Positions 1-64,000 of a stretch of DNA of 64,000 bases are shown here, piece by piece; positions within the stretch are counted from its first letter, which is position 1, and each line of letters starts with the position of its first letter. The stretch lies in NCBI RefSeq assembly GCF_014610845.1, contig NZ_JABTCG010000005.1, positions 372,001-436,000 on the forward strand, written 5' to 3'. A program made the translations under genes and the position numbers. The notes under the pieces are model-generated. The model made no database searches and was not told where the DNA came from. It saw nothing but the letters and a program-made list of their open reading frames with translations. The stretch is from Maribacter arenosus. Its GTDB lineage: Bacteria; Bacteroidota; Bacteroidia; Flavobacteriales; Flavobacteriaceae.

Positions 1-618
1 CTGTTTCCTGAATTATTTGATGCGCTCCATTTTGATTTACGGCTTATTCCCGACCCGCCACCGCCATCGCCAGAATATTTGATAAAAGGAGGCTATGATG
101 CTAAAAGCGACTATACTCAAGCATATGAAGATTGGAAAAAATCAGCTGAATATCAGGAAATTTTAGAGGAAAGAAAACGTATAGCGGATTCAATCAAAAA
201 TGATACAACTTCAATGTATTTCATAGTTCAAGATTCTGCTTACAGTCCAAAAAACAGCCTTAAAAAGGAGTTAGTCGATCATTTCACAGCTAAGGATATT
301 AGTTCAGACTCCATTGATTTAAATCTTGGATTTAAAATCAACATATCTAAATTAATAACAAAACATAGTAAAGTAAAATTCAAATATGGCTCCGAATTTC
401 CAAAAGGAAAAGAATATTGGCCCCGAAGAAAAGAATCCAATATTATAGCAAGCCTTGATTTTTCGGGAATAATTTTTGACCAAACTAAAAATTATGGTGT
501 GCTAGAGGCTGGATATGTCAAGGGGCGATTGAATGGCGGAGGTATTAGAATATTTATAAGAAAAACTGATAAAGGAAAGTGGGTTATTGATAAAATTGTC
601 GAAACGTGGGTATCTTAA
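1..618 (+). CDS. Hypothetical protein, 5' end outside the window
   Basis: The reading frame is open from base 1, so the gene starts upstream of the window; 205 residues are visible. An internal TTG at base 79 could be read as a start, but the frame continues unbroken before it. The first visible residues include a proline stretch (DPPPPSP), then a charged helical segment rich in Glu/Lys (about residues 35-60), then a mixed alpha/beta C-terminal half ending in WVS with aromatic and glycine residues spaced as in beta strands. I do not recognise a family. No signal peptide can be judged because the N terminus is missing. It has no obvious operon partner: 174 bases with a promoter-like element separate it from the next gene. 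Confidence 0.7.
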   Translation: MFPELFDALHFDLRLIPDPPPPSPEYLIKGGYDAKSDYTQAYEDWKKSAEYQEILEERKRIADSIKNDTTSMYFIVQDSAYSPKNSLKKELVDHFTAKDISSDSIDLNLGFKINISKLITKHSKVKFKYGSEFPKGKEYWPRRKESNIIASLDFSGIIFDQTKNYGVLEAGYVKGRLNGGGIRIFIRKTDKGKWVIDKIVETWVS

Positions 619-731
619 ATTCCCCATATCCTACCTTCCTAAAAAACGACATTACGCTCCAAAACCTTTATGCTATCACCTACCGTAGTGGTCTTTTTTA
701 AATCGAACTGTTCATTTACTGTTAGATATAG

Positions 732-767
732 TATCTTAGGCTATAGAAAAAAATAGCATCAATAGCC
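732..767 (+). promoter_or_regulatory. TATCTTAG promoter-like element plus weak leader hairpin
   Basis: TATCTTAG lies at 732-739 inside the 15-base string GATATAGTATCTTAG (725-739), which occurs identically at 10486-10500 upstream of rsgA. It resembles the Bacteroidota -7 element TAnnTTTG with TTAG in place of TTTG. GGCTAT (739-744) can pair with ATAGCC (762-767), a weaker hairpin than in the other copies. It sits about 50 bases before the acetyltransferase start at 793. Confidence 0.4.
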
Positions 768-792
768 ATATCCCTTTGTTATAAAGCATAAA

Positions 793-1320
793 ATGAAAAC
801 CTTGATTGAAACCGAAAGGCTGGTATTGAGAGAAATTACTTTAGAAGATAAGGAGGAATTGTTTCAATTGCACGCTGATCCAAAAGTACAAAAATGGACA
901 GGGGAGCCTGTTGTTGAATCATTGAAGGAGATGGAACAGGCCATAAGGATAAGACTTAAAGACTTTAGGAAGTATGGATTTGGGAGATTAGCCGTAATCC
1001 TAAAGGAAACAAATGAATTCTTGGGTTGGGCGGGCCTAGCATATTTACCGGAATTTGATAAAGTGGATCTTGGGTACAGACTCAAAGAGAAATACTGGGG
1101 CATGGGCATTGCAACGGAGGCCTCTGAAGCCATTATTGATTACGGCTTTAACGTGCTTGATCTTGATTTAATAATAGCGATAGCATTGCCTGAAAACAAG
1201 GCTTCAATCAGGGTAATGGAAAAGGTAGGTATGATATATGATAAGCAAGCTCCTTATGATGAAATGATACAAGAGGCAATTTGGTATAAATTAGAAAGAA
1301 AAGTTTATAACAAAAGATAA
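793..1320 (+). CDS. GNAT family N-acetyltransferase (RimJ/RimL type)
   Basis: The 175-residue protein has the layout of the RimJ/RimL/Acetyltransf_3 group: an opening strand with ETERLVLREIT (residues 6-16), then a helix, then the acetyl-CoA pyrophosphate loop YWGMGIATEAS near residues 101-111, then the ENKASIRVMEKVGM segment near 136-149 that is typical of motif B. The family transfers an acetyl group from acetyl-CoA to an amine; members include ribosomal-protein N-terminal acetyltransferases and antibiotic or metabolite acetylases, and the substrate cannot be told here. Cytoplasmic, no signal peptide. The start fits the family N terminus. It is a single gene with a promoter-like element upstream. 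Confidence 0.85.
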   Translation: MKTLIETERLVLREITLEDKEELFQLHADPKVQKWTGEPVVESLKEMEQAIRIRLKDFRKYGFGRLAVILKETNEFLGWAGLAYLPEFDKVDLGYRLKEKYWGMGIATEASEAIIDYGFNVLDLDLIIAIALPENKASIRVMEKVGMIYDKQAPYDEMIQEAIWYKLERKVYNKR

Positions 1321-1361
1321 AACAAATTAAAACCCATTTTATAAAGACCGTTAGGCAATAT

Positions 1362-1946
1362 ATGAGAGACTTAATCATTATTTTGGGAATATGCTGTTTC
1401 ATACGTACTTCTAAATTATTTTCTCAGGTGACATCAAATAAATACGAAGTGGAAGAGGAAAAAGGAATCGCAAAGGAGAATCCTGAATATTACACTGGAC
1501 TTAAAACAATTCTATGGGAGTTTCAAGAACACCTTATTTCTAGTGGAATTATTAAAAATAATGATTATGAAAGCTACATTGGACTTTTGGAGCAAATCCG
1601 CATGGACGACAAAAAAGAGTTTGACATAACATATAATCTTAGCGATGCACTAGAGGGGCTAATACAGCACTTAAATAACGATGGGCTTTCTGTCAAAAGT
1701 TCTATAATTGGAAACAAGTACTTTAATTACACTGATTCCAAAAGTTTTCTCTTTAATCAAAAAATGTCCGAACTTATCGCAAAAAAGGAAGATTTGAATC
1801 GTTCTACTCTTGCAAATGTTATTTTACAAGTATATGACGAGAAGGATTTTGAACTACCGCTGATAAAGTTGAAAATTTTCAGGTTTCTTGACCCGAATTC
1901 GGACAACATTATGTATATCTATGCTGGTAGACCAAGTCCTGAATAA
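1362..1946 (+). CDS. Hypothetical exported protein
   Basis: This 194-residue product begins with a hydrophobic segment (MRDLIIILGICCFIRTSKLFSQ) compatible with a Sec signal peptide cleaved after about residue 22. The rest is soluble, acidic and largely helical, with Asn-, Glu- and Lys-rich stretches and a C-terminal strand-rich segment. No motif or family is recognisable. It begins 41 bases after the acetyltransferase gene and could be co-transcribed with it. Base composition is as AT-rich as its neighbour, so there is no clear sign of transfer. Coding status rests on length, the signal peptide and lack of any better reading frame on either strand. Confidence 0.6.
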   Translation: MRDLIIILGICCFIRTSKLFSQVTSNKYEVEEEKGIAKENPEYYTGLKTILWEFQEHLISSGIIKNNDYESYIGLLEQIRMDDKKEFDITYNLSDALEGLIQHLNNDGLSVKSSIIGNKYFNYTDSKSFLFNQKMSELIAKKEDLNRSTLANVILQVYDEKDFELPLIKLKIFRFLDPNSDNIMYIYAGRPSPE

Positions 1947-2097
1947 ATATGTTGCCCATAATTACCTATAATTCAAAACTACCCTTCATCTAACCTGAGA
2001 ATTCTTACTTTTATATGGCTGGATTTCTAGACCGAAAAATCCTTATGGATTTATTGGTACGAAATCATAGTCTAACCGTTTTGGCCCATAAGTACCT

Positions 2098-3078
2098 ATG
2101 AAAGCATATACGATCAAAAACTACGGAGCGCCTGACAAAGTGCTAAAGCTTTCGGAAGTCGAACAACCCCAACCTGCAACCACCGAGGTGCTGGTAAAAG
2201 TTTGTGCCACTACCATCAATGATTACGATTGGTGCCTTGCCACCGGAAAGCCTTTTGCCTATCGGCTGATTTTTGGGCTATTCAAACCCAAGAAAAAATT
2301 AAGGAAACCAGGCATGGAGGTCGCAGGCATTGTGGAGCAGGTCGGAAATAAGGCCACAAAATTCAAGGTGGGTGATGCCGTTTACGGGGACATCTCAAAC
2401 TTCGGTTTCGGCAGTTTTGCCGAGTTTCTTTGTATCGATGAAAAAGCCCTTACCCTAAAACCAGCCAACATGGGTTTTGAAGAGGCCTCCAGTATTCCAC
2501 ATGCAGCCATGCTTGCCCTACAAGGGCTGCGCGATGCGGGACAACTTAAAGAAGGCCAAAAGATCTTGATCAACGGCGGTGGCGGTGGCGTTGGTGCATT
2601 TGGCGTTCAAATCGCAAAATTGTACAACGCAGAGGTTACAGGGGTCGATACGGGTGAAAAACTAAATGCGATGAAAACCCAAGGGTTCGATCACGTCATC
2701 GACTATAAAAAAGAGGACTTTACCAAAGGTGATCAGCAATATGACCTGATCCTCGATTGCAAGACCAATAAATCGCTCTGGAAATTTTTAAGGGTGCTTA
2801 CCCCGGAAGGGAAATATGTTACCATAGGTGGCAAGTCCGGCAAACTGTTGCAAATGCTTTATATGGGTCCGTTACTAAAGCTATTTAGCAAGAAACGGTT
2901 GCACATGGTCATGCTAAAAGCGAATCAGGACTTGGAGTACATCAATGAGCTCTATGAGGACAAGAAGATACAGTGTGTTATCGATGGTCCGTATTCGTTT
3001 GACAAAATACCTTGGGCGGTTCAACGCTTTGGGGACGGACTGCACCATGGTAAAATTGTAATATCGGTAAACCCATAG
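2098..3078 (+). CDS. NAD(P)-dependent zinc-less MDR oxidoreductase
   Basis: This 326-residue protein has the two-domain medium-chain dehydrogenase/reductase plan. The N-terminal GroES-like part carries the MxAYTIKNYGAPDKVLKLSEV opening and a GxEVAGIVEQVG core (about 74-85). The Rossmann part carries a glycine-rich nucleotide loop (GGGGGVGAFGVQIAK, about 160-174). The Cys/His/Glu catalytic-zinc ligands and the four-Cys structural-zinc lobe of true alcohol dehydrogenases are absent, placing it with quinone-oxidoreductase/RTN4IP1-like enzymes that reduce enones or quinones with NADPH. Cytoplasmic. The next gene, a transporter, starts 47 bases downstream, so the two may share a transcript; no functional link is evident. 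Confidence 0.85.
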   Translation: MKAYTIKNYGAPDKVLKLSEVEQPQPATTEVLVKVCATTINDYDWCLATGKPFAYRLIFGLFKPKKKLRKPGMEVAGIVEQVGNKATKFKVGDAVYGDISNFGFGSFAEFLCIDEKALTLKPANMGFEEASSIPHAAMLALQGLRDAGQLKEGQKILINGGGGGVGAFGVQIAKLYNAEVTGVDTGEKLNAMKTQGFDHVIDYKKEDFTKGDQQYDLILDCKTNKSLWKFLRVLTPEGKYVTIGGKSGKLLQMLYMGPLLKLFSKKRLHMVMLKANQDLEYINELYEDKKIQCVIDGPYSFDKIPWAVQRFGDGLHHGKIVISVNP

Positions 3079-3125
3079 GGCACTACCAAAATAAGGGAAT
3101 TTAGAACCAAAAAAGGGCAATCAAA

Positions 3126-4547
3126 GTGGAAGAACCATTTGAAAATCAGAAACTACGCTGGGTAAAACGGGTGATAACCCTGGTATTCGGTATACTGATC
3201 TGGCATCTCCCCATTCCTTGGGACCTATCCCCGGATGCTTGGCATTTATTCGCCATTTTTATTACCGCCATCCTAGGTGTTTTAATCGAAGCCCTGTCTA
3301 TTTTCACCGCATCAATTCTCGCCTTGGTAGCCGTGGTCATGTTGAGGGTTCTTACGCCTGAAGAAGCATTTTCAGGATTCTCAGAGAGCTTTATTCTGCT
3401 TATTCTAGCCGCTTTTTTAGTCGCAAAAGGGGTCATTAAGTCAGGCTTGGGAAGACGGATCGCCTTTTTACTGATTCGCCGGTTTGGGAAATCCACCTTG
3501 AATTTAGGCTATTGTATTGTTGCTACAGATACACTTCTGGGGCCGGCCATCCCCAGTAATACGGCACGATCCGGAATTCTGTATCCGATTGCCCACGCAT
3601 TGGCCTTGGACACGGGGTCTTTGCCTACGCCAGAAAGTAGAAAGAAAACCGGAAGTTATCTTATGATGACCGCCATCTCAGGGCACACCATAAGTTCGGC
3701 ACTTTGGTTTACCGGCATGGCCGCTAACCCGGTAGGCGCCGGAATTGCCGCTCAATTTGGAGTGAACATGAATTTTGGGAATTGGGTCTTGGTAGCTTCG
3801 GTGCCCTGTATCATAGCCCTGGTCTTAATACCTTACATATTGTATAAACTCTTTCCACCGGAAATAAAATATACGCCCGAAGCTCCCGAAATGGCGAGAA
3901 AGGCGCTTGATGAAATGGGTGCCATGGGCAAACAAGAATGGATCATGGGCATTACGTTCTTTGGCATGATCCTCCTTTGGGCGCTGTCCCCGGTTTTGAA
4001 TATAAACCTGGCTATTGTCGCCTTTCTTGGCCTATCGATACTGATATTGGCTAAAGTGTACACCCTTGAGGATATTCGGGCGGGCGCCGGAGATGCACTG
4101 GAAACCTATGTATGGTTTGCTATTTTATATATGATGAGCACAGCATTGAACGACCTGGGTTTTATGAAAACCCTAGGTGCCCAAATAGCGACCCAGATCA
4201 GTGATTTTAACTGGGTTACGGTATATGTCCTCTTGACTTTATTGTATGTGGCGATCCACTATCTTTTTGTGAGTCAAACGGCCCACTTGTTGGCCTTATA
4301 TGCTGTTTTTTTACAGGTGGCCGTAAATGCTGGGGTACCCGCTGCATTAATGGCGTTTATGCTCTCTTTTGCCACCAATTATTTTGCGGTCATGACCCCC
4401 CAAGCTTCCAGTTCAAATGTTCTGTTTGCCGGAAGCGGCTTTTTGCCCTCCGAAGATATCTATAGGCAAGGGGCGATCATCACGGTTTTGAATACGCTGA
4501 TCTTCCTTCTTGCAACCCCTTGGATCATGTGGTCATCTTCATTATAA
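3126..4547 (+). CDS. DASS family divalent anion/dicarboxylate transporter (SLC13-like)
   Basis: The 473-residue polytopic inner-membrane protein belongs to the DASS/SLC13 family of sodium-coupled or exchange transporters for C4-dicarboxylates, citrate, 2-oxoglutarate or sulfate. Two Ser-Asn-Thr type substrate/sodium clamps are visible: GPAIPSNTARSG near residue 140 and TPQASSSNVLF near residue 424, each preceding a re-entrant loop. About twelve hydrophobic segments can be counted, including the opening LVFGILIWHLP segment. The start is a GTG at 3126; no upstream ATG fits in frame without overlapping the preceding gene. The plant-type 2-oxoglutarate/malate translocators are the closest family match I can suggest; substrate is inference. 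Confidence 0.85.
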   Translation: MEEPFENQKLRWVKRVITLVFGILIWHLPIPWDLSPDAWHLFAIFITAILGVLIEALSIFTASILALVAVVMLRVLTPEEAFSGFSESFILLILAAFLVAKGVIKSGLGRRIAFLLIRRFGKSTLNLGYCIVATDTLLGPAIPSNTARSGILYPIAHALALDTGSLPTPESRKKTGSYLMMTAISGHTISSALWFTGMAANPVGAGIAAQFGVNMNFGNWVLVASVPCIIALVLIPYILYKLFPPEIKYTPEAPEMARKALDEMGAMGKQEWIMGITFFGMILLWALSPVLNINLAIVAFLGLSILILAKVYTLEDIRAGAGDALETYVWFAILYMMSTALNDLGFMKTLGAQIATQISDFNWVTVYVLLTLLYVAIHYLFVSQTAHLLALYAVFLQVAVNAGVPAALMAFMLSFATNYFAVMTPQASSSNVLFAGSGFLPSEDIYRQGAIITVLNTLIFLLATPWIMWSSSL

Positions 4548-4616
4548 TGGAAAAATGAAATTTGGAGCGTCGGAATTTGTACTACATTAGTACTTCGATT
4601 TTAATATCCAACTATA

Positions 4617-5417
4617 ATGAATAAGACCCTCTTGTTTTTTGTTGCAGTCGCCTTGATGTGTGCCTGTTCCGATGACGATGCCGAACCTGGGAAAGAGTAT
4701 GGCGAATTGATTCAGATAGAAAGATATTCGAGGGATACGAAATGGCAGACCACCCAACTAGAGTACCTACAAGCGGCGCAAGTGCAAAAATTGACCGTAA
4801 ATACTATTACCGCTGCTGAAAATAAGTATGAGTTGACCTATGAAAATGGGATAGCTACCGGTTTACAATTGACTATCGACTACTACCAGCCTTCGTATAC
4901 GGATCAAACCATTGTGTATCGTATCGCTTATGACGCGAATGAAATCACGTTAACGCCAACCACTGCCAATGGCAATAAGGTCATCATTAGAACGACCGAT
5001 GGGTTTATTGATTGTTTTGTAGTATTTTATGGCGAAAATGATGAATATTTTACCGAGGAAACATTTACTCGAACGTCGAACAATGCGATTGAAAGTGTGT
5101 CTGTGTATGACACCAACCCATCGGGTTCAACGATTTTTGTTTGGCAGCATACGTTTTCCGATTTCAAACCGAACGTGAATCTCAATCCTGTGTACAACCC
5201 CATTTTCGACGTGTTGGATATGAATCTGATCACGGTGTTGAATTTAAAAATCTCGACGGAAAACCCAACCCTATCGTACCGGAGAACCGGTACCGATCCT
5301 CAAAAAAGTACATACCGAACCATAGCCTTTGACGTTACGACCAACGGCTTTGTAGAAAAAGGTACGATGAACGCGAACGCTAGTTCTCATGACTACGTTT
5401 TTACCTACGAGGAGTAA
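4617..5417 (+). CDS. Hypothetical lipoprotein
   Basis: This 266-residue protein starts with a short signal peptide ending in a lipobox-like VALMCAC, with the modified Cys at residue 17 followed by SDDDAEPG, the acidic +2/+3 pattern seen in flavobacterial surface lipoproteins. The mature part is strand-rich with regularly spaced Tyr/Thr/Asn, resembling the single-domain beta-sandwich or RHS-like lipoproteins common in Bacteroidota, but no named domain is recognisable. It probably stands alone: the upstream transporter gene ends 69 bases before it and the downstream gene is convergent, 51 bases away. Confidence 0.7.
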   Translation: MNKTLLFFVAVALMCACSDDDAEPGKEYGELIQIERYSRDTKWQTTQLEYLQAAQVQKLTVNTITAAENKYELTYENGIATGLQLTIDYYQPSYTDQTIVYRIAYDANEITLTPTTANGNKVIIRTTDGFIDCFVVFYGENDEYFTEETFTRTSNNAIESVSVYDTNPSGSTIFVWQHTFSDFKPNVNLNPVYNPIFDVLDMNLITVLNLKISTENPTLSYRRTGTDPQKSTYRTIAFDVTTNGFVEKGTMNANASSHDYVFTYEE

Positions 5418-5468
5418 AAATGAATGTAACACGTCAAAAATTAAGCTTCAAAAGACCGACCCTAATTT

Positions 5469-6497
5469 TCAGGGTCTCGTAATGCCAGCTTCCATAGCCC
5501 ATTCGATGACTTTGATCACATCAAGGGCTTGTTCCGGGGGAATGATCAATGTTTTATTGCCCTTTAAAACGTCATATAGATTTGCATAGAACTGACCATA
5601 GTCGCCGTTTTCGGTGGTGATTTTTTCTTTGGTATTCGTGTCATGATGGGTCAATATGCCATAGTTCTCTTCCAGATCTTCGCCGATCCCTTCCCATGAA
5701 ATAGGGTGCTGGGCCAATCTACTTTCTTGGGGATCATGCCCAAATTTCACAAAATGGGTCTTGGTTCCCACCAGTGAAAAGGTAGGCTTTCGTTCTTGGG
5801 TCAACATATCTGAAAGGATGGTCGCCTTAAAATCGGCATATAGAAAAGTGATCTTAAAATAATCGACCACCTGTCCGTGGGCACGTTGTATTTGCAGATC
5901 GGCTTTAATATCCAACGGCCAACCGAACAACACCAACACCTGATCGATCAAATGGGAACCGATATCGTACAAAATTCCCGCCCCGGGATAGGGATCTTCT
6001 TTCCAAGCCTTGGGGCCTATATCGGGTCGAAACCGATGTACGGCTAAGTGACATTCCTTTACCTTTCCCAATCGCTTGGTGGCCAGTAGCTTTTGTACGG
6101 TCTTAAAACCGCCTTCAAAGCGTTTATTGTGGTATACCGCGAGGTGTAACCCTTTTTTCTTGGCCAAGGCCAAAAGGGCTTCCCCTTCCTTTGTAGTAGC
6201 TGTCATGGGCTTTTCCAAAACCACATGTTTCCCAGCCTCCAGGGCCGCCTTTGCCATTTCAAAATGCAGATAGGTGGGTCCGTTTACAACGATTAAATCT
6301 ACTTCTTTACTATTAATCAGATCTTCAAAACTCCGAACAATCGTAGCATGGGGATAGATCGCTTTTGAAATTGATTTTGTGCGTTCCAGAATCAATTTCA
6401 ATTCAAAATCGGGATTCTTTTCAATAAAGGGGGCATGAAAAATGCGACCGCTCATCCCAAAGGAAACCAGGCCTACTTTAATTGCAGAATTTGACAT
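5469..6497 (-). CDS. Gfo/Idh/MocA family oxidoreductase
   Basis: A 342-residue NAD(P)-dependent oxidoreductase. The N-terminal Rossmann fold shows KVGLVSFGMSGRIFHAPF and the family hallmark EKPMTATTKEG about 90 residues in, followed by the alpha/beta substrate domain with a DIGSHLIDQ motif that carries the catalytic histidine. These enzymes oxidise or reduce sugars, inositols or related polyols; the substrate is unknown. A longer in-frame start exists at 6566, but a TATCTTTG promoter element lies at 6535-6528, inside that extension, and the family sequence begins at the ATG at 6497. Cytoplasmic; convergent with the lipoprotein gene. Confidence 0.85.
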   Translation of the reverse strand: MSNSAIKVGLVSFGMSGRIFHAPFIEKNPDFELKLILERTKSISKAIYPHATIVRSFEDLINSKEVDLIVVNGPTYLHFEMAKAALEAGKHVVLEKPMTATTKEGEALLALAKKKGLHLAVYHNKRFEGGFKTVQKLLATKRLGKVKECHLAVHRFRPDIGPKAWKEDPYPGAGILYDIGSHLIDQVLVLFGWPLDIKADLQIQRAHGQVVDYFKITFLYADFKATILSDMLTQERKPTFSLVGTKTHFVKFGHDPQESRLAQHPISWEGIGEDLEENYGILTHHDTNTKEKITTENGDYGQFYANLYDVLKGNKTLIIPPEQALDVIKVIEWAMEAGITRP

Positions 6498-6527
6498 ATA
6501 AGGGGTTGCATGGCATTGGTTACGGGT

Positions 6528-6535
6528 CAAAGATA
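6528..6535 (-). promoter_or_regulatory. Bacteroidota -7 promoter element (TATCTTTG)
   Basis: TATCTTTG on the minus strand exactly fits the Bacteroidota -7 consensus TAnnTTTG. It lies 30 bases before the ATG at 6497 and so decides the start of the Gfo/Idh/MocA gene. A convincing -33 TTTG is not visible. Confidence 0.5.
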
Positions 6536-6735
6536 CAAGAACACTCCGTCTTTTGAATAAAGACACTAGACCAAATGATCATATACCGTAATTAAGCCAT
6601 TAGAGATAGTGTTATGGTCTATGTACAATACATAGTGCCGATAATGACTATATCCAATCCTTAGCTATACTTTGTATGACCTTAGGAATACGAATTTATC
6701 TTTGTGAAAATACATTGGCCTGCTTTCCCATTTGT

Positions 6736-7449
6736 TTATTTCCTTGCAGAAGGTGGTACAGCGGGTCTGACTTCTACCTTGCTAGGCAATGTTCTAGGAT
6801 TCATACCTAGTAAATCAGCTACCATTTGCCCGATATCTTGGGGTTGGATTTTCCAAGCATCCTTCTCGGTAGGCGTTTGTCCGTCAATAAAAGTGGCTAC
6901 CGAACCTGGCATAATCGTCGTTACCTTAATTTCGTAAGGTCTTAGATCGAGCATAATTGCCTGGGAAAAACCGACTACCCCGAATTTACTGGCATTATAG
7001 GCCGCTCCTTCTTCGAAAAAATTGGTACCTGCCAAGCTCGCCATGGTAATAATGTAACCTTTGGATTTTTTGAGTGCCGGAATAGCCGCTTTAACGGTAT
7101 GGAATACGCCCGTCAAATTGATATCGATTACCGAATTCCATACTTCGGCACTCATTTCATCAATAGGGCTGAATTTCCCTATACCTGCATTGGCGATACA
7201 ATAATCTAACCGGCCCCAGGTATCCAATACTTGTTGCACGGCTCTTTCTTCATCCCCCAATTTCCTCACATCTGATTCAATGGTCAAAACGTCTCCCTTT
7301 CCTATGGCTTTTAAGTGTTTTTCGGCGATCTTCAAATCACTTTGTGTTCTTGCTGTAATGGCCACATGAATACCCTGTTTTACTAAGGCTTCCGCTATGC
7401 CTAATCCGATACCTTTTGATCCTCCAGTAATGTATGCTGTTTTGTTCAT
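6736..7449 (-). CDS. SDR family NAD(P)-dependent oxidoreductase
   Basis: A 237-residue classical short-chain dehydrogenase/reductase. The cofactor loop TGGSKGIGLG is at residues 8-17, the NAG stabilising motif near 88-90, a catalytic Ser in the ITMASLAG strand, and the YNASK catalytic Tyr-Lys pair about 150. The arginine in TARTQSD after the second strand suggests NADP(H) preference. Substrate is unknown; the family includes 3-ketoacyl reductases and sugar or steroid dehydrogenases. It is the last gene of a minus-strand run and starts 27 bases after the propeller-Dabb gene, so co-transcription is likely. Cytoplasmic, unlike its two exported upstream neighbours. Confidence 0.9.
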   Translation of the reverse strand: MNKTAYITGGSKGIGLGIAEALVKQGIHVAITARTQSDLKIAEKHLKAIGKGDVLTIESDVRKLGDEERAVQQVLDTWGRLDYCIANAGIGKFSPIDEMSAEVWNSVIDINLTGVFHTVKAAIPALKKSKGYIITMASLAGTNFFEEGAAYNASKFGVVGFSQAIMLDLRPYEIKVTTIMPGSVATFIDGQTPTEKDAWKIQPQDIGQMVADLLGMNPRTLPSKVEVRPAVPPSARK

Positions 7450-7476
7450 GGTCTACTTTTTAATGCGTAAAAAACT

Positions 7477-9012
7477 TTATTGTTCTGTCCAGTAATCCAT
7501 CACCAAAACATCGTCTATTATAGGGCCTATTTTAGTTACCAAGTTGATATGTGCTTCGTGAAATAAATAAATTTCCCTAGCGTGGTCATCCTTGAAGGTT
7601 AGGGTAAACGTATGGGTTAAACCTTTGCTAACTCCTTCCTTGCTATCGTTGACTCCCCATTCCAAATGCTCAATTTCGGGAATTTCGTTTTTAATATTTT
7701 CAAAAGCCTTAACAGCTTCGTCAATCTGTGCTTCGGTGGCCTCTTCCTTATACTTTAGGTTTACGATATGCCTTAATACTTTTTTACCCCTGTTGATTTT
7801 AGGGGAAACCTTGTAGGATACTACCTTTTTTAAATCGAACCTATTCGACCCTGCGATCAGGAAATTATCATCATCTATTTTATGGGACCTCAACCCATAA
7901 TAAATTGAATAGCCGGTTTCTAAATAATTTATAGGGGTCAGCGTTCCGTTTACATCCAATTTACAAAGTTGGATGCTAGCGTCATCCCTTGTACCAACAG
8001 CCAATATGGCTTCGTTGCTTTTTACCGAGACTATTTCAATTCTTGTCTGCCCCTGTAACTTGGTGTTTTCATCATCTTTTAAAATGGAATGTGGCACCAA
8101 GGCTCCTTTTCTGTTTACTTTAAAGACACTTACAGCATCACCATGATACACAAAATCTGGATTTTTAATAAACCCATTTTTCTCGTAATATTTATGATGT
8201 CTATGACCAACAATGACATAGTAATGGTCCCCTAATTTCACTCCGGTCACCGGGTATGCCCCGGTTAAATAGCGATCTGTGGTAGTATCACCAATATTAT
8301 TTATGTTTTTAAACGAACCGTTTTCATACACCCTAAAACTACTCACACCATTGTCTTGAAACCCTCCCGTGTATAAATATGTTTTTCCTTTGATTTTATG
8401 CGTAAACATGCCAATGATACCATCCGTATAAATTTTTTCATCATCTTTCATGGATTGAACATGCGCGAGTTTTCCATCATCCTGAATTTTAAAACTACTT
8501 AAGCCCGGTGTTTCTTCCAAGCCACCGATAAAGAGATAAGATCCTTGCTTCATATGAACAACCTGAAGGGTAATGGCAATACCAAGATGGGTTTCATCGG
8601 TATCCATGGTCAAGGAAACGCGATCTAGAGTTCCATTGTCTAAAATCTTAAAAGTTTCAATGGCGTTACCGTGCTTATTCGCTACAAATAGAAAGTCTGT
8701 ACCCTTAATACGATCAACCACCATTCCTCTTGCGGGTCCGTCTTCCTTATAAAGCGCTTGGGAACCTATTGGAGTTAACTTTCCTTCTTTGTTCAAGCTG
8801 AAGATATCAATACCTCCAAAACCTCCTGCATATACGTAATGTGCCCCCCCTTTTTCGTAACTCGTAACCGTTACCGTATTATTGGCAGATATGCTCTTAA
8901 AATCCTGCATATAGGGCATGAGCCCATCCGTAGCTTGTGGTAAACAAATTTGGGATAAAAGCGATATGATAAAAAGAATGAAAAATTTTAAGCTACTCAT
9001 AATTTTAAACAT
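7477..9012 (-). CDS. Exported beta-propeller (lactonase-like) fused to a C-terminal Dabb domain
   Basis: This 511-residue protein has a Sec signal peptide (MSSLKFFILFIISLLSQ; ATG at 9012 or, four codons later, at 9000). Residues about 30-400 contain repeated units of the type LFVGGxxxxx-SSFKxxxxGxL, spaced 45-60 residues, as in seven-bladed lactonase/PgL-type propellers. The last ~105 residues form a separate unit starting VLRHIVNLKYKEEAT and containing HLEWG, the LTHTFTLTF strand and FHEAHINLV, which matches the stress-responsive alpha/beta-barrel (Dabb, PF07876) domain. Dabb proteins are usually ~100-residue stand-alone cytoplasmic dimers, so an exported propeller-Dabb fusion is unusual. 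It lies between an exported HbpS-like gene (17 bases) and an SDR (27 bases). Confidence 0.75.
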   Translation of the reverse strand: MFKIMSSLKFFILFIISLLSQICLPQATDGLMPYMQDFKSISANNTVTVTSYEKGGAHYVYAGGFGGIDIFSLNKEGKLTPIGSQALYKEDGPARGMVVDRIKGTDFLFVANKHGNAIETFKILDNGTLDRVSLTMDTDETHLGIAITLQVVHMKQGSYLFIGGLEETPGLSSFKIQDDGKLAHVQSMKDDEKIYTDGIIGMFTHKIKGKTYLYTGGFQDNGVSSFRVYENGSFKNINNIGDTTTDRYLTGAYPVTGVKLGDHYYVIVGHRHHKYYEKNGFIKNPDFVYHGDAVSVFKVNRKGALVPHSILKDDENTKLQGQTRIEIVSVKSNEAILAVGTRDDASIQLCKLDVNGTLTPINYLETGYSIYYGLRSHKIDDDNFLIAGSNRFDLKKVVSYKVSPKINRGKKVLRHIVNLKYKEEATEAQIDEAVKAFENIKNEIPEIEHLEWGVNDSKEGVSKGLTHTFTLTFKDDHAREIYLFHEAHINLVTKIGPIIDDVLVMDYWTEQ

Positions 9013-9029
9013 TTTTTGAATTGTAAGGA

Positions 9030-9584
9030 TTATTCCAAGATCGCATTTGCACCTACAGTTGCGATGTCATGATCTTGCTCAATAGTTCCACCGCTAACGC
9101 CTATGGCACCTATGATTTTTCCTTCTTTATTTTTAATGGGAACACCGCCAGGAAAGGTAACGAGTCCGTCATTGGTAAGTTCAATATTATAAATAATGCC
9201 CCCGGGTTGGGTCAGCTTACCAAGATCGCCCGTATTTATGTCGAAATAACGCGATGTCTTTGCTTTTTTTATAGCTACATCTATACTTCCTAAATAAGAA
9301 TCGTCCATACGGATAAACGCCTTTAAATTTGCACCGGCATCAACGACGGCTATATTTACCAAGACCTTTGAATCTTCGGCTTTTTCTTTAGCGGCCAACA
9401 CGGCTTTTAAGGCATCTTCATGTGAAATGTCGGTTGTTGTTTGCGCACATACTGCAGCGGTATTCAACAGTAGACATACCCATAAGAATGCAATCTTGTT
9501 TTTTATCTTAGCCTTGGTAAATCGATTTGATGATCTTCCTTGAATGGATGACCCAGCTCCTGTTTTCTTCATTACTTGTTTCAT
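9030..9584 (-). CDS. Exported HbpS/GlcG-like (DUF336) protein
   Basis: The 184-residue product has the DUF336/HbpS fold signature: a helix with ISHEDALKAVLAAKEKAE, the VNIAVVDAGANLKAFIRMD strand pair, a Lys-rich AIKKAKTSRYFD helix, GGIIYNIELTNDGLVTFPGG and the closing IGAIGVSGGTIEQDHDIA. HbpS of Streptomyces binds haem, and GlcG-type relatives accompany glycolate and other oxidation operons; the role here is unknown. An AFLWVCLLLNTAAVCAQ segment ends in a signal-peptidase site. The basic region before it is unusually long (about 30 residues) from the ATG at 9584, so translation may start later. It lies 65 bases after the Crp/Fnr gene and an FNR-like palindrome is in that gap. Confidence 0.8.
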   Translation of the reverse strand: MKQVMKKTGAGSSIQGRSSNRFTKAKIKNKIAFLWVCLLLNTAAVCAQTTTDISHEDALKAVLAAKEKAEDSKVLVNIAVVDAGANLKAFIRMDDSYLGSIDVAIKKAKTSRYFDINTGDLGKLTQPGGIIYNIELTNDGLVTFPGGVPIKNKEGKIIGAIGVSGGTIEQDHDIATVGANAILE

Positions 9585-9624
9585 TTGGTTGTATGCAAAT
9601 AACTGGAATGAAATTGAAAAAAAA

Positions 9625-9640
9625 GTTGAACTTGTTCAAC
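9625..9640. promoter_or_regulatory. FNR-geometry palindrome, candidate Crp/Fnr operator
   Basis: GTTGAACTTGTTCAAC has perfect 7-base inverted arms, and its core TTGAA-N4-TTCAA has the same 5-4-5 geometry as FNR boxes (TTGAT-N4-ATCAA). It sits between the stop of the Crp/Fnr-type regulator gene and the start of the HbpS-like gene, 40 bases ahead of the latter. No T-run follows on either side, so a terminator is unlikely. Confidence 0.5.
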
Positions 9641-9649
9641 TCGGGAAAA

Positions 9650-10225
9650 TTATTTTTCGCTTTTTTTAATTTTACTTAAAAACTCGTGGCTAATACCTAG
9701 GTAACCCGCGATTTGTTTATCGGTAAGCTTTGATGAGATGTCCGGATAGGTTTCCAAAAAATGGAAATAGCGTTCCTTTGCTGTAAAACAATGATTACGT
9801 ATTAACCGCCTTTGCCATGAAACCAAGGCTTTTTGCGACATAATACGAAAAAGTTTCTCTACAACGGGAAGCGAATCATATAGCGCATTTTTATCCCGTC
9901 TGTTAATTAAAAGCACTTTACTGTCTTCCAACGCTTGTATGTTTAAGTTGGAAGGGGTTTGATTCATAAAACTATCGATATCCATGAGCCACCAATCCTT
10001 GGCTGCAAAATATAAGGTGTTTTCGTTTCCCTTTTTATCTAGCGTGAAAATCCGAAAACAACCTTCCAAGACAAAGCCTTCGAATTTACAAATACTCCCC
10101 TGGGTTAATAAAAATTCCTTTTTTTTAACATCGAAGGGTTTATAGTACTTGCAAATTCCTTCCAGTTCTTCAGTAGAAAGGTTTAAATTCTTCTTTATGT
10201 TTTGTTTTAGTACATCGTATGACAT
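9650..10225 (-). CDS. Crp/Fnr family transcriptional regulator
   Basis: A 191-residue regulator. Residues about 30-120 form a cyclic-nucleotide-binding-type beta-roll (FLLTQGSICKFEGFVLEGCFRI), followed by the long dimer helix and a winged HTH whose last helices read LTDKQIAGYLGIS and HEFLSKIKK. No four-Cys cluster for an Fe-S centre is present, so it is of the Bacteroidota Crp-like type whose effector is usually unknown. The frame extends upstream to 10315, but the family N terminus fits the ATG at 10225. It heads a minus-strand unit with the HbpS-like, propeller-Dabb and SDR genes, and the palindrome just downstream is a natural candidate target, making it a probable local regulator. Confidence 0.85.
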   Translation of the reverse strand: MSYDVLKQNIKKNLNLSTEELEGICKYYKPFDVKKKEFLLTQGSICKFEGFVLEGCFRIFTLDKKGNENTLYFAAKDWWLMDIDSFMNQTPSNLNIQALEDSKVLLINRRDKNALYDSLPVVEKLFRIMSQKALVSWQRRLIRNHCFTAKERYFHFLETYPDISSKLTDKQIAGYLGISHEFLSKIKKSEK

Positions 10226-10492
10226 GGTTATAAGTATCGTTGGGCGCGTTAACGCAATGTACTGAAATCCCAACTTGAAATCAAAAACTAGTGGCATAGG
10301 AAAAGTATTGATCAAGTTTTTTTAAAGTTAATCAATAGCTTCCCTGCCACCCTTTTGGGCATGGTTTTTTACGTAAACACCCTTTTCCTGGGTACGCTCC
10401 CTTGCCACAACGCCTGAAACATTTGTGGCACTTCGCTGTCCCATGTGGCCATCCTATTTTTAGAATTAATGTACTTATACGTTTGGATATAG
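10226..10492. other. Intergenic region between divergent regulator and rsgA
   Basis: No gene is supported here. The perfect 10-base palindrome GCGTTAACGC lies at 10246-10255, 21 bases ahead of the regulator start, and TTGATCAA lies at 10308-10315; either could be an operator. The middle (about 10335-10460) is less AT-rich, with no open frame worth reporting. Confidence 0.4.
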
Positions 10493-10523
10493 TATCTTAG
10501 TCCAGAGGAAAGCGCTAAAGCGC
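10493..10523 (+). promoter_or_regulatory. TATCTTAG promoter-like element with GCGCT/AGCGC leader hairpin
   Basis: TATCTTAG is at 10493-10500, within the same 15-base string seen before the GNAT gene. Eleven bases later GCGCT-AA-AGCGC (10512-10523) forms a compact stem that ends directly against an ATG at 10524. A start at 10524 would therefore be folded away, which favours the ATG at 10566. Confidence 0.45.
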
Positions 10524-10565
10524 ATGATTCAATTTACTCTTATGTTTAATGCAGATGCTACTCCG

Positions 10566-11633
10566 ATGAAACTTGAAGATTTAGGGTATACTGAAGAATT
10601 GGAAGGGTACAGAAAAGAACGACATCTGGAGGTCTTCGATGTTGGTCGCGTTATCTTGGAACATAAAGACAAATATGTCATAAAATCGAACACGGCCGAA
10701 TATAATGCGGAACTTATCGGTAATCTAAGATTTACTGCTGAAAGCAGATATGATTTACCTGCTGTTGGTGATTGGGTTGCCTTTTCTGAATATGACGAAA
10801 ACAGAGCCTTGATACATGCGGTTTATCCAAGACATTCCATGCTTGAACGACAAGCTGCCGGAAAATCGGTACAACCCCAAATAATCGCCACAAATATCGA
10901 CTATGGGTTGATTGTACAATCGGTGAATAGGGATTTCAACATCAATCGTCTCGAACGGTATTTGACCATTTGCAATACCTCACATGTAACGCCCATCATT
11001 ATTTTGAGTAAGATCGATCTATTGGAAGAAGAAAAACTGAGGGCGCTTCTCGCTAAAATAAAAGAACGGATCAAAGGTATTGCCATACGAACGATAAGCA
11101 ATGTATCACACCAGGGGTTGCACGATATGGCAAACCTTGTGGAAAAAGGAAAAACCTATTGTTTATTGGGTTCTTCTGGGGTTGGCAAATCGACCCTTTT
11201 GAACAAGTTATCAGGAAAGGAATTGATGACGACTGCTGAAATCAGTGCGGGTATCGATAGGGGAAAACACGTTACTACACACCGGGAATTGGTTGTTTTG
11301 CCGAATGGCGGAATTTTTATCGACAATCCTGGAATGCGGGAAATAGGTGTAACCGATACGTCGGTCGGACTTGAAATCACCTTTGATGAGATCGTCGAAT
11401 TGTCCCAGAATTGCAAATTCAACAACTGTAAACATACCAGCGAAGAAGATTGCGCTATACGAAATGCTATTGAAAAAGGGGAACTAGATTCGGATTCCTA
11501 TGCGAATTTCCAAAAAATGGAAAAAGAAAGGGCCTTTTTCGAATCGAGTATTGAGGAAAAAAGAAAGAAGGACAAAAATTTTGGGAAAATGATCAAAAAC
11601 GTAAAAAAACAAAGAAAACAGAATAAGTACTAA
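10566..11633 (+). CDS. rsgA: Ribosome small-subunit-dependent GTPase A (RsgA)
   Basis: A 355-residue circularly permuted GTPase that checks late 30S subunit maturation and releases assembly factors. The order is the permuted one: an OB-fold N terminus (about 40-100, ending AVGDWVAF), then the G4-type motif ILSKIDLL, then the G1 P-loop GSSGVGKST (202-210), then G3 DNPGMRE, and finally the zinc knuckle C-x4-C-x-H-x5-C (CKFNNCKHTSEEDC). The C terminus is strongly basic, as expected for rRNA binding. An in-frame ATG at 10524 would add 14 residues, but the homologous start is MKLEDLGY at 10566 and a hairpin abuts the upstream ATG. It may be a second RsgA-type gene of the YloQ-like branch; that needs the whole genome. 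Confidence 0.9.
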   Translation: MKLEDLGYTEELEGYRKERHLEVFDVGRVILEHKDKYVIKSNTAEYNAELIGNLRFTAESRYDLPAVGDWVAFSEYDENRALIHAVYPRHSMLERQAAGKSVQPQIIATNIDYGLIVQSVNRDFNINRLERYLTICNTSHVTPIIILSKIDLLEEEKLRALLAKIKERIKGIAIRTISNVSHQGLHDMANLVEKGKTYCLLGSSGVGKSTLLNKLSGKELMTTAEISAGIDRGKHVTTHRELVVLPNGGIFIDNPGMREIGVTDTSVGLEITFDEIVELSQNCKFNNCKHTSEEDCAIRNAIEKGELDSDSYANFQKMEKERAFFESSIEEKRKKDKNFGKMIKNVKKQRKQNKY

Positions 11634-11689
11634 GCCCCACTGCCTAGAGATTGCCTATCGCTTTATGTGCCATTCTATTCTTTAGAAAG

Positions 11690-11732
11690 TATCTTAGATA
11701 AAAAAGAACCTATTAAATCGCTAAAAAGCGAT
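11690..11732 (+). promoter_or_regulatory. TATCTTAG promoter-like element with ATCGCT/AGCGAT leader hairpin
   Basis: TATCTTAG at 11690-11697 is followed 19 bases later by a perfect ATCGCT-AAAA-AGCGAT stem-loop (11717-11732). The ATG of the leucine-rich-repeat gene is 42 bases beyond the hairpin, the same distance as between the rsgA hairpin and its preferred ATG. Confidence 0.45.
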
Positions 11733-11774
11733 ACGTTTACAATTGTTTTTAAGCATTAAAATACCATTGGCCAT

Positions 11775-13325
11775 TTGATGAAAATTACGAAAGCACCAAA
11801 CCACATTTTAATCCTAGGGGTCTTGCTCTTATCTCTTGCAATGACAAATTGCAGTAAAGATGATAAAGATGAAGAAGATGATATTCATAGATCAGAAAAT
11901 ATACTCGACCCAGATTTTGAATTGGCCTTGATCGATCTAGGTTATGACGACGTTTTTGATGGACGAATCTTGATCCATAAATTAAAGGATATAAAAGAAT
12001 TGGATGTAAGTGACACCGATATTATGGATTTACAAGGGATTGAATGGTTTACAGGATTGACTTCCTTAAACTGTAGCGGTACGCGCTTAAAAACTTTAGA
12101 TTTAACCCATAATAAAGCGCTGGTATCATTGGATTGTTCAGTAACCGATCTTCAACGTTTAAATACAACTGAAAATGTGAATCTGGAGATTTTAAAATGT
12201 AGCGGTAATCGCATTACAGACTTTGATCTTAGCAATAATGTGGCCTTAAAAAGTTTGGATTGTCGTTTTAATGCGGAATTGAATAAACTGGATGTGACCA
12301 ATAATGTGGCATTGGAATCATTGGATTGTACACAAAATATTGCACTTGAAAATTTGGATATAAGCAAGAACATAAATTTAGTGACATTCAATTGTGCCCG
12401 TTCAGGTATAAAAAACATAGATCTAACCAATAATAGTGCTTTAAAGACATTGGATTGTTCGTGGGGCGTTGTTGAAAGTTTACTGTTAAAGGATAATACC
12501 GATTTAGAATTTGTAGACTGTTCTGGCAATGGTATTGATGCGTTGGATCTAAGCAACACCGCCAATATCAAGTATTTGGATTGTGGTTATAATGGTATGA
12601 CGAGTTTAAATGTGAATAATAAACCCTATTTAGAAACCCTTATTTGTGGGGCAAATAACTATACAGCATTGGATATCAGCAATAATCCGTCCCTAAAAAC
12701 AATGGATTGTAGCTTTAACCAAATATCCAGTTTAAATGTTGATAACAGTAATGCCATCGAAATATTGGAATGTAGAAACAACAATATTGAAAGTATGGAT
12801 TTAGCCAACAAGGCAGTTTTAAAGGAGTTGTTTCTGGATCAGAATGAAATTACAAGCTTGAATTTAGACGGCTGTGTTGCTTTAAAAATAGTATTGGCAT
12901 ATGGTAACAGGATTACGGATTTGGATTTGAGTGATAATGTAGCGTTGGAAGTATTAGATCTTAATTTCAATTCGTTAAACGCTTTGGATGTCACCCATAA
13001 TATCAATTTAAAGAATTTATATCTCCCATCAAATAATATTGAAAATCTGGATGTAAGTAAGAATGTTTTATTGGAATATTTGATTTGTGGCCATAACCCT
13101 ATTTTAGATTTAGATGTCAATAACAATACTGCCTTACAATTATTATATTGTGAAACTACAGCTATTAGCAGTTTAAATGTAAGCAACATTGCATCGCTGA
13201 ACTTTTTATATTGTTACGACAACAGCAATTTAAACTGCATTCAGGTAAGCGAAGCCCAACTGGATAATGTTCCTATAGATTGGGGAAAAGATGAAGCAAC
13301 CCAATATAACACAAATTGTAATTAG
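11775..13325 (+). CDS. Leucine-rich-repeat surface lipoprotein
   Basis: The 516-residue product has a signal peptide with lipobox LAMTNC (Cys at 26) followed by an acidic linker. An N-terminal cap (FELALIDLGYDDVFDG, then ELDVSDTDIMDLQGIEWF) leads into 18 tandem units of 21-22 residues with the pattern L-x-x-L-x-C-x-x-N-x-I-x-x-L-D-L-S-N-N-x-x. Many units carry Cys at position 6, a feature of a Bacteroidota LRR class. The closing unit contains NLNCIQVSE and a W-x-KD tail with a final NC pair, a typical C-terminal cap. It is presumably a surface binding protein with a curved solenoid; the ligand is unknown. No Por-secretion C-terminal domain is visible. Confidence 0.85.
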   Translation: MMKITKAPNHILILGVLLLSLAMTNCSKDDKDEEDDIHRSENILDPDFELALIDLGYDDVFDGRILIHKLKDIKELDVSDTDIMDLQGIEWFTGLTSLNCSGTRLKTLDLTHNKALVSLDCSVTDLQRLNTTENVNLEILKCSGNRITDFDLSNNVALKSLDCRFNAELNKLDVTNNVALESLDCTQNIALENLDISKNINLVTFNCARSGIKNIDLTNNSALKTLDCSWGVVESLLLKDNTDLEFVDCSGNGIDALDLSNTANIKYLDCGYNGMTSLNVNNKPYLETLICGANNYTALDISNNPSLKTMDCSFNQISSLNVDNSNAIEILECRNNNIESMDLANKAVLKELFLDQNEITSLNLDGCVALKIVLAYGNRITDLDLSDNVALEVLDLNFNSLNALDVTHNINLKNLYLPSNNIENLDVSKNVLLEYLICGHNPILDLDVNNNTALQLLYCETTAISSLNVSNIASLNFLYCYDNSNLNCIQVSEAQLDNVPIDWGKDEATQYNTNCN

Positions 13326-13468
13326 TGTATTTTAGTTAGGGTAACCCATAGGTAGGGATGCGCCAGATATGCAAAAACCACTTAAAGGTTTTACACTCAG
13401 ATATAAGGTATGCATGTTACTCAAGGACTGATTAAGGGAATCAGCAAAATTATAAATGAAAATACGAC

Positions 13469-13924
13469 ATGAAAAAGTCTCCTATTGCATTTCTTCTTGT
13501 CCTAGTCCTCTTTTCCCAATCATGTAAAGATGATGATTGCGGGGGTGTTTTATGCAATACCCCACCCGAACCCTTTGACTTTGAACTGATCGATAAGACC
13601 ACTGGTGAAAATCTGTTCACCAACAACACCTATGATCCCACCGACCTCAAGGTCATCGATCGTGCCGATGATCGTGTAGTGGAATTTGACTTTATTTCGG
13701 AGAACAATTACAATATGATCAGGGTTTACACCATTGGCTGGCAAACGGAGACGGTTCAATACGCCTTCGAAATTGGTTCCGAACCCCTTTTTGAGCTCTT
13801 CGTAGATGCAGAAAGATTAAATGCGGATTGTTGCAGCTATACGGAATACAACGAAATACGTATCGATAACGCCGAATTTCAACGAGATCCAAGCACGGGA
13901 ATCTATCAAATTTTGGTGGACTAG
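13469..13924 (+). CDS. Small hypothetical lipoprotein
   Basis: A 151-residue protein with a short signal peptide (FLLVLVLFSQSC, lipidated Cys at 19) and a mature part that starts KDDDCGGVLCNTPPEPFDF. The CxGVLCxTPPxPF opening followed by ELIDKTTGENLF is a recurring start of flavobacterial lipoproteins of unknown function. Later segments are strand-rich and contain a CC pair (NADCCSYTEYN). No named domain is recognisable. It lies 143 bases after the LRR gene and has no clear partner. Confidence 0.7.
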   Translation: MKKSPIAFLLVLVLFSQSCKDDDCGGVLCNTPPEPFDFELIDKTTGENLFTNNTYDPTDLKVIDRADDRVVEFDFISENNYNMIRVYTIGWQTETVQYAFEIGSEPLFELFVDAERLNADCCSYTEYNEIRIDNAEFQRDPSTGIYQILVD

Positions 13925-13943
13925 GACTTACATTTTAATACTA

Positions 13944-14002
13944 CCCCTCGACTTAGCCTGTCCTGAGTCCCTGCCTGCCTTGAGCAGGAAAGTTGAAGGG
14001 AT
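13944..14002. repeat. Imperfect inverted repeat, likely interspersed intergenic element
   Basis: CCCCTCGACTT (13944-13954) pairs with AAGTTGAAGGG (13991-14001) with one mismatch and one G-U, enclosing an inner CCTGC/GCAGG stem. Similar TCGACT-containing hairpins lie at 36011-36054 and possibly 18993-19026. Such CTCGAC...GTCGAG palindromes are common short interspersed repeats in Flavobacteriaceae. No T-run makes it a terminator. The rest of the 13925-14235 gap holds only the promoter-like element at 14096. Confidence 0.35.
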
Positions 14003-14095
14003 TGATGGGACATGTAATTCAGTCGGGCTATCGCTCTAAAAAACCTCTGGGAAGCTCTGCCCAAGACAGGCGAAGCAAAATCAAAACTTATTCCT

Positions 14096-14121
14096 TATCT
14101 TAGTACAAGAGGATACATCCT
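14096..14121 (+). promoter_or_regulatory. TATCTTAG promoter-like element with AGGAT/ATCCT hairpin
   Basis: TATCTTAG at 14096-14103 is followed six bases later by AGGAT-AC-ATCCT (14110-14121). The VWA gene start at 14236 is 114 bases further on, so the leader would be long. Confidence 0.4.
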
Positions 14122-14235
14122 GCTTACCAGCGCCCCAAGTTGCCTACTGCTTCACAGATTGTGCGCGCTCTTGTTGTTATCCGGCCGTTCGCCATCTGTT
14201 TGATCGATCATAGCGTCTTTTATAATACCTTAAAA

Positions 14236-15636
14236 ATGAAAAAATTACTCCCATTACTAATTTTAGTGTGCTTGGTATACAATGTAAAAGCACAAGAGGA
14301 ACAACCATCCCCGATCCTTTTTATTTACGATGCCAGTGGGTCTATGTGGGGTCAATTGGATGGAAAAACCAAAAAAGAAATCGCTTCGGAAGTCCTGGCC
14401 ACAACCGTTGGCAATTTACCAGAGGACCAAAATGTAGGTTTAATAGCCTATGGACACCGTAATAAAAGTGATTGTAACGATATTGAATATTTGGTAGCCC
14501 TGGCCAACAAATCAAAAACCAAGGTAACTAGCGCGGTCAAGGCCATCAATCCTGTAGGTCGTACCCCTTTGGCACGTAGTGCGACCATGGCCATAGAGTC
14601 ACTCAAGGAAAGCAACACCAAAGCGACCATAATTCTGATTACCGACGGCATTGAATCATGTGATGGGGACCTTTGTAAAGTAATAACCGATGCCAAGGCC
14701 AATGGTATTGATTTTAAATTACATATTGTAGGCTTCGGTTTAAAGGAGGGTGAAAAAGGGCAATTAAAATGTGCCACAAAGGCGGGCGATGGCACCTATT
14801 ATGATGCGAATAATGCAGGAGGTTTGGGTGAAGTGCTAACCGCGGCCACAACAGAAACCGTGGATAAACCTAATGGAAATTTTTCGATCTATGCCCTTAA
14901 AAATGGAAAACCTGTGGATGCTTGGGTAAAACCAAAACATTCGGTTTCCAAAAAGGACTTGAGAGGGGCACGAACATACAGGGATACCGCCTGGGTGTAT
15001 TTGCCCCCCGGAACATACGATATTGAAGTTAAACCTTTGGAAAATTCGGATATCCCCGGAACTACCATCACTGTTGAAATGAAGAAAGGGGATGTAAAAC
15101 ACCAGGATGTAAGTTTTGATGGTGGCATTCTTGAAGTTGCTACCACCAATAACGGGAAGCCATGGGATGCCCTTGTGAAAATGTACGATACTACCAATAA
15201 GGTGGTCGCTTCGACCCGAACCTATGGTAAATCAAAAAAAATGGAAGTGCCTGCCGGGCATTACCGGATCACCTATTCCGCATTGAATTTAAAAGGCTTG
15301 GACATCAATAAAGAAGTGGGGGATGTTGAAGTAAAGGCCAATGCTACTAAAGCTATATTTCATGACTTTAAAAGTGGCGTTGCCCTGATCGGCGTTACAA
15401 CCAAAAGTGGTGAATTGATTGATGCCACGGTCAATGTACATGACAAAACTTCGGGTAAGAATGTAGCCGGTAACCGAACATATACTTCCAAAAGTAGCAA
15501 CCCCAAAGAATTCCTATTAAATCCGGGAACGTATGAGGTAAGGGTCATCACACTAGGTGCCCATAAAGGACAAAAAAGCACTTTTACCATCACCGTAAAA
15601 CAAGGCGAAACCGTTGAAAAAACAATCACGTTTTAA
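14236..15636 (+). CDS. Exported von Willebrand factor A domain protein with three C-terminal repeats
   Basis: A 466-residue protein. A Sec signal peptide ends at NVKAQ. The VWA domain (about residues 25-200) carries a complete-looking MIDAS start, DASGSMWG, then a TPLARS threonine loop and an ITDGIESCDGDLC segment with paired cysteines, so metal-dependent ligand binding is plausible. Three tandem units of about 83 residues follow, each with a NGKPxDAxVK strand, an RTY motif and a PGxYxIxV strand, resembling carboxypeptidase-regulatory or PEGA-like beta-sandwiches. The frame extends upstream to 14140, but the signal peptide fixes the ATG at 14236. A small membrane protein gene starts two bases after the stop. 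Confidence 0.85.
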   Translation: MKKLLPLLILVCLVYNVKAQEEQPSPILFIYDASGSMWGQLDGKTKKEIASEVLATTVGNLPEDQNVGLIAYGHRNKSDCNDIEYLVALANKSKTKVTSAVKAINPVGRTPLARSATMAIESLKESNTKATIILITDGIESCDGDLCKVITDAKANGIDFKLHIVGFGLKEGEKGQLKCATKAGDGTYYDANNAGGLGEVLTAATTETVDKPNGNFSIYALKNGKPVDAWVKPKHSVSKKDLRGARTYRDTAWVYLPPGTYDIEVKPLENSDIPGTTITVEMKKGDVKHQDVSFDGGILEVATTNNGKPWDALVKMYDTTNKVVASTRTYGKSKKMEVPAGHYRITYSALNLKGLDINKEVGDVEVKANATKAIFHDFKSGVALIGVTTKSGELIDATVNVHDKTSGKNVAGNRTYTSKSSNPKEFLLNPGTYEVRVITLGAHKGQKSTFTITVKQGETVEKTITF

Positions 15637-15638
15637 GG

Positions 15639-16031
15639 ATGGCACATCGGATGTTGAAATTGTATAGTCTTTTGCTATATCCCCTTACGCTTATTGCATT
15701 CTTCTTTGTGGGTATATCGTATGCCGGCCTAGTGGAAGCAGGTAAAAATCAAGGCCTGGCAGGGGGTGCCATTGTCTTTGGCTATGGTATTATGGCCGCT
15801 GTTATCGGTTTGGTCATTGCACTTTTCGTAGCGTATAAAACAAACCGAAAAACCATATTCTGGCTCAACATTATATTGACAGTGGGTATAGTGGTATTTT
15901 ACGTCTTTTATCATATTAAATTTTTAGAACGGCAAAAAGTCAAGACGCTAGAAAAACAGAACATAGAGCAACCGACACAACCCACCGAACCAACCTCCAA
16001 AACTTCGGCGGCCACCAAACCGCTTGTTTAA
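15639..16031 (+). CDS. Small membrane protein, coupled to the VWA gene
   Basis: A 130-residue protein with three predicted membrane segments (about residues 8-30, 42-65 and 72-92) and a Pro/Thr/Gln-rich hydrophilic tail (PTQPTEPTSKT). Its ATG lies two bases after the VWA stop codon, so translational coupling is likely; a second ATG at 15651 is an alternative. No family is recognised. The arrangement suggests an inner-membrane partner of the exported VWA protein, but that is inference from spacing only. Confidence 0.65.
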   Translation: MAHRMLKLYSLLLYPLTLIAFFFVGISYAGLVEAGKNQGLAGGAIVFGYGIMAAVIGLVIALFVAYKTNRKTIFWLNIILTVGIVVFYVFYHIKFLERQKVKTLEKQNIEQPTQPTEPTSKTSAATKPLV

Positions 16032-16153
16032 TTTCCAGAACAGAAAAATCACTTAAATAAGCACATCTTGGCATTGTCTAATGCGAGCTAATTTCGTAAC
16101 TTACTCCCTATATTTTTTTACACTGAAAAATCAAAATAAATACTTAGAATACC

Positions 16154-17170
16154 ATGAAAAACAAAACAAAAACCTTGGCCATCGCCTGTAGTGCGATCTT
16201 TCTATTTTCCAGCACGATAGGATGTAAGGACAAAGCGGAAAAACCTGCTGAAGCGGAAGCCACCGAAGTAGAAGCGGAAGCCGGTCCCGATTTTCAAATT
16301 TCCTTGGCCCAGTGGTCATTACACAAAACCTTTTTTGGGGTTGAAACCATGAACTGGGAAGAATTTGGTAAAACATTGCAGGAATCCCCTGATGACTTAT
16401 TAAAGGGCCCTGACCCAATGGAATTTCCTAAAATGGCAGCGGATTACGGAATAAACTCCATAGAATTGGTCAATACGTTTTACTTCAGTAAAGCGAATGA
16501 TATGGAATATTGGGCCAAGTTTAAACAGAAATGTGAAGAGGCCGGGGTAACGGTCGGTCTGATCATGTGCGATGCGTTGGGAAATTTGGGTGATGATGAT
16601 CCCAAAAAACAGTTAGAGGCCGTTGAAAAACATTATCCATGGGTCGATATTGCCCAATTCTTGGGCGCACATTCCATTCGTGTGAATGCCGCTGGTCCTG
16701 GTACACCAGAGGAATTGGCCAAAAATGCCAAAGTTGGACTTGCCAGCTTAGGAAAATATGCCGCAACCAAAGGCATCAACGTTATTGTTGAAAACCACGG
16801 GGGACATTCCTCTAACGGGGCATGGCTAAGTGGCCTTATGGGACAGATCAATATGGAGAACGTGGGTACGCTTCCCGATTTCGGAAATTTCTGTATCGAA
16901 CGTGGCCCTGATGGTTGTGTTTCGGAATACGATAAGTATGTAGGCATTAAGGAACTCATGCCATATGCCAAAGGGGTGAGTGCCAAAAGCCATGAATTTG
17001 ATGAAAATGGCAATGAGGTACATTCCGATTATTTGCGAATCATGCAAATCGTAAAGGATAGCGGATTTAAAGGTCATGTAGGCATCGAATACGAAGGCAC
17101 GCAACTTTCGGAGGACGAAGGTATAAAAGCGACCAAGGCCCTGCTTGAAAAAGTATTCGCGCAGCTATAG
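16154..17170 (+). CDS. Xylose-isomerase-like TIM-barrel lipoprotein (sugar phosphate isomerase/epimerase family)
   Basis: This 338-residue protein begins with a signal peptide and lipobox SSTIGC (Cys 24), followed by an Ala/Glu-rich linker. From residue 47 it follows the AP-endonuclease-2/xylose isomerase-like TIM barrel: ISLAQWSLH, a PKMAADYGINSIELVN strand, VGLIMCDALG, SIRVNAAG, VIVENHGGHSSN, the metal-site TLPDFGNFC and GHVGIEYEG. The Glu, Asp, His and Glu metal ligands are in place, so it may be active. Such exported enzymes are common in Bacteroidota and often act on sugars or keto-sugars; the substrate is unknown. It is followed by a strong terminator. Confidence 0.85.
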   Translation: MKNKTKTLAIACSAIFLFSSTIGCKDKAEKPAEAEATEVEAEAGPDFQISLAQWSLHKTFFGVETMNWEEFGKTLQESPDDLLKGPDPMEFPKMAADYGINSIELVNTFYFSKANDMEYWAKFKQKCEEAGVTVGLIMCDALGNLGDDDPKKQLEAVEKHYPWVDIAQFLGAHSIRVNAAGPGTPEELAKNAKVGLASLGKYAATKGINVIVENHGGHSSNGAWLSGLMGQINMENVGTLPDFGNFCIERGPDGCVSEYDKYVGIKELMPYAKGVSAKSHEFDENGNEVHSDYLRIMQIVKDSGFKGHVGIEYEGTQLSEDEGIKATKALLEKVFAQL

Positions 17171-17196
17171 ATTGCGTAAACCAATAAACTTAAAAG

Positions 17197-17240
17197 CCCC
17201 TTGTCATTACGATCATCGTTATTAGACAAGGGGTTTTTTT
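17197..17240 (+). terminator. Rho-independent terminator
   Basis: CCCCTTGTC (17197-17205) and GACAAGGGG (17225-17233) form a 9-base perfect stem, followed by seven T residues. It ends the TIM-barrel lipoprotein gene. Confidence 0.85.
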
Positions 17241-17360
17241 ATAAAATTTCAATCAAAATCCAAGGCATTCCAGTGATACATGGTTGATGCGAATTTTTAA
17301 TCATTCCCTTCGATCAATTGGGAATTGAACGATCGATCACATTGATGATTTGTTTAGCAC

Positions 17361-18473
17361 ATGTACAAAATGAAACGATTTAAAAAGGCCCTGAAAATAT
17401 TCGCGTACCTCCTTAGCGGTCTCTTTATTATGCTCTTCGGTCTGGTGATCGTACTATGGTTAAAAAGTCCGGGGACTACCGACCCGATCGTTGACGCCAA
17501 TGGCAAGGATATGCCCAATAGTATCGCCTCAATAGAAAAGGTAACCCTTGGTGATTTGGAACAGACCCTTATAATTCGAGGGGCCGATCGTACCAAACCC
17601 GTCATGCTTTTTCTACATGGCGGTCCCGGAAGTCCGGAATTTATATTCCTGAGAAATACGAATAGTGCCATAGAGAATGATTTTGTGATGGTATATTGGG
17701 AACAACGTGGCGCTGGCAAATCCTATTCAGCAGAGATCCCGGTGGAAAGCATGAATCTTAATCAATTCATATCGGATACCAAAGAACTTAGTGAACTGCT
17801 TGCCAAACGGTTTGGAAAAGATAAAATCCATATCATGGGGCATTCCTGGGGGTCTCTACTTGGGATTTTAACCGCTCACCAATACCCTGAGCTATTTTAT
17901 ACCTACTTTGGGATCGGACAGGTATGTCATCAATATAAAGGGGAACGAATTTCCACGGAATGGGCCAAGGAACAGGCCGTTAAACATAAGGACAAAGATG
18001 CCATCGAAGCACTTGGCGCATTGCGTTTTCCCGATTCCCTAGCCGGTAGCGAGGCATGGATGGATTATTTACCTATAGAACGTAAATATGTAATGCAATT
18101 CGGAGGTGGGGTAACCCGCGAAATGAAGGGGATGTGGCCATTGGTCATGATGCTCCTTGAGGCAAAAGAGTACACTTTTGGGGACAAAATGAATTATTTG
18201 AAGGCATCCATGTTCTCGACAAAGCATCTCTGGCCCGAGGTAATCAATACAAATCTATTCCGTGAAATCGATAGCATGCAGGTGCCCGTGTATATCTTCC
18301 AAGGCATACATGATTATCAAACCCCCTATGCGTTGGCCAAGGATTTTTATGATCAATTAAAAGCGCCACAAAAGGCCTTTTATACATTCGAAAATTCAGC
18401 CCATAGCCCCTTGATGGAAGAAAGTGAACGGTTTAACTCGATCGTTAAGGAAAAAGCGGTGGAAAGTGAATGA
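17361..18473 (+). CDS. Membrane-anchored alpha/beta hydrolase (proline iminopeptidase-like)
   Basis: A 370-residue protein with an N-terminal membrane segment (about 11-34). The hydrolase fold shows the oxyanion-hole motif HGGPG (86-90), the YWEQRGAGKS strand-loop typical of prolyl iminopeptidase-type enzymes, the nucleophile elbow GHSWGS (Ser 162) and late acid/base candidates in GIHDYQTP and NSAHSPL. Such enzymes cleave N-terminal proline or small esters/amides; the substrate here is unknown. The start at 17361 or an ATG three codons later both keep the anchor. No partner gene: a terminator lies upstream and 123 bases separate it from the VOC gene. Confidence 0.85.
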   Translation: MYKMKRFKKALKIFAYLLSGLFIMLFGLVIVLWLKSPGTTDPIVDANGKDMPNSIASIEKVTLGDLEQTLIIRGADRTKPVMLFLHGGPGSPEFIFLRNTNSAIENDFVMVYWEQRGAGKSYSAEIPVESMNLNQFISDTKELSELLAKRFGKDKIHIMGHSWGSLLGILTAHQYPELFYTYFGIGQVCHQYKGERISTEWAKEQAVKHKDKDAIEALGALRFPDSLAGSEAWMDYLPIERKYVMQFGGGVTREMKGMWPLVMMLLEAKEYTFGDKMNYLKASMFSTKHLWPEVINTNLFREIDSMQVPVYIFQGIHDYQTPYALAKDFYDQLKAPQKAFYTFENSAHSPLMEESERFNSIVKEKAVESE

Positions 18474-18557
18474 ACATTATGGGAAATCGTTTTGGGAACA
18501 AAAATAATATGTGTACAAAAAATAACCCCTGACATCATCTGTCACTCCGTCTTTTAA

Positions 18558-18577
18558 TTTTGTAGTATTGTTTAACA
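18558..18577 (+). promoter_or_regulatory. TTTTGTAGTATTGTTTAACA box shared with the FAS1 genes
   Basis: This 20-base box matches 17 or more positions of the boxes at 37381-37400 and 39491-39510. It ends 19 bases before the VOC gene ATG. Function as a promoter or activator site is inferred from its position and recurrence. Confidence 0.4.
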
Positions 18578-18596
18578 ACTAAAATCACATACAACC

Positions 18597-18968
18597 ATGA
18601 AAAATGCGATCAGCTGGTTTGAAATACCAGCAACAAATTACGAAAGGGCCAAAAAATTTTACAACACCATGTTGGGCATTAAAATCGCCGATATGCATAT
18701 GCCAGAAGGTAAATATGGGATGTTCCCTTATGATAATGACAATAATGGTGTCGGTGGCGGACTTGTTGAAATGAAGGGTGCCAAGCCTTCCGCCGATGGG
18801 GTGACCATTTACCTGAACGGAGGGGATGACCTAAGCGGACCCCTTTCCCGTGTCGAATCCGCCGGTGGTAAGATATTAATGCCCAAGACCGATATTGGTG
18901 AAAACGGGTTTATGGCCCAATTACTGGATACCGAAGGCAATAGGGTGGCCTTGCATTCTTGGAATTAA
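18597..18968 (+). CDS. VOC (glyoxalase/bleomycin resistance) family protein
   Basis: The 123-residue protein has two beta-alpha-beta-beta-beta units: ISWFEIPATNYERAKKFY at the start, a Gly-rich GGGLVEMKG strand, then VTIYLNGGDDL and a closing DTEGNRVALHSWN. This is the single-domain vicinal-oxygen-chelate layout that dimerises to make metal sites. The reaction is not predictable; relatives are often annotated as glyoxalase-like or PhnB-like. A WYL regulator gene follows 133 bases later on the same strand. Confidence 0.85.
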   Translation: MKNAISWFEIPATNYERAKKFYNTMLGIKIADMHMPEGKYGMFPYDNDNNGVGGGLVEMKGAKPSADGVTIYLNGGDDLSGPLSRVESAGGKILMPKTDIGENGFMAQLLDTEGNRVALHSWN

Positions 18969-18992
18969 AAATTTCTATCCTCATTAGGGGTT

Positions 18993-19026
18993 CTTCGAGT
19001 TCGCACAAGACAAGCTAGGTCGAAAG
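18993..19026. repeat. Degenerate inverted repeat, possible member of the TCGA hairpin family
   Basis: CTTCGA (18993-18998) and TCGAAAG (19020-19026) are inverted around a CAAGACAAGCTAGG core reminiscent of the 13944 and 36011 elements. The arms are short and imperfect. Confidence 0.25.
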
Positions 19027-19101
19027 CCTCCGAAAGATAATTAACAAGGTTATTTGATTCCCCATAAAAACTTACTTTTATGGGGAATCTGTTATTAACT
19101 A

Positions 19102-19785
19102 ATGTCACAACTACCAAGACTTATAAGCATATTGACACTTTTAAAATCCCGTCGGGTTTTAACTGCTCCCGAACTGTCCGATAAGTTTGGTGTAAGTGTA
19201 CGTACGGTTTATCGTGACATTCAAAAACTGATCGAGGGTGGGGTTCCCGTGATTACCATCGAAGGTCGTGGTTACACCCTGATGGATGGGTATACGGTGG
19301 CACCGGTACAGTTTACCGAGAAAGAGGCCAATGCCCTGATCACCGCGGAGCATGTTGTGAAAAAAAGCAAGGATTCCTCTTTTGTTGCCGATTTTGAGGA
19401 TGCCCTTACCAAAATAAAATCGGTGTTCCGATCCTCGGTATTGGAGAAAAGTGAGCTCCTGAACAAAAAAATACATGTCTTTGACCATAGCTTCGAAAAC
19501 ATATCGAGCAATGCCCTCTCAGAGATCCAACTGGCCATTACCCACTTTAATTTTATGGAAATCAACTACCGTAAGGCCGATGATCCCAATATCTCTTTTC
19601 GAAAGATCGAACCTTGTGCCCTATTCGCTACCTATGAAAAGTGGATCTTGATAGCTTGGTGCCATTTACGGAAAGACTATCGGGCATTTCGCATCGATCG
19701 CATCCAACATTTTAAGATACTACAGGAGCAATTCGAGGACCGTAAATTCAATATCCAGGAATATTTCAATTCCTGTCCGTTTTAA
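19102..19785 (+). CDS. YafY-type HTH/WYL domain transcriptional regulator
   Basis: A 227-residue regulator. The N-terminal DeoR-like winged helix reads LTAPELSDKFGVSVRTVYRDIQKL (in part, residues 20-43), followed by the GVPVITIEGRGYTL wing. The C-terminal part is a WYL domain with RKIEPCALFATYEKWILIAW, CHLRKDYRAFRIDRI, which in the family binds nucleic acids or small ligands. Such regulators often control the gene beside them; the VOC gene directly upstream on the same strand is the simplest candidate. Confidence 0.9.
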   Translation: MSQLPRLISILTLLKSRRVLTAPELSDKFGVSVRTVYRDIQKLIEGGVPVITIEGRGYTLMDGYTVAPVQFTEKEANALITAEHVVKKSKDSSFVADFEDALTKIKSVFRSSVLEKSELLNKKIHVFDHSFENISSNALSEIQLAITHFNFMEINYRKADDPNISFRKIEPCALFATYEKWILIAWCHLRKDYRAFRIDRIQHFKILQEQFEDRKFNIQEYFNSCPF

Positions 19786-19927
19786 ATTCCAGAATCCCCA
19801 TCCCGCTAAATAGAACACACCTTTCGGACAAAAAAAAGAGGTGTTCATCATCTGTACTTCCTTCCTAAGAGGAATAAAATATATATTTCATAGGCAATTC
19901 AAGTTCATCCAACAAAACCAACTTTCT

Positions 19928-22024
19928 ATGAAATCGATTCACCTCAAAATCATCCTCAATGCGCTACTGGGTTTATTTTTAATGACCTCATGCGATAGCT
20001 ATAACGACAAGGCCATCGCAGATGAAGAGCAAACCGCCAACTGGTTGGCATACGGTCGAACCCATAACGAAAGACGATTTAGTCCGGCTATACAGATCAA
20101 TACCGAAAACGTATCCAATTTAAAAGTGGATTGGTTTATGGACCTCCCTAATGACGTGGGCCTGGTTAGCACGCCACTTGTGGTAGAAGGGGTACTATTT
20201 TTTACCGGCACCATGAATGTGGTAAGGGCCGTAAATGCCGAGACCGGGGAATTGCTATGGGAATATGATCCCGAAGTGGGCAAAGCGGTTGAAGGGAAAA
20301 AGAAAATAGGATGGAAACACAATCGGGGATTGTCTTTTTACGAAGGCAAGATCTTTGCCGCTACGTGGGATGGTCGGTTGGTGGCCTTGAATGCCAAAAC
20401 AGGGGAAGAAATATGGAAGGTACGTACTTTTGATATGGAAAGATCTCTCTACATCACAGGGGCTCCAAAAGCCTTCAAAGGCAAGGTATTGATCGGCAAC
20501 GGGGGTACGGAAAATGGCCCTACAAGAGGTTGGGTAACCGCCTATGATGCCGATACTGGTAAGGAAGCTTGGAAGTTTTATATCGTCCCGGGAAACCCAG
20601 CGGATGGTTTTGAAAATGAGGCTATGGAAATGGCCGCCGAAACATGGACAGGTGAATGGTGGAAACACGGTGGCGGTGGCAATGCCTGGCATGGGTTTAC
20701 CTATGATGCCGATTTGGATGTGCTGTATATAGGCACTGGAAATGGGTCCCCTTGGAACCGAAAAATAAGAAGTCCGGACGGGGGCGATAATCTGTTTCTA
20801 TGTTCTATTGTAGCACTGAAACCCGATACGGGCGAATACCTTTGGCATTACCAGACCACCCCTGGGGAAAGTTGGGACTACAACAGCAATATGGACATTG
20901 TCCTTGCCGATTTGAATATCGACGGTAAAGAGGTAAAAGCATTGATGCATGCCCCAAAGAACGGATTCTTTTATGTGATAGACCGTGAGACGGGAAAGTT
21001 GATATCCGCCGAACCCTTCGTAGAAACCACGTGGGCTTCCCATATCGACATGAAAACGGGTAGACCTGTTGAAATTGAAGGGGCAAGGTATGAGACCGAG
21101 CCCGCTTATATTGCACCAAACGCCTGGGGTGCCCATAGTTGGCATGCCATGTCTTACAATCTGAATACGGGTCTTGTATACATTCCGGCCCTGCACCAAG
21201 GGGCGAACTATTCCGATGAAGGTATAGATTTAGAGACTTGGCAAGCTGAAGAATTTAAAGGGGGTATGGGTGTTAATACCACTGGCGATGATAGACCACG
21301 GGAATACCCAGCATCACTGATTGCCTGGGATCCCGTAAAGCAAAAGGAAGTTTGGAAAATACGCCAAGAACATTTGCATAATGCCGGTACCTTGACTACC
21401 GCGGGCAATCTTGTGTTTCAAGGGAGACCAGATGGTAAATTTTTGGCCTATAATGCCGAAACCGGTAAAACCCTTTGGACCTTTGATGTGGGATTGGGAA
21501 TAGCGGCCCCACCGATTACCTATACTTTGAACGGAAAACAATACATTGCATTATTGGTCGGATGGGGCGGCGGATATGCCGGTCTTGGTGGCGACAAAGC
21601 AGCTGATTTAGGTTGGGCCTACCGCGCCCAAACCAGAAGGTTGATCAGTTTTTCCTTGGAAGGCACTGCCGACATGCCAAAATTACAACCCCCTGTCATC
21701 CCGGTACCCATTGATGATCCCGATTTTATTATCGACGAGACCTTAGCGAATATCGGAGCATCAAAATATGGGGAATGTACGGCCTGTCATGGATACATAA
21801 GCGGTGGTATGGCACCGGATCTTAGGGCCTCGCCTATTCCTTTGGACAAAGCATCCTTCGAATCGGTATTGAGGGCTGGTTCAAAGGTTGCTATGGGCAT
21901 GCCCGCTCACCCTGATATTACGGATCAGGAATTGGAAGGATTAAGACACTTTATCCGACAAGTGGCGAGATATTACATAAAAAAAGATAGCCTGGATCAA
22001 AATAAGGTCTCGGCCGGGCATTGA
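19928..22024 (+). CDS. PQQ-dependent dehydrogenase with C-terminal cytochrome c domain, lipoprotein
   Basis: This 698-residue product has a signal peptide with lipobox LMTSC. Residues about 35-600 are an eight-bladed quinoprotein propeller with repeated W-docking motifs (TGELLWEYD, TGEEIWKV, TGKEAWKF, TGEYLWHYQ, TGKTLWTFD), the YIGTGNGSPWN calcium/PQQ strand and GESWDYNSNMD with the catalytic Asp pair. The C terminus carries one haem c site, CTACH, and AMGMPAHPDITDQEL with a Met ligand. The vicinal Cys-Cys disulfide of methanol/ethanol dehydrogenases is absent. Alcohol or sugar oxidation passing electrons to the haem is the family role; the substrate is unknown. An upstream ATG at 19841 would ruin the signal peptide. 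Confidence 0.9.
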   Translation: MKSIHLKIILNALLGLFLMTSCDSYNDKAIADEEQTANWLAYGRTHNERRFSPAIQINTENVSNLKVDWFMDLPNDVGLVSTPLVVEGVLFFTGTMNVVRAVNAETGELLWEYDPEVGKAVEGKKKIGWKHNRGLSFYEGKIFAATWDGRLVALNAKTGEEIWKVRTFDMERSLYITGAPKAFKGKVLIGNGGTENGPTRGWVTAYDADTGKEAWKFYIVPGNPADGFENEAMEMAAETWTGEWWKHGGGGNAWHGFTYDADLDVLYIGTGNGSPWNRKIRSPDGGDNLFLCSIVALKPDTGEYLWHYQTTPGESWDYNSNMDIVLADLNIDGKEVKALMHAPKNGFFYVIDRETGKLISAEPFVETTWASHIDMKTGRPVEIEGARYETEPAYIAPNAWGAHSWHAMSYNLNTGLVYIPALHQGANYSDEGIDLETWQAEEFKGGMGVNTTGDDRPREYPASLIAWDPVKQKEVWKIRQEHLHNAGTLTTAGNLVFQGRPDGKFLAYNAETGKTLWTFDVGLGIAAPPITYTLNGKQYIALLVGWGGGYAGLGGDKAADLGWAYRAQTRRLISFSLEGTADMPKLQPPVIPVPIDDPDFIIDETLANIGASKYGECTACHGYISGGMAPDLRASPIPLDKASFESVLRAGSKVAMGMPAHPDITDQELEGLRHFIRQVARYYIKKDSLDQNKVSAGH

Positions 22025-22099
22025 ATCCGTTACGAACTTAAAATAGGCTGGGAATCGATAGTTATTGTTTAAGATGTTTCTTGTTTACTACATGCATTG

Positions 22100-22107
22100 T
22101 ATCTTTG
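22100..22107 (+). promoter_or_regulatory. Bacteroidota -7 promoter element (TATCTTTG)
   Basis: TATCTTTG matches TAnnTTTG exactly and ends 15 bases before the thioesterase ATG at 22123. A TTG at 22081-22083 could be the -33 element, though spacing is a little short. Confidence 0.5.
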
Positions 22108-22122
22108 GGGTAAAATATTACA

Positions 22123-22557
22123 ATGAACAAACCCCTGGCATATTTCAAGGAACACATAGGCAAAGATGCCTCCCAATCCCCTTCCCCCCTGATGCAATGG
22201 TTGAACCCTATCTTGATCCGTGCGGAAGCCGGTGAACTGGAGTTTTCCTATGTAGTGCGAAACGAAATGACCAATCCTTTGGGAATCATTCATGGGGGCA
22301 CAACCGCGGCGATCATCGACGATGCCATGGGGGCCGCTGTTTTTTCTTTGGGACTACCTCATGTCTACACCACAGTGAGCCTTTCGGTAGACTATTTTAG
22401 CCGTGCCCAAGTAGGGGAAACCATTATTGCCCAGACCAAAATCATTAAAAAAGGCAAACAGATCATCAATGCCGAATGTGAGGTCTGGAATGAAGACAAA
22501 ACCCGATTGATCGCCAAAGGCCACTCGAACCTTATCCAAAGCAAAATTCCACTATAA
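22123..22557 (+). CDS. PaaI family hotdog thioesterase
   Basis: A 144-residue hotdog-fold protein. The key segment NPLGIIHGGTTAAIIDDAMG (in part) carries the HGG loop and the catalytic acidic residue on the central helix; VSLSVDYFSRAQVGE and IINAECEVWNED form the sheet. The family hydrolyses acyl-CoA thioesters such as hydroxyphenylacetyl- or benzoyl-CoA; substrate is not predictable. Length is usual for the family. A good -7 element lies just upstream, so it is probably transcribed alone. Confidence 0.9.
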   Translation: MNKPLAYFKEHIGKDASQSPSPLMQWLNPILIRAEAGELEFSYVVRNEMTNPLGIIHGGTTAAIIDDAMGAAVFSLGLPHVYTTVSLSVDYFSRAQVGETIIAQTKIIKKGKQIINAECEVWNEDKTRLIAKGHSNLIQSKIPL

Positions 22558-22717
22558 ATCCTCTAATTCTTGCTTTCTATTAAGTATTGACTGCCTTATT
22601 TTATAGGTAATGGCATACTATTGGCACGAAAAGGACGTTCTAGTACGAAGTAATCCAAATCTTACGATTTTTATAGTATTAATAATCTATACTATAATTT
22701 AAAAAAACTTCAACTTA

Positions 22718-23956
22718 ATGATAGCACCTCAAGACCATATTTACGAAAAAGAACGTTTGGAAGCTTTGGAATCCTATTCCATTTTGGATTCACTGCCAGA
22801 AGAGGATTATAATTCCTTGACCGCCATTGCGGCCGAAATTTGTGGCACCCCTATTTCACTTGTAAGCTTATTGGATCATGAAAGGCAATGGTTTAAATCC
22901 AGTTTCGGACTTGATGTCTCCGAGACCCCCAAGGAATATGCCTTTTGTGCCCATGCCATAAATGAGGAAGAGGATATTTTTATTATCCAGGATTCTAGAA
23001 CGGATGAACGATTTCATGATAATCCCCTAGTGATTGATGAACCAAAGGTGATTTTTTACGCAGGAGTCCCACTATGTACACCAGAAGGACTCCCTTTAGG
23101 AACGCTTTGTGTAATTGATCACAAGCCACGACTTTTAAGCCAAGGTCAAATTAAATCTTTAAAGGCCCTATCGCATCAAGTCATGAATCTTTTACAATTG
23201 CGAAAGACCAATAGGCAACTGAAGTTGACATTACAAGACCTAGAGGAAAAGAATGATGAATTGGAGCGTTTCGCTTATATAGCTGCACATGATCTTAAAT
23301 CCCCTTTGAACAATATTTCAACAACTACTGAGGTGTTTTCTGAAGGCTATGCATCGATTTTGGATGAGGATGGAAGAATGTTGATTGGCTTTATAAGTAA
23401 AGCGGCCAGTCAACTCAAGGGGCTTGTCGACGGACTTTTGGCTTATAGTAAAAGTGATTCCATCTTAAAAGAAAAAGGGACTAAAATCGATATTAAATCA
23501 CTTCAGAAAGACATTCTTGGTTTGTTCGCTTACGACAATTCGGTCTCTATTGATATCATTTCAGAATTGGAATATATAACAACAAACAGAACCGCTATTG
23601 ACCAAATATTGATCAATCTTGTCGGCAATGCCATCAAATACAACGATAAAGAGAATACAGAGGTTACAATTGAAGTCGTTGGGCACGATGAGGACTATAC
23701 CTTTACGGTAGTTGATAATGGCCCAGGTATTCCTGACGGGGAACAACATAAGATTTTCCAAATCTTTAAAGTATTGGCCCCAAAGGATAGATTTGGGGAA
23801 TCGGGAAATGGCATAGGGTTGGCCACTGTAAAAAGAATAACGGAGAAAATGGGCGGTACCATTAGCATTGAATCCGAAAAAGGTCAGGGTTGTAAATTTA
23901 TATTCAACCTAAAAAAGACAGGTCACCCAACCGAAGAATTACAAATGGCAAAATAG
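22718..23956 (+). CDS. GAF-domain sensor histidine kinase (soluble)
   Basis: The 412-residue protein has no membrane segment. Residues about 10-165 form a GAF domain (ISLVSLLDHERQWFKS, EYAFCAHAI, FYAGVPLCTPEGLPLGTLCVID), a variant common in Bacteroidota with paired Cys residues in the ligand strand. A coiled linker leads to HisKA with the phosphoacceptor H191 in AHDLKSPL, then HATPase_c with NLVGNAIKY (N box), DNGPGIP (G1) and GNGIGLA (G2). No response regulator gene is adjacent, so it is an orphan kinase. A terminator follows 25 bases after the stop. Confidence 0.9.
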   Translation: MIAPQDHIYEKERLEALESYSILDSLPEEDYNSLTAIAAEICGTPISLVSLLDHERQWFKSSFGLDVSETPKEYAFCAHAINEEEDIFIIQDSRTDERFHDNPLVIDEPKVIFYAGVPLCTPEGLPLGTLCVIDHKPRLLSQGQIKSLKALSHQVMNLLQLRKTNRQLKLTLQDLEEKNDELERFAYIAAHDLKSPLNNISTTTEVFSEGYASILDEDGRMLIGFISKAASQLKGLVDGLLAYSKSDSILKEKGTKIDIKSLQKDILGLFAYDNSVSIDIISELEYITTNRTAIDQILINLVGNAIKYNDKENTEVTIEVVGHDEDYTFTVVDNGPGIPDGEQHKIFQIFKVLAPKDRFGESGNGIGLATVKRITEKMGGTISIESEKGQGCKFIFNLKKTGHPTEELQMAK

Positions 23957-23980
23957 ACCAATAAGACCTACATATATATA

Positions 23981-24009
23981 ATCCATAACCTTTGGCTATG
24001 GATTTTTTT
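23981..24009 (+). terminator. Rho-independent terminator
   Basis: ATCCATAACC (23981-23990) pairs with GGCTATGGAT (23994-24003) with one mismatch, followed by six T. It ends the GAF kinase gene. Confidence 0.75.
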
Positions 24010-24212
24010 ATACCCCAGATTTGCGACTTTGGAAGCATCCCGCCTGAAATATATTTTTAATACAAAAACATGGTGGATAGATAAAAAAAAGCGGTAACTT
24101 TCATAAGCGACCTATAGGAGTATGGTCCAAGCGATATACGTTGAACCTGATGATCCACTTTAGGCCTTTGTTATTATTGTATCGGAAAGAAACGAATTCT
24201 TAAAAAGAACAT

Positions 24213-24422
24213 ATGACGTCCAACTATAAAAAGATATTCACCGGAGATTCCTTAAAGGCAAAACTATTGGTTGCCAGGCTTCATGAAATAGGCATTGAAG
24301 CTGTTGTTAAAGACGAGGCCGAATCGGCGCGATTGGCAGGTTTTGCCTCCTCGATGTTAGGGCAGGTCGATGTGTATGTACATAAGGATGAGGAAGAAAA
24401 GGCACTGACGGTAATATACTAA
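24213..24422 (+). CDS. DUF2007 domain protein (putative signal-transducing protein)
   Basis: A 69-residue protein spanning the entire DUF2007 fold: KKIFTGDSLKAKLLVARLHEIGIEAVVKD (in part), a short loop, then VDVYVHKDEEEKALTVI. The family is widespread in Bacteroidota as a small stand-alone or fused domain, with a PII-like ferredoxin fold suggested but no known ligand. Cytoplasmic. It sits between two histidine kinase genes on the same strand, more than 200 bases from each, so no operon is implied. Confidence 0.8.
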   Translation: MTSNYKKIFTGDSLKAKLLVARLHEIGIEAVVKDEAESARLAGFASSMLGQVDVYVHKDEEEKALTVIY

Positions 24423-24551
24423 AAATAAGCTGTTAAGGGCATAATTCCATACCTCTTCCTATAATCTTACCATGCACACATCATTCCTAATTGATGATGG
24501 TGGTTATTGGTCCTGATATACAGATTTGACACCCTTTTAATGCAGATTTCT

Positions 24552-24588
24552 TATCTTAGTTTTATATCATTTTTAAGAGCGCTTAAAA
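24552..24588 (+). promoter_or_regulatory. TATCTTAG promoter-like element with TTTTAAG/CTTAAAA hairpin
   Basis: TATCTTAG at 24552-24559 is followed eleven bases later by a perfect TTTTAAG-AGCG-CTTAAAA stem-loop (24571-24588). The hybrid two-component gene starts 51 bases further on. Confidence 0.45.
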
Positions 24589-24639
24589 GTCCCCCCCTTT
24601 TACATAGATACAACGCATATTGTCAACTAAGAATTAACG

Positions 24640-27600
24640 ATGAGAACAGTAAGCCATCTTAGAGTTCCTATCTGCAATTTTTTATTGCTACTAATTTGCT
24701 ATGGCAGTATTTTTTCTCAAGAAATTGACCCAAGAATCAGATACTATTCTTTGGAGCACGGACTTTCACAGGTAACAATAAATGACCTTATCCAAGATAA
24801 ATCAGGATTTATATGGCTTGGCACACAAGATGGCCTTAATAGGTTCGATGGGCAAAAATTCAGACATTTCAAGTACAGTGAATTAGATTCCACATCAATA
24901 TCTTGTAATTCAATTACCAAATTGTTGGCCGATCCCAATGGAAACGTCTGGGTTGGTACCTTGGATGACGGACTTAATTATTATGATGCCAATCTCGATA
25001 TATTCCATAGAATAAAGTTGAGGGCCAAAAAAAATGAAAGTATTACTGGTTTGACGATTGAAGAAAATGGGATTCTCTGGGTAACCACAAGAAATTCGGG
25101 ACTGTACAGCTTACAGCCAACTAAGACCGGGTCCTTTTATCAGGAAAATTTTCTAAATGATAAAGCCTTAAGCGCCTTGACCTTAGATTCACAACAAAAT
25201 TTATGGATTGGAAGTTTGCAAGGAGCGGTATACAAATGGAACTTGCAAATCTCCAAAACCCCTCCAAAAACACCTGAGGTTCGGATTCAAGGAAATATTC
25301 TGGCTTTTTATAAAACCACAAATGGACTTCTCATAGGTACTGATATCGGACTTTATATCTATGATTTGAACCGTAAGTCAATTATGCCCTTTAACCTTAA
25401 CGAAAATGGTGTAAGCCAAACAAGGCATATCACAGAATTTTTGGATGATGATGGTTCAAAGGTTTGGATAGGAACCGGTTCTGGTCTCTACCTCTTTGAT
25501 TGGCGCTCTAAAAAAGTATTGAAAAAAATCGCATACAATGAGGATAATACCCTTGGTCTCAGTAACAATACCGTACAATCCCTTTTACGAATTGAAGCCA
25601 ATCAAATTTTTGTAGGGACCGCCAATAATTTAAATCTTCTAGATTTCAAAGAACCTTATTTTAAGAATATTTCCAAAAACAAACGAGGGGATCATTTATT
25701 GAATGACAATGTCGTTTTCTCGATCCTGAAAGATGAAAACCAATTATGGATTGGAACTTCGGATGGTGGGCTGAATTTGATACAAGAAGGAAAAAACTAC
25801 TATTTCAAGGAAGATCAAAACAATGCTTTGAGTATTTCAGGAAATGTGGTTCGCGAAATTGTAAAAGACCATAAAAACCAAAGATTGTGGTTAGCAACAA
25901 CACGCGGTTTAAGTATGTTGGATTTAAAGTCATTTGACCCTGAAAATCCAAAATTCAAGGTGTTTAAACATGACCCAAATAATCCGGAAACCATTAATAA
26001 CGATTTTATCAAAGGTATTACCTTGGATAACGGAGGAAATGTTTGGGGGGCAACTTTTGGGCATGGTATTTTTAGACTAACCCTGAGCGGTAGTAATGAT
26101 GTTAAAGTAAAAAGATTTAAAAATGAAAGATATAATCCTAATTCATTGATCAATGATTTTACCCAATGTATTCTCGCCGATGCCGATGACAACATTTGGA
26201 TAGGATCTCAAGGGGGATTGACCCGACTTAGCAATATCGCAATTAATCTGGATCAGCCTGTTTTTACCAATTATGTGGAGGATGTAAATGATGACACCTC
26301 AATTTCGGCCAATTCAGTGTACGATATCACCATTGATTCCAATGAAAAAATGTGGTTAGCAACTCACTATGGATTGAATTTATATTTAGGTGATAACAAA
26401 TTCCAATCATGGGTAAATCCAGAACAGAAAATGAATGGAATTATATATTGTATTCAACATGATGATTCTGATAAGCTGTGGTTGGGAACCACAGAGGGCA
26501 TAGTAAAATTCGATCCAGTTTTGGACGACTTTAGATATTATGGTGTAAATGATGGTATTCAAAGTAAGGAATTTGATATACATGCTAAGTATTTGGACGA
26601 CGTAGGTACAGTTTATTTAGGGGGTATAGCCGGGGTAACCTATTTTCAACCAAAATATTTAGAAAAAATTGACCGCCCGGAATCGCTGTATTTTTCACAA
26701 TTACGGGTGAGAGATGAAATTGTAAAGACCAACAATGCGACAAAACCTTGGCTTACAAACTCAATAATCAATACAGGGAACTTACAGTTTAGGCATGATG
26801 AATTCCCTTTTTATCTTGACTTTTCCAGTATAGATTATCGGCTGAACAAGGATGTTTCCTATGCCTATAAGCTTTTACCAATCGATGCCGACTGGAACTT
26901 TTTAAAAGAACCGGAAATCCAATTTTTAAACCTTCCTTCTGGCAGTTACACCTTGCAGGTCAACGGTTTCTCGAGAGGAGAGGAATGGGAACAAACACCC
27001 TTACAAATGGATCTTGAGATTCTACCCCCTTGGTGGGCAACTTGGTGGGCCTATCTTCTTTACGCCGGTATTACGATCGCTTTTGCAGACAGATTCTACC
27101 GCTTTCAGCTCTCAAAACGATTGGCCATAGCTGAAAGCCTTCGCCTAAAAGAGGTAAATGAACTAAAAAATAGTTTATATGATAATATTACGCATGAATT
27201 TAGAACTCCACTTACTGTTATACTTGGGATGACAGATTCACTGGAAAGTGAATTACGGACCAAAACAAATCCACCCATAAAAAATTCGGTTGAAATGATT
27301 CGTAGAAATGGCAGAAAACTGTTATCCTTAGTGAATGAGATGCTGGATCTTTCCAAACTTGAAAGTGGTCATATGGAAACGAATCTCATACAAATCAACG
27401 TAGTGCCCTTTATTAAATATTTAGGGGAAAGTTTTCATTCATTTGCCCAGGAAGATGACATACATTTCACAGTGTATTCTGAAATTGATGAATTAATGAT
27501 GGATGTGGATTCGCAGAAATTATCAACTATCATATCAAACTTACTCTCTAATGCCATAAAATTTACGCCCCCGCTTGGAAAAATCGTGCTTCATATCCAT

Positions 27601-28707
27601 AATGAGAATAATACAAATTTGATTATCAAGGTCAGCGATACTGGAGTGGGAATTTCCGAAGAAGAATTACCATATATATTCAATCGTTTTTATCAAGCCG
27701 ATGCTACAATAACCAGAAGAGGCGAGGGTACGGGTATAGGACTAGCCTTAACCAAAGAATTGGTAAACGTGCTCGGGGGCCAAATTTCAGTGACCAGTAC
27801 ACCTAACGAGGGTAGTGTATTCAAGGTAACGCTACCCATTACCCATAATGCACCATACACAAATTTGGAATCAACGAATCCAAATCCAGAAAACGCGCCG
27901 AATTTAGAGTTCCTAGATGTCCAAAAACGGGAAAATGTAGTTCCTTTCGATAAGCCTGAATTACCATTGGTACTCATAATTGAAGATAATAAGGATGTCG
28001 CCTATTATCTAAATCAATGTTTAATGGGCACCTATAATACAATACATGCCATAAATGGCATTTTAGGTCTCGAAATGGCATTCGAACACATTCCGGATAT
28101 TATTATTTCTGATGTCATGATGCCTGGTAAAGATGGTTATGAGGTTTGTAGCATGCTGAAAAAGGATGAACGTACCGACCATATTCCCATAGTACTCTTA
28201 ACCGCCAAGGCAACTTCCAAGGATCGTGTCTTTGGCCTTACAAAAGGTGCGGATGCTTATTTGGCAAAACCATTCCAAAAAGAGGAATTATTCACACGAT
28301 TGGAACAATTGCTATTCTTGAGGAAAAAATTGATTACTAAATTCCAACAAGGTCAAGTCTCTAAAGTAATTGCAAAGCAACCCATAAATGCGGAAACAAA
28401 ATTTATCACCAAAGTCATTGATCTTATACATGAAGATTTGGATGATTCGAGTTTTGGCAGTTCTGAACTAAGCGCTAAACTTGGGCTAAGTGAATCACAG
28501 GTCTATCGAAAACTAAAAGCAATCACCGGAAAATCCACTGCCGTTTTTATAAGAACTATCCGTTTGGAAGATGCGAAAGAGCAATTACAGACCACCGATA
28601 AAACCGTTTCTGAAATAGCCTATGCAGTAGGGTTTAACGATCCATCCTGGTTTAGCAGGGCTTTTAAGGAAGAATATGGCCACCCTCCCAGTGATAGACA
28701 TAAATAA
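24640..28707 (+). CDS. Hybrid two-component system (propeller sensor, kinase, receiver, AraC HTH)
   Basis: This 1355-residue protein carries a whole signalling path in one chain. After a signal peptide come about fourteen Reg_prop blades (W[IVL]GTxxGLxxxD type), enough for two seven-bladed periplasmic propellers, then a Y_Y_Y domain (about 725-790) and a membrane segment near residue 800. Inside the cell come HisKA with H852 in NITHEFRTPL, HATPase_c (NLLSNAIKF, DTGVGI, GEGTGIGLAL), a receiver with acceptor D1158 in ISDVMMPG, and an AraC-type HTH at about 1255-1355. Bacteroidota HTCS proteins usually sense glycan fragments and switch on adjacent utilisation loci, but here the next genes encode sulfur-type proteins and no SusC/SusD pair is present. 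Confidence 0.95.
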   Translation: MRTVSHLRVPICNFLLLLICYGSIFSQEIDPRIRYYSLEHGLSQVTINDLIQDKSGFIWLGTQDGLNRFDGQKFRHFKYSELDSTSISCNSITKLLADPNGNVWVGTLDDGLNYYDANLDIFHRIKLRAKKNESITGLTIEENGILWVTTRNSGLYSLQPTKTGSFYQENFLNDKALSALTLDSQQNLWIGSLQGAVYKWNLQISKTPPKTPEVRIQGNILAFYKTTNGLLIGTDIGLYIYDLNRKSIMPFNLNENGVSQTRHITEFLDDDGSKVWIGTGSGLYLFDWRSKKVLKKIAYNEDNTLGLSNNTVQSLLRIEANQIFVGTANNLNLLDFKEPYFKNISKNKRGDHLLNDNVVFSILKDENQLWIGTSDGGLNLIQEGKNYYFKEDQNNALSISGNVVREIVKDHKNQRLWLATTRGLSMLDLKSFDPENPKFKVFKHDPNNPETINNDFIKGITLDNGGNVWGATFGHGIFRLTLSGSNDVKVKRFKNERYNPNSLINDFTQCILADADDNIWIGSQGGLTRLSNIAINLDQPVFTNYVEDVNDDTSISANSVYDITIDSNEKMWLATHYGLNLYLGDNKFQSWVNPEQKMNGIIYCIQHDDSDKLWLGTTEGIVKFDPVLDDFRYYGVNDGIQSKEFDIHAKYLDDVGTVYLGGIAGVTYFQPKYLEKIDRPESLYFSQLRVRDEIVKTNNATKPWLTNSIINTGNLQFRHDEFPFYLDFSSIDYRLNKDVSYAYKLLPIDADWNFLKEPEIQFLNLPSGSYTLQVNGFSRGEEWEQTPLQMDLEILPPWWATWWAYLLYAGITIAFADRFYRFQLSKRLAIAESLRLKEVNELKNSLYDNITHEFRTPLTVILGMTDSLESELRTKTNPPIKNSVEMIRRNGRKLLSLVNEMLDLSKLESGHMETNLIQINVVPFIKYLGESFHSFAQEDDIHFTVYSEIDELMMDVDSQKLSTIISNLLSNAIKFTPPLGKIVLHIHNENNTNLIIKVSDTGVGISEEELPYIFNRFYQADATITRRGEGTGIGLALTKELVNVLGGQISVTSTPNEGSVFKVTLPITHNAPYTNLESTNPNPENAPNLEFLDVQKRENVVPFDKPELPLVLIIEDNKDVAYYLNQCLMGTYNTIHAINGILGLEMAFEHIPDIIISDVMMPGKDGYEVCSMLKKDERTDHIPIVLLTAKATSKDRVFGLTKGADAYLAKPFQKEELFTRLEQLLFLRKKLITKFQQGQVSKVIAKQPINAETKFITKVIDLIHEDLDDSSFGSSELSAKLGLSESQVYRKLKAITGKSTAVFIRTIRLEDAKEQLQTTDKTVSEIAYAVGFNDPSWFSRAFKEEYGHPPSDRHK

Positions 28708-28891
28708 CTGATTTTATATATTTTACAATTTTTCATTGCATGGTTTTGCAATAATGACAATAGGTTATTCGAGCTCTTTCACAAATACTCCTAGAGATTG
28801 CATAAATAGTGAAAACCATTCTAGGATAGTATAGCTAAACTTGTAGTACTCCCCCTTAACAATATTTCAAAAACAACTAGTACGATCGGTC

Positions 28892-29929
28892 ATGAAAGAT
28901 GATACCATTTATCTTATCAAAAAATTAAGACTTCAAGTCACAGTATGTTGTAGCTTGATAGTGTTGGTCGGTATAACTACCCTACTGTTTTATTTTGATG
29001 TGTTTGCCAAAGATCCAATACCCTTAGTGGAAATTTCACTGGGCCCGGTAGAATCGAAATACGATGTTTCATTATTGGACGATTCCGCTGAAAATGCAGC
29101 ATTGAAATTTGGACATGAACTTTTTATAAATACACCCAAATACCTTGGTCCGGACAATGGCAACCCAGACATGGTCTATGCCGGCAATAGATTGGCATGT
29201 AACAATTGCCATTTAAAGTCGGGTACCAAGCCCTTTTCGGCTCCCCTCATTGGGATCATAAAAAGATTTCCCCAGTTCAGGGGGAGGGAAAACAAAATAG
29301 GGACCATCGAGGAACGGATCAATGGCTGTATGGAACGCAGTATGAACGGTAGGGTGTTGCCACCCGATGGAAAAGAAATGCAAGCCTTTATCACCTACCT
29401 GAACTGGCTAAGTCGGTTTGCGCCAGAAGGCGGAAAGGTAGCTGGACAAGGGTTCGTTAAAGTTGAAATTCCGAACAGAAAAGTTGATCTTATTCATGGG
29501 CAACAGGTTTTTGAAAAGAACTGCATCGTATGTCACGGCAAAAATGGGCAAGGGGTTAAAACATCGGATAGTTTCACCTATCAATACCCACCCCTTTGGG
29601 GTACCGATTCCTATAATAATGGGGCAGGAATGACCCGTGTAATCACAGCGGCCCAGTTCATTAAGGCCAATATGCCTTTTGGAACCACTTATGATGCCCC
29701 CGTACTTTCAGATGAAGAAGCATATGATGTGGCCGGCTATATCAACCAGCAACAACGACCGGAGAAACCGAACCGGGAAGCGGATTTTCCGGATCTGACC
29801 AAAAAACCAGTATCCACCCCTTATGGGCCCTATGCCGATACCTTCCCTATTGAGCAACACCGTATTGGTCCTTTTCAACCTATTATGGATTTTTATAAAA
29901 GCGAGTACAATATTGTTAAGTCTAAGTAG
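28892..29929 (+). CDS. TsdA-like dihaem c-type cytochrome (putative thiosulfate dehydrogenase)
   Basis: A 345-residue membrane-anchored periplasmic protein (hydrophobic segment about residues 14-38). Haem site 1 is C103-N-N-C106-H107 and haem site 2 is C211-I-V-C214-H215. Between them RINGCMERSMNG places C146 39 residues after H107; TsdA and SoxA proteins have a Cys axial ligand to the catalytic haem in this setting. KANMPFG near 258-264 offers a Lys or Met ligand for haem 2. TsdA interconverts thiosulfate and tetrathionate (EC 1.8.2.2). Two DsrE-like genes and a TauE-type exporter gene downstream support a sulfur role. It could instead be a non-enzymatic electron carrier. Confidence 0.75.
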   Translation: MKDDTIYLIKKLRLQVTVCCSLIVLVGITTLLFYFDVFAKDPIPLVEISLGPVESKYDVSLLDDSAENAALKFGHELFINTPKYLGPDNGNPDMVYAGNRLACNNCHLKSGTKPFSAPLIGIIKRFPQFRGRENKIGTIEERINGCMERSMNGRVLPPDGKEMQAFITYLNWLSRFAPEGGKVAGQGFVKVEIPNRKVDLIHGQQVFEKNCIVCHGKNGQGVKTSDSFTYQYPPLWGTDSYNNGAGMTRVITAAQFIKANMPFGTTYDAPVLSDEEAYDVAGYINQQQRPEKPNREADFPDLTKKPVSTPYGPYADTFPIEQHRIGPFQPIMDFYKSEYNIVKSK

Positions 29930-30107
29930 GGCCAAGCGTTAAGAAAATGTCGGGTGGACATTTTTAGCAAAGGAGACAGCCGGGGCGTTGGCCTTATAAA
30001 CAAGAATGTTTAATGGAGAAATCGAAGATATAAATGCCTTTTAAAACAATCATGTAGGATGTGAATAATTACTTCTTGCAGAATATTAATCAAATAAATA
30101 TATACGG

Positions 30108-30782
30108 ATGAAAACAAAGACAAATTCAAGAAGAAGCTTTATGGGTGCCATGATGCTTGGTGCCACGGCAAGTACCCTTTCAGTACTTGGCAATCCGGCC
30201 TTTGCCGGTATGACCGATTTCAGTGAAACGCAAATGAACGAAGCCGATGATTGGTTTAAGCAGATAAAAGGAAAACACCGTATCGTTTATGATGGATCCT
30301 ATCCGCACAAGGGGTTTCCAATAATTTGGAACTGGGCGTTCTATTTATCAAACAATGAAACTGGATCCCCAGACGATGATATTACGGCCATGACCGTTTT
30401 ACGTCATGATGGAATTCCATTTGCTTTTAATTCTTCCCTTTGGAAAAAATATCCCTTGGGAGAGGTTTTCCATGTAAAAAAGGCAGACGGGACCACCTAT
30501 GACCGTAATCCGTATTACGAACCCCAAGAAGGTGATTTTCCACTTCCTGTGATCCAAGGCATAAAGGATATGCAAGCTCGAGGCGCCATGTTCTGTGTCT
30601 GCAATTTGGCCATTTCGGTATACAGTGGTGCCGTGGCCCAGCAAATGGGATTAGACCCAAAGGAAACCTATGAAGAATGGATAGCAGCCGTGATGCCGGG
30701 AATTCAAGTGGTACCCTCAGGGGTTTGGGCACTGGGTAGAGCCCAGGAAAATGGTTGCGGTTACATCTTTGCGGGAGAGTAA
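30108..30782 (+). CDS. Tat-exported DsrE-like protein
   Basis: The 224-residue product starts with a twin-arginine signal (SRRSFMG at 8-14, then an Ala/Gly-rich hydrophobic stretch ending NPAFAG). The mature region has a first half with HRIVYDGSYPHKGFPIIWNW and a C-terminal half with MFCVCNLAISV and IQVVPSGVWALGRAQENGCGYI. The end matches the neighbouring DsrE-family protein (VRAVPDGILEIIQKQGEGWGYI), and C165 of the CVC pair (C163/C165) falls where that protein has its single Cys. DsrE proteins relay persulfide sulfur. A Tat route suggests the protein folds, perhaps with a cofactor, before export. Confidence 0.65.
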   Translation: MKTKTNSRRSFMGAMMLGATASTLSVLGNPAFAGMTDFSETQMNEADDWFKQIKGKHRIVYDGSYPHKGFPIIWNWAFYLSNNETGSPDDDITAMTVLRHDGIPFAFNSSLWKKYPLGEVFHVKKADGTTYDRNPYYEPQEGDFPLPVIQGIKDMQARGAMFCVCNLAISVYSGAVAQQMGLDPKETYEEWIAAVMPGIQVVPSGVWALGRAQENGCGYIFAGE

Positions 30783-30858
30783 GCAGCCCCGAAGTTTCTG
30801 GGGAAGAAGTACTCGGAAATACGTAATTAGTTCGCAGTAATCTTTAAATAAACACATT

Positions 30859-31272
30859 ATGAGAAAAGTTTTGAATATAGTATTGGCATGCCTCTTTACC
30901 ACACTGGCATCTGCCCAAGAAAATCCGGTAAAAATCGTATTCGATGTCACAAGTAGCAATACGGGGGTTCACGAATCCACCATGCGCCATGTAAAAATGA
31001 TGTCGAATGCCTACCCCGATTCAATGTTCGAGGTGGTCATGTATAGCGGAGCCTATGAAATGGTAGTGAAGGACAAGTCCGCTGTATCGGATGAAATGGA
31101 AGCCCTGGCCAAGAACAACAACGTAGATTTTGTGGTTTGCCAGGCATCGTTGAATAGGCATGAAATCGATGTTTCCCAGTTGGTTGCCGGAGTTAGGGCC
31201 GTACCAGACGGTATTCTGGAAATCATTCAAAAACAGGGCGAAGGCTGGGGCTACATTAAGGAAGGACAATAA
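30859..31272 (+). CDS. Sec-exported DsrE family protein
   Basis: A 137-residue protein with a Sec signal peptide (VLACLFTTLASAQ). The mature 118 residues follow the DsrE/DsrF/YchN fold: KIVFDVTSSN, a helix, FEVVMYSGAYEMVVKD, a helix, VDFVVCQASLNRHEID with the single conserved-position Cys (C94), and AVPDGILEIIQKQGEGWGYI. Canonical DsrEFH and TusBCD proteins transfer sulfur in the cytoplasm, so an exported member is unusual in setting although exported DsrE-like proteins are known in Bacteroidota. It is 76 bases after the Tat-exported paralogue and 84 before the exporter gene. Confidence 0.8.
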   Translation: MRKVLNIVLACLFTTLASAQENPVKIVFDVTSSNTGVHESTMRHVKMMSNAYPDSMFEVVMYSGAYEMVVKDKSAVSDEMEALAKNNNVDFVVCQASLNRHEIDVSQLVAGVRAVPDGILEIIQKQGEGWGYIKEGQ

Positions 31273-31356
31273 TAGACCATATTCTTGGAAGTATAGTGTC
31301 CCTTCGCAAATACGCGAAGGATCAAACCAAGGGCACATTCAATTTTAAATACTAAA

Positions 31357-32157
31357 ATGGAAACCATAGAGATTTTTGGTTATTTAGGGGCCTTAATGGT
31401 CGGCCTTGTATTGGGTCTAATGGGTAGTGGGGGTTCATTGATCGCAATCCCCATTTTTACCTACTTATTCCATATCAGTCCTATTACCACAACGGCGTAT
31501 TCGCTTTTCGTCGTGGGTACTTCCTCTACAATTGGGGCCTTTAGAAACTGGGAAAAGGGATTGGTTGATTTTAGGATTGCCATTGTATTTGCCATCCCAG
31601 CTTTTATTGCCGTATATGTAGTGCGGAAATATATACTTCCCATAATTCCAATCGAGATAATCACAATAGAGGATTTTATGGTTACCAAGGATATGGCGAT
31701 TATGGTGTTTTTAGCCCTTACCATGCTATTGTGTTCTCTTTCAATGCTACGGAAAAGGAAAGCGTTAAGTGATCATAGCCAAATTAATCGGTACAATTAT
31801 CCTTTGATACTATTGCAGGGCATTCTAATCGGTTTATTTACCGGTGTTGTTGGGATCGGTGGAGGTTTCTTGATCATTCCCACCTTGGTTTTATTGGTAA
31901 AACTACCCATGAAGAAAGCAGTAGCAACTTCATTGTTTATTATCGCACTAAAATCTTTGATCGGATTTATGGGCGATGTAGGGAATTTGGAGATAAACTG
32001 GGACTTTTTAATAGGGTTTACGGTAGTCTCCACCTTAGGCATTTTCTTGGGCATCTATCTTTCTTCCTTTATTAAGGGGGAAAAGCTTAAAACTTATTTT
32101 GGGTGGTTGTTATTGGTCCTCTCCGTCGGTATTATTTACAAGGAAGTTTTTACCTAA
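31357..32157 (+). CDS. TauE/SafE family sulfite/sulfonate exporter
   Basis: A 266-residue polytopic membrane protein with about eight hydrophobic segments in two homologous halves. The first half opens with GLVLGLMGSGGSLIAIPIF and the second with GLFTGVVGIGGGFLIIPTL, the GxxxGxGGGxxxxP repeats that define TauE/SafE (PF01925). The family exports sulfite, sulfoacetate or related organic anions and includes thiosulfate- and sulfite-linked members. Within this run it would remove sulfite or an oxidised product, or bring in a sulfur anion; direction is inference. Confidence 0.9.
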   Translation: METIEIFGYLGALMVGLVLGLMGSGGSLIAIPIFTYLFHISPITTTAYSLFVVGTSSTIGAFRNWEKGLVDFRIAIVFAIPAFIAVYVVRKYILPIIPIEIITIEDFMVTKDMAIMVFLALTMLLCSLSMLRKRKALSDHSQINRYNYPLILLQGILIGLFTGVVGIGGGFLIIPTLVLLVKLPMKKAVATSLFIIALKSLIGFMGDVGNLEINWDFLIGFTVVSTLGIFLGIYLSSFIKGEKLKTYFGWLLLVLSVGIIYKEVFT

Positions 32158-32242
32158 ATAAAAGATATCGAAAAAAACACTTTTAAAATACAACTTGAAC
32201 AATAATTGAATTTTTATACGAATAACAAATAAGAATAAAAAA

Positions 32243-32545
32243 ATGATTCGACCAGAAGATTTAACCGAAGAACAAAATATGTATGTAATTGAAAGAGCTA
32301 TTCCGGGGGCTGGTGAACTGTCCCAGGAACAGTTAAAAGGTATTTCACAAACCTCATGTGGGGTATTAAATGAAATGGGTCCTGAGATTCAGTGGATACA
32401 TAGCTATGTCACAAGTGATAAGATTTATTGTGTATATCATGCCCCAAATGAAGAAATGGTACGTGAACACGCAAAACAAGGGGGATTTCCAGCAAATTCC
32501 GTAAGCCAAGTGGCTACTATTATTGACCCTTCAACGGCTGAATAA
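32243..32545 (+). CDS. DUF4242 (SCO4226-like) protein
   Basis: A 100-residue cytoplasmic protein with the DUF4242 ferredoxin-like plan: MYVIERAIPGAGELSQEQL, a Cys-containing helix (SQTSCGVLNEMG), IQWIHSYVTSDKIYCVYHAP and EEMVREHAKQGGFPANSV. Relatives include the Streptomyces nickel-binding protein SCO4226; His and Cys residues that could bind metal are present (H49-like, C and the VREHAK His). Function in this operon is unknown. It is 85 bases after the exporter and 73 before the cupin on the same strand. Confidence 0.75.
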   Translation: MIRPEDLTEEQNMYVIERAIPGAGELSQEQLKGISQTSCGVLNEMGPEIQWIHSYVTSDKIYCVYHAPNEEMVREHAKQGGFPANSVSQVATIIDPSTAE

Positions 32546-32618
32546 GCTGTAACCAAAATTTAGGTTTGGTGGTATACCTACCACTGTAATTAATTGTTTA
32601 ACTTAAAAAAATAAAATC

Positions 32619-32996
32619 ATGAAAATCAAAAAAGAAGATCTTCCAATCACAATGCAGGCAGGAAATATGATCATGCGAGCACAAGCAGATTGTGGTGGCA
32701 TAACCCTAGGGTACAATGAACTACCAGCAGGCACCGATTTTACCCCTTTGTTAAAGGGATTGAATCACGACAGTTGCCATTGCCCGCATTGGGGCTACGT
32801 TATAGATGGTAAAATGTTGATCATTTACGATGACGGAAAAGAAGAATTGGTCACTAAAGGTGATGTCTACTATTGGCCCGCAGGCCATACGGGCATTGTC
32901 AAAGAAGATTTGAAACTTCTAGAATTCAGTCCAACAAAGGAGTTGAACGAAGTACTTACCCATGTGGGTAAAAGAATGGCCGAATTAGCAGGTTAA
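32619..32996 (+). CDS. Cupin-fold protein with Cys/His-rich loop
   Basis: The 125-residue protein has a single cupin barrel: LGYNELPAGTDF, the loop NHDSCHCPHWGYVIDGKMLI, EELVTKGDVYYWPAGHTGIV and LKLLEFSP. The usual cupin motif 1 (GxHxH) is replaced by a loop rich in Cys and His (HDSCHCPHWG), and motif 2 has PAGHTG with one His. Thiol-dioxygenase-like or metal-sensing roles can be imagined but are not shown. It is the last gene before the terminator at 33082. Confidence 0.75.
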   Translation: MKIKKEDLPITMQAGNMIMRAQADCGGITLGYNELPAGTDFTPLLKGLNHDSCHCPHWGYVIDGKMLIIYDDGKEELVTKGDVYYWPAGHTGIVKEDLKLLEFSPTKELNEVLTHVGKRMAELAG

Positions 32997-33081
32997 AGAC
33001 TGGAAGTAAACCATTGATGTTCGTTTTATGCGGGAAAAGGGAATAACACCGGGATAAAACAAGAAAGGGTATTTTCAAAAT

Positions 33082-33121
33082 AATCGGTTATAAACCAATT
33101 GATACTATAGCCGATTTTTTT
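33082..33121 (+). terminator. Rho-independent terminator of the sulfur gene run
   Basis: AATCGGTTATA (33082-33092) pairs with TATAGCCGATT (33106-33116) through 11 bases with one G-U, followed by a run of T to 33121. It closes the block that begins with the TsdA-like gene. Confidence 0.8.
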
Positions 33122-33197
33122 ATTCCAATTAGATGTAACTTATAGGCCATTGTCTTTAATTAGCCCTTTGATATAAAAAAATGAAAGAATAGACTAA

Positions 33198-34694
33198 ATG
33201 ACAAACCACAGGGATACACCCATTGAAATTCAAAAAGAGGATTTTAAAAAAATCGGTTATCAATTGATCGATACGATAGCTGATTTCTTTGACACCATTG
33301 ACGATTATCCAGTAACAAAAGGGGAATCTCCTATACAATTACAAAAGATTTTAGGCACTTCATCCTTTCCAGAGCAAGCTACCCCTGCCGAGGAAATCAT
33401 TATAAGAGCTTCCGATCTATTGTTGAATCATTCCTTGTTCAATGGTCACCCCAGATTCATGGGGTATATTACCTCCTCTCCTGCCCCAATTGGTGTTTTG
33501 GCAGATTTAATGGCTGCAGCCATAAACCAGAATGTTGGCGCGCAAGTATTAAGTCCCATGGCTACCGAAATTGAAAAACAGACCGTAAAATGGTTGGCAG
33601 AATTCATCGGGGTTTCCCCCAATTACGGGGGAATATTGGTGAGTGGCGGCAATATGGCCAATTTTACCGCATTTCTGGCCGCAAGAACGGCCAAAGCACC
33701 AATGAATATCAAAGAAGAAGGGCTTGCAGCAAATCAGTCCAAACTGATTGCCTATTGTTCTAAAACTACCCATACATGGGTAGAAAAAGCGGCAATTCTC
33801 TGCGGACATGGCTCCAAACAAACCCGTTGGATACCTACCGATGCGTTCAATAAAATAGATACCGTTATTTTAGAAAAAACCATAAAAGAAGATTTAAAAA
33901 ATGGACACCAACCCTTTATGGTCGTTGGTACGGCTGGCGATGTTAGTACTGGTGTGGTAGATAATCTAAAAGAAATCGCTGCAATCTGCAAAACCTATGA
34001 CCTTTGGTTTCATATCGATGGGGCCTATGGGGTTCCAGCAGCGATAATCCCTGAATTGAAAGCTACATTTGAAGGACTTAAGGATGCCGATTCCATTGCA
34101 CTTGACCCACATAAATGGTTGTACGCCCCTCTTGAAGCGGGCTGTACGCTGGTGAAAAAACCACAACATCTTTTAGATGCCTACAGTTCGCATCCCGAAT
34201 ATTATCATTTCAATAAAACAGAAGATTTAAAAGCACAAAATTATTATGAATACGGCCTTCAAAATTCCCGTGGTTTCAGGGCATTGAAAGTTTGGATGGC
34301 TTTTCAGCAAGTAGGAAGAAAAGGATATGCGAAAATGATTCGTGAAGATATTGAATTATCCGAATTGTTGTTTAAACTGGCCAACAAGCATAATGAATTG
34401 GAAGCGGTATCCCAAAATTTAAGCATTACTACTTTTAGATATGTCCCTACGGATGTTCCCCACGATGATAAAAACAGCATGACCTACCTAAATACATTGA
34501 ATGAAGCATTGCTGCAGGCTTTGGAATTAGGTGGCGAGGTTTTCTTTTCCAATGCTATTGTAAAAGATAGTTATTGTCTCAGAAGTTGCATTGTGAATTT
34601 TAGAACCTCAAAAAAGGATATTGAGGAGATTATAGAAATCGTGGTTCGTGAGGGTCGTATCATGCACAAAAAACTACATACCAATCAATTATGA
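33198..34694 (+). CDS. PLP-dependent group II decarboxylase (aromatic-amino-acid/glutamate type)
   Basis: A 498-residue group II decarboxylase. The substrate-side helix HPRFMGYITSSPAPIG and the cofactor pocket are intact: SGGNMANFTAFLAAR, VGTAGDVSTGVVDNL, WFHIDGAYG (Asp for the pyridine nitrogen) and the Schiff-base Lys K306 in DPHKWLYAPLEAG. The family decarboxylates aromatic L-amino acids, glutamate, diaminobutyrate or cysteine-sulfinate-type substrates. The last is attractive beside the sulfur genes but no residue I can point to proves it. Its TGA overlaps the ATG of the next, broken, gene (ATGA), implying former translational coupling. Confidence 0.9.
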   Translation: MTNHRDTPIEIQKEDFKKIGYQLIDTIADFFDTIDDYPVTKGESPIQLQKILGTSSFPEQATPAEEIIIRASDLLLNHSLFNGHPRFMGYITSSPAPIGVLADLMAAAINQNVGAQVLSPMATEIEKQTVKWLAEFIGVSPNYGGILVSGGNMANFTAFLAARTAKAPMNIKEEGLAANQSKLIAYCSKTTHTWVEKAAILCGHGSKQTRWIPTDAFNKIDTVILEKTIKEDLKNGHQPFMVVGTAGDVSTGVVDNLKEIAAICKTYDLWFHIDGAYGVPAAIIPELKATFEGLKDADSIALDPHKWLYAPLEAGCTLVKKPQHLLDAYSSHPEYYHFNKTEDLKAQNYYEYGLQNSRGFRALKVWMAFQQVGRKGYAKMIREDIELSELLFKLANKHNELEAVSQNLSITTFRYVPTDVPHDDKNSMTYLNTLNEALLQALELGGEVFFSNAIVKDSYCLRSCIVNFRTSKKDIEEIIEIVVREGRIMHKKLHTNQL

Positions 34695-34982
34695 CCAACA
34701 AGACCAAAGAAAGAGTAAAATCGATTGATCCTCTTAGGGGGCTGGTCATGATGAATGGAATATCACTTCCGGTGACAAAAAACACATATACAATTTGGCC
34801 CGTAAAAGCTATTTTGCCGCAGTTGAACAAGGGGATGGCGGGGTTCAGGATTTCATTCATACCCCGAATTTTATTCTGGTCGATACGAAAAAACGAATTC
34901 GGGAGTATATAATGGTACCAACGATAAGGAAATTGAACGTATCACACAGGATATTAACCTGCTTCTACTTGAAAAGGATTAA
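34691..34982 (+). pseudogene. Deletion fusion: start of a DUF1624/HGSNAT-like gene joined to the end of a SCO1/SenC gene
   Basis: From the ATG at 34691 the first 20 codons read KERVKSIDPLRGLVMM, the typical opening of heparan-alpha-glucosaminide N-acetyltransferase-like (DUF1624/DUF5009) membrane proteins. From about 34750 the coding signal jumps to another frame and reads DEWNITSGDKKHIYNLARKS, then DFIHTPNFILVDTKKRIR, the unmistakable C-terminal third of a SCO1/SenC copper chaperone. After RIR a single base is missing (GGG where GGGG would keep frame); in the next frame the tail continues GVYNGTNDKEIERITQDINL and stops at 34980-34982. Everything between the two gene parts is gone. A 73-residue frame from 34691 exists but is a chance reading. 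Confidence 0.75.
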
Positions 34983-35016
34983 TTCCGCTAGTTATAACCT
35001 AACACATCAAAGAAAA

Positions 35017-35958
35017 TTAGCGTGAGGAGATGTTATATTTGGCTTCTTCGAATTCCTGTACAATTTCGGTGACTATCTGTTCTGCAGGTTTTATATCATG
35101 GATCAGTGCTGAGACTTGCCCTATTTCCAATTCACCTTCGACCATATCGCCCTCGAACATACCTCTTTTCGCCCGGGCCCTTCCCAAGAGTGCTTTCAAT
35201 TCTTCTTTGGTCGCCCCTTTTTCATAGGCCCGTTGTACATCTTGATAGAATTTGTTCTTGATCAATCGTACTGGGGCTAATTCCTTTAGCGTTAATTGGG
35301 TATCCCCTTCCCCAGCTTCGACCACCCGTTGCTTGAAAAGCTCATGGGATGAGGCCTCGTCACTGGCTACAAAGCGACTTCCTATTTGCACCCCATCGGC
35401 ACCTAACACCATTACCGCCAACATGGCCCTACCCGTTGCTATGCCACCTGCCGCAATCAAAGGGATTTCTATTTTTTCCTTCACGGCGGGAATCAATACC
35501 AACGTGGTAGTTTCATCGCGCCCATTGTGACCACCTGCCTCAAAACCCTCTGCCACGACAGCATCTACCCCAGCCTCTTGCGCCTTTAGAGCAAATTTGA
35601 CACTACTGACCACATGTACGACCGTTATCCCGTGTTCCTTTAGATGCGATGTCCATGTCTTTGGATTTCCTGCGGATGTAAAAACGATTTTTACGCCCAT
35701 TTCTATAATAAGGGCCATGATCTTGTCGATATCGGGATATAACATGGGTACGTTGACCCCAAAAGGTTGATCTGTTGCCTTTTGACATTTTTGGATATGC
35801 TCCCGTAAGACTTCAGGATACATACTTCCCGCACCGATAAGTCCCAATCCGCCAGCATTGGAAACGGCTGAAGCCAAGCGCCAACCACTGGCCCATACCA
35901 TTCCTGCTTGGATTATGGGGTATTTTATTCCGAAAAGCTGTGTGATTCTGTTTTGCAT
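35017..35958 (-). CDS. Nitronate monooxygenase family FMN protein
   Basis: A 313-residue TIM-barrel flavoprotein. It opens RITQLFGIKYPIIQAGMVW, followed by SNAGGLGLIGAGSM, GVNVPMLYPD, VEGFEAGGHNGRD-type loop (here AEGFEAGGHNGRDETTT, with the catalytic-position His), IAAGGIATGRAM and GADGVQIGSRFVASDEA, all class-typical phosphate- and flavin-binding segments. The family oxidises nitronates with oxygen; FabK-type enoyl reductases share the fold, so the activity is not certain. The gene is convergent with the decarboxylase/pseudogene and is followed on its 5' side by an inverted repeat. Confidence 0.9.
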   Translation of the reverse strand: MQNRITQLFGIKYPIIQAGMVWASGWRLASAVSNAGGLGLIGAGSMYPEVLREHIQKCQKATDQPFGVNVPMLYPDIDKIMALIIEMGVKIVFTSAGNPKTWTSHLKEHGITVVHVVSSVKFALKAQEAGVDAVVAEGFEAGGHNGRDETTTLVLIPAVKEKIEIPLIAAGGIATGRAMLAVMVLGADGVQIGSRFVASDEASSHELFKQRVVEAGEGDTQLTLKELAPVRLIKNKFYQDVQRAYEKGATKEELKALLGRARAKRGMFEGDMVEGELEIGQVSALIHDIKPAEQIVTEIVQEFEEAKYNISSR

Positions 35959-36010
35959 GAAAATTTGTCTGTTCTACATCCGTTGGGAACTAGTGAAAAA
36001 TACGTATTAT

Positions 36011-36054
36011 CCTCTCGACTGCTGTACCCGAGGCAGTTGGACCCTCGATGGGAG
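36011..36054. repeat. Imperfect inverted repeat, likely interspersed intergenic element
   Basis: CCTCTCGACTGC is followed by TGTACCCGAG and GCAGTTGGACC; CGACTGC and GCAGTTG pair over 7 bases with one G-U. CCTCGATGGGAG follows. The CTCGACTGC/CTCGATGGGA words are typical of short interspersed repeats in Flavobacteriaceae. It lies in the 105-base gap between mnmA and the nitronate monooxygenase gene, both on the minus strand. Confidence 0.4.
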
Positions 36055-36063
36055 AATACTATA

Positions 36064-37254
36064 TTATGAAATCACTCCCGACCCAATAAGTTCATCTCCG
36101 ATATACCAAGCCACAAATTGACCTTCGGTAATGGCCGATTGTTTCTCTTTAAAATCCACATAGAGTCCACTATCTATCCTATATAGTGTCGCCTTTTGCA
36201 AAGGTTGACGATAGCGGATTCTTGCCATAACCTCCATATTTTCATCCACGTTCAAGGCCATGTCTGGCCGTACCCAATGGATTTCGGCATTGGTCACAAA
36301 CAAGGTTCTGCGATATAATCCTGGATGCCCTTTACCTTGACCCGTATATATTACATTTTCTTCTATATCAGTGTCAATGACATACAAAGGATCTTTAGTG
36401 CCCCCGACATCCAACCCTTTACGCTGACCCTTGGTAAAATAATGGGCACCCTGATGTTCCCCCACAACTTTTCCGTCCTTGATAGTATAGTTTGGTTTTT
36501 TCGAAAAAAAGGCCAATTCATCTTCCTTGTTCCTAAAATCGGGTAACTGTTCGCGATACTGGTCCAACGTGGCTTCCACCTCTACAATAACTCCCTTTTT
36601 TGGTTTTAATTTCTGTTGGAGAAATTCCGGTAATCGAACCTTCCCTATAAAACAAAGTCCCTGGGAATCTTTTTTATCAGCGGTGATCAATTCATTATCT
36701 GCAGCGATCCGCCGCACTTCCGGTTTGGTCAGTTCCCCGATAGGAAAAAGTGTTTTGGATAATTGCTCCTGGTTAAGCTGGCATAAAAAATAGGATTGGT
36801 CCTTATTCCTATCAATACCCGAAAGCAGTTGAAAGGTTTCCTTGCCATCGGCGCTGGTAAAGGAACCTTTTCTACAATAATGTCCTGTTGCCACATAATC
36901 GGCCCCTAATTGTAAAGCGATTTTTAGAAAAACATCGAATTTGATCTCGCGATTGCATAACACATCCGGATTAGGGGTCCTCCCCTTCTCATATTCGTTG
37001 AACATATAGTCCACGATACGCTCCTTATATTCCACACTTAAATCAACCGTTTGGAATGGGATCCCTAATTTTTCAGCTACGATCAAGGCATCATTACTAT
37101 CTTCCAACCACGGACACTCTTCAGAAATTGTAACGGAATCGTCATGCCAATTCTTCATAAATAGGCCAATAACATCATACCCCTGTTCTTTCAACAGGTA
37201 TGCTGCCACACTAGAATCCACGCCTCCCGAGAGTCCTATAACTACTTTTTTCAT
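36064..37254 (-). CDS. mnmA: tRNA-specific 2-thiouridylase MnmA
   Basis: A 396-residue enzyme that installs the 2-thio group on U34 of Glu, Gln and Lys tRNAs. The ATP pyrophosphatase loop GLSGGVDSS is at residues 8-16. The two catalytic cysteines are C100 ([12 protein letters not shown]) and C201 ([10 protein letters not shown]), which form the persulfide and disulfide pair. [15 protein letters not shown] starts the middle domain and a beta-barrel ends the protein. Length is slightly above the common ~360-380. Flavobacteria often add residues in the middle domain, as here ([12 protein letters not shown]). It is divergent from the first FAS1 gene. Confidence 0.95.
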
Positions 37255-37340
37255 TCTTTCTTAAAAGTGCACAAAAATACAAAATAAGGTAGTGCGACCC
37301 TAAAAAATGCAAGAACGCATTCCTGCGTGGAAATTTATTT

Positions 37341-37420
37341 TGTTAAACTTTTTACAATTAATGCTAAACAAAACGTAATCTTTTGTAATATTGTTTATCT
37401 TTTAATCGAATATGTTAAAC
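37341..37420 (+). promoter_or_regulatory. Upstream control region of FAS1 gene 1, near-copy of the region before FAS1 gene 2
   Basis: By hand alignment 69 of 80 bases are identical, without gaps, to 39451-39530. It contains GTTAAAC at 37342-37348, GCTAAAC at 37363-37369, GTTAAAC at 37414-37420, and the box TTTTGTAATATTGTTTATCT (37381-37400). The ATG is at 37455. Repeated GTTAAAC words suggest a regulator or alternative sigma site. Confidence 0.6.
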
Positions 37421-37454
37421 AAATTTATTTTATTAACCTTTAATATCTCTAACA

Positions 37455-39359
37455 ATGAAATCAAAAACTAAAATTTTAAATCGATTTATTTTGTTGCTGC
37501 TGGCGACATTTGTATTGTCCTGTTCCAATGATGATGATAACGGTCCTGACCAGAGGGAGGCAGATCCTGGAATGGTTGATGACCTGAATATCGTTGAAAC
37601 GGCCCTGGCCACAGAAAGTGTTAGTAGTTTGGTAGCGGCCTTGTCAAAGGCTGATGAAAGCGCTGCAAACGACCTTATTACCACGTTAAGTGATGAAAAC
37701 ACCAGTTTTACCGTCTTGGCTCCAACGAATGATGCTTTTGAAGACTTGTTGGCCCGATTGGATGGATTTGATTCCTTGGACGATTTTAATAACGAACAAT
37801 TACAGAATCTATTGGCTACCATATTGACCTATCATGTCGTAGGCGGTGCTTCCGTAGTTTCAGGGGACCTTTCAGAAGGACAGGTTGTATCAACAGTTCA
37901 AGGTGAAGACCTAACCGTGAGTTTAAGCGGTGGCGTATTCTTTACGGATGCCGCAGGTGAATCTGCACAAGTGACCTTGGCCGATGTAGAAACAAATAAT
38001 GGGGTTATACATTTAATAGACAAGGTGCTTTTACCTCAAGCTGCTTTGGATGCTTTAAGTGATGTGCTTTTGGTTTCCATAACCGATTTGGCGATTGCCA
38101 CCCCAACCCTAAGTAATTTGGTAGCGGCTTTATTGGCCGCAGATGGTGATTTACCAACCGTTTTGGCTGGTGAAGGTCCTTTCACAGTTTTCGCACCTAC
38201 TAACGATGCATTCGAAACTTTCTTGGCTGATAACGGATTTGCGGATTTGAGTGAGGTTCCTGTTGATGTACTAACTCAAGTTTTATTGAACCATGTGGTA
38301 AGCGGAACCAATCTATCTACAGACCTAACCGCTGGCTACGTGTCTACACTTTCAACCGCAGGTGCCGGTGGCAATAACTTAAGTATGCTTGTAGATCTAT
38401 CAACTGGCGTTACATTAAATGGTGTTTCCAATGTTACGGTAGCCGATAATAAAGCGATCAACGGGGTGGTACATATTGTTGATGCGGTTATAGGGTTGCC
38501 CAATATTGTGGACCATGCTGTTGCCAATGGAGATTTATCAGAATTAGTTGGTGCTTTGACATCCGGAGGCAATACCACCTTCACCACTTTGCTTTCCGAT
38601 TCGGAAACTGATTTTACGGTATTTGCTCCTGTGAACGCTGGCTTTTCAGCATTTACGAATCCAAATGCTAATGATTTGAATGCTATTCTGTCTAATCATG
38701 TTATAGTTGGTGCAGCCGCTTTTTCTAGTGGTTTATCCAATTCATATGTTACCACAGCAGCTGCGAATGCCGATGGGGACAATCTTAGCATGTATATCAA
38801 TACAGATGATGGAGTTACCATTAATGGCACAAGTAATGTTGCGGCTGCCGATATTGTGGCGACAAATGGGGTTATCCATGCCGTCGATGCAGTAATTGAT
38901 TTGCCAAGTGTAGTGACGTTTGCAGTTGCAGACCCGAACTTCTCAACCTTGGTTACAGCTTTGACTGAATTGACGCCAGCGACTGACTTTGTTTCGGTAT
39001 TGAGTACGCCAAATGGTACCGACCCAGCGCCGTTTACTGTATTCGCACCAACGAATGAGGCTTTTGCTGCGTTGGCCGCTATTCCTGAAGAAGATGTATT
39101 GACCCAAGTATTACTGCATCATGTAGTAGGAGGTGCCAATGTTCGTTCTACTGATTTAACTCCAGATGGAGACACTACAGCCACAACGTTGGAAGGTGAT
39201 AGTATGACGATAACCCTACCTGGTACGGGAGATAATATTGCAGATGTTACCGATGGTGCTGGCAATTCCGGAATTGGAATAATTGCAGTGGATGTACAAG
39301 CCAACAACGGGGTAATCCATGTATTGAATCAGGTGATGATTCCAGACACAACGAATTAA
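37455..39359 (+). CDS. Lipoprotein with four FAS1 (fasciclin) domains
   Basis: A 634-residue protein with signal peptide and lipobox (TFVLSC, Cys about 23) followed by acidic SNDDDN. Four FAS1 domains follow at about residues 40-197, 198-345, 346-475 and 476-632. Each shows the H1 box FTVFAPTNDAF (or FTVLAPTNDAF), a central NHVV/YHVV motif and the H2 box NGVIHxIDxVxLP. FAS1 domains mediate cell-cell or matrix adhesion; bacterial members are surface exposed, and some respond to light or stress. The domains here are more diverged from each other than those in the next gene. A terminator follows. Confidence 0.9.
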   Translation: MKSKTKILNRFILLLLATFVLSCSNDDDNGPDQREADPGMVDDLNIVETALATESVSSLVAALSKADESAANDLITTLSDENTSFTVLAPTNDAFEDLLARLDGFDSLDDFNNEQLQNLLATILTYHVVGGASVVSGDLSEGQVVSTVQGEDLTVSLSGGVFFTDAAGESAQVTLADVETNNGVIHLIDKVLLPQAALDALSDVLLVSITDLAIATPTLSNLVAALLAADGDLPTVLAGEGPFTVFAPTNDAFETFLADNGFADLSEVPVDVLTQVLLNHVVSGTNLSTDLTAGYVSTLSTAGAGGNNLSMLVDLSTGVTLNGVSNVTVADNKAINGVVHIVDAVIGLPNIVDHAVANGDLSELVGALTSGGNTTFTTLLSDSETDFTVFAPVNAGFSAFTNPNANDLNAILSNHVIVGAAAFSSGLSNSYVTTAAANADGDNLSMYINTDDGVTINGTSNVAAADIVATNGVIHAVDAVIDLPSVVTFAVADPNFSTLVTALTELTPATDFVSVLSTPNGTDPAPFTVFAPTNEAFAALAAIPEEDVLTQVLLHHVVGGANVRSTDLTPDGDTTATTLEGDSMTITLPGTGDNIADVTDGAGNSGIGIIAVDVQANNGVIHVLNQVMIPDTTN

Positions 39360-39382
39360 TCGATTGAATATAATGATGATAT

Positions 39383-39411
39383 AAAAAGCCGCTTAATGCG
39401 GCTTTTTTTTG
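39383..39411 (+). terminator. Rho-independent terminator
   Basis: AAAAAGCCGC (39383-39392) and GCGGCTTTTT (39398-39407) pair perfectly around TTAAT, followed by more T. It separates the two FAS1 genes, so each is transcribed from its own copy of the control region. Confidence 0.9.
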
Positions 39412-39450
39412 TTTTCATCTTTAACGTAAAGCTTTGATATCCAATTATTT

Positions 39451-39530
39451 TGTTAAACTTTTTATAATTAACGCTAAACAAGACGCAACTTTTTGTATTA
39501 TTGTTTATCTATTTATAGAATAAGTTAAAC
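39451..39530 (+). promoter_or_regulatory. Upstream control region of FAS1 gene 2, near-copy of 37341-37420
   Basis: The spacing of GTTAAAC (39452-39458), GCTAAAC (39473-39479), the box TTTTGTATTATTGTTTATCT (39491-39510) and GTTAAAC (39524-39530) is identical to the first copy, an exact 2110-base offset. The ATG is at 39556. Confidence 0.6.
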
Positions 39531-39555
39531 AATTTAATTACTAAAAACACCCACT

Positions 39556-42063
39556 ATGAAAAATGTATTACAACTCCGAAGATTTTTTTTCTTGGCGTTA
39601 CTATCATTGTTCGTGCTATCCTGTGACAAGGATGAGAATGATGGACCAGCCAAGGAAAACGAAGAAATGAACATCGTACAAACAGCGGTAGGTCAAGACG
39701 CCTTAAGCTCTTTGGTGGCTGCTTTAACCAAAGCAGACGAAAAGGATGGAACCGATTTAGTACAAACCCTAAGTGGTGATGGTCCATTTACGGTTTTTGC
39801 CCCAACCAACGAAGCCTTTACAGCGCTCTTAGGTGCTTTGGACGGTTTTGATTCCCTTGAGGATTTTGATACCGATGAGGAAAAAGACCTTTTAGCAACT
39901 ATTCTTACCTATCATGTTGTTGCAGGGGTGGCCGCTAAATCCACTGACTTAAGCAATGGGCAAAGTATAGCTACCGTGCAAGGGGAAGATGTTTCCATTA
40001 ATTTAGAAGGTGGTGTTTTTATTCAAGATGCTACGGAAACCGATGCCACTGTTGTCATGGCCGATGTAATGGCAAGTAATGGTGTAGTGCATGTCATAAA
40101 TAAAGTACTTCTACCTCAAGCAATTATAGATGCATTAAATGGGGAGGAAGAAGAGGAAGAGGAACTAGGGACCCTTGTGGATATCGTTGTTGAAGCTGAA
40201 AGCCTTTCAATTTTGGAAGCTGCCGTACTTAAAGCGGATTTGGCAGGAACGTTAAGTAGCGAAGGTCCATTTACAGTATTTGCCCCAAGTGACGATGCCT
40301 TCATTGCCCTATTGGATATTTTGGGCGATGATTACAACGGTTTGGATGATTTTGATACCGAGGAAGAAATGATGTTGTTGAAAGATATACTTCTTTATCA
40401 CGTGATTCCAGCGGAAGTGAAAGCTGCCGACCTTGCGGAGGGATCAGTCGCAACCGCATTTAGCGAAAATTCCATCCATGTTATAGCCTCCGGGGAAACT
40501 TTCGTCATAGGGGATGCATCTGATGTAGATGCCAATATAACCGGTACGGACATTATGGCTTCCAACGGGGTAGCCCATACGATAGATAAGGTTTTATTAC
40601 CTCAAGCGGCCATAGACTTTGTAACAGCGATGAGTTTAAAGACCATTGTTGAAATTGCAGTTGAGACCGATGATTTGAGCCTTTTAGTAGGCGCTTTACA
40701 ACAAGCGAACGCCGGTTTGGTCGAAACCTTAAATGGTGAAGGTCCGTTTACTGTATTCGCTCCTACCAATGCCGCTTTTGTTGCCTTATTGGATGCCCTT
40801 GGGGATGACTACCATAGCTTGGCCGATTTTGACACCCAAGATGAGAAAGATCTTTTGGTGAAGGTATTGACGTATCACGTTGTTGCCGGTGCTGCTGCCT
40901 TCTCAACAGACCTTAGCGATGGCCAGATGATTGAAACTGTACAAGGGGAAAGTGTTGGTGTAAATATCAAAGACGGAATGGTTCATATTGTAGATGCGAC
41001 CGACTCGAATGCAACGGTTGTCCTAGCGGATGTCGAAGCGAGTAACGGCGTGGTGCACGTAATCAATAAAGTCTTAGTACCCCAAGAGGTATTGGATATG
41101 CTAACGGCTTCCAGCTTAAAGACCATTGTAGAAATTGCAGTCGAGACCGATGATTTAAGCCTTTTAGTGGGCGCTTTACAACAAGCGAACGCCGGTTTGG
41201 TAGAAACGTTAAGCGGCGATGGACCATTTACGGTTTTTGCGCCGACCAACGAGGCTTTCGTAGCTTTATTGGATGCCCTAGGGGATGACTACCATAGTTT
41301 GGCCGATTTTGACACCCAAGAGGAAAAAGACCTTTTGGTCAAGGTATTGACCTACCATGTAGTTGCTGGTGCTGCCGCTTTCTCAACCGATTTGAGTGAT
41401 GGCCAGATGATTGAAACTTTTCAAGGTGAAAAAGTCGGAATCAGTATTATGGGAGGTATGGTCTATATAGACGATGCTACAGCTCACAATGCAAAAGTGG
41501 TATTAGCCGATGTAGAAGCGAGTAATGGGGTGGTTCATGTGATCAACAAGGTCTTGTTGCCCCAAGAAGTATTGGATATATTGAATCCACCAGTACCCAA
41601 CATCGTGGAAACGGCACAGAGTGTAGATGATTTAAGTCTATTGGTTGACGCCTTGATCCAAGCAGATGCCGGATTGGTCGAAGCCCTAAGTGGTGAGGGT
41701 CCGTTTACTGTTTTTGCCCCAACGAATGCCGCTTTTGAAGATTTATTGGCCCTCATACCCAATTGCGGATCTATTGCTGATTTTGATACTGAGGAAGAAA
41801 AGGCGCTATTGGCGAAGATCTTGACCTATCATGTTGTGGCAGGAGCAGCGGTAGCTTCCGGAGACCTTAGTGACCATCAAGAAATTGTAACATTACAAGG
41901 AGAATCAGTATTTGCAATTATTGATCACGGTGTGGCAATTAGGGACAAAACACATACTGATGCCAATGTAGTTGGCGCCGATGTCGTAACCAGCAATGGC
42001 ATTGTACATGTTATTGATAAAGTATTATTATCCCAAGAAGTTTTAACACTTCTAGGTCATTAA
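39556..42063 (+). CDS. Lipoprotein with five FAS1 (fasciclin) domains
   Basis: This 835-residue protein has a signal peptide (FFLALLSLFVLSC) and lipidated Cys followed by DKDEND. Five FAS1 domains occupy about residues 38-200, 208-360, 361-519, 520-678 and 679-835, each with FTVFAPTNxAF, a YHVV core and NGVxHxIxKVLLPQ. A short poly-Glu linker (EEEEEELG) separates domains 1 and 2. Domains 3 and 4 are a recent duplication with a 480-base period. With the gene upstream it makes a pair of surface adhesion-type proteins sharing one control region. Confidence 0.9.
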   Translation: MKNVLQLRRFFFLALLSLFVLSCDKDENDGPAKENEEMNIVQTAVGQDALSSLVAALTKADEKDGTDLVQTLSGDGPFTVFAPTNEAFTALLGALDGFDSLEDFDTDEEKDLLATILTYHVVAGVAAKSTDLSNGQSIATVQGEDVSINLEGGVFIQDATETDATVVMADVMASNGVVHVINKVLLPQAIIDALNGEEEEEEELGTLVDIVVEAESLSILEAAVLKADLAGTLSSEGPFTVFAPSDDAFIALLDILGDDYNGLDDFDTEEEMMLLKDILLYHVIPAEVKAADLAEGSVATAFSENSIHVIASGETFVIGDASDVDANITGTDIMASNGVAHTIDKVLLPQAAIDFVTAMSLKTIVEIAVETDDLSLLVGALQQANAGLVETLNGEGPFTVFAPTNAAFVALLDALGDDYHSLADFDTQDEKDLLVKVLTYHVVAGAAAFSTDLSDGQMIETVQGESVGVNIKDGMVHIVDATDSNATVVLADVEASNGVVHVINKVLVPQEVLDMLTASSLKTIVEIAVETDDLSLLVGALQQANAGLVETLSGDGPFTVFAPTNEAFVALLDALGDDYHSLADFDTQEEKDLLVKVLTYHVVAGAAAFSTDLSDGQMIETFQGEKVGISIMGGMVYIDDATAHNAKVVLADVEASNGVVHVINKVLLPQEVLDILNPPVPNIVETAQSVDDLSLLVDALIQADAGLVEALSGEGPFTVFAPTNAAFEDLLALIPNCGSIADFDTEEEKALLAKILTYHVVAGAAVASGDLSDHQEIVTLQGESVFAIIDHGVAIRDKTHTDANVVGADVVTSNGIVHVIDKVLLSQEVLTLLGH
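40634..41593 (+). repeat. Tandem 480-base duplication encoding FAS1 domains 3 and 4
   Basis: Unit 1 (40634-41113) and unit 2 (41114-41593) share long identical runs, for example around LKTIVEIAVETDDLSLLVGA in both, and YHVVAGAAAFSTDLSDGQMI. The period is exactly 480 bases (160 codons), so frame is kept. Divergence is concentrated in the strand before the H2 box. Confidence 0.85.
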
Positions 42064-42320
42064 GTCAGGTATAGTTTAGTTTGTGATTTATTGGTTGTTT
42101 ATGAACTTCCTTGTTTAAATTCGAAAATCATTCGGGTTTGAGCTTGGAAGTTTTTTTTGGTATATAACCTCTTATTGTATCACCTTCGAAATCCACAAAC
42201 ATCATCACCGATACTTTTAGCATACAAAATCGGACGCTTTACAACTTTTAATTCGTAAACGAACTATTTAATCACATCTTTGAAGTCCCAAATCTTACCA
42301 AACTAAATCTATTTAATGCT
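42064..42320. other. Intergenic region after FAS1 gene 2, no gene seen
   Basis: This AT-rich stretch between the convergent FAS1 gene and yidC has no open frame or homology I can support. The only structure is the terminator just beyond it. Confidence 0.4.
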
Positions 42321-42352
42321 AAAAGCCCCGACGTTTTCGTCAGGGCTTTTTG
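42321..42352. terminator. Bidirectional terminator between FAS1 gene 2 and yidC
   Basis: AAAAGCCCCGACG (42321-42333) and CGTCAGGGCTTTT (42338-42350) pair with one mismatch around TTTT. T-runs flank it on both strands. It lies 68 bases past the yidC stop, so it mainly serves yidC and may also stop the FAS1 transcript. Confidence 0.8.
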
Positions 42353-42419
42353 GTTTATATTCTGCTTTGACTAAGCTCAGTGGAATTGGATAAAAATGGT
42401 ATTATTCTAAGCTCTGTGC

Positions 42420-44276
42420 CTATCTTTTTCCCGTTTTTTTCTGTTCTTCTGCCTGCTCCATCATTTCGCGCATCTTTCGCTGGAATTTATTCTCCTTCTT
42501 GGGTTTCTGTTTATTCACCTGTATCTGTGCGTGTATCTTTTCATCGTCCAAGATGAACTTCTTAATGGCCAACATTATGAATATGGTAATCAAGTTTGAT
42601 ACAAAATAGTACAAACTCAAGCCACTGGCATAGTTGTTAAAGAAGAACAACATCATAAATGGCATTAAGTACATGATGAACTTCATATTGGGCATACCCG
42701 GTTGCTGCGGCATATTCTGTCCTGTGGTCATCATCATATAGAAGAAAATAGCTACCGATGCCAATATGGGGAATAAACTAATATGATCTCCATAGAAAGG
42801 AATTGAAAATCCTTCAGGAAATTGATAGATAGTATCGAAGGAAGATAGATCATCTGCCCACAGGAACGACTTTTGACGTAATGCAAAAGAGGTTGGGAAA
42901 AACATGAACAGGGCATAGAATATCGGCATTTGCAAAAATGCGGGGATACAACCACTCATAGGACTAACCCCAGCCTTATTGTAGAGCTTCATGGTCTCTT
43001 GCTGCTTTTTCATGGCATTATCCTTGTACTTTTCACCCAACTCGGTAATCTCAGGTTTTAAGACCTTCATTTTCGCTTGGGACAGGTATGACTTATACGT
43101 AACCGGCGACATAGCCAGGCGCACCAAAATAGTCATGATCACAATGGCGATACCTGCTGGCAAAAGTGAACTCAGCCAAGAATAAAACGGGGTAAACATA
43201 TAACGGTTGATCCAACCGAAAATACCCCATCCAAAAGGAATCGAATCTGCAAGTCCCAATTCTTTATACTCATCCAATACATCAACATCCGTGGGACCGT
43301 AGTACCAAAACAGATTCTGGGAAAGTTCCCCTCCATTCATCTCCAATTCCACTTTTGAATTGTATTCCTTGGTAAACCCAAATGTTCTACTTTCCTCTTC
43401 CACTAAATTAATAGAAGACAATTCAGCCTTTTTAAAGGTCTCTTTAGTGGCCAAGATCGAGCTAAAAAAGTGTTGTCGATACGATAACCATTTTACATCA
43501 GTTTCGATTTCCTCATCATCACTACCTTCAGAGAGTTTACTTATTTTATCGTCTTCATGGTTATACGTTAACCGTGTATATCTATTTTCATATTGGATAC
43601 TTTTGGAATGACGGATTCCTTTTAATCCCCACTCCAATTGTATAGGACTACTATTTATTATCCCATTCAGCCCTTGGGACCGTATGGTGAAATCAACCAA
43701 ATAATCATTCGGTTTCATTTCGTACCGATATTCCAAATATTTATCCGGCGCTACCTTCGCCTTCATTGAAAGGACTTGGTTGTTGCCATTATTTTCCATA
43801 GAAGGCTCAAAGAAAAGATCTTTGGTATTCAGCACCCTATTATCCGAAGTAGAAAAATTCAGCCCAAAAGAAGCATTCCCATCCTTTACCAAATACACTG
43901 GAATTGAATCATAGGTCACGAAATCCCGCATTTTAGCCTCAACGATTTGTCCACCTTTGTTACTTATTTTCAAAGTGACCAATTCATTTTCGAGAGTAGT
44001 GACCCCATCGGAAGGTGCGGTATAACCAAATGCTCCTATGGTATTTTTATAATTGGCGACTAAAGTAGAATCCTGGAGGTCTATGGCTGCGGGTGCTTCT
44101 TCTGTTATTTTGGGTGTTTCATCCTTTTTCGACGCTTCCTCAACCTGTTCCTGTTTGGCTTTTTGGGCTTCCAGTTCTTCTGGCGTAGGTCTGTTTTGGT
44201 AAAACATGAATATGAGTATCCCAAAAATCAGCACGAAGCCAATGATAGAATTAATGTCTATTTTCTTTTCTTCCAT
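42420..44276 (-). CDS. yidC: Membrane protein insertase YidC
   Basis: The 618-residue insertase has the Gram-negative layout: an N-terminal membrane segment (about 8-23), a linker rich in Glu/Lys, a large periplasmic beta-supersandwich domain (about 70-350), and the conserved C-terminal Oxa1 core from about 370 with the LSSLLPAGIAIVIMTILVRLAMSP start of the first core helix (quoted in part), YKSYLSQAKMKVLKPE, and later helices with the SGLSLYYFVSNL segment. It ends in a basic tail that can contact the ribosome. It lies 76 bases downstream of pyrG on the same strand. Confidence 0.95.
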   Translation of the reverse strand: MEEKKIDINSIIGFVLIFGILIFMFYQNRPTPEELEAQKAKQEQVEEASKKDETPKITEEAPAAIDLQDSTLVANYKNTIGAFGYTAPSDGVTTLENELVTLKISNKGGQIVEAKMRDFVTYDSIPVYLVKDGNASFGLNFSTSDNRVLNTKDLFFEPSMENNGNNQVLSMKAKVAPDKYLEYRYEMKPNDYLVDFTIRSQGLNGIINSSPIQLEWGLKGIRHSKSIQYENRYTRLTYNHEDDKISKLSEGSDDEEIETDVKWLSYRQHFFSSILATKETFKKAELSSINLVEEESRTFGFTKEYNSKVELEMNGGELSQNLFWYYGPTDVDVLDEYKELGLADSIPFGWGIFGWINRYMFTPFYSWLSSLLPAGIAIVIMTILVRLAMSPVTYKSYLSQAKMKVLKPEITELGEKYKDNAMKKQQETMKLYNKAGVSPMSGCIPAFLQMPIFYALFMFFPTSFALRQKSFLWADDLSSFDTIYQFPEGFSIPFYGDHISLFPILASVAIFFYMMMTTGQNMPQQPGMPNMKFIMYLMPFMMLFFFNNYASGLSLYYFVSNLITIFIMLAIKKFILDDEKIHAQIQVNKQKPKKENKFQRKMREMMEQAEEQKKTGKR

Positions 44277-44352
44277 TTAAAATTGAATTTAGACCCGCCC
44301 GTAAATCGTGAAGGTCTTAAACTGTCAGCAAATATATGCCCAAATGTGCAGT

Positions 44353-46053
<1,701 letters not shown>

Positions 46054-46287
46054 TTACCTAGGAAATTCTTTCTGAATTTTACGAACAAGGGGTTCCAAAC
46101 CATTGATTTTAATCTCTAACATAGACCTCAGCAAATCACCTAGCTTTCCATCGGGAAATCCTTTTTGGCGAAACCATACCAAATAAGGCTCAGGAAGGTC
46201 TACTAAATAACGGTTTTTAAACTTCCCTATAGGCATTTTATAATGGGCAAGCTCAATAAGTTTTTTATAATCAGGTTTGATCTCCAT
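46054..46287 (-). CDS. DUF3820 family protein
   Basis: A 77-residue cytoplasmic protein. YKKLIELAHYKMPIGKFKNR, then DLPEPYLVWFRQKGFPDGKLG, and a helix LRSMLEIKINGLEPLVRKI match the small DUF3820 family (M-P-F/I-G-K-Y/F, LPEPYLxWF motif). A Pseudomonas relative was described as a quorum-sensing-regulated virulence factor with a winged-helix-like fold; role unknown here. The frame extends to 46323, but the family sequence begins at the ATG at 46287. It lies between pyrG (63 bases) and the DUF922 gene (92 bases). Confidence 0.75.
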   Translation of the reverse strand: MEIKPDYKKLIELAHYKMPIGKFKNRYLVDLPEPYLVWFRQKGFPDGKLGDLLRSMLEIKINGLEPLVRKIQKEFPR

Positions 46288-46379
46288 TATATTTTTAAAG
46301 TATTTCAATTTCAACAAGATCACTAGTAATTACCCATGGTTACGAATTGAAAGCGTAAAGGTAACTAGGCCAAATACAA

Positions 46380-46907
46380 TCATTTTTTTAATGCCGTCTC
46401 GATTTTAGCATTCCAAAGCAATTGTTGCTCCATATCCCTGGAAAAATTGGTCTGGTTGTCATAAAGGTCTTGAAATGCTTCCAATTCCTCAAGTATTTCA
46501 CGATATATAGACTTTACCTCGGCCTTGACATTTTGGGTAAATGTACCCGTCCCCAATCGCTCCCGCATCCTACGGGCAAAAAGCTCTGAGATATCAAAAT
46601 GCAATTGCTCATGGCTTAAGATCAAGGAATCGCATAGTTGGGGTTGATACCAAGATTTATTGGGATAGAAAAAGGTACTTACCTCATAATCGATTACCAT
46701 CTTATCCCTCGTTCCACTGGTTGAGAATTGATACGTAATACCACTGGCCGTAGTCGCAGCAGCTCTTGCATTTTTGGGGGCTTTGTCTTTAAAATCTTCC
46801 CAAGTCAGTTTGCGATCTTCACTCCATGCAATGGTTTCATACTCCTCCTGGGCGTTTAAAGCGCCCATGCCCACCAAAAAAAACAGTAAATACTTTATTG
46901 AATCCAA
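46380..46907 (-). CDS. DUF922 protein, putative exported zinc peptidase
   Basis: A 175-residue protein with a signal peptide (YLLFFLVGMGALNAQ). The mature part has IAWSEDRKLTWEDFKDKAP, a strand-rich middle and SHEQLHFDISELFARR, placing an HExxH zinc-binding pair at H99 and H103. DUF922 proteins are predicted Zn-dependent proteases. The start is a TTG at 46907; the first ATG is inside the signal peptide and would destroy it, so TTG is preferred. It overlaps the end of the OsmC gene by 13 bases, which implies coupled translation. Confidence 0.75.
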   Translation of the reverse strand: MDSIKYLLFFLVGMGALNAQEEYETIAWSEDRKLTWEDFKDKAPKNARAAATTASGITYQFSTSGTRDKMVIDYEVSTFFYPNKSWYQPQLCDSLILSHEQLHFDISELFARRMRERLGTGTFTQNVKAEVKSIYREILEELEAFQDLYDNQTNFSRDMEQQLLWNAKIETALKK

Positions 46908-47305
46908 TGGAATGAGATGACTTTTTCTATATCGGGATGCAAACTATAAAGAACTGGACAGGTTTTTGCCGTATGCTCTAAAATTTTACGATGCTTACTT
47001 GATATGTTGCTTGGCAAACTAAGTTTCACCTCTATTTTGCAAATTCTTCTTGGATCAGCCGCCATATGTTTAGTGACCTCCGCTGTTGTATCGATCAAAT
47101 CGATATCCATATCCCTAGCCTTTATTCCCATCATGGTAATCATACAACTGGCTAGTCCCGTGGCTACAGTATCGGTAGGGGAAAATGCCTGTCCTAATCC
47201 ATTATTATCAACAGGGGCATCGGTAATAAAAGAATCTCCGGAACGTAAATGCTCACAGGTAGTCCGTAAATTTCCAGTATATGTAACTCTTGAGGTCATA
47301 CCCAT
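46895..47305 (-). CDS. OsmC family peroxiredoxin-like protein
   Basis: A 136-residue OsmC/Ohr-type protein that reduces organic hydroperoxides through two cysteines. The catalytic pair is C54 (ATGLASCMITMMG) and C116 (HTAKTCPVLYSL), in the usual OsmC spacing; TDAPVDNNGLGQAFSPTDTV precedes the first. This is closer to the general OsmC than the Ohr branch. Its ATG overlaps the stop of the LysM gene (TAATG), and the DUF922 gene starts inside its 3' end, so the four genes from guaA onward are tightly packed. Confidence 0.9.
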   Translation of the reverse strand: MGMTSRVTYTGNLRTTCEHLRSGDSFITDAPVDNNGLGQAFSPTDTVATGLASCMITMMGIKARDMDIDLIDTTAEVTKHMAADPRRICKIEVKLSLPSNISSKHRKILEHTAKTCPVLYSLHPDIEKVISFHWIQ

Positions 47306-49497
47306 TATTTAAGTGCTTGAACGACCCTTAGACTATCGATCGTCATAATATAGGAAGCCTGGTTAAAATAACCGGAGCTCATATCCTTTTCATATGAGAA
47401 TTTATTCCCAGCGTACTCGGTTTCCCCAATAATTTTTGACACATCCATCAAATTATTCTTATACGCCAATTTTAAAAGCAGATCATAGGTTAAATCAAAA
47501 CCACGGACCGCATAACGATCGGGCTCATCCCCAAAGCGTTTACTATATGCTTTAATAAACCCACTATTTTCCGCTTCTCGGTAGACGGATGGATATGTAA
47601 AATGAAGATTGGATAAATGGGTACTAGATATGATATCATTATCGAAGGCACTATTTTTATTCGTGGTGAACATACGTACGTCAATTTTTTGTGTACTGGT
47701 CTCTGGATTCAATAGCGAAGCCTTAAAAGCGTTTAAAATGGAAACTATGCTCGCTATCAGCTTAAAATTCCCGGTTTCCACAAATACCCAATTTTCCACA
47801 TCCTCGGATAATAATGTGGCCAATTTATCCCTATTGATCCCGATATTCTTTTCTTCCTCTTTGACCTCAAGAATCTTGGCCTTTGGAAATTTTTCCAAAA
47901 TCAAGGCCTTGGTAGCTTGACTTTTTTCATCGGCGATGATTATTATATTCTCATCGGTCAATTTTTCTTCGACATAAGAAAGCATTCTGTCACGCAACAC
48001 GTCTTCAGACGTATAGGAAAAAAATACATTGCCAAGGCTTAAATCACTTTTGGCAGGTATAGGGGCTATCACAGGCACCTCGTATTGGGCGGCACGTACG
48101 GCCACTTCCTTTAGTGAGGGGAGATCCAATGGACCAACAATGGCACTTACATTAGCCAAATTCTCATCCGATAGTATTTTCTTCGTCCTTGAAAGATCCA
48201 ATTGATTGTCATAAGTCTTAACATCAACCGAAATACCCAATTTTGCAATGGAATCTATAGCTATCAAGGCCCCTGAATAAAGCCCTAAACTATACTTCAA
48301 ACTATTTCTGTCCTCGATGTTCTCCATTACGGATTCCTTATTCTTAAGGTCTAAACGATCCAATCGAAATGGAAATAGGAACACTAGTTTTGGGCGGTTG
48401 ATCGGATTGATACTATCCAAAAGATTTATCTTATCAAGAACCAAAGAATTCCGTACCTCAAAATTACCCGTTTGGTTTTTGGGCAGCTTTAAAACCATCC
48501 CGGCTTTCAAGCCTTCCCTTAAATCTGGATTCAAGTCCAATAATTCTTTATACGTAATCCCCAATTTTCGAGTCAATGAAAATTCGGTCTGTTTGGGTTT
48601 TACCTCATAAAAAATAAAATTGTCGGTATTTACCTCACCAGGATCTACCCTTATAACTGGAATTCGAATGACCATCCCTTCTTTCAATCCACCGCGTTCC
48701 GCGATCTCCGGATTCAACCTTACGATTTCATCTGATTTAACATTGAACTGTTTTTCTAAACGGTAGAAATTCATTTTGGCCGGCACCGTATAAGACTGGT
48801 ACAACTGGGTTTCCTGTCCCTTAAGCGTACTGCCCGGAGGTTTTGGCATTCTGAGTTCCTGGCCTTGGGCCAAATAATTGGTTACTTTCGAAAGCCCCGG
48901 GTTCAATACCAACATACTATCGATGGTAATCCCATATTTATGGGCGATACTCCATCGTGTCTCTTTAGGTGCCACCGTATAAATTTCATAGTCGTCTTCA
49001 TTGATGGGGTTCTCCTCGGGCTTTACCCTTCTGAATTTGGGGATTCTAAGTTTCATACCCTTTTTAAGCTGGGACGAGTATAATTCAGAATTGTACTTTT
49101 TTATCTCATCCTCACTGATATGATACCGTTGTGATATACCATAAAGCGTTTCCCGTTTTCGAACTTTATGGTTGGTAAAACCTATAGGCTCTTCCTGCAC
49201 GGGTTCCTTCTTTTCGAAAAGGGTTTGGTTATTTTCCACTTTGGGATCAACGCTGATCACAGAAACCTTTGCTCCCAAAGGAATCACCAAAACAGTATTG
49301 GGTCGAATGGCTTCACCTTGCTTGATTTCCTTGTTGTAGGATAGGATCGAATAAGGCGTAACCTTATACTGTTTGGAAATACTTTCCAAAGTTTCCCCTT
49401 CCTTTACCGCATGGGTAGTGAATTTTTGCGCCATTACCGTGCTGCTTAACATAACAAAAAGCAGCAACACTAAACTATTCTTGAAAAATTGATCCAT
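47305..49497 (-). CDS. Exported protein with five LysM repeats and a periplasmic-binding-protein-like domain
   Basis: A 730-residue exported protein. After a signal peptide (LVLLLFVMLSSTVMAQ) come five LysM-type units (about residues 24-75, 95-150, 160-210, 220-275 and 290-340) with the V-K-x-x-E-T-x-x-x-I pattern, of which the first three look canonical. The C-terminal ~370 residues follow a type I periplasmic binding fold (LVFLFPFRLD, SGALIAIDSIAKLGI, VSAIVGPLDLPSLKEVA, VIAPIPAKS). This plan resembles LpoA-like or ABC-substrate-like proteins and suggests peptidoglycan binding with regulation of cell-wall synthesis. An in-frame ATG at 49509 overlaps guaA; the ATG at 49497 gives a cleaner signal peptide. 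Confidence 0.85.
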   Translation of the reverse strand: MDQFFKNSLVLLLFVMLSSTVMAQKFTTHAVKEGETLESISKQYKVTPYSILSYNKEIKQGEAIRPNTVLVIPLGAKVSVISVDPKVENNQTLFEKKEPVQEEPIGFTNHKVRKRETLYGISQRYHISEDEIKKYNSELYSSQLKKGMKLRIPKFRRVKPEENPINEDDYEIYTVAPKETRWSIAHKYGITIDSMLVLNPGLSKVTNYLAQGQELRMPKPPGSTLKGQETQLYQSYTVPAKMNFYRLEKQFNVKSDEIVRLNPEIAERGGLKEGMVIRIPVIRVDPGEVNTDNFIFYEVKPKQTEFSLTRKLGITYKELLDLNPDLREGLKAGMVLKLPKNQTGNFEVRNSLVLDKINLLDSINPINRPKLVFLFPFRLDRLDLKNKESVMENIEDRNSLKYSLGLYSGALIAIDSIAKLGISVDVKTYDNQLDLSRTKKILSDENLANVSAIVGPLDLPSLKEVAVRAAQYEVPVIAPIPAKSDLSLGNVFFSYTSEDVLRDRMLSYVEEKLTDENIIIIADEKSQATKALILEKFPKAKILEVKEEEKNIGINRDKLATLLSEDVENWVFVETGNFKLIASIVSILNAFKASLLNPETSTQKIDVRMFTTNKNSAFDNDIISSTHLSNLHFTYPSVYREAENSGFIKAYSKRFGDEPDRYAVRGFDLTYDLLLKLAYKNNLMDVSKIIGETEYAGNKFSYEKDMSSGYFNQASYIMTIDSLRVVQALK

Positions 49498-49499
49498 AT

Positions 49500-51032
49500 C
49501 TATTCCCATTCTATGGTAGCCGGGGGTTTAGAACTAATATCATAAACCACTCTGTTTACGCCCGGCACCTTGTTTATTATACTGTTGGACGTTTTTTGTA
49601 AAAACGCGTAGGGCAAATCTACCCAATCAGCGGTCATACCGTCGGTACTTTCTACCGCACGTAAAACTACACATTTTTCATATGTTCTTTCATCACCCAT
49701 TACCCCTACACTATTTACGGGTAAAAGCATGGCTCCGGCCTGCCAAACTTTATCATAAAGGCCCCATTCCCTTAATCCATTGATGAAAATAGCATCTACT
49801 TCTTGCAAAATAGCTACCTTTTCACGGGTTATATCCCCAAGAATACGAATGGCCAATCCAGGTCCAGGAAATGGATGCCGACCCAGTCGTTCATCATCGA
49901 TATGCAAACTTGCCCCGACTCTTCGTACCTCATCCTTAAACAACATTTTAAGCGGTTCCACTACATTCAATTTCATAAAATCAGGTAATCCCCCAACATT
50001 ATGATGGCTCTTTATGGTGGCTGATGGCCCTCCTGTAACCGAAACGGATTCAATGACATCAGGATATATGGTGCCTTGCGCCAACCATTTTGCATCCTCG
50101 ACCAAATGTGACTCATCATCAAAAACGTCGATAAAGACCTTGCCAATGATCTTACGTTTTTTTTCAGGATCGCTAACTCCAGCCAATGCATCCAAAAAGC
50201 GTGCCGAAGCGTCGACCCCTTTCACATTCAGCCCCATATGTTGGTATTGGTCCAACACATCCTGGAACTCATTTTTACGAAGCAGGCCATTGTTCACGAA
50301 AATACAATGCAAATGCTTACCGATGGCCTTGTGCAATAGAACGGCAGCAACGGTGGAATCTACGCCACCCGACAATCCTAGAATCACTTTATCATCACCG
50401 ATTTTTTCCTTTAGCGCCGCCACAGTAGTTTCCACGAAAGCATCAGGGGTCCAGGATTGTTTTAATCCGGCAATATGGACCAGGAAATTTTCCAATATTA
50501 ATTTTCCTTGGGTAGTATGATATACCTCAGGATGGAATTGGATAGCATAGGTATCCTCACCCTCTATTCTATAAGCCGCATTTTCAACATCACCCGTACT
50601 CGCCATAATCACGGCCCCTTCCGGCAATTTTTGTATAGTGTCACTATGGCTCATCCAAACCTGTGTACCATCCGTGATTTCGTAAAAGAAACGTTCATCG
50701 TTCTTTATATTTGTCAACCGGGCACGGCCATACTCCCTTGTATTCGATGGTGCTACCAGACCTCCATGGAAATGGGCCAAATATTGGGCCCCATAACAAA
50801 CACCCAAAAGTGGTATCTTCCCTTTTATCTGGGAAAGGTCGGGATGCGGTGCATCCTCAGATCGGACAGAAAATGGTGACCCAGAAAGAATTACGGCCTT
50901 ATAGACCGACATATCCTGAGGTACTTTGTTATAGGGCTTAATTTCACAGAAAATATTCAGTTCCCGCACCCTCCTAGCGATGAGTTGCGTATACTGGGAA
51001 CCAAAATCTAGTATTAGGACGTTGTTTTGCAT
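49500..51032 (-). CDS. guaA: GMP synthase (glutamine-hydrolysing)
   Basis: A 510-residue GMP synthase converting XMP to GMP. The N-terminal class I glutaminase opens [20 protein letters not shown] and carries the nucleophile in [11 protein letters not shown] with the HPE of IQFHPEVYH. The ATP-pyrophosphatase domain has the PP-loop [13 protein letters not shown], and the C-terminal dimerisation domain ends with the conserved [10 protein letters not shown]. The frame runs upstream to 51098, but homology begins at the ATG at 51032. It heads a four-gene overlapping unit ending with the DUF922 gene. Confidence 0.97.
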
Positions 51033-51200
51033 GGGCAAAAATAGTAAAATGCAAAAACCAAGAAAGCTTCTTAAGAGGATATTTATCCAACAAAACAAAA
51101 ACTTATAAACAAGAATAAGGCATATCGCCCATAGTGGGTAATTCCAATTTTAAAGCTGGCTAGGAATTAAAATGTAAAAAGTTAGGTTTTGCCTTATATA

Positions 51201-51235
51201 CCCCTCCTATTTCTTTTCTTTTTTAGAGGGGTTTT
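51201..51235 (+). other. Hairpin with T-run in the guaA upstream region
   Basis: CCCCTC (51201-51206) and GAGGGG (51226-51231) enclose a pyrimidine-rich 19-base loop and are followed by TTTT. The only gene upstream is guaA on the other strand, so it is either a leader structure for the gene at 51303 or the end of a small RNA. The rest of 51033-51302 holds nothing else I can support. Confidence 0.3.
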
Positions 51236-51302
51236 CAGAGAAAATCGCTATTTTTATAAAACGAACTAATCGCTATTAATTTTAAACATAAAACCACATA
51301 AT

Positions 51303-51683
51303 ATGCAGACAGAAGCAGTATATTCAAGTGATCTTACCTTTAATTTGGAAATTTGGAAAAGGGAGTTGAAGTTCCATAAGTCAGAATTGGTTTTGTTTCA
51401 AAAGAAACTGGAGGAAATTGCCGGAAGGGAAGATATTGAAAAGTCGTCGTACGAACTGGAGAGCTTTCAGAATAGAATAATGATCGAGCGTGATGCGATT
51501 ACGAAATTATTACATCGTTGCCGTGCCAAATTAGGTAATCTTCACAGTGCCGATCATTACAAAAATATAGATGGTCAGCTACAATATGAAAAACGCTCGT
51601 TATATGAAGATTTGAGGCACTATATAAAATTGCATTACGAGTTTAAGGAAAATATCATGGATTTCTTTCTGAAGTGGTTGTAA
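51303..51683 (+). CDS. Hypothetical coiled-coil protein
   Basis: A 126-residue soluble protein that is almost wholly helical, with heptad-like spacing of Leu/Ile in FNLEIWKRELKFHKSELVLF, LEEIAGREDIEKSSYELESF and the RDAITKLLHRCRAKLGNL helix. No signal peptide, membrane segment or named domain. Similar small helical proteins near ribosomal or stress genes occur in flavobacteria, but I do not recognise a family. It is monocistronic: a terminator follows 34 bases after the stop. Confidence 0.7.
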   Translation: MQTEAVYSSDLTFNLEIWKRELKFHKSELVLFQKKLEEIAGREDIEKSSYELESFQNRIMIERDAITKLLHRCRAKLGNLHSADHYKNIDGQLQYEKRSLYEDLRHYIKLHYEFKENIMDFFLKWL

Positions 51684-51716
51684 AATAGTCCCACTTTAAA
51701 CGACCTTAATAAAAAT

Positions 51717-51748
51717 AAAAAAGCCTCGACCCTACATCGAGGCTTTTT
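51717..51748 (+). terminator. Rho-independent terminator
   Basis: AAAAAGCCTCGA and TCGAGGCTTTTT form a 12-base perfect stem around CCCTACA. It ends the coiled-coil gene. The rest of the 51684-52003 gap is very AT-rich and holds only the promoter-like element noted next. Confidence 0.85.
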
Positions 51749-51951
51749 AAATCAAAATCAAAAAACCAACCTAACACATGAACGAATTGATTATTAAACT
51801 AAATTTTCCAATTCATAGCAATTTGTATATATAACAACCAACTATTAAAATACCCTACCTTTTTTTTAATTAATTCTTTTTTTTAAACAGTGAACCACAA
51901 TTCCTTGGCAAACATCCCCTTTGGTTTGTGTATTCTATATCGATTAACCCC

Positions 51952-51978
51952 TTTGCATGTTCATTTTTATTATCTTTA
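51952..51978 (+). promoter_or_regulatory. Promoter-like TTTG ... TATCTTTA pair
   Basis: TTTG at 51952-51955 and TATCTTTA at 51971-51978 resemble the Bacteroidota -33/-7 pair, with a slightly short spacer. The next ATG is 26 bases later. Confidence 0.35.
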
Positions 51979-52003
51979 TCTGGCACATTACAATTGAAAC
52001 TAA

Positions 52004-52546
52004 ATGGAGAGTTTTTTTGATGAAATAAAATTGGAATTACAAAATGGTGCCTTGGAAAAAAGGCATCCCTTCCATTATTTTACCATCGCCACTTTAGGTG
52101 TTGATAAATTTGCCAGATTAAGACTTGTTGCCCTGAGAAATGTTTCTGAAGATTTAAAATTGACCTTTTTTACGGACAAGCGTTCAAAAAAAGTACTTCA
52201 CATTAAAGAGAATCCTCGAGTGACTCTCTTATTCTACCATCCGACCAAACTTCTGCAATTGCGTATAGAGGCCATGGCACGTATTAATTCTGACCAATTC
52301 CAAATTCAAAAAACTTGGGAAGGGATAGGGGCCGAAGAGAAAAAAGACTATCTGACCAAGGAAGCTCCCGGTACAACCATTACCAGCCCAGATTCATTGG
52401 AATACTTAAAAGAAGGCGACTTCTTTTCTATTGTGGACATTGAACCTTTTCGAATAGAATACTTAAAACTAAATAGGAAGGGTCATATCAAAATCAAATT
52501 TTATAAGAAAAATCAGGATTGGTCAAAAGAGTTCCTGGTTCCTTAA
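52004..52546 (+). CDS. Pyridoxamine 5'-phosphate oxidase-like flavin-binding protein
   Basis: A 180-residue split-barrel protein. HYFTIATLGVDKFARLRLVALR, LTFFTDKRSKKVLHIKENPR and VTLLFYHPTKLLQLRIEAMA (quoted in parts) give the order of strands of the PNPOx-like FMN fold, including the STRSxK-like TDKRSKK FMN-phosphate segment. A C-terminal insertion (DYLTKEAPGTTITSP) resembles the Alr4036/YkvF group, not true PdxH, which has a longer substrate-binding tail. Activity unknown. It is convergent with the second decarboxylase gene, 8 bases away. Confidence 0.8.
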   Translation: MESFFDEIKLELQNGALEKRHPFHYFTIATLGVDKFARLRLVALRNVSEDLKLTFFTDKRSKKVLHIKENPRVTLLFYHPTKLLQLRIEAMARINSDQFQIQKTWEGIGAEEKKDYLTKEAPGTTITSPDSLEYLKEGDFFSIVDIEPFRIEYLKLNRKGHIKIKFYKKNQDWSKEFLVP

Positions 52547-52554
52547 AATCATTT

Positions 52555-53925
52555 TCACTCCATCGATGCCAAGATTGCAACAATATCCTCGATAGTCGTA
52601 TCCGGGTTGATAAAACAAAACCGGGCAACCGTTTCCGATATTCCTTTTGATTTCCATTTAGTGGGTGTTACTAGGGCAAAACCTTCATCATGGTTCTTGT
52701 ACGACCATTTCTTATAATCTTCAGGGGCCCATCCTTTACGCCGAAAAAGCACGCAGGACAAGCTTGGTTCCCGAATCAATTCAAGGTCATTATGATCTTC
52801 GATAAGTTCCCCAGCCAAATTCGCCAATTTTATACCCTCCTCCACGGCCCATTTATATTTATCAGTACCGTGCATGGCCAAAGAAAACCACAACGGAAGC
52901 CCTCTTAACCTACGCGTCAACTGTATTTGATAATCTGATGGGTTAAAACCATCTGCTCCTTCATCCTTGAAAATCTCCAGATAAGAACCTTCTTGGGAAT
53001 GGGCCTCTTTGGCCAATTCTGGGTTTTTATAAATAACCGCCCCACAATCATATGGGGAAAAAAGCCATTTATGAGGGTCGATGGTGATACTATCCGCTTT
53101 TTCGATTCCATGGAACAAATGCCTTACATTATCTACGGCCAAGGCACCACCACCATAGGCGGCATCTACATGAAACCAAAGATTTTCCTCGACACATACA
53201 TCGGCGATGCCATCCAGATCATCAATGATGCCGGCATTGGTTGTACCACCTGTTGCCACTACGGCAAATAATCGTTTACGTTGGTTGGCATCCAATCCTA
53301 GGATTTTCTCCTTGAGCGCTTCTGCAGTCATCAAATCCTCAGTCTCAACCAACAGCACATCGGCATCTATGACCTTTGCCATGGCTTTAATTGAAGAATG
53401 GGCTCCCTCAGATGTAATTATCAGGGCCTTTACATTGATGTTTTCAGGATTTTTTCGCCAATTTTCCCGTGCAGTCACCATGGCCGAAAGATTTGCCGCA
53501 GTACCACCACTTGTAAATACCCCAAATGCCCCATTGGGCAATCCAGTTAGGGAGACCAACCACTTCATGGCCTCATTCTCGCAGAAGATACCACCTGCCC
53601 CTTCCATCCAATATGCGCCATGAATACTAGAGGCCGAAGTAACCAAATCGAACATAATGGCCGCTCGCGTAGGCGATGCTGGAACAAATGCAAGATGTCG
53701 GGGATGATCTATAGGTACCGTGGCCTTGACCAATACATCCCTAAAAAGACGAAATGCGTTTTCACCCCCAATACCTTTAGCCGTTATTGTCTCTCCGACC
53801 AATTGACGAAGTTCTTCCTCCTTTTTTGGTTTCCCCAGTTCGGGTGTTGAATTCGTAATTCGATTGATCGCATATTTCATGACGTCCAAGGTCATTTCTA
53901 CCAACTCAATATCAATATTGTGCAT
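52555..53925 (-). CDS. PLP-dependent group II decarboxylase (aromatic-amino-acid type)
   Basis: A 456-residue decarboxylase, the second of this family in the window. It has DHPRHLAFVPASPT, FTSGGTAANLSAMVTAR, ATGGTTNAGIIDD, WFHVDAAYGGGA and the Schiff-base lysine in DPHKWLFSPYDCG. The flexible catalytic loop region is shorter than in the 33198 gene and overall similarity between the two is low, so they are probably not recent duplicates. The frame begins at a TTG at 53943, but an ATG seven codons in (53925) is the natural start. Product could be an aromatic amine or a related amino acid derivative. Confidence 0.9.
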   Translation of the reverse strand: MHNIDIELVEMTLDVMKYAINRITNSTPELGKPKKEEELRQLVGETITAKGIGGENAFRLFRDVLVKATVPIDHPRHLAFVPASPTRAAIMFDLVTSASSIHGAYWMEGAGGIFCENEAMKWLVSLTGLPNGAFGVFTSGGTAANLSAMVTARENWRKNPENINVKALIITSEGAHSSIKAMAKVIDADVLLVETEDLMTAEALKEKILGLDANQRKRLFAVVATGGTTNAGIIDDLDGIADVCVEENLWFHVDAAYGGGALAVDNVRHLFHGIEKADSITIDPHKWLFSPYDCGAVIYKNPELAKEAHSQEGSYLEIFKDEGADGFNPSDYQIQLTRRLRGLPLWFSLAMHGTDKYKWAVEEGIKLANLAGELIEDHNDLELIREPSLSCVLFRRKGWAPEDYKKWSYKNHDEGFALVTPTKWKSKGISETVARFCFINPDTTIEDIVAILASME

Positions 53926-53982
53926 CAAATAAAGTTTGTACAAAAATACGGGAATGTGGTGGAAGAACCCCTAAAATTTCCC

Positions 53983-55584
53983 CTAATGGCGCAGAATGGC
54001 AAAATCAATTTTCAGGGGATCAAGATCCTTCATAAGTATAGGGATCAACCCCTCGCCATACTCCAAATACAATTCTGAAAAATTGAGATGTCTTTCCTGT
54101 AGCGATTGCCCCGGAAATAATTCATTCTGCAATGAGGTCATTCGTTCTACATGGTCCTTCAACTTGCGCTTTTGCGCTTTAAGCAACCGATTTTCCAAGG
54201 CATCCAGACCTTTTAATTGCTTTACTTCCTGCGCCTTTACAGCACCCAGAAAAGAGGCATCGGTTTGGGAGGCAATCTCATACATCCCCTTAAACTGCTC
54301 TTTCAATGTATCTTTCTGTGGCGAAAAATCGATATTAATATTGGAAATTTCCCTGATTTTTTTATTGATAAAATGATTTCTACTCAAAAAAAGATCGGCC
54401 ACCGATATGTCCATTTTATCTAATTTCTTTTGTTGTTTAACAGTCAGTACGAGCGCTGAATTCCGGGGTAATAAAATAGGAAAAGTAACGTCCATGGCTT
54501 CAAATGCCGACCTTAACTCCAGCCAATAGGCCAATTCCCCACCACCCCCTATATAGCACAAGTTGGGAAGGATGATTTCTTGATACAAAGGGCGGGTAAT
54601 AACATTGGGGGAAAATCGTTCAGGGTGATTCTCAAGTTCTTTTGATAACTCTTCCCGGTTGAATTGAATATCGGTATTAAAAACCTGGAATTTATCCTTC
54701 GTCTGAACGATGCGTTCCCTAAGGGGTCCCTTTATATAAAAGTAGTTGATCTCCCGTGGATTTACCTGAATACCATAGGATTCGGGAAGCTGTTTTAATT
54801 TGGATATGGTTTCAGAAACGTTTTTGAATGTAACCTTGTCAAGAATATCCCTTTTGACATAAGGTGCCAATAACCTTTTTAAACGCTCATTATCACCATC
54901 GACAATGACAAGACCGTACGGACCAAAGAGCTCATTGGCAAGATATCGGGTTGCTTCGGCCAAGGTGGAATGCTCCAAATAAGCCTTTCTAAATAGATCC
55001 TTTAACGCGTCAGCATTGGTGCCCCCTCCCAATTCCTTGGCGAATGTCCCATAAATACCCTTAAGGTCCTTGGTGCCCAATCGTCCAACGGCTCCAGTTG
55101 CTTCCTTATTCCACTGAATTTTTTTATTCTTGAAATTGAAGAAGTTGATTTCTTCAAAATCATGATCTTCTGTGGCCATCCAATAAATAGGCACGAAGTT
55201 GAACCTGGGATACGCTTTCTTAAGGGCAATAGTCAGATTAATGGTAGATATTATCTTGTAGAGAAAATATAAAGGTCCCGTGAATAGATTAAGTTGATGT
55301 CCTGTAACGACCGTAAATGTGATGGGCTCTTTAAGTTGTATAAGATGCTCCCTGGTGCTTTTGGAAATTGGGACTCCTTTATATTGTTCCTGAAGTGCAT
55401 CATATAATATCGAACGATTAGCTTCTGGATAATTGGCCAACTTTTCTTCTATCTGTTCCTTAAAGCCTTCAATACTTGGAAAGCGATTGTAAAAAGGCCT
55501 TAACTCTTCCTTATCATCAATATAATCACAAAATAGATCGGAAAAATATCCGGTTTGCTTAAAGGGTAAACAGTCAATATCCAT
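53983..55584 (-). CDS. bshC: Bacillithiol biosynthesis cysteine-adding enzyme BshC
   Basis: A 533-residue enzyme that adds cysteine to glucosaminyl-malate, the last step of bacillithiol formation. Recognised by TVVTGHQLNLFTGPLYFLYK in the Rossmann core, VPIYWMATEDHDFEEI, LCYIGGGGELAYWLELR and a long C-terminal coiled coil (about 450-510). Length matches the family (530-540). BshA and BshB are not in the window. Use of bacillithiol as a low-molecular-weight thiol is established for Bacteroidota as well as Firmicutes. It begins 168 bases from the divergent M14 peptidase gene. Confidence 0.9.
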   Translation of the reverse strand: MDIDCLPFKQTGYFSDLFCDYIDDKEELRPFYNRFPSIEGFKEQIEEKLANYPEANRSILYDALQEQYKGVPISKSTREHLIQLKEPITFTVVTGHQLNLFTGPLYFLYKIISTINLTIALKKAYPRFNFVPIYWMATEDHDFEEINFFNFKNKKIQWNKEATGAVGRLGTKDLKGIYGTFAKELGGGTNADALKDLFRKAYLEHSTLAEATRYLANELFGPYGLVIVDGDNERLKRLLAPYVKRDILDKVTFKNVSETISKLKQLPESYGIQVNPREINYFYIKGPLRERIVQTKDKFQVFNTDIQFNREELSKELENHPERFSPNVITRPLYQEIILPNLCYIGGGGELAYWLELRSAFEAMDVTFPILLPRNSALVLTVKQQKKLDKMDISVADLFLSRNHFINKKIREISNINIDFSPQKDTLKEQFKGMYEIASQTDASFLGAVKAQEVKQLKGLDALENRLLKAQKRKLKDHVERMTSLQNELFPGQSLQERHLNFSELYLEYGEGLIPILMKDLDPLKIDFAILRH

Positions 55585-55752
55585 ATAAATCTAAAATATC
55601 CAGGTAAATATAAAACTCTTGGATTTTGTTGTTCCTAAAAATACGTTAATTACTTTAACCCTTAATCCGCAAAAGGTGGCAACTTGAAGAAAGTTGGGGT
55701 TATCTATTCCTATAATCCTTAAATTAGACCGCAATAAACCTAAATACCAAAA

Positions 55753-58206
55753 ATGAAGCGATTTTTACTCTTCACCAGTTTAATTATAGCCTTTTCCACA
55801 GTTGCACAAAGCCTAAAATCGCCTTCAGAATTCCTAGGCTATGAACTGGGTACCACATTCACAAGACACCATGAGGTCGTGGATTATTTTAAGTATCTGG
55901 CCAAAAATGCCCCGGAACAGGTATTGTTGCAAGAATATGGGATAACAAATGAACGCAGACCTTTGCTTCTGGCCATTGTATCCACTGCTCCGAACATCAA
56001 GGATCTTGAAAATATACGCACTGAACACTTGAGAAGTACCGAGGGTGAAAGCAATGCATCCAAGGCCATTGTCTGGCTAAGTTATAACGTTCATGGAAAT
56101 GAAAGTGTAAGTACAGAGGCTTCAATGCAAACCATATATGATCTACTTACCGATAAAAAGGCCTATTTGGAGAATACCATAGTGATCATAGACCCATGTA
56201 TTAATCCCGATGGCCGGGATCGTTATGTGAATTGGTACAACCAACATAAGAATACCCCGAACAATATTGATCCCAATAGCAAGGAACACCATGAGGGCTG
56301 GTGGAATGGACGTAGTAATCATTATATGTTCGATCTAAATAGGGATTGGGCCTGGCTTACCCAAATCGAGAGCCAAAGTAGACTGAAAGTCTATAATCAA
56401 TGGTTGCCCCATGTTCATGTGGACTTTCATGAACAAAGCGTCGATAGTCCTTATTATTTTGCTCCGGCTGCCGAACCTTATCACGAGGTCATCACCCCAT
56501 TTCAAAGGGAATTTCAGACAACCATTGCTAAAAACCATGCAAAATATTTCGATGCCAATGGTTGGTTATACTTTACAAAAGAGGTTTTTGATTTACTCTA
56601 TCCCAGTTATGGGGATACATATCCCATCTATAATGGTGGCATTGGCATGACGTATGAACAAGGAGGAAGTGGTAGGGCCGGATTGGGGATTGTGACTGGT
56701 AATGGGGATACACTAACCCTGAATGATAGAATCGCCCATCATAGAACCACAGGATTGTCCACAGTGGAAGTGGCCGCCAAAAATGCACAAACATTGAACG
56801 AGGAATTCAGAAAGTTTTATAAAAACAAGAATTACAGGCACAAAAGCTACATATTGAATGGTAATCCCGATAATATTGAGATATTGACCCAATTATTGGA
56901 TAAACATGAAATTAAGTACGGACAGGCTAAAGCCAGCACTATTAAGGGTCTTAAATATGATACCGGTAAAATGGGTAGTATGAAAACAACAAGCAATAGT
57001 TTGGTGGTATCCATGGACCAACCGAAGAGTACACTGGTAAAGGTATTGTTAGAGCCAAATGCTAAGTTGAGTGATTCGGTCACCTATGATATCACAGCGT
57101 GGTCTCTGCCATATGCCTATGGTCTGGAGGCGTTGGCATCACCAGGAATAATACCTAGCGAACCCTATGTTGGGAAAAAGAGCGGAAAACAAGTATTGAA
57201 CGAGATGGCCTACGCCTATATATCAGAATGGAATAGTTTTAAAGATGCAGAGTTCCTAGCGGATATGCTAAAAAATAAAATAAAAGTCCGTCGTTCTTTC
57301 AAGCCCTTCGAACTTGATGGCAAATCATTCGAAAGAGGGAGCCTGATCATCACCAAAGGAGACAATAAGAACAACCCTAAATTTCTAATATCCCTTGGTG
57401 AAATCGCCGATAAGTATAACATATCATTAACCGCTACTCCAACAGGTTTGGTTGATTCGGGGAAAGATTTTGGATCCCAATATGTACAAATGATCAAGGA
57501 ACCAAAAATTGCCTTGCTATCTGGAGAACCCACTTCAACACTTCAATTTGGTGAAGTTTGGCATTTTTTTGAACAACAACTCAACTATCCTATAACGGTA
57601 ATCGATTCGGATTATATGGGACGTGTGGATTTTTCGGAATACGATATCCTTATTTTACCCAATGGATATGGTTACAAAAAATTCTTGGATGGGAAAAAAG
57701 TGGAGGGATTAAAGCAATGGGTATCGGATGGAGGCAAACTTATTGCCATGGGTGGGGCCATAAAGGGGCTCACAGGGGAAGATGGCTTTGAAATCAAGAC
57801 CAAGGAAGTCGAAAAAGACTCCACTGAGCACTTGCAGGTATTTGACGAATCCCAGAGGGAATCCATGAAAAAAGCCATAACCGGGGCCATTTTCAAAGCA
57901 AAAGTAGACAACACCCATCCTTTGGCCTATGGGTATCAAGATACCTACTTCACTTTAAAATTGGGATCTGATGCCTATAATTATTTAATTAATGGATCTG
58001 TTGTTTACCTAGAAGGAAATCAAAATATCCCCGTAGCAGGCTTTGCAGGAAGTGAAGCACAACAGAAAATTGCAAACACCTTGGTGTTCGGGGTAGAATC
58101 CCATGGCTCTGGCCATGTGATATATATGGTGGATAATCCGTTGTTCAGAGGTTTTTGGGAAAATGGAAAACTCTTCTTTGCAAATGCCCTTTTTATGGTC
58201 GATTGA
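55753..58206 (+). CDS. Exported M14 family zinc carboxypeptidase
   Basis: This 817-residue protein has a signal peptide (LLFTSLIIAFSTVAQ). The M14 catalytic domain (about residues 35-360) carries the H-x-x-E zinc pair in SYNVHGNESVSTEA, the arginine in NPDGRDRY, FDLNRDWAW, the third ligand in VHVDFHEQ and the catalytic Glu in GMTYEQGGSG. The remaining ~450 residues include a region with a class I glutaminase-like alpha/beta fold (EYDILILPNGYG, KLIAMGGAIKGL) that is usual in large Bacteroidota M14 proteins. It is probably a periplasmic or secreted peptidase. Convergent with gntP-type gene, one base apart. Confidence 0.9.
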   Translation: MKRFLLFTSLIIAFSTVAQSLKSPSEFLGYELGTTFTRHHEVVDYFKYLAKNAPEQVLLQEYGITNERRPLLLAIVSTAPNIKDLENIRTEHLRSTEGESNASKAIVWLSYNVHGNESVSTEASMQTIYDLLTDKKAYLENTIVIIDPCINPDGRDRYVNWYNQHKNTPNNIDPNSKEHHEGWWNGRSNHYMFDLNRDWAWLTQIESQSRLKVYNQWLPHVHVDFHEQSVDSPYYFAPAAEPYHEVITPFQREFQTTIAKNHAKYFDANGWLYFTKEVFDLLYPSYGDTYPIYNGGIGMTYEQGGSGRAGLGIVTGNGDTLTLNDRIAHHRTTGLSTVEVAAKNAQTLNEEFRKFYKNKNYRHKSYILNGNPDNIEILTQLLDKHEIKYGQAKASTIKGLKYDTGKMGSMKTTSNSLVVSMDQPKSTLVKVLLEPNAKLSDSVTYDITAWSLPYAYGLEALASPGIIPSEPYVGKKSGKQVLNEMAYAYISEWNSFKDAEFLADMLKNKIKVRRSFKPFELDGKSFERGSLIITKGDNKNNPKFLISLGEIADKYNISLTATPTGLVDSGKDFGSQYVQMIKEPKIALLSGEPTSTLQFGEVWHFFEQQLNYPITVIDSDYMGRVDFSEYDILILPNGYGYKKFLDGKKVEGLKQWVSDGGKLIAMGGAIKGLTGEDGFEIKTKEVEKDSTEHLQVFDESQRESMKKAITGAIFKAKVDNTHPLAYGYQDTYFTLKLGSDAYNYLINGSVVYLEGNQNIPVAGFAGSEAQQKIANTLVFGVESHGSGHVIYMVDNPLFRGFWENGKLFFANALFMVD

Positions 58207-58207
58207 T

Positions 58208-59530
58208 TTAATTTACAAAAAATGTGATTCCATAAATTACACAGATTGCCGATACCCCAAGAATCAAGGTTCCTAGGGTCAAGGTTTTATTTCCTTGTTT
58301 TACATCCATACCGGTCAATTGGGTAAACACCCAGAAAAAACTATCATTGGCATGGGAAACCACCAAAGATCCCGCACCTATGGCCAAAACGGTCATTGTG
58401 GTCATCATGGAGCTTTCCAAGCCCAAGGCCGGCATCATGGGGGCAATGATCGAAGCGGTGGTAATCAAGGCCACCGTAGATGAACCCTGTGTGGTTTTTA
58501 AACATGCCGCCAGTAAAAAAGGCAAAAACAGACCGATACTCAAATCCGAGAAGTTTTCCGTTATCAATTCGGCGATACCGGAGTTCTGCAACATCTTACC
58601 AAAAATCCCTCCAGCCCCTGTTATCAAGATTATAGGGGCCGCCGATTTTAAAGCGTCTCCGAACCATCCTGTAGCCGAATATACTTTATCATCCAACTTC
58701 TTAGGTAGCATCAGGGAGAGTGCCACCCCTATCAACAAGGCGATAACCGGTGTCCCTAAAAATGAAATCATCGGATAAAGTTGGTTCGACTTTAAATTGG
58801 CATCGGGATAGTCAAAAATTGATTTCACTACGATAAGGAGTATGGGCACAAAGATTGACAACAATGACGTAAACAGTTTAGGTTGATACCCTTTTACTTT
58901 TACCTCTTCCAAAATAATAGGAATCTTTGTCCTCGAGGCGAACTTTACCGCAAAAAAATAGCTCGGGACCAAAGCGATTGAACTCACTATAATGCCCCAA
59001 AAAATGACATTCCCTAAATCAGCATTCAATATACCTGCCGCCGCAATAGGCCCTGGGGTCGGCGGTACCATGACATGGGTAGCAAAAAGCCCCAATCCCA
59101 AAGCAACCGAAGTTCCTGCATACGACTTTTTTGCCCTATGTGACAATGCCTTGTTCAAAGAATTCATCATGATAAAGGCACTATCGGCAAAAACGGGTAT
59201 CGACATGATATACCCGGTCAGCAACATGGCTAAATGAATTGATTTTTCACCGATAATATCGATCATCCTCACTGCGATTACCATAGCACCTCCTGATTTT
59301 TCCAAAACCGTACCAATAACCACCCCAAAAAAAATGATAAGGCCTATGCTGCCCATAAGTCCGCCAAAACCTTCATTAATAGCCGCTAAAATGTTGGGGA
59401 TTTCCATTCCAGTTATAAACCCATAGCCAATAGCGGCGATGAGCAGCACAAAAAAAGGATGGATTTTCCATTTTACTATTCCCAATATGATAAATGCCAA
59501 GGAAAGGACTAAAGCGAGGATATATAACAT
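58208..59530 (-). CDS. GntP family permease (gluconate/sugar acid:H+ symporter)
   Basis: A 440-residue polytopic membrane protein with 11-13 hydrophobic segments. Family words are FFGVVIGTVLEKSGGAMVIAV (quoted in part), HVMVPPTPGPIAAAGILNADLG with the invariant PPTPGP, and later QGSSTVALITTASI and GSLVVSHANDSFFWV. GntP proteins import gluconate, fructuronate or related acids with protons. No kinase or catabolic gene lies beside it, so substrate is open. It shares a 1-base gap with the convergent peptidase gene and no terminator is visible between them. Confidence 0.9.
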   Translation of the reverse strand: MLYILALVLSLAFIILGIVKWKIHPFFVLLIAAIGYGFITGMEIPNILAAINEGFGGLMGSIGLIIFFGVVIGTVLEKSGGAMVIAVRMIDIIGEKSIHLAMLLTGYIMSIPVFADSAFIMMNSLNKALSHRAKKSYAGTSVALGLGLFATHVMVPPTPGPIAAAGILNADLGNVIFWGIIVSSIALVPSYFFAVKFASRTKIPIILEEVKVKGYQPKLFTSLLSIFVPILLIVVKSIFDYPDANLKSNQLYPMISFLGTPVIALLIGVALSLMLPKKLDDKVYSATGWFGDALKSAAPIILITGAGGIFGKMLQNSGIAELITENFSDLSIGLFLPFLLAACLKTTQGSSTVALITTASIIAPMMPALGLESSMMTTMTVLAIGAGSLVVSHANDSFFWVFTQLTGMDVKQGNKTLTLGTLILGVSAICVIYGITFFVN

Positions 59531-59623
59531 AATGATGGGTCTGGTAATGGTTATAAGGTTTCCTAAAAATAGAAATTATTTTTATGCTACCCTATCTGGC
59601 AATCGCATGAAAATTGAAGCTTC

Positions 59624-60952
59624 TTATACTTCTGATGGAATTATACCTGGATATACAGGTTCTCCATAAAGGTCGAAATCGGCAGCTTCGATGATTTTTA
59701 TCATGGCAAATTCACCCTGTTTAACATAGAATTTGGAAGCATCTATCAATACTTCGTTATCCACATCGGGAGAATCGAACTCTGTTCTGCCCACAAAATA
59801 GTTACCTTCTTTACGGTCGATGATACATTGGAACGTTTTTCCTATTTTTTGCTGGTTCAACTCCCACGAAATCTGGGATTGAATTTCCATGATTTCATTG
59901 GCACGTTCTTGTTTTACTTCCTCAGGAACATCATCGATCAAATGATAAGCATGGGTGTTTTCCTCATGGCTATATGTAAAACAGCCCAAGCGTTCAAAAC
60001 GCATGGCCGTTACCCAATCTTTTAGCGTTTGGAAGTCTTCCTCGGTTTCCCCGGGATAACCCACGATCAAAGTGGTTCTAATCGTCATATTTGGAACATA
60101 GTTCCTAAAATCCTGGAGAAGCTTAGTGGTTTTTTCCTGAGTAGTACCTCGGCGCATACTCTTAAGAATAGCATCGGAGATATGCTGCAATGGGATATCG
60201 AGGTAGTTACAGATCTTGGGCTCCTGCTTCATAACATCCAACACATCCATCGGAAAACCAGTTGGAAATGCGTAATGCAACCGAATCCATTCAATACCTT
60301 CCACCTTGACCAATTCTTGCAGTAATTCGGCAAGATTTCGCTTTTTATATAAATCAAGTCCATAATAGGTAAGGTCCTGGGCGATCAAAATCAATTCTTT
60401 TACTCCTTTAGCGGCCAATTTTTCTGATTCCGTGACCAAGTCTTCAATAGGCTTACTTTTATGCTTTCCGCGCATCAAGGGGATGGCACAAAAGGAGCAA
60501 GGTCGATCACATCCTTCGGCAATTTTAAGGTAGGCGTAATTTTTTGGGGTGGTAGTCAAGCGTTCACCAATCAACTCGTGCCTATAATCTGCTCCCAATG
60601 CCTTTAACAAATTCGGTAGTTCACTAGTGCCAAAATACGCATCTACATTAGGGATCTCTTTTTGCAGATCTGGCTTATAACGCTCGCTTAAACATCCCGT
60701 TACAAAAACCTTGTCAACAGTCCCAGCCTCTTTTTTACCTACATATTCCAAAATGGTATTTATACTTTCTTCCTTGGCATTAGCGATAAACCCACAGGTA
60801 TTGATAACCACAACATTGCCTTCCTCTTCATGCACCACCTCTTTGTCATTAGCGCGCAATTGCCCCATAAGCACTTCTGAATCATAGACGTTCTTAGAAC
60901 AGCCTAGGGTTACTACATTGATTCTGTTTTTCTTAAGTGATTTTGTACGCAT
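59624..60952 (-). CDS. rimO: Ribosomal protein uS12 methylthiotransferase RimO
   Basis: A 442-residue radical SAM methylthiotransferase that modifies Asp88 of ribosomal protein S12. The N-terminal UPF0004 domain opens INVVTLGCSKNVYDSEVLMG with the first cluster cysteines, continued by NTCGFIA and TGCLSERY. The radical SAM motif CDRPCSFCAIP and the C-terminal TRAM domain complete the family order. The frame extends to 61021, but RimO homology begins at the ATG at 60952. In flavobacteria it lies near ftsY, as here. Confidence 0.95.
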   Translation of the reverse strand: MRTKSLKKNRINVVTLGCSKNVYDSEVLMGQLRANDKEVVHEEEGNVVVINTCGFIANAKEESINTILEYVGKKEAGTVDKVFVTGCLSERYKPDLQKEIPNVDAYFGTSELPNLLKALGADYRHELIGERLTTTPKNYAYLKIAEGCDRPCSFCAIPLMRGKHKSKPIEDLVTESEKLAAKGVKELILIAQDLTYYGLDLYKKRNLAELLQELVKVEGIEWIRLHYAFPTGFPMDVLDVMKQEPKICNYLDIPLQHISDAILKSMRRGTTQEKTTKLLQDFRNYVPNMTIRTTLIVGYPGETEEDFQTLKDWVTAMRFERLGCFTYSHEENTHAYHLIDDVPEEVKQERANEIMEIQSQISWELNQQKIGKTFQCIIDRKEGNYFVGRTEFDSPDVDNEVLIDASKFYVKQGEFAMIKIIEAADFDLYGEPVYPGIIPSEV

Positions 60953-61074
60953 AGCTTTTAATGGGCTGCAAAAATACAACTTGAGGCAGTAATTATTACG
61001 AATTAAGACGATTTCTTCCAATTTTACGTTAAACCTTTTAAGGATTTAAAAATCAAAACCCAAATAATCGACAG

Positions 61075-62166
61075 ATGAAACCAATTTCACTTCCTTTTAT
61101 TTTTATGTCTTTATTTCTGATCATAGGTTGCAGTAACAACAATGATACCCCAGAAAATGAATGGCCAGAACCATTGGGCATGTATTTCCCTCCTTTGAAT
61201 GGCAATGAATGGGAATCCATTTCCATGTCCGAATTAGACTGGAATGAAGCTGTGGAACAATCGCTCTACGATTTTTTAGAAGAAAATAACACGGATGCAT
61301 TTATAATTCTGAAAGATGGAAGAATGGTGGTCGAAAAATATTTTGGTGATTTTGATGCAACACAAAATCATTCTTGGAACTCTGCCGCCAAGACATTGAC
61401 GAGCATGACCGTCGGAATCGCCCAACAAGAAGGATTTTTATCAATTGATGATCCTTCATCCGATTATATGGGCGTGGGATGGTCGTTACTCACACCCCAA
61501 CAAGAGCAAAATATCACCGTAAAACATCATTTAACCATGACCACAGGACTGGATTATACCGTGGAAAACAACTTTTGTACCGATAAGGAATGTTTAGTTT
61601 ATAAAGGGGATCCCAACACGTTTTGGTACTACCATAATGCAACATATTCCTTATTGGATGATATTGTGGCAGCAGCTACAAACCAAGATTTTAAAACGTA
61701 TTTCAATAGCAAGGTCCGTGATAGAATAGGAATGCAAGGTACTTGGATCAAAACGGGGTATCTTAATCTGTACTTCAGTACGGCTAGAAGTATGGCCCGT
61801 TTTGGGCTTTTAAACCTAAACGAAGGATATTGGGAAACCACAGCGATACTGGAAGACCAAGACTATTTTACAAGCGCGATCAATTCCTCCCAGGTTTTAA
61901 ACCCATCATACGGTTACCTCTATTGGCTGAACGGTAAAAATGGTTTTAGACTACCAGAATCAGAAGAATTATATTCAGGTAAATTAATTCCCTCAGCACC
62001 TGACGATCTTTATGCCGGACTTGGTGCCTTTGACCAAAAGCTTTACGTTGTGCCTAGTCAAGGCTTGGTCATTGTTCGCATGGGTGATGCTGCCAATTCA
62101 GAGGAATTTGGACCAACCTCATTTGACAACGAACTTTGGGGTAAGATCAAGGAGCTAATCGATTAG
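61075..62166 (+). CDS. Serine hydrolase (class C beta-lactamase/AmpC-like) lipoprotein
   Basis: A 363-residue lipoprotein with lipobox FLIIGC (Cys 20). The penicillin-binding fold is visible: SxxK catalytic pair in WNSAAKTLTS, a tyrosine motif YHN in FWYYHNATYSL, and late GxG-type strand residues. Bacterial relatives hydrolyse esters, D-amino-acid peptides or lactams; antibiotic resistance is not implied. It is placed on the opposite strand between rimO and ftsY, whose order is otherwise conserved. Confidence 0.85.
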   Translation: MKPISLPFIFMSLFLIIGCSNNNDTPENEWPEPLGMYFPPLNGNEWESISMSELDWNEAVEQSLYDFLEENNTDAFIILKDGRMVVEKYFGDFDATQNHSWNSAAKTLTSMTVGIAQQEGFLSIDDPSSDYMGVGWSLLTPQQEQNITVKHHLTMTTGLDYTVENNFCTDKECLVYKGDPNTFWYYHNATYSLLDDIVAAATNQDFKTYFNSKVRDRIGMQGTWIKTGYLNLYFSTARSMARFGLLNLNEGYWETTAILEDQDYFTSAINSSQVLNPSYGYLYWLNGKNGFRLPESEELYSGKLIPSAPDDLYAGLGAFDQKLYVVPSQGLVIVRMGDAANSEEFGPTSFDNELWGKIKELID

Positions 62167-62198
62167 ATAGGTGCAATTGTGAATACGTAGGGTCTTTA

Positions 62199-63161
62199 TC
62201 AATTTTCTATATTGAAGAATGAATCTACGAACTCATACTTGTTAAAGACCTGTAGATCCTCAATGCCCTCGCCAACACCGATATATTTTACCGGAATCTG
62301 AAATTGGTCCGATATCCCAATGACCACGCCCCCCTTAGCAGTGCCATCCAATTTTGTTACTGCTAAAGCAGTTACTTCGGTAGCCTTGGTAAACTGTTTA
62401 GCCTGTTCAAATGCATTTTGCCCAGTGGACCCATCCAACACCAATAATACTTCATGTGGAGTATCATCGACCACCTTCTGCATGACCCGTTTCACCTTGG
62501 TAAGCTCATTCATTAAATTCACCTTGTTGTGCAATCGCCCAGCAGTATCTATAATCACTACATCCGCATCCTGGGTAACTGCAGAACTCAAGGTATCGAA
62601 AGCAACCGATGCCGGATCACTACCCATTTTTTGTTTTACAATAGGAACATCCACCCTATCGGCCCAAACCTGTAATTGATCGATAGCCGCGGCCCGAAAC
62701 GTATCTGCCGCGCCTAAAACCACTTTAAGTCCTTGTTTTTTGAATTGATAGGCCAACTTTCCGATAGTAGTCGTTTTACCCACCCCGTTGACACCGACCA
62801 CCATGATCACGTAGGGTTTTTTATCGATTGGAATACCAAACTCCCTTTCTTCCCCTAAATGCGTCTCTGACAACAAAGCTGCGATTTCTTCGCGCAAAAT
62901 GGAATTCAGTTCGTCCGTGCCCATATACTTATCCTTGGCTACTCGGGCTTCTATACGATCTATGATCTTTAATGTGGTGTTGACACCCACATCGGAAGAA
63001 ACCAAGACCTCCTCTAGATTATCCAAGACATCATCATCTACCTTGGATTTACCAGCTACGGCTTTACTTAATTTTGAAAAAAAGGTGGTTTTGGTCTTTT
63101 CCAACCCTTTATCCAAGGTCTCTTTCTTTTGTGAGGAAAATATCTTTTTGAATAAACTCAT
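62199..63161 (-). CDS. ftsY: Signal recognition particle receptor FtsY
   Basis: A 320-residue SRP receptor GTPase that docks ribosome-nascent chain complexes at the membrane. The N domain is helical (about 15-95); the G domain shows G1 GVNGVGKTTTIGKLA, the I-box DTFRAAAIDQL, G3 DTAGRLHNK, and G4 TKLDGTAKGG. The acidic A domain of Escherichia coli FtsY is absent, as usual in Bacteroidota, and a short basic N terminus (MSLFKKIFSSQKK) may target the membrane. It is downstream of the rpmB-rpmG-DUF4295 operon, separated by a terminator. Confidence 0.95.
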   Translation of the reverse strand: MSLFKKIFSSQKKETLDKGLEKTKTTFFSKLSKAVAGKSKVDDDVLDNLEEVLVSSDVGVNTTLKIIDRIEARVAKDKYMGTDELNSILREEIAALLSETHLGEEREFGIPIDKKPYVIMVVGVNGVGKTTTIGKLAYQFKKQGLKVVLGAADTFRAAAIDQLQVWADRVDVPIVKQKMGSDPASVAFDTLSSAVTQDADVVIIDTAGRLHNKVNLMNELTKVKRVMQKVVDDTPHEVLLVLDGSTGQNAFEQAKQFTKATEVTALAVTKLDGTAKGGVVIGISDQFQIPVKYIGVGEGIEDLQVFNKYEFVDSFFNIEN

Positions 63162-63198
63162 AATACCTGAACAATTTTCGCCAAAGATATGAAAATAA

Positions 63199-63228
63199 AA
63201 AAGCTCCTTTCTTTCAAAAGGAGCTTTT
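63199..63228 (-). terminator. Rho-independent terminator of the ribosomal-protein operon
   Basis: AAAAGCTCCTTT (63199-63210) and AAAGGAGCTTTT (63217-63228) form a 12-base stem; on the minus strand a T-run follows. It separates DUF4295 from ftsY. Confidence 0.85.
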
Positions 63229-63246
63229 AAAAATTGAAAGAATCAA

Positions 63247-63402
63247 TTAATTTTTATTTGCGAACCATTGGTTGACCGCTTCTGGAGCCATAACAGATTC
63301 TTGAAATATATAAGCCCCGCTCTTCGGAGATCTGACCATTTTTATAGCTTTGGTCAATCTTTTTGAACTTGTTTGTAAACTTGCTACCGTCTTCTTTGCC
63401 AT
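63247..63402 (-). CDS. DUF4295 small protein of the rpmB-rpmG operon
   Basis: A 51-residue basic protein translated as MAKKTVASLQTSSKRLTKAI and ending VMAPEAVNQWFANKN. It matches the DUF4295 family, which is confined to Bacteroidota and lies just after rpmG in the same operon. The conserved place suggests a ribosome-associated role, but none is established. The start is the first ATG after rpmG and the length is usual (about 50). It was too short for a standard gene scan and was translated by hand. Confidence 0.85.
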   Translation of the reverse strand: MAKKTVASLQTSSKRLTKAIKMVRSPKSGAYIFQESVMAPEAVNQWFANKN

Positions 63403-63449
63403 TACCTTATGCGTTATTTGACATTTTCACCTTAGTGATACCGTCTTAA

Positions 63450-63632
63450 TTACTTAATTTCTTTGTGAACAGTCATTCTCTTAAGGATAGGATTGAATTT
63501 CTTTATTTCCATCCTTTCGGGAGTGTTCTTTTTATTTTTTGTAGTTATATACCTGGAAGTTCCTGGTTGTCCGGACTCTTTATGCTCCGTACATTCCAAT
63601 ATAACTTGTACCCTGTTGCCTTTTTTTGCCAT
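63450..63632 (-). CDS. rpmG: Ribosomal protein bL33
   Basis: A 60-residue ribosomal protein of the large subunit. It opens [18 protein letters not shown] and continues [20 protein letters not shown], the usual bL33 sequence; the zinc-binding four-Cys version is absent (only one Cys), so this is the C-minus form. It lies 20 bases after rpmB and 47 bases before the DUF4295 gene. Confidence 0.97.
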
Positions 63633-63652
63633 TGTAATCTATCTTTTTAGGA

Positions 63653-63889
63653 TTATTTTACCAATCCCTGTGCTTTAGCCTCTTTTAAAACAGCAGAAAT
63701 GCCTTTCTTGTTTATGCTCTTCAACGCCTTGGCTGAAACTTTAAGCGTTATCCAACGATCTTCCTCGGGAAGATAAAAGCGCTTTTTAGAAAGATTTACG
63801 TTAAATCTTCTCCTTGTTTTATTGATAGAAAACGATACGTTGTTTCCAAACATCGCTCTTTTTCCCGTAATTTCACAAACTTTTGACAT
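63653..63889 (-). CDS. rpmB: Ribosomal protein bL28
   Basis: A 78-residue large-subunit protein: MSKVCEITGKRAMFGNNVSF, then NKTRRRFNVNLSKKRFYLPE and a C-terminal helix ending GLVK. It is the first gene of the rpmB-rpmG-DUF4295 operon. Length and order are those of flavobacteria. Confidence 0.97.
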   Translation of the reverse strand: MSKVCEITGKRAMFGNNVSFSINKTRRRFNVNLSKKRFYLPEEDRWITLKVSAKALKSINKKGISAVLKEAKAQGLVK

Positions 63890-63959
63890 CGCGCCTAATT
63901 TTTCATTTTAAACAGGCTGCAAATTTATATCATTTTTGCGTCATGGACAAAATTCTACT

Positions 63960-64000
63960 TCAGATTTTTATTATTTCTTTTTGAAGCAACTCAAATGCCT
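63960..64000 (-). CDS. C-terminal end of a gene running off the right edge (possibly cinA)
   Basis: On the minus strand the last bases of the window read AFELLQKEIIKI then TGA at 63960-63962. In many flavobacteria cinA precedes rpmB, and CinA proteins end in a helix of this kind. Only 12 residues are visible, so both coding status and identity are tentative. Confidence 0.35.
   Translation of the reverse strand, partial: AFELLQKEIIKI

Follow-up and report, generated by a model that had tools for sequence, protein, structure and literature searches.

Linked genes for a TsdA-type dihaem cytochrome and two exported DsrE-like proteins in Maribacter arenosus, a candidate periplasmic thiosulfate/tetrathionate module

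Introduction

The tetrathionate-forming thiosulfate dehydrogenase AFE_0042 of Acidithiobacillus is haem-free. Its gene is clustered with genes for doxDA and rhodanese, and the structure and mechanism of AFE_0042-type enzymes were called open by a 2019 review (PMC6335251). The TsdA enzymes of A. vinosum and Campylobacter jejuni have in common two haems, a Cys-ligated haem 1, a catalytic Arg/Arg/Ser set and a Met at haem 2. Residues Cys123, Arg109, Arg119 and Ser127 of the A. vinosum enzyme are reported to shape the S-thiosulfonate intermediate (PMC4423706), and C. jejuni TsdA is described as an in vivo tetrathionate reductase (PMC5146829). Proteins of the DsrE/DsrEFH and DsrE3A types are sulfur or thiosulfonate carriers; a DsrE protein of Metallosphaera is reported to form a Cys-S-thiosulfonate with tetrathionate, and one of the two tested was inert to everything offered (PMC4175335). 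According to PMC12345210, thiosulfate oxidation occurs in some marine flavobacteria. The literature searched contained no paper describing the gene set reported here, in which tsdA is accompanied by a gene for a Tat-exported protein (tat224) and by dsrE.

Results and Discussion

Gene organization

The locus belongs to the marine flavobacterium Maribacter arenosus (assembly GCF_014610845.1, contig NZ_JABTCG010000005.1, positions 372,001-436,000 of the forward strand), and this whole stretch of 64,000 nt is referred to as the window. Six ORFs are located at 28892-32996 on the + strand, separated in order by gaps of 178, 76, 84, 85 and 73 nt, as expected from the initial annotation of six same-strand genes with gaps of 73-178 nt. 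The strong terminator that it had placed behind them (33082..33121, + strand) was confirmed as an 11-bp stem followed by a T run; the stem at 33082-33116 has a stability of -10.6 kcal/mol (z -4.3, 0 of 200 shuffles equally stable). A pattern scan missed it, since loops of 3-8 nt were allowed and its loop is of 13 nt.

That the terminator closes the operon was only partly upheld. A PLP-dependent decarboxylase gene (33198..34694, + strand; PF00282, 1.4e-66) begins about 200 nt past the cupin stop and is also found 3' of the cluster in three other distinct loci (L019, L039 and L055; L039 and L099 are one genome), and the terminator therefore need not bound the neighbourhood. The product is aromatic-amino-acid-decarboxylase-like (PDB 4obu, 1.5e-72). 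A role as cysteine-sulfinate enzyme is not favoured: aromatic amino acid and related decarboxylases head the list of solved relatives, at the bottom of which (places 28 and 29 of 29) stand cysteine sulfinate decarboxylases.

Upstream of tsdA, an ORF at 24640..28707 (+ strand) encodes a hybrid two-component protein, a candidate regulator, in which a propeller-type sensor, kinase, receiver and AraC-type output were recognized by eye. In L042, L044 and L051, a near-full-length relative immediately precedes the cluster; the upstream regulators of the core genes vary between genomes. The Bacteroidetes-type promoter motif occurs twice in the window, both times away from the cluster, against four occurrences expected by chance.

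The TsdA-type cytochrome

The first gene, tsdA (28892..29929, + strand), encodes a SoxA/TsdA-family dihaem cytochrome c of 345 aa, with a SoxA/TsdA cytochrome domain (PF21342, 1.7e-9) and a cytochrome c domain in Pfam. Its closest solved relatives were 4wqc (E 9.6e-51) and three more thiosulfate dehydrogenase sequences at about 1e-50, followed by 5lo9 ('Cytochrome C', 2.7e-40), a TsdA fusion, and then by a nitrite reductase at 4.2e-6. Two CxxCH haem sites (C103/C106/H107 and C211/C214/H215), the haem-1 Cys146 between them and N260-M261 were invariant across an alignment of 73 rows, among them the window sequence and one duplicate, with L060 excluded; R132, R142 and S150 were likewise present in 73/73 rows. 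By alignment to the solved relatives, Cys146, Arg132, Arg142 and Ser150 correspond to A. vinosum Cys123, Arg109, Arg119 and Ser127. Every catalytic and ligand residue tested is thus kept, and the dihaem, TsdA-like cytochrome with a Cys between its haem sites, as first annotated, was corroborated. Unlike the A. vinosum and C. jejuni enzymes, it has a membrane anchor, read at its N-terminus, and two exported DsrE-fold proteins as conserved partners. A quick TsdA tree, from which 16 Muricauda-group rows were excluded beforehand, had long branches flagged.

Judged from these residues, the cytochrome is TsdA-like with a Campylobacter-type haem-2 site, and it may oxidize thiosulfate or reduce tetrathionate. 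Asn260 and Met261 (73/73) and Lys258 (71/73 rows) correspond to Asn254, Met255 and Lys252 of C. jejuni TsdA, the Asn preceding the haem-2 Met in both, and since that enzyme acts in vivo as a tetrathionate reductase (PMC5146829), the direction may be reverse. TsdA would then reduce tetrathionate in respiration or detoxification, while the DsrE-like proteins would strip thiosulfonate adducts or buffer the thiosulfate released. This is rather unlikely in our estimation; the one line of lifestyle evidence, that flavobacteria of this sort are mostly aerobic, speaks against it. TsdA enzymes are, moreover, reversible, with a direction not simply fixed by single residues according to PMC5146829.

The exported DsrE-like proteins

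The second gene, tat224 (30108..30782, + strand, 224 aa), gave no Pfam family match in the window protein, and PF02635 was matched by 0/18 of its relatives at E 0.1. Its AF2 model (pLDDT 80.7, pTM 0.78) nevertheless has a predicted DsrE fold, with 1l1s and 2pd2 as best Foldseek matches (probability 1.00, E 3-4e-3, none at or below 0.001). Cys165, invariant in alignments of 18 and of 37 sequences, is placed by the model at the end of a strand, with a helix next. Searches of solved structures with tat224 or its profile gave no meaningful match, a search of plasmids gave none, and comparison of the tat224 and dsrE profiles was weak (68.8% probability over 32 columns only).

The third gene, dsrE (30859..31272, + strand, 137 aa), matches PF02635 above cut-off (1e-7) and has 2pd2 (9.5e-11) and 1l1s (8.2e-7) as solved relatives; its Cys94 was conserved in 53/53 sequences. 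With the second protein predicted to be of DsrE fold, though lacking a Pfam match, the earlier description of two DsrE-fold proteins proved correct, as did that of their differing export signals, which were read as twin-arginine (RRxF) on the second and Sec-like on the third. The Tat signal RRx[FL] was present in 58/64 ORF-called tat224 copies, and inspection of the remaining 6 showed RRxF in each; two TAT models matched 14/18 and 13/18 relatives. The copy in G179 is intact, its reported stop being the gene end. Both proteins share the DsrE fold, predicted for tat224, and one conserved Cys with the DsrE/DsrEFH and DsrE3A carriers, by analogy with which this Cys may transfer sulfur groups, but they differ in bearing export signals and in that no TusA, Hdr or Dsr genes were found among the annotated window neighbours.

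The window tat224 protein alone matched the NF052225 'thiosulfate dehydrogenase' profile at 0.00046 (19.6 bits), far below the curated cut-off of 300 bits, which was reached by 0/61 genomes. Matches were obtained for 17/18 tat224 relatives (best 3.5e-8) and in 4/61 genomes, three at the tat224 gene and one elsewhere; the profile also hit 1/14 control genomes and an unrelated frame of 668 aa. The alignment covers model positions 135-257 of 259, the C-terminal half only. On profile evidence, tat224 is a distant relative of this family, which presumably represents the Tat-exported Acidithiobacillus enzyme AFE_0042; the two share a Tat signal and a similar size (about 25 kDa), but tat224 adjoins a TsdA cytochrome gene. 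This kinship was absent from the initial annotation.

Conservation of the cluster

The gene tat224 was detected in 17/149 family genomes and tsdA in 25/149, beside tat224 in 17/17; close dsrE homologues (E < 1e-30) occurred in exactly the 17 tat224 genomes (Fisher p, uncorrected for kinship, 1e-16 for tat224-tsdA and 1e-22 for tat224-dsrE). Beyond these 149, the core gene order is permuted or the genes lie apart in further genomes. TsdA was present in 12/12 re-searched tat224 genomes, permuted orders included, and dsrE was not found in 3/12; L060 was excluded from the TsdA re-search and from part of the locus surveys. The conserved unit is the three-gene core tsdA, tat224 and dsrE, and since its members occur so often together in relatives, their products probably work as one periplasmic machine.

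The six genes as a conserved unit were rejected, as the cupin and DUF4242 genes are rarely kept beside the core. Among the loci examined besides the window, only L019 (Maribacter polysiphoniae) has the six in order, with DUF4242 interrupted, and none has all six intact in window order. The suggestion that cytochrome and exported proteins belong together thus survived the first refuting condition named beforehand, absence of a conserved neighbourhood in relatives, for the linked core and not for the six genes together.

The fourth gene, tauE (31357..32157, + strand), encodes a TauE/SafE permease of 266 aa with a full-length family match (PF01925, 1.9e-39), as annotated. Counting the window, 15 distinct loci have it directly 3' of dsrE, which makes it a frequent but not universal partner; in contrast to the sulfite-type exporters, it adjoins the core here in a minority of loci, and its cargo is putative. 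The accessory DUF4242/SCO4226-like gene (32243..32545, + strand, 100 aa; PF14026, 8e-30) had no useful solved relative. It follows tauE in L019, L020, L042 and L055, and is intact beside the core in the window and L042 only, broken in L019, L020 and L055. The accessory small cupin (32619..32996, + strand, 125 aa; PF07883, 8.5e-6, just below the curated cut-off), with weak matches only among solved structures, adjoins the cluster only in L019 among the loci examined besides the window; it lies 1.5 to 5 kb off in L035, L050 and L112 (split in L112).

Other genes 3' of the core include an acyl-CoA-dehydrogenase-like gene in seven loci, a PQQ-dehydrogenase-like gene and the decarboxylase. Because downstream genes and upstream regulators vary, the substrates might differ by genome, TsdA being repurposed for an organic thiosulfonate, persulfide or sulfinate. 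We regard this as very improbable, as all TsdA active-site residues tested are retained, the core is constant while the downstream genes change, and the decarboxylase resembles aromatic amino acid decarboxylases and not a sulfur enzyme.

The presence of TsdA in every tat224 genome and locus checked, together with the distant homology to NF052225, also suits a single two-part enzyme, in which tat224 itself would be an AFE_0042-like thiosulfate dehydrogenase and the TsdA-type cytochrome its electron acceptor. However, a complete known catalytic site already exists in TsdA alone, TsdA enzymes are described in the cited studies as working without such a partner, the NF052225 match is limited to the C-terminal half of the model, and 8/25 family genomes with TsdA lack tat224; we consider it rather unlikely. 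Similarly doubtful is its extension, that the AFE_0042-type family is of DsrE fold with a TsdA-type dihaem cytochrome as natural partner, at least in Bacteroidota, the DsrE-fold protein loading thiosulfate on a Cys and the cytochrome taking the electrons. If true, two separately discovered tetrathionate routes would merge into one mechanism, and the lack of a known physiological acceptor for the isolated Acidithiobacillus enzyme would be explained.

Proposed function

The reading that we favour over the others, with about an even chance of being right, is a periplasmic thiosulfate/tetrathionate module, in which TsdA would interconvert both compounds and the DsrE-like proteins would carry sulfur groups. 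The membrane-anchored TsdA would convert two thiosulfate into one tetrathionate, or the reverse, via an S-thiosulfonate on the haem-ligating Cys146, and exchange electrons with the respiratory chain through haem 2. Beside it, tat224 (Cys165) and DsrE (Cys94) would serve as protein carriers, to which tetrathionate or TsdA donates a thiosulfonate or sulfane group for onward transfer, and TauE, where present, may remove or move a small sulfur anion, e.g., sulfite or thiosulfate. The linkage, the TsdA residues, the NF052225 kinship and the reported reaction of a Metallosphaera DsrE protein (PMC4175335) argue for this module. Against it stand the sub-cut-off NF052225 scores and the stray hits of that profile, the inert Metallosphaera protein (PMC4175335), the modest Foldseek E-values, the tat224 genomes in which dsrE was not found, the Campylobacter-like haem-2 site, by which the direction may be reversed, and a cluster without a known downstream acceptor; the literature search found no biochemistry on any cluster member.

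Two genome-wide contrasts, both picked after seeing the data and with kinship ignored, are given as leads only. The SoxB model matches 123/149 genomes, none above cut-off; the stronger matches (E below 1e-70) fall in 10 genomes, comprising 4/8 with TsdA and without tat224, 0/17 with tat224 (p 0.0055) and 6 without TsdA. PF00174, of the molybdenum sulfite-oxidase type, was found in 9/17 tat224 genomes and in 28/132 others (p 0.013).

Conclusions

For the AFE_0042-type enzymes, tat224 points to a candidate redox partner and provides a fold prediction and a cysteine that is invariant in its alignments. The tightly linked core of tsdA, tat224 and dsrE offers a direct handle on thiosulfate oxidation in marine flavobacteria.

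Gene cluster in the window

The six same-strand ORFs described in the initial annotation as a candidate periplasmic sulfur-compound operon (28892-32996, separated by 73-178 nt) were found again in the ORF calls, as was the terminator 3' of the cluster, an 11-bp hairpin (33082-33116) followed by a T run. Domain searches of the six products gave, in order, a SoxA/TsdA-type dihaem cytochrome (tsdA, 28892..29929), no Pfam family (tat224, 30108..30782, + strand, a Tat-exported protein of 224 aa), DsrE (dsrE, 30859..31272, Sec-exported), TauE, DUF4242 (SCO4226-like) and a small cupin. A decarboxylase gene lies 3' of the cluster in the window and in the related loci L019, L039 and L055. Within ORF 34691-34912, the part 34691-34753 retains about 20 N-terminal residues of an HGSNAT-type acyltransferase gene that is intact 3' of the decarboxylase in L039 and L055; the window fragment is a decayed or truncated remnant.

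Linkage of tsdA, tat224 and dsrE

A single contig search with tat224 returned 42 loci, of which 39 contained tsdA; the remaining three (L051, L057 and L058) have a TsdA homologue elsewhere in the genome. The dsrE gene was present in 40, being missing from L058, while L060 stops at the contig edge. Among 149 family genomes, tat224 was detected in 17 and tsdA in 25, including all 17. Matches to dsrE at E below 1e-30 occurred in exactly the 17 tat224 genomes, with four more genomes matching at E 7e-6 to 2e-4, and coordinates placed the three genes together in 17/17. The family draw included one further genome from the window's genus, and it lacked tsdA, tat224 and dsrE. Fisher values for this linkage ignore kinship.

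In the phylum draw, tat224 was found in 8 of 395 genomes, the window's own counted. Twelve tat224 genomes were re-searched (seven new from the phylum draw, the three named genomes whose tat224 locus has no tsdA, a fourth named genome, L049, and G098, which also belongs to the family 17); TsdA was present in all twelve and dsrE in nine. By kinship label, six belong to other families of the class; four carry no such label.

Of 81 loci compared for gene order (the window, 41 named and 39 retrieved), 60 contained both tsdA and tat224 (one duplicate). The order was tsdA-tat224-dsrE in 56, dsrE-tat224-tsdA in one, with tat224 inverted between tsdA and dsrE in one, and tat224-tsdA without dsrE in two. 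The tsdA-tat224 gap, extrapolated from translated matches with the stop codon counted, was 5-35 nt in 45/60 loci and 181 in the window by the same measure. The ORF 5' of tsdA, scored in 57 loci, was tat224 in three; the other 54 comprised 24 kinds, some single ones of which may be spurious ORFs, and 17 of the 54 represent one RuvB-like Muricauda-type site. The core is thus kept while its neighbourhood varies.

Accessory genes and regulators

Conservation of the neighbourhood in relatives, expected if the six genes form a unit, held for the three-gene core and was not supported for the full set of six; the window and L019 are the only examined loci in which the cupin is adjacent. In 15 distinct loci tauE is the gene directly 3' of dsrE. 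The window, L019, L020, L042 and L055 have DUF4242 next in order, and L059 has a further copy. Of the five, the window and L042 copies are intact and those of L019 (10046-10344), L020 (10045-10275) and L055 (6510-6807) are broken, so the gene seems dispensable.

Upstream of the core, L042, L044 and L051 each carry a regulator related over almost the full length to the hybrid sensor kinase of the window. Other upstream regulators are runs of DUF4242-AraC fusion proteins (e.g., L023, L029 and L035), and two to four regulators stand in tandem before the core in several genera (L023:4471-6668, L035:1791-6165 and similar). The one regulator scanned (L023:4471-5583) has DUF4242 fused to an AraC helix-turn-helix, which suggests that DUF4242 is a ligand-sensing domain; given these fusions, the lone DUF4242 gene of the window may, as a guess, be a sensor part or remnant.

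The TsdA cytochrome

The solved structures closest to the window cytochrome were thiosulfate dehydrogenases (9.6e-51). Both haem motifs, Cys146, Asn260 and Met261 were invariant across 73 aligned TsdA rows and Lys258 was present in 71 (one row duplicate). Arg132, Arg142 and Ser150, also invariant, align with Arg109, Arg119 and Ser127 of A. vinosum TsdA, which surround the Cys123 bearing the S-thiosulfonate intermediate and disturb catalysis when substituted (PMC4423706). The haem-2 Lys-x-Asn-Met stretch is that of C. jejuni TsdA, an in vivo tetrathionate reductase in which Asn254 takes the place of the haem-ligating Lys208 of A. vinosum (PMC5146829). Since the window protein shares this stretch with an in vivo reductase, the direction of its reaction cannot be told by sequence.

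The family's TsdA proteins are of two kinds; eight of the 25 TsdA-bearing family genomes lack tat224. A protein of about 448 aa, which by eye looks like an outer-membrane barrel, adjoins TsdA in three of these eight and also at 4/5 TsdA loci lying apart from tat224 in tat224-bearing genomes. A quick tree built from 57 rows placed the core-linked TsdA of the family in one group (support 80, not starred), and two tat224-free rows with G052 made up a small branch next to the remaining 38. In one genome without tat224 (G007:C17:41140-43972) a SoxB-like protein, below cut-off, is divergent to tsdA. The genome G006 (C2, L118:6180-6488) has a tsdA match to residues 239-345 only, apart from its full copy.

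The Tat-exported protein

The tat224 AlphaFold2 model, built on 37 sequences, had pLDDT 80.7 and pTM 0.78. Its best PDB matches were the DsrE-fold proteins 1l1s and 2pd2 (probability 1.00, E 3-4e-3; target TM 0.74 and 0.67, respectively), natural structures both also matched by dsrE on sequence. Cys165, invariant in aligned relatives, sits at a strand end before a helix in the model. The twin-arginine motif was present in 64/64 ORF-called copies (58 by pattern, six by eye), L053, L054 and L060 being excluded and L059 represented by its first half. Around 8001-8666, the L053 copy is interrupted by an in-frame stop and that of L059, a metagenome-derived genome, by a frame change; assembly error is possible. 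G098:C4 carries a second paralogue (L087:6716-7414), about 40% identical, which keeps Cys165 while the first Cys of its CxC pair is missing; no tsdA or dsrE match was found in the 9.1 kb covered around it.

Against NCBIfam, tat224 gave one weak match, NF052225 'thiosulfate dehydrogenase' (0.00046), which was also matched by 17 of 18 relatives (best 3.5e-8). Searching 61 genomes with this model yielded four with matches, three being tat224 (the window's genome, G155 and G179) and the fourth an unrelated 668-aa frame; one of 14 control genomes also gave a match, and every score was far under the 300-bit cut-off. From the fit of size and name, NF052225 is taken to represent the AFE_0042 family of Acidithiobacillus, a putative identity; the AFE_0042 enzyme is not known to contain haem. 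PMC2754497 annotates AFE_0042 as a 'Tat pathway signal sequence domain protein'.

Possible role of the exported proteins

None of the titles and abstract openings listed by literature searches (thiosulfate dehydrogenase, TsdA, DsrE, DUF4242, AFE_0042; most subscription journals fell outside) describes the gene set. A true two-part dehydrogenase would be the boldest reading. TsdA works via Cys-S-thiosulfonate (PMC4423706), and one of two tested DsrE proteins of Metallosphaera accepts a thiosulfonate group from tetrathionate (PMC4175335). Because both kinds of protein are encoded in one operon, the reading favoured is that the exported DsrE-like proteins would be carriers serving TsdA, a role for which we consider the chances evenly divided.
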